From: Sulfuricella sp. | GTDB lineage: Bacteria; Pseudomonadota; Gammaproteobacteria; Burkholderiales; Sulfuricellaceae | Reading direction: 5' to 3' | DNA length: 7,869 nt | NCBI GenBank assembly: GCA_019911785.1 | Contig: JAIOJM010000031.1 | Span: forward strand, 1-7,869 | In this document: positions 1 through 7,869 of the stretch, piece by piece | Layout: the number at the start of each line of letters is the position of its first letter | How positions within the stretch are numbered: position 1 is the stretch's first letter | Notes under the pieces: generated by a model | Told to the model about the DNA's origin: nothing | What the model saw: only the letters and a program-made list of their open reading frames with translations | Databases searched by the model: none | Position numbers and translations under genes: made by a program

Positions 1-1
1 T

Positions 2-274
2 TTCGATGCGGCTGTAGTGATGCAAGCCGAGGAAGCGAAACGGCTGACGGAGGGCAAGACCGTTCGCATGCTGGCGCTGTGCCGGCTCAAGCCGCCCTAC
101 CATACCGAAAGCAACACCTTCTGGAAGGCCACCTTCGCCGATCCGGTGGATTACACCCTGAGAAAGCGCTATCTGGTGGGGAATCTGCTTGAAGTGTGGT
201 TTTACGACAGCGCCAGCGGCAAGGTGCTGGCCAAGGCGAGACGCAATCCGGGGCAAGCCGCGGCGCGCAGCTAA
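2..274 (+). CDS. C-terminal part of an unrecognised protein (5' end outside the window)
   Basis: The frame is open from the window edge and ends in TAA at 272-274. A GTG at 17 and an ATG at 20 lie in frame, but neither has a Shine-Dalgarno in front of it and no in-frame stop precedes them. The gene most likely begins outside the window and only its last 90 or so residues are visible. The fragment is hydrophilic, has no obvious membrane segment, and ends in a basic, Ala/Gly-rich tail (RRNPGQAAARS). A stretch around LVGNLLEVWFYDSASGKVLAKAR looks like beta-strands of a folded domain, but I do not recognise a family and assign no function. A short stand-alone gene starting at 17 or 20 is the alternative. 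Confidence 0.5.
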   Translation, partial: FDAAVVMQAEEAKRLTEGKTVRMLALCRLKPPYHTESNTFWKATFADPVDYTLRKRYLVGNLLEVWFYDSASGKVLAKARRNPGQAAARS

Positions 275-419
275 CCCGGCCTGCGCGACCTAGTGCCGGG
301 GTGGTCGATTGAAAATTTCGGGCCAAGCCCCCTTTATGGCCCACCAATGGTAAACTCGGCTTATCCTTAGAATGGCAAGGCAATATTAACAAGTTAAGCT
401 CGCAGGCCATCCTAATAAA

Positions 420-1700
420 ATGCGCAAATACTTCAATCTAGGCCTACGCGAGAAACTGGTCGTCATCGTTGTCGCCGGCGTGGTGATCGGCTTCGTGCTG
501 CTCGGTGCTTTCCGGCTTTACGTGGCCAAGCAGAATATTGCCGAGGAGATCGATCGTTCCGGCCGGGAACGCATTGCGCTGATCGCGGAAGCGCTGTCCA
601 ATTTGATCGTGGGATACGACTACAGCAACATGGAATCCCTTGCCGAGCGCATCGTTAAGCTGCAGGATGTCCAGCAGATCACCATTCGCAACCTTGCCGG
701 CAAAATCATGGTAACCCGCAACAGCGGTGACTTTAATCAAGCCGTCAAGGAGCTGCGCTATGAAGCGCCTGTGCTCTTTTCGGGCGAACCTGTCGGCAGC
801 GTGGAGCTTCGGATTTCGCTCGAACGTCACGAACAAACAATTCGCACTACCTATCGCAACATCGTTCTGGGGCTGGGTTTTTTTGCCGTATTCCTCGGCA
901 TGCTGCTCTATGCGGTAACTTCCAGGGCGATCATAAAGCCGATCGGGCATTTTCGCGATCTCATGAACGGCATTCTCAATGACCCCAGCGGACTCGCGCA
1001 ACGCAAGCTGGAAATCGCCAGCCGGGACGAAATTGGCGAGCTTGCCGCCATCTTCAATACCATGAACGACAAGGTTCATGACTACCAGCAACGTCTGCAG
1101 GAAAAATACATCCTGGCGGACTCGACCTTGCTGGCGACCAATGAGCAACTCAAGGCGCGCACCGAGGAACTGGAAAAGGCGCTGGCCCAGGTCGAACGCC
1201 TGGCAACGACGGACAGCCTGACCGCGCTGCCAAACCGCCGCCATTTCGACAATTTTCTCGCCGCGACCATCCCCCGTGGCGCCAGGTTCGGCGAGCCCAT
1301 CTGCATGATTCTGGTTGATGTTGATAATTTCAAGCAAATTAACGACCAGTATGGACATGGCGTCGGCGATTACGTGCTTCAGGAGCTGGCCAAGCTGTTT
1401 AAATCCCGAACTCGGGAAGCCGATATCTGCGCCCGGTTGGGTGGAGACGAGTTCGCCTTCCTGCTCTGTCGCACCGGCACCGAAGAAGCGCTCGCATTGT
1501 CGCAAGATCTGCTGCGCATCGTCCGCGAACACCCTTTCGTGGCGGACGACGTCAAGCTGCAAGTTATGCTCAGCATCGGCATCGCACAGCTCTCGCCGGA
1601 CATCCCCGGCACCGAAGCACTCTATGGAGCCGCCGACAAGGCGCTTTACGAGGCAAAACGCCGCGGGCGCAGCCAAGTTGTCGTGTACCCTTTCGGATAA
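420..1700 (+). CDS. Membrane-anchored diguanylate cyclase (periplasmic sensor - HAMP - GGDEF)
   Basis: This 426-residue inner-membrane protein is predicted to make cyclic di-GMP from two GTP. In order it has a short cytoplasmic N-terminus, TM1 (about 13-34), a periplasmic domain (about 35-147) of the PAS/Cache-like sort common in such sensors but not firmly classifiable by eye, and TM2 (about 148-166). A HAMP domain follows (about 167-222, with Pro174 and a DEIGEL box at 203-208), then a coiled coil (about 222-262) and the GGDEF domain (from about 262). The active-site signature GGDEF is intact at 341-345, the metal-binding Asp is in VDVDNF (Asp300, Asp302), and the NxDxxGHxxGD-like segment starts at Asn308. 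An inhibitory RxxD site (READ, Arg332-Asp335) sits five residues before GGDEF, so product inhibition is expected. There is no EAL or HD-GYP domain, so it should be synthesis only. The ATG at 420 has no strong Shine-Dalgarno, but it gives a normal N-terminus in front of TM1. The binding-protein gene 36 nt downstream suggests shared transcription and a ligand-sensing partnership. Confidence 0.93.
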   Translation: MRKYFNLGLREKLVVIVVAGVVIGFVLLGAFRLYVAKQNIAEEIDRSGRERIALIAEALSNLIVGYDYSNMESLAERIVKLQDVQQITIRNLAGKIMVTRNSGDFNQAVKELRYEAPVLFSGEPVGSVELRISLERHEQTIRTTYRNIVLGLGFFAVFLGMLLYAVTSRAIIKPIGHFRDLMNGILNDPSGLAQRKLEIASRDEIGELAAIFNTMNDKVHDYQQRLQEKYILADSTLLATNEQLKARTEELEKALAQVERLATTDSLTALPNRRHFDNFLAATIPRGARFGEPICMILVDVDNFKQINDQYGHGVGDYVLQELAKLFKSRTREADICARLGGDEFAFLLCRTGTEEALALSQDLLRIVREHPFVADDVKLQVMLSIGIAQLSPDIPGTEALYGAADKALYEAKRRGRSQVVVYPFG

Positions 1701-1727
1701 GCCTGACTCAATGGTCCTACGGGAAAC

Positions 1728-1732
1728 GGAGG
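1728..1732 (+). promoter_or_regulatory. Ribosome binding site fixing the GTG start of the PhnD-like gene
   Basis: GGAGG is followed by a 4-nt spacer and GTG at 1737. This strong Shine-Dalgarno decides the start: the next in-frame ATG (1764) lies inside the signal peptide and has no such site. It also shows that the downstream gene has its own strong translation signal even if it shares a transcript with the cyclase gene. Confidence 0.75.
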
Positions 1733-1736
1733 AATC

Positions 1737-2591
1737 GTGCAGAGACGCTCTTGCTTAAACCTGATGTTCGCCTGCCTGCTTGCGGGAGCAGGCCTGGCTG
1801 CCACGTTGCCTGCCCGTGCCGCCGAAAACCGGCACACGGATTTATCCCTGGGATCGGTAGCAATGGACGTTCCGGCAGCAATGGTAAAGCGCCTGACGCC
1901 CCTGGCCAAATACCTCAGCAGCCAAACCGGTTACAATGTCATGTTTCGCGCTTCTCCCAACCTGGACTCCGCCGTGGAAGATCTTGGGCTGGGGCATACC
2001 CAGTTGGCCTATCTGACCCCGGTGGCCTATATCGAAGCGCATGAAAAATATGGTGCGGTCCCCCTCGTCAGCCCGCTTACCCACGGAAAATCCACTTTCA
2101 ATCTGGTCATCGCCGTCAGGAAAGACAGCCCGATCAGGGCAATGCGGGATTTGCACGGCAAGAAATTCGCCTTCGGCGATGAAAAGGCCCTGCTTCAGCC
2201 AGCCGTTGTCATGGGGGCAGGAATCAAGCTGGAGGATTTTGCTTCCTACGCCTATCTCAAGCATTACGACAACATCGCCAAGGCGCTGCTGAATGGGGAT
2301 TTCGACGCCGGCATTCTGAAGGACACCATTGCGGCCAAATTCGAGCCACTAGGGCTGCGCATTATTCATGTTTCTCCGCCCCTGGCCTCCTATCTTTTCG
2401 CCGCAAGCAACCGCCTTACCCCGGAAACCGTTGCCCAGCTGAAAGCCGCGCTGCTTGCTCTCAACGCGGACACACCCGAAAACAAGGCCGTCTTGCGCGC
2501 CCTCGACCCTGCTTACGACGGGTTCGTGGCAGTGGAAGATCGGGATTACCACGTGATCCGCAAGCTGATCGCGCCCTTGAAGGCAAAATGA
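1737..2591 (+). CDS. PhnD-like periplasmic substrate-binding protein, orphan, paired with a diguanylate cyclase
   Basis: This 284-residue secreted protein belongs to the phosphate/phosphite/phosphonate-binding PhnD-like family (periplasmic binding protein fold). Translation starts at GTG 1737 behind GGAGG. A Sec signal peptide is clear: RR at 3-4, a hydrophobic core at about 7-22, and likely cleavage after ARA at 26-28. Family features are the early SLGSVAMDVPAAMVKRLTPL segment, the QLAYLTPVAY stretch (Tyr92, Tyr98) and the FGD turn at 146-148. The usual Ser-Thr-Ser anion-binding motif after this turn is replaced by EKALLQ, so phosphonate or phosphate may not be the ligand. No permease or ATPase gene is adjacent. 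The gene follows the membrane cyclase by 36 nt in the same direction. I infer that it binds a small molecule in the periplasm and signals to the cyclase, by analogy with the NspS-MbaA pair of Vibrio cholerae, which uses a different binding-protein family. A transporter component with its partners elsewhere remains possible. Confidence 0.85.
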   Translation: MQRRSCLNLMFACLLAGAGLAATLPARAAENRHTDLSLGSVAMDVPAAMVKRLTPLAKYLSSQTGYNVMFRASPNLDSAVEDLGLGHTQLAYLTPVAYIEAHEKYGAVPLVSPLTHGKSTFNLVIAVRKDSPIRAMRDLHGKKFAFGDEKALLQPAVVMGAGIKLEDFASYAYLKHYDNIAKALLNGDFDAGILKDTIAAKFEPLGLRIIHVSPPLASYLFAASNRLTPETVAQLKAALLALNADTPENKAVLRALDPAYDGFVAVEDRDYHVIRKLIAPLKAK

Positions 2592-2630
2592 GCCTTGCGG
2601 CTGTTCGTCTGTGGCAAATGTTTGCACCAC

Positions 2631-3995
2631 TCATTTCACCCACACCGTCTTGACGTTCACGAATTCGCGGATGCCGTGGTAGGACAGCTCGCGGCCGTAG
2701 CCTGATGCCTTGACCCCGCCGAACGGCAGGCGCGGATCGGATTTCACCATGCCGTTAATGAAGCAGCAGCCTGCTTCGATCTCCCGCGACAGCCTTTCCG
2801 CGCGCGCAGCATCGCGGCTCCACAGGCTGGCACCCAGACCGAAGCGGGTGTCATTGGCGATGCGCAAGGCGTCCTGTTCGTCACGGGTGCGGATCACGGC
2901 GGCGACCGGGCCGAACAGTTCCTCGTGATAGGCGCGCGCTTTCGGCGTGACGTGGTCGAGGATGGACGGCAGGTAATAGGCGCCCTCCCCGGCGACCGGT
3001 TCGCAGCCCAGTAAAGCCTGCGCTCCCTGGGCGATGGAATCCGTTACCTGGCGGTGCAGTTCGTCGCGCAGGTCGAGCCTTGCCATCGGTCCCGTCTGCG
3101 TGTCTTCCTTCATCGGATCCCCGACTCGGAGGGCGGCAACTTTCTGCATCATCAGGAGCACGAACTCGTCAGCGATTTCCGGCACGACAATGCAACGCTT
3201 GGCTGCGATGCAGGACTGGCCGTTGTTGAGAAAGCGCGAATTGACAGCCTGGGTGCTGGTGTAGTCCAGATCGGCGTCGTGCAGCACGACGAAGGGGTCT
3301 GACCCGCCCAGTTCCAGTACGCACTTTTTCAGGTTTCGCCCTGCCTCCGCGGCAACCTGCCGCCCGGCCGGCTCCGATCCGGTAAAAGTGACGGCATGGA
3401 TGCGCGGATCGGCGATGATGCCTGCAACCTGGTTCGCTTCGATCATCAGGGCGGCGAACAGGCCTTTCGGCAGGCCCGCAGTACGGAAAATATCCTCCGC
3501 CGCCAGCGCGCATTGCGGCACGTTGGATGAGTGCTTGAGTACGATGGCGTTGCCAGCCATCAGCGCCGGTGCGGCGGCGCGGAACACCTGCCAGAAGGGG
3601 AAATTCCACGGCATGATCGCGAGCACGGTGCCGAGCGGCGGGTAGCTGACGTAGCTCCGGGCGGCGTCGGTTTCGATCGGCTCATTCGCGAGAAATTCGG
3701 CAGCGTGGAGGGCGTAGTAGTCGCACGCCAGGGCGCATTTTTCCACTTCGGCCCGGGCTTCCCGCAACGGCTTGCCCATTTCCCGGGTAATCAGGGCGGC
3801 GTAGTCGTCGTGGTTTGCCATCAGGATTTCCGCCGCGCGGCGCAGCGCTTCGGCGCGCTGCACGAAGCCGGCTTTGTGCCAGGTTTTCTGGGCTTTCCGG
3901 CTCTCTTCCAGTGCGCTGTCGAGGTGCTGGTCGTCGCATCTCTGGAAAACCCGCTCCACCTTGCCGGTGGCGGGATTCAGGCTGATGTGGGGCAT
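2631..3995 (-). CDS. NAD(P)-dependent succinate-semialdehyde dehydrogenase, Sad/YneI type
   Basis: This 454-residue cytoplasmic aldehyde dehydrogenase probably oxidises succinate semialdehyde to succinate. The ALDH fold is complete: oxyanion Asn131 in MPWNFPFW, cofactor-loop motif GSEPAG at 206-211, general base Glu228 in LELGGSDP, and catalytic Cys262 in NNGQSCIAAKR. The Glu-Cys spacing of 34 is standard for the superfamily. The C-terminal ELFGPV and LPFGGVKASGYGRE segments are also present. Length and the KHSSNVPQ segment resemble the Sad/YneI and mycobacterial GabD1 branch rather than the longer, NADP-type E. coli GabD, so the exact substrate and cofactor are inferred. The start at 3995 fits the family N-terminus (SLNPATGKVE) but has no clear Shine-Dalgarno. 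No GABA transaminase or regulator lies beside it. It converges on the PhnD-like gene with 39 nt between stop codons and diverges from slt. Confidence 0.88.
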   Translation of the reverse strand: MPHISLNPATGKVERVFQRCDDQHLDSALEESRKAQKTWHKAGFVQRAEALRRAAEILMANHDDYAALITREMGKPLREARAEVEKCALACDYYALHAAEFLANEPIETDAARSYVSYPPLGTVLAIMPWNFPFWQVFRAAAPALMAGNAIVLKHSSNVPQCALAAEDIFRTAGLPKGLFAALMIEANQVAGIIADPRIHAVTFTGSEPAGRQVAAEAGRNLKKCVLELGGSDPFVVLHDADLDYTSTQAVNSRFLNNGQSCIAAKRCIVVPEIADEFVLLMMQKVAALRVGDPMKEDTQTGPMARLDLRDELHRQVTDSIAQGAQALLGCEPVAGEGAYYLPSILDHVTPKARAYHEELFGPVAAVIRTRDEQDALRIANDTRFGLGASLWSRDAARAERLSREIEAGCCFINGMVKSDPRLPFGGVKASGYGRELSYHGIREFVNVKTVWVK

Positions 3996-3998
3996 CGT

Positions 3999-4036
3999 GT
4001 GCTATCTTTTAAGGTCGTCAAGTTTTACTATAGCAC
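3999..4036. promoter_or_regulatory. Inverted repeat in the divergent ALDH / slt gap (possible operator)
   Basis: GTGCTAT (3999-4005) and its exact reverse complement ATAGCAC (4030-4036) flank the 43-bp gap between two divergent start codons. The left arm is 3 nt from the ALDH start codon and the right arm 2 nt from the slt start codon. Arm centres are 31 bp apart, close to three helical turns. The gap must hold both promoters, or parts of them. A TATAGT on the minus strand (4032-4027) could be a -10 for the ALDH gene, but no good -35 is visible for either direction. The regulatory role is inferred. Confidence 0.35.
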
Positions 4037-4038
4037 TT

Positions 4039-6000
4039 ATGAAATCTCTCTTTATGGCCGTTGTTTTTTCCGCGGGGGCCGCACTTTCCGCATCCAGCAA
4101 TGCCGCCGTAGCCAGCCCAGAGGCCGATTTTCTCGCGGCGCGCGAGGCTTTCAGGTCGGGCAATATTTCCCGTTTCGATGCCATGGCCGCGCGCTTGCAA
4201 GGCCATGTGCTGGAGCCCTTCGTCGCCTACATGCAACTCATGTTGCGCCTCAAGGACGCGAGCCCGGACGAGATCAAGGGTTTTATCCAGCGTAACGGGG
4301 ACAGTTTCCTGGCCGACCGGCTGCTCGCCGAATGGCTGCGGATGCTGGCAAAAAACCAGCGCTGGGAACTGTACATGAGCGAATACCCCGCGCTGATCAC
4401 CAGGGACTCGGATCTGGTCTGCTATGCCTTGCAGGCGCGGCTCGCACTGGGAGACGGCGCCGCGCTGGCGGAGGCGAAGCCCTACTGGTTCAACGCCGAA
4501 GAGCAGCCTGAGAGTTGCCTGCCCCTGTCCGATGCTTTGGCGACCAACGGCCTGCTCACCGTGGAGGACGTGTGGGCGCGTTTGAGGCTGACCCTGGAGG
4601 CGGGTAACGTCAGCGTGGCGAAGCATGTTGCGCGTTACTTCCCCGGCGGGCAGGAGATTCCCCTGCGCGAGCTGGAGCGTGCGGCGGAAAACCCGCTTGC
4701 CTTTCTCGACAAGCTGCCGGTGAGCCTTTCGACCCGTGCCGGCCGGGAGCTGACCCTGTTCGCCCTGTCCCGCGCGGCTCGCAGCCAGCCGCAGCAGGCC
4801 TTGCCTTACTGGAATGCGCTGTATTCCAGTTTCGGCGCGGAGGAACAGGCCTATGGCTGGGGACAGCTGGCTTTCCATGCCGCGCGCAAGCACGATCCGG
4901 AAGCGCTGGCTTGGTTCGGCAAGGCGGACGGGACCCGCCTTTCCGACTTGCAGCTCGCCTGGAAAGTGCGCGCCGCCTTGCGCGAGCAGAACTGGCCGGA
5001 GGTGCAGGCCGCCATCGCCGCCATGTCGGAGGCGGAGCAGAACCAGGGCTCCTGGCGCTACTGGAAGGCGCGCGCGCTCAAGGCGCAGGGCAAGCCGGTG
5101 CAGGGCAACGCGATCCTGGCGCCGCTGTCGAAGGAATTCAATTATTACGGCCAGCTTGCCGCCGGGGAGCTGGGTGTGGTGGCCGGCATTCCGGCCGAAA
5201 GTTTCAAGGCGAGTGACGACGAGATCAAGGCCATGGAGAAGCTGCCGGCGATCCGGCGCGCGCTGGCCCTGTACGAGATGAACCTGCGCTATGAGGCCAA
5301 CCGCGAGTGGATGTGGGCGGTGCGCGGGCTCGACGACCGGCGTCTGCTGGCGGCGGCGGAGGTGGCGCAGCGCCACGGCTGGTATGACCGGGCCATCAAC
5401 ACGGCGGACAAGACCCAGCAGCTGCATAATTTCAGTCTGCGCTTTCCCGCTCCCCACCGTGACGTGATGCAGGAGCAGGCACGTTTGGTCGGCCTGGATG
5501 AGGCCTGGGTATACGGCCTGATCCGCCAGGAAAGCCGCTTTGTCCAGCAGGCGCGTTCCGGCGTCGGCGCGTCGGGATTGATGCAGCTGATGCCGGGAAC
5601 GGCGCGTTGGGTGGCGAAGCGCCTCGGGATGAAGAACTTCCGCCAGTCGCTGGTCAACCAGCTGGATACCAACGTGACGCTCGGCACCTATTATCTCAAG
5701 TATGTGCTCGACAAACTCGACGGCCAGCCGCTGCTGGCGACCGCCGCCTACAACGCCGGTCCCAGCCGCGCCATCAAGTGGCGCAGCGAGGCGCCGATGG
5801 AAGGCGCGATCTATGCCGAAACCATTCCGTTTGCCGAAACCCGCGGCTATGCGCAGAAGGTGATGAGCAATGCCGTCTACTACGGCAACCAGTTCGGCCG
5901 GCAGTTGCAGTCATTGAAACAGCGCTTGGGCACGATTACGCGAGGAAGCGGAAAGATCGAATGCGCCGGCAATGACGAGCGCGCGCCGGATTGCGAATAA
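4039..6000 (+). CDS. slt: Soluble lytic murein transglycosylase (Slt70 family)
   Basis: This periplasmic enzyme cleaves the MurNAc-GlcNAc bond of peptidoglycan and leaves 1,6-anhydro-MurNAc ends. The product has 653 residues, close to E. coli Slt70 (about 645). A signal peptide occupies about 1-22 (MKSLFMAVVF..., cleavage near SNA-A). A long alpha-helical superhelix (about 27-450) leads into the C-terminal SLT domain (about 485-620). Catalytic Glu498 lies in IRQESRF, followed by GLMQLMP at 513-519 and AYNAGP at 570-575, the standard goose-lysozyme-like motifs. Cys128 and Cys160 in the superhelical part could form a disulfide as in Slt70. The open frame reaches back to 3874, but that extension overlaps the ALDH gene and would bury the signal peptide, so ATG 4039 is chosen. 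This ATG has no Shine-Dalgarno. The tail carries two more cysteines (642, 652). The next gene begins 11 nt after the stop, which suggests one operon. Confidence 0.93.
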   Translation: MKSLFMAVVFSAGAALSASSNAAVASPEADFLAAREAFRSGNISRFDAMAARLQGHVLEPFVAYMQLMLRLKDASPDEIKGFIQRNGDSFLADRLLAEWLRMLAKNQRWELYMSEYPALITRDSDLVCYALQARLALGDGAALAEAKPYWFNAEEQPESCLPLSDALATNGLLTVEDVWARLRLTLEAGNVSVAKHVARYFPGGQEIPLRELERAAENPLAFLDKLPVSLSTRAGRELTLFALSRAARSQPQQALPYWNALYSSFGAEEQAYGWGQLAFHAARKHDPEALAWFGKADGTRLSDLQLAWKVRAALREQNWPEVQAAIAAMSEAEQNQGSWRYWKARALKAQGKPVQGNAILAPLSKEFNYYGQLAAGELGVVAGIPAESFKASDDEIKAMEKLPAIRRALALYEMNLRYEANREWMWAVRGLDDRRLLAAAEVAQRHGWYDRAINTADKTQQLHNFSLRFPAPHRDVMQEQARLVGLDEAWVYGLIRQESRFVQQARSGVGASGLMQLMPGTARWVAKRLGMKNFRQSLVNQLDTNVTLGTYYLKYVLDKLDGQPLLATAAYNAGPSRAIKWRSEAPMEGAIYAETIPFAETRGYAQKVMSNAVYYGNQFGRQLQSLKQRLGTITRGSGKIECAGNDERAPDCE

Positions 6001-6004
6001 GGAG
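5999..6004 (+). promoter_or_regulatory. Ribosome binding site fixing the start of the NDUFA9-like gene
   Basis: AAGGAG overlaps the slt stop codon (TAA 5998-6000) and precedes ATG 6012 by 7 nt. This favours the start at 6012 over the in-frame ATG at 5991 inside slt, which has no such site. It also indicates tight coupling of the two genes. Confidence 0.8.
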
Positions 6005-6011
6005 AAAAATC

Positions 6012-6956
6012 ATGGAAATCAAGAAAGTTTGTGTGCTGGGTGGAAGCGGTTTTGTCGGCCGGCATGTGGTCAGCCGGCTGTGCGGGCGGGGGTACGAAGT
6101 GCTTGTGCCCTACCGCAACATCAACCGCGCCAAGCACCTTGCCGTGCTGCCGACGGTGTCGCTGGTGGAAGCGGATGTCCATGATCCGGATGTGCTCAAG
6201 GGGCTGTTCCGGGGCGTGGATGCGGTGATCAACCTGGTCGGCATTCTCCATGAAGGAAAGCGCGGCGCTTTCCAGCGTGCGCACGTGGAGCTGCCGCGCA
6301 AGGTGGTGGAAGCCTGCCGGGCGGCGGGGGTGAAGCGGTTGCTGCACATGAGCGCCCTCGGCGGCGACCCGGACGGCCTGAGCCGCTACCAGCGCAGCAA
6401 GGGGGAGGGTGAGGCACTGGTGCTGGCGGCCCACGGGGAGGGTCTGGCGGTGACGGTATTCCGCCCGTCGGTGATTTTCGGCCCGGAAGACAGCTTTCTC
6501 AACCTGTTCGCCCGCCTGCTCCAATGGGCGCCGATTTTCCCGCTCGGCAGCCCGAATGCCAAATTCCAGCCGGTGTATGTCGGCGACGTGGCCCATGCGT
6601 ATGTCGCCAGCCTGAACAACCCGGCTACCTTCGGCCAGCGCTACGAACTGTGCGGTCCGACGGTTTACACCCTGCAGGAGCTGGTCGAATACGTCGCCAG
6701 GGTCAAGGGTCTCAAGCGCACGGTCATGCCGCTGTCCGATGAGATGTCCTCGTTGCAGGCCATGCTGCTGGGCCTGATGCCGGTGAAGATGCTGACCCAC
6801 GACAACTACCTGACGCTGAAAACCGACGCGGTGTGCGGCTGCCCATTCCCCGAGGTGTTCGGCATTCAGCCTGCGGCTATCGAGGCTGAAGCTCCGCTGT
6901 ACCTGGCGGGCATTCAGCCGCCGCGCTTCAAGCGGTTTATCGACGAGAAACGCTAG
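6012..6956 (+). CDS. NDUFA9-like atypical short-chain dehydrogenase/reductase (complex I NDUFA9 family)
   Basis: This 314-residue protein has an N-terminal Rossmann fold and resembles the bacterial relatives of the mitochondrial complex I accessory subunit NDUFA9 (atypical SDRs). The nucleotide-binding GGSGFVG lies at 10-16 right after the first beta strand (KKVCVLGG). Other SDR landmarks are INLVGIL in the middle strand, LLHMSALGG, a YxxxK pair (Tyr126, Lys130 in RYQRSK), and FRPSVIFGPED followed by QPVYVGDVAHAYV. The bacterial proteins are generally annotated as NAD(P)-binding. Their reaction is not established, and the family is not part of the 14-subunit bacterial complex I; no nuo genes are near. 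Membership of the slt transcription unit is likely, with 11 nt between them. The TAG stop uses the G that is also the first base of the palindromic element at 6956-7118. Confidence 0.88.
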   Translation: MEIKKVCVLGGSGFVGRHVVSRLCGRGYEVLVPYRNINRAKHLAVLPTVSLVEADVHDPDVLKGLFRGVDAVINLVGILHEGKRGAFQRAHVELPRKVVEACRAAGVKRLLHMSALGGDPDGLSRYQRSKGEGEALVLAAHGEGLAVTVFRPSVIFGPEDSFLNLFARLLQWAPIFPLGSPNAKFQPVYVGDVAHAYVASLNNPATFGQRYELCGPTVYTLQELVEYVARVKGLKRTVMPLSDEMSSLQAMLLGLMPVKMLTHDNYLTLKTDAVCGCPFPEVFGIQPAAIEAEAPLYLAGIQPPRFKRFIDEKR

Positions 6957-6974
6957 GAGCCTGCCGGACTTATG
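6956..6974 (+). repeat. Left terminal inverted repeat of the palindromic element
   Basis: GGAGCCTGCCGGACTTATG. It pairs with 7100-7118 at 17 of 19 positions; the mismatches are C6964 against A7110 and A6968 against C7106. Its first G completes the TAG stop codon of the NDUFA9-like gene. Confidence 0.75.
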
Positions 6975-6998
6975 ATGAATCGGCTGCAAATCCGCCTG

Positions 6999-7024
6999 GG
7001 CGGTCCATATTCCGCCGCTTTTTT
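6999..7024 (+). terminator. Terminator-like hairpin inside the palindromic element
   Basis: GGCGG (6999-7003) and CCGCC (7012-7016) form a 5-bp GC stem with an 8-nt loop. Two bases later there is a run of six T (7019-7024). This has the shape of a weak intrinsic terminator at the end of the slt / NDUFA9-like unit. A second CCGCC at 6992-6996 could compete for GGCGG, though only as a tight 4-bp hairpin. In the full-length fold of the element part of these bases pair elsewhere, so termination is uncertain. Confidence 0.4.
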
Positions 7025-7047
7025 GGTCAATAGAATGACTATTGACC
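7025..7047. repeat. Perfect 9-bp inverted repeat at the centre of the element
   Basis: GGTCAATAG (7025-7033) and CTATTGACC (7039-7047) are exact reverse complements around the 5-nt loop AATGA. The centre (7036) is that of the whole element (7037), so this is the apex of the long hairpin. Taken alone it would also pass for a dimeric operator. Confidence 0.7.
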
Positions 7048-7099
7048 TGCAAAACCGGCAAAATCTGTCCGCGCCCAGCCGAATTTTCGCTTCGATCCC

Positions 7100-7118
7100 C
7101 ATAAGCCCGACAGGCTCC
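7100..7118 (-). repeat. Right terminal inverted repeat of the palindromic element
   Basis: On the minus strand this reads GGAGCCTGTCGGGCTTATG, the partner of the left arm with two differences. It ends 8 bp before the cca start codon. Confidence 0.75.
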
Positions 7119-7126
7119 AAACCTTC

Positions 7127-7869
7127 ATGAGAATCTACGCCGTCGGTGGCGCGGTGCGCGACGAGTTGCTCGGGCTGCCGGTGGCCGACCGCGACTACGT
7201 GGTGGTCGGCGCGACGCCGGAGGAAATGGTGGCCCAGGGGTTCAGGCCGGTGGGCAAGGATTTTCCGGTATTCCTTCATCCCGAGACTCACGAGGAGTAC
7301 GCCCTGGCCCGCACCGAGCGCAAGACCGCGCGCGGCTACAAGGGCTTCCAGGTTTCTGCCGCGCCCGAGGTGACGCTGGAGGAGGATCTTGCGCGGCGCG
7401 ACCTCACCATCAACGCCATCGCCAAGGATGAAGCCGGTCTGTTCATCGATCCCTATGGCGGCACGGCCGATCTCAAGGCCGGCATCCTGCGCCACGTCAG
7501 CCCGGCCTTCGTCGAGGACCCGGTGCGGGTGTTGCGGGTGGCGCGTTTCGCCGCGCGGCTCGGCTTTGCCGTCGCGCCGGAAACCCTCGCCCTGATGCGG
7601 GAGATGGCCGCCAACGGCGAAGTCGATGCGCTGGTGCCGGAGCGAGTGTGGCAGGAGCTGTCGCGCGGCCTGATGGAAAAGACCCCCTCGCGCATGTTCC
7701 TAGCGCTGCGCGAGTGCGGCGCGCTGGCCCGCATCCTGCCCGAGCTGGACGCCCTGTTCGGCGTGCCGCAGACCGAGCAATACCACCCCGAGATAGATAC
7801 CGGGGTGCACGTGATGATGGTGGTGGACTACGCCGCCGCGCAGAACTACGACCTGCCGGTGCGCTTCGC
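7127..7869 (+). CDS. cca: CCA tRNA nucleotidyltransferase (multifunctional type), 3' end beyond the window
   Basis: The frame runs from ATG 7127 to the right edge (247 codons plus two bases). The enzyme adds or repairs the 3'-terminal CCA of tRNA using CTP and ATP. The class II nucleotidyltransferase head is complete: GGAVRD at 7-12, the metal-binding pair Asp21 and Asp23 (same numbering as E. coli), RRDLTINA at 90-97, and the [12 protein letters not shown] segment from Glu130. The text from His220 (HPEIDTGVH) matches the start of the C-terminal HD domain that gives gammaproteobacterial and betaproteobacterial enzymes their phosphatase and phosphodiesterase activities. The window stops just before the expected His-Asp doublet. 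The start aligns with the E. coli N-terminus (MKIYLVGGAVRD), yet there is no Shine-Dalgarno in the 8 bp between it and the palindromic element. Expression may therefore depend on sequences within that element. Confidence 0.93.

Follow-up and report, generated by a model that had tools for sequence, protein, structure and literature searches.

A palindromic mini-transposon with IS1182-type ends in Sulfuricella and related bacteria, and a fold conserved on one of its strands

Bacterial mini-transposons of the MITE type are often viewed as leftovers of insertion sequences, with hairpins derived from the ends. ERIC is an imperfect palindrome, and the ends and target of both ERIC and Correia elements differ from those of the element described here, which is likened to them by description only. 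Passages of PMC10969869 describe both as mostly intergenic and present in many copies, as is the present element, and report that transcripts containing Correia are affected by RNase III and those containing ERIC by RNase E. The closest described system is MITEPye1 of Paracoccus yeei, which its authors judge to be moved by IS1182 transposases (PMC11578231). It resembles the present element in its length of 159 bp, its non-coding and intergenic character, its 4-bp direct repeats, a predicted RNA stem-loop and 18-bp ends that are similar to those of the IS1182 family, a likeness of description only; it differs in its low copy number (1-3 in chromosomes) and in its restriction to one species, and the relevant passages of that paper do not describe strand-specific covariation (PMC11578231). 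A 4-bp repeat is also given in a passage of PMC3281130 that lists ISPse1 of the IS1182 family. QMITE1 and QMITE2 of Coxiella burnetii are likewise long palindromic MITEs, and, according to passages of PMC5896051, copies of QMITE1 are transcribed, one of them having first been seen as a small RNA; as described there, they differ in their direct repeats, and the authors found no QMITE1 orthologues in other genomes. Other MITEs are described in passages of PMC4853749. In the literature outside most subscription journals we found no paper presenting the end sequences given below as an element, MITEPye1 being the nearest, and the end string itself occurs in one paper, PMC11077965. Beyond MITEPye1, a family of such breadth with a conserved, strand-specific structure was not found in print in that same literature.

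The element lies in a window of 7,869 nucleotides from a Sulfuricella sp. genome (the whole stretch of DNA that was analysed). A preliminary description of this stretch had proposed that positions 6956-7118 form a 163-bp imperfect palindrome, probably a MITE. Reading the sequence and folding it confirmed the palindrome: the 19-bp terminal inverted repeats, GGAGCCTGCCGGACTTATG at 6956-6974 (plus strand) and GGAGCCTGTCGGGCTTATG at 7100-7118 (minus strand), match at 17 of 19 positions as had been stated, and the perfect 9-bp inverted repeat reported at the centre, GGTCAATAG-AATGA-CTATTGACC, forms a central hairpin at 7025-7047. The extent first given needs a slight correction, consisting of a mobile core of 161 bp (6957-7117) plus one base on each side. 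A transposase gene cannot fit in this core, and the two minus-strand open reading frames that run into the element (5880-7061 and 6953-7495) are mostly antisense to the adjoining genes. The palindrome is very probably one copy of a non-autonomous mini-transposon, or MITE, most likely moved by IS1182. The earlier MITE interpretation is supported by multi-copy spread, conserved ends, variable flanks and empty sites; it contained neither the CTAG and stop-codon target nor the strand-specific, covarying, class-wide structure described below, nor the large difference in fold energy between the two strands of the palindrome.

The insertion lies between a gene for an NDUFA9-like NAD(P)-binding protein upstream (6015-6956, plus strand; Pfam Epimerase and NAD_binding_10, the name being that of the preliminary description) and a cca-like tRNA nucleotidyltransferase gene downstream (7127-7867, plus strand; Pfam PolyA_pol and PolyA_pol_RNAbd), which leaves the window. 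The NDUFA9-like protein is 89% identical in Sulfuricella sp. T08 and 91% identical in a Sulfuricella MAG. Occurrence as a single copy kept together with its flanking genes, which had been named as grounds for preferring a local regulatory structure, is not what relatives show: the element is missing in all nine with a readable junction (L001-L007, L009 and L026; L008, which differs downstream, was left out of the count), and there the two genes lie at most a few bases apart. A single CTAG is found at the empty site in L001, L002 and L026, at the point occupied in the window by the left CTAG (6953-6956). The sequence is CGCTAGCTTC at the empty site of L001 and CGCTAG-element-CAAACCTTC in the window; the target was therefore a CTAG containing a TAG stop codon, the TAG at 6954-6956 being the stop codon of the NDUFA9-like gene. 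In the scenario we propose, the element would have landed on this stop-codon CTAG in an ancestor of the Sulfuricella-like bacterium and the target would have been duplicated on insertion, with the left copy retaining the stop codon and the right copy decaying. The putative right copy (7118-7121) now reads CAAA, where most other copies have CTAG. With the stop codon preserved by the left CTAG, the insertion probably did next to no harm. The interval 6800-7300 showed no sigma-70-type promoter and one terminator-like site, at 6999-7016, shuffles of that interval giving 0.6. Of the two strands of the element, transcripts of the NDUFA9-cca pair contain the less stable one, which nevertheless forms a strong hairpin, and an effect of the element on cca expression is possible. 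The remaining genes of the window, between 420 and 5997, are all ordinary; they encode a GGDEF protein with a HAMP stretch, a phosphonate-type periplasmic binding protein, an aldehyde dehydrogenase (minus strand) and a lytic transglycosylase.

The prediction of multiple intergenic copies that have their ends in common and differ in their flanks was borne out in related genomes. The element query matched 19 of 22 genomes of the family, including all eight related genomes first searched, and 104 distinct copies were assembled by script, of which 74 are full-length. An exact CTAG start was found at the left end of 61 of these 74 (13 lack it), and at the right end CTAG occurs within a 14-base stretch in 62. 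Genome G066 has at least 40 full-length matches, 40 of 130 candidates having been scored; the 29 copies read there fall into nine distinct sequences and all differ in their flanks, with CTAG bordering both ends, apparently as a result of a recent burst of copies (L262 and L277-L306). G013 likewise has many copies with differing flanks and CTAG ends, and in three genomes at the class level the 6-7 copies present in each are 90-100% alike. Copy numbers are lower bounds where few candidates were scored per genome (two in the order search, seven in the class search). One occupied site looks orthologous between G003 and G008 (L055 and L042), with the element 94% alike and the flanks 94% and 85%, and copies can therefore persist after divergence. 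A site shared by G015 and G013 also looks orthologous (element 91%, flanks 73% and 71%) and might reflect two separate insertions into one CTAG. In L129 and L130 tandem ends were observed, one element abutting another copy at its CTAG end.

For the 71 of 74 full copies with enough flank, gene directions were called by a codon-usage score trained on the window's genes and expressed relative to the plus and minus strands of the element: 18 copies lie in a ++ setting, 19 in a -- setting, 19 between converging and 6 between diverging genes, and in 9 at least one side was uncalled. Orientation is thus even, and gene ends are favoured over promoters (19 vs. 6, two-sided binomial about 0.015), a preference that the CTAG target, often at a TAG stop, may explain. 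Spread on plasmids or phages was not seen in searches of plasmids, phages and viral contigs: the window element gave only three short plasmid matches (E 0.5 or worse), two class-level elements gave no plasmid matches and one of the two no phage matches, and two exact patterns had no matches among viral contigs.

With regard to the mover, a DUF772 family search yielded locus L214 in genome G019, where an IS1182-type transposase frame that is open at its start is followed by the same end as that of the element. The frame has a DDE_Tnp_1 domain and scores 268.3 bits against NF033551, just below the cut-off of 270. Relatives of this transposase were found in 12 of 399 genomes of the order, and several of the order transposases have CTAG and ends like AGCCTGTCGGACTT on either side. 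Eight IS1182 elements (L223-L226, L235, L236, L337 and L338) carry CTAG and nearly the same ends of about 19 bp on both sides. Among these is ISAzo1 of Aromatoleum aromaticum (L235, NC_006824), whose transposase is 73% identical over the matched stretch. These insertion sequences differ from the present element in having a transposase gene, in their length of 1165-1594 bp (the eight seen) and in the lack of a clear internal-fold match: the fold of the element was not found by a covariance model in 320 kb that included eleven IS1182 loci, the best match there (E 0.11) falling at the terminus of an IS1182 element of L337. Since IS1182-family elements have nearly the same ends together with CTAG, the element is probably moved in trans by an IS1182-family transposase, which would act on these shared ends. 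In the order, element and transposase occur together in four of the 12 transposase genomes among 399 (Fisher p 0.011); G019, from which the query protein came, is among the four. At the class level there is no clear difference, an IS1182 transposase being present in 7 of 30 element-bearing and 2 of 19 element-free genomes. Such ends adjoin the class transposases of G713 and G499, a single one was seen in G683 and a weaker match in G465, and none was found beside the transposase in G561, G608 and G489 or in the two element-free genomes. The burst genome G066 also encodes a transposase, which shares 67% identity with the one in L214. In L214:1-113, near the contig start and before the transposase frame, there is a small inverted repeat, GGTCAGGTCTAGCTA ... 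TAGCTAGACCTGACC, which seems to truncate the start of the gene.

Folding, which had been suggested as a check, showed that 6950-7125 folds far better than shuffled sequence on both strands: the plus strand reaches -72.6 kcal/mol (z -7.1) and the minus strand -108.2 kcal/mol (z -12.3), values reached by none of 200 shuffles in either case. The minus strand of the window is the well-folding and fold-conserved one, hereafter the structured strand. An alignment of 36 diverse copies contains 60 pairs with 96.8% of cells paired; 31 of the 60 pairs have double changes, in 214 cells, none of 500 shuffles reaches any of five measures, and sliding the partners destroys the signal. Of 29 loci at the class level, 27 entered the consensus fold (without L326 and L329), and after six were lost to cut flanks the remaining 21 copies, with a mean identity of 73%, show double changes in 38 of 60 pairs. 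The class consensus energy is -91.7 for the structured strand vs. -69.1 for the other strand. Several segments are kept while the helices between them are exchanged, for example TCGA-AGCGAAA, GCGAGGACAGA, ATATGGACCG and TTGCAGCCGA in the order; the parts kept in the class set are TCGTAGCGAG, CGAG, TTTGAGG, AACGAAAA and CGCAGTAGA, GGACAGA not being strictly kept. A covariance model was run on 369 genomes sampled from across the class, seven candidates being scored in each; 78 of them have matches at E <=1e-4, and nearly all of the matches listed are 163-166 nt long, two being 174 and 192. Identity with a known Rfam RNA family was rejected: Rfam has no such family, and no covariance model reached its gathering score in the window or in 15 loci, the only hits being to microRNA models that fell far short of the cut-offs. 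As covariation and strand bias show, a single-hairpin fold of about 165 nt with conserved internal loops is kept on one strand, separately from the ends.

The difference between the strands is consistent across copies. The minus strand, in window terms, is more stable in all 64 full copies without inserts and in all 59 further copies of the family and order, that is in 123 of 123, many of which are near-identical; at the class level the structured strand folds better in 28 of 29 copies, the other being equal. Because double changes alone cannot separate RNA from DNA in a palindrome, we counted wobbles, using a pairing score that weights G-T and A-C equally and thus favours neither strand. In a tree of 65 rows, the minus strand has 78 changes from Watson-Crick to G-U pairs and the plus strand 20 (59:15 on terminal branches); these events share ancestry, and the distinct column changes, 38:15 (p 0.002), are the safer figure. 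Structured-strand wobbles are in excess in 86 of 99 distinct copies, fewer in 3 and equal in 10; the excess is found in 29 of 32 groups (31 genomes and the window). The 29 class copies have 98 such wobbles vs. 41 on the other strand, with an excess in 23. Rare changes within single genomes are distributed 14:6 in G013, 12:4 in G003, 1:0 in G019 and 0:2 in G066.

The bias is alike in the two co-directional gene settings (++ 23:8, -- 11:3), and transcription of host genes therefore does not explain it; transcription-coupled mutation as its source is accordingly unlikely. In paired columns C->T changes were seen in 25 of 33 and G->A in 9 of 33, and at unpaired G the change to A was seen in 9 of 12, which argues against a plain mutation bias. 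Changes of A->G (12 of 30 paired columns) vs. T->C (6 of 30) point in the same direction without being significant alone (p 0.16), and A->G is also common at free columns, a control of 31 columns. Of these free positions, 24 of 31 are purines on the structured strand. Taken with the folding, these counts make it likely that one strand is selected to fold.

The structured strand would then act as a folded molecule, more probably RNA than single-stranded DNA. RNA is our first choice, since it accommodates G-U as a stable pair and typically has purine-rich loops. We give somewhat less than even odds to a single transposon-borne family of structured RNA, about 165 nt long with conserved loops, that would be carried on IS1182-type MITEs by roughly a fifth of the class genomes sampled and in which the folded RNA of one strand would be selected irrespective of the landing site. 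To be selected at every insertion site, an RNA would have to be transcribed on its own or to benefit the element itself. If this reading is right, the MITE would be a mobile non-coding RNA gene, not a dead transposon fragment.

A hairpin of one DNA strand is bound by a recombinase or transposase in integron attC sites and REP hairpins, and the element may similarly be recognized as single-stranded DNA, with G-T tolerated better than A-C on that strand. The independence of the strand bias from host gene direction fits such recognition, as does the even orientation to genes, which would be odd for a part of host mRNAs, and a near-fixed length with conserved internal loops suits recognition of a folded whole. 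Its ends and CTAG, however, match those of IS1182 elements, whose transposase has a DDE domain, and 30 loci of Y1 (REP-type) transposases do not carry such ends above background; we regard this explanation as rather doubtful.

Somewhat less probable still is that the fold is a functionless relic, a palindrome from birth whose arms have been kept alike by hairpin-templated correction and shared ancestry. Template switching in palindromes can correct one arm from the other and yields double changes without selection, the copies share ancestry in a way that makes event counts non-independent, and the only two of the rare transitions seen in G066 are both of the other kind. A strand-neutral template switching should, however, give neither the 78:20 wobble ratio nor a suppression of G->A mainly at paired G, and between lineages it is the helices that change and the loops that stay, the reverse of what a decaying palindrome would be expected to show.

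A regulatory hairpin or terminator local to the NDUFA9-cca pair could account for the strong folding of both strands and for the terminator-like site at 6999-7016, but absence from the nine readable relatives and the many copies at unrelated sites make it very improbable, and the empty sites refute a local operon hairpin as the origin of the element. Least credible is a REP/RAYT element, an identity suggested by the palindromic, intergenic and multi-copy character and by nested hairpins of about 40 bp that look REP-like, and rejected since the element shares its ends and CTAG copies with IS1182 elements and 30 scanned Y1 loci from six of eight genomes gave six end matches, with six mismatches each, which does not exceed the background of the relaxed pattern.

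In this element the fold, the length and several of the loop sequences have been retained through a rewriting of the helices, with the constraint lying on one strand. It can thereby be asked, in a testable form, whether some MITEs survive because their RNA or a folded DNA strand serves the element or the host. A census of the element can draw on the existing covariance model, and CTAG targeting near stop codons is a possible reason why dozens of copies are tolerated.

Smaller hairpins were also observed. A second hairpin of about 40 bp (TTGCGAG...hairpin...CCTGCTTNNCCC) occurs twice within the element, the two sites having opposing orientations and adjoining TTTT, and was found inside copies L127-L133, L049, L146, L153 and L156, among others. 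Its stem sequence varies with pairing retained, and it is also present within an unrelated palindromic repeat (L178:468-504); it looks like an independent, REP-like mobile hairpin. A pattern for it gave 40 matches in six of eight genomes and no control matches, an earlier and stricter pattern having given 13 matches in two of five genomes and two control matches. Short forms of 54-58 bp that consist only of the two ends and the outer arms, and resemble solo hairpins, were seen at L160:494-551, L175:1312-1365 and L163:2935-2989.
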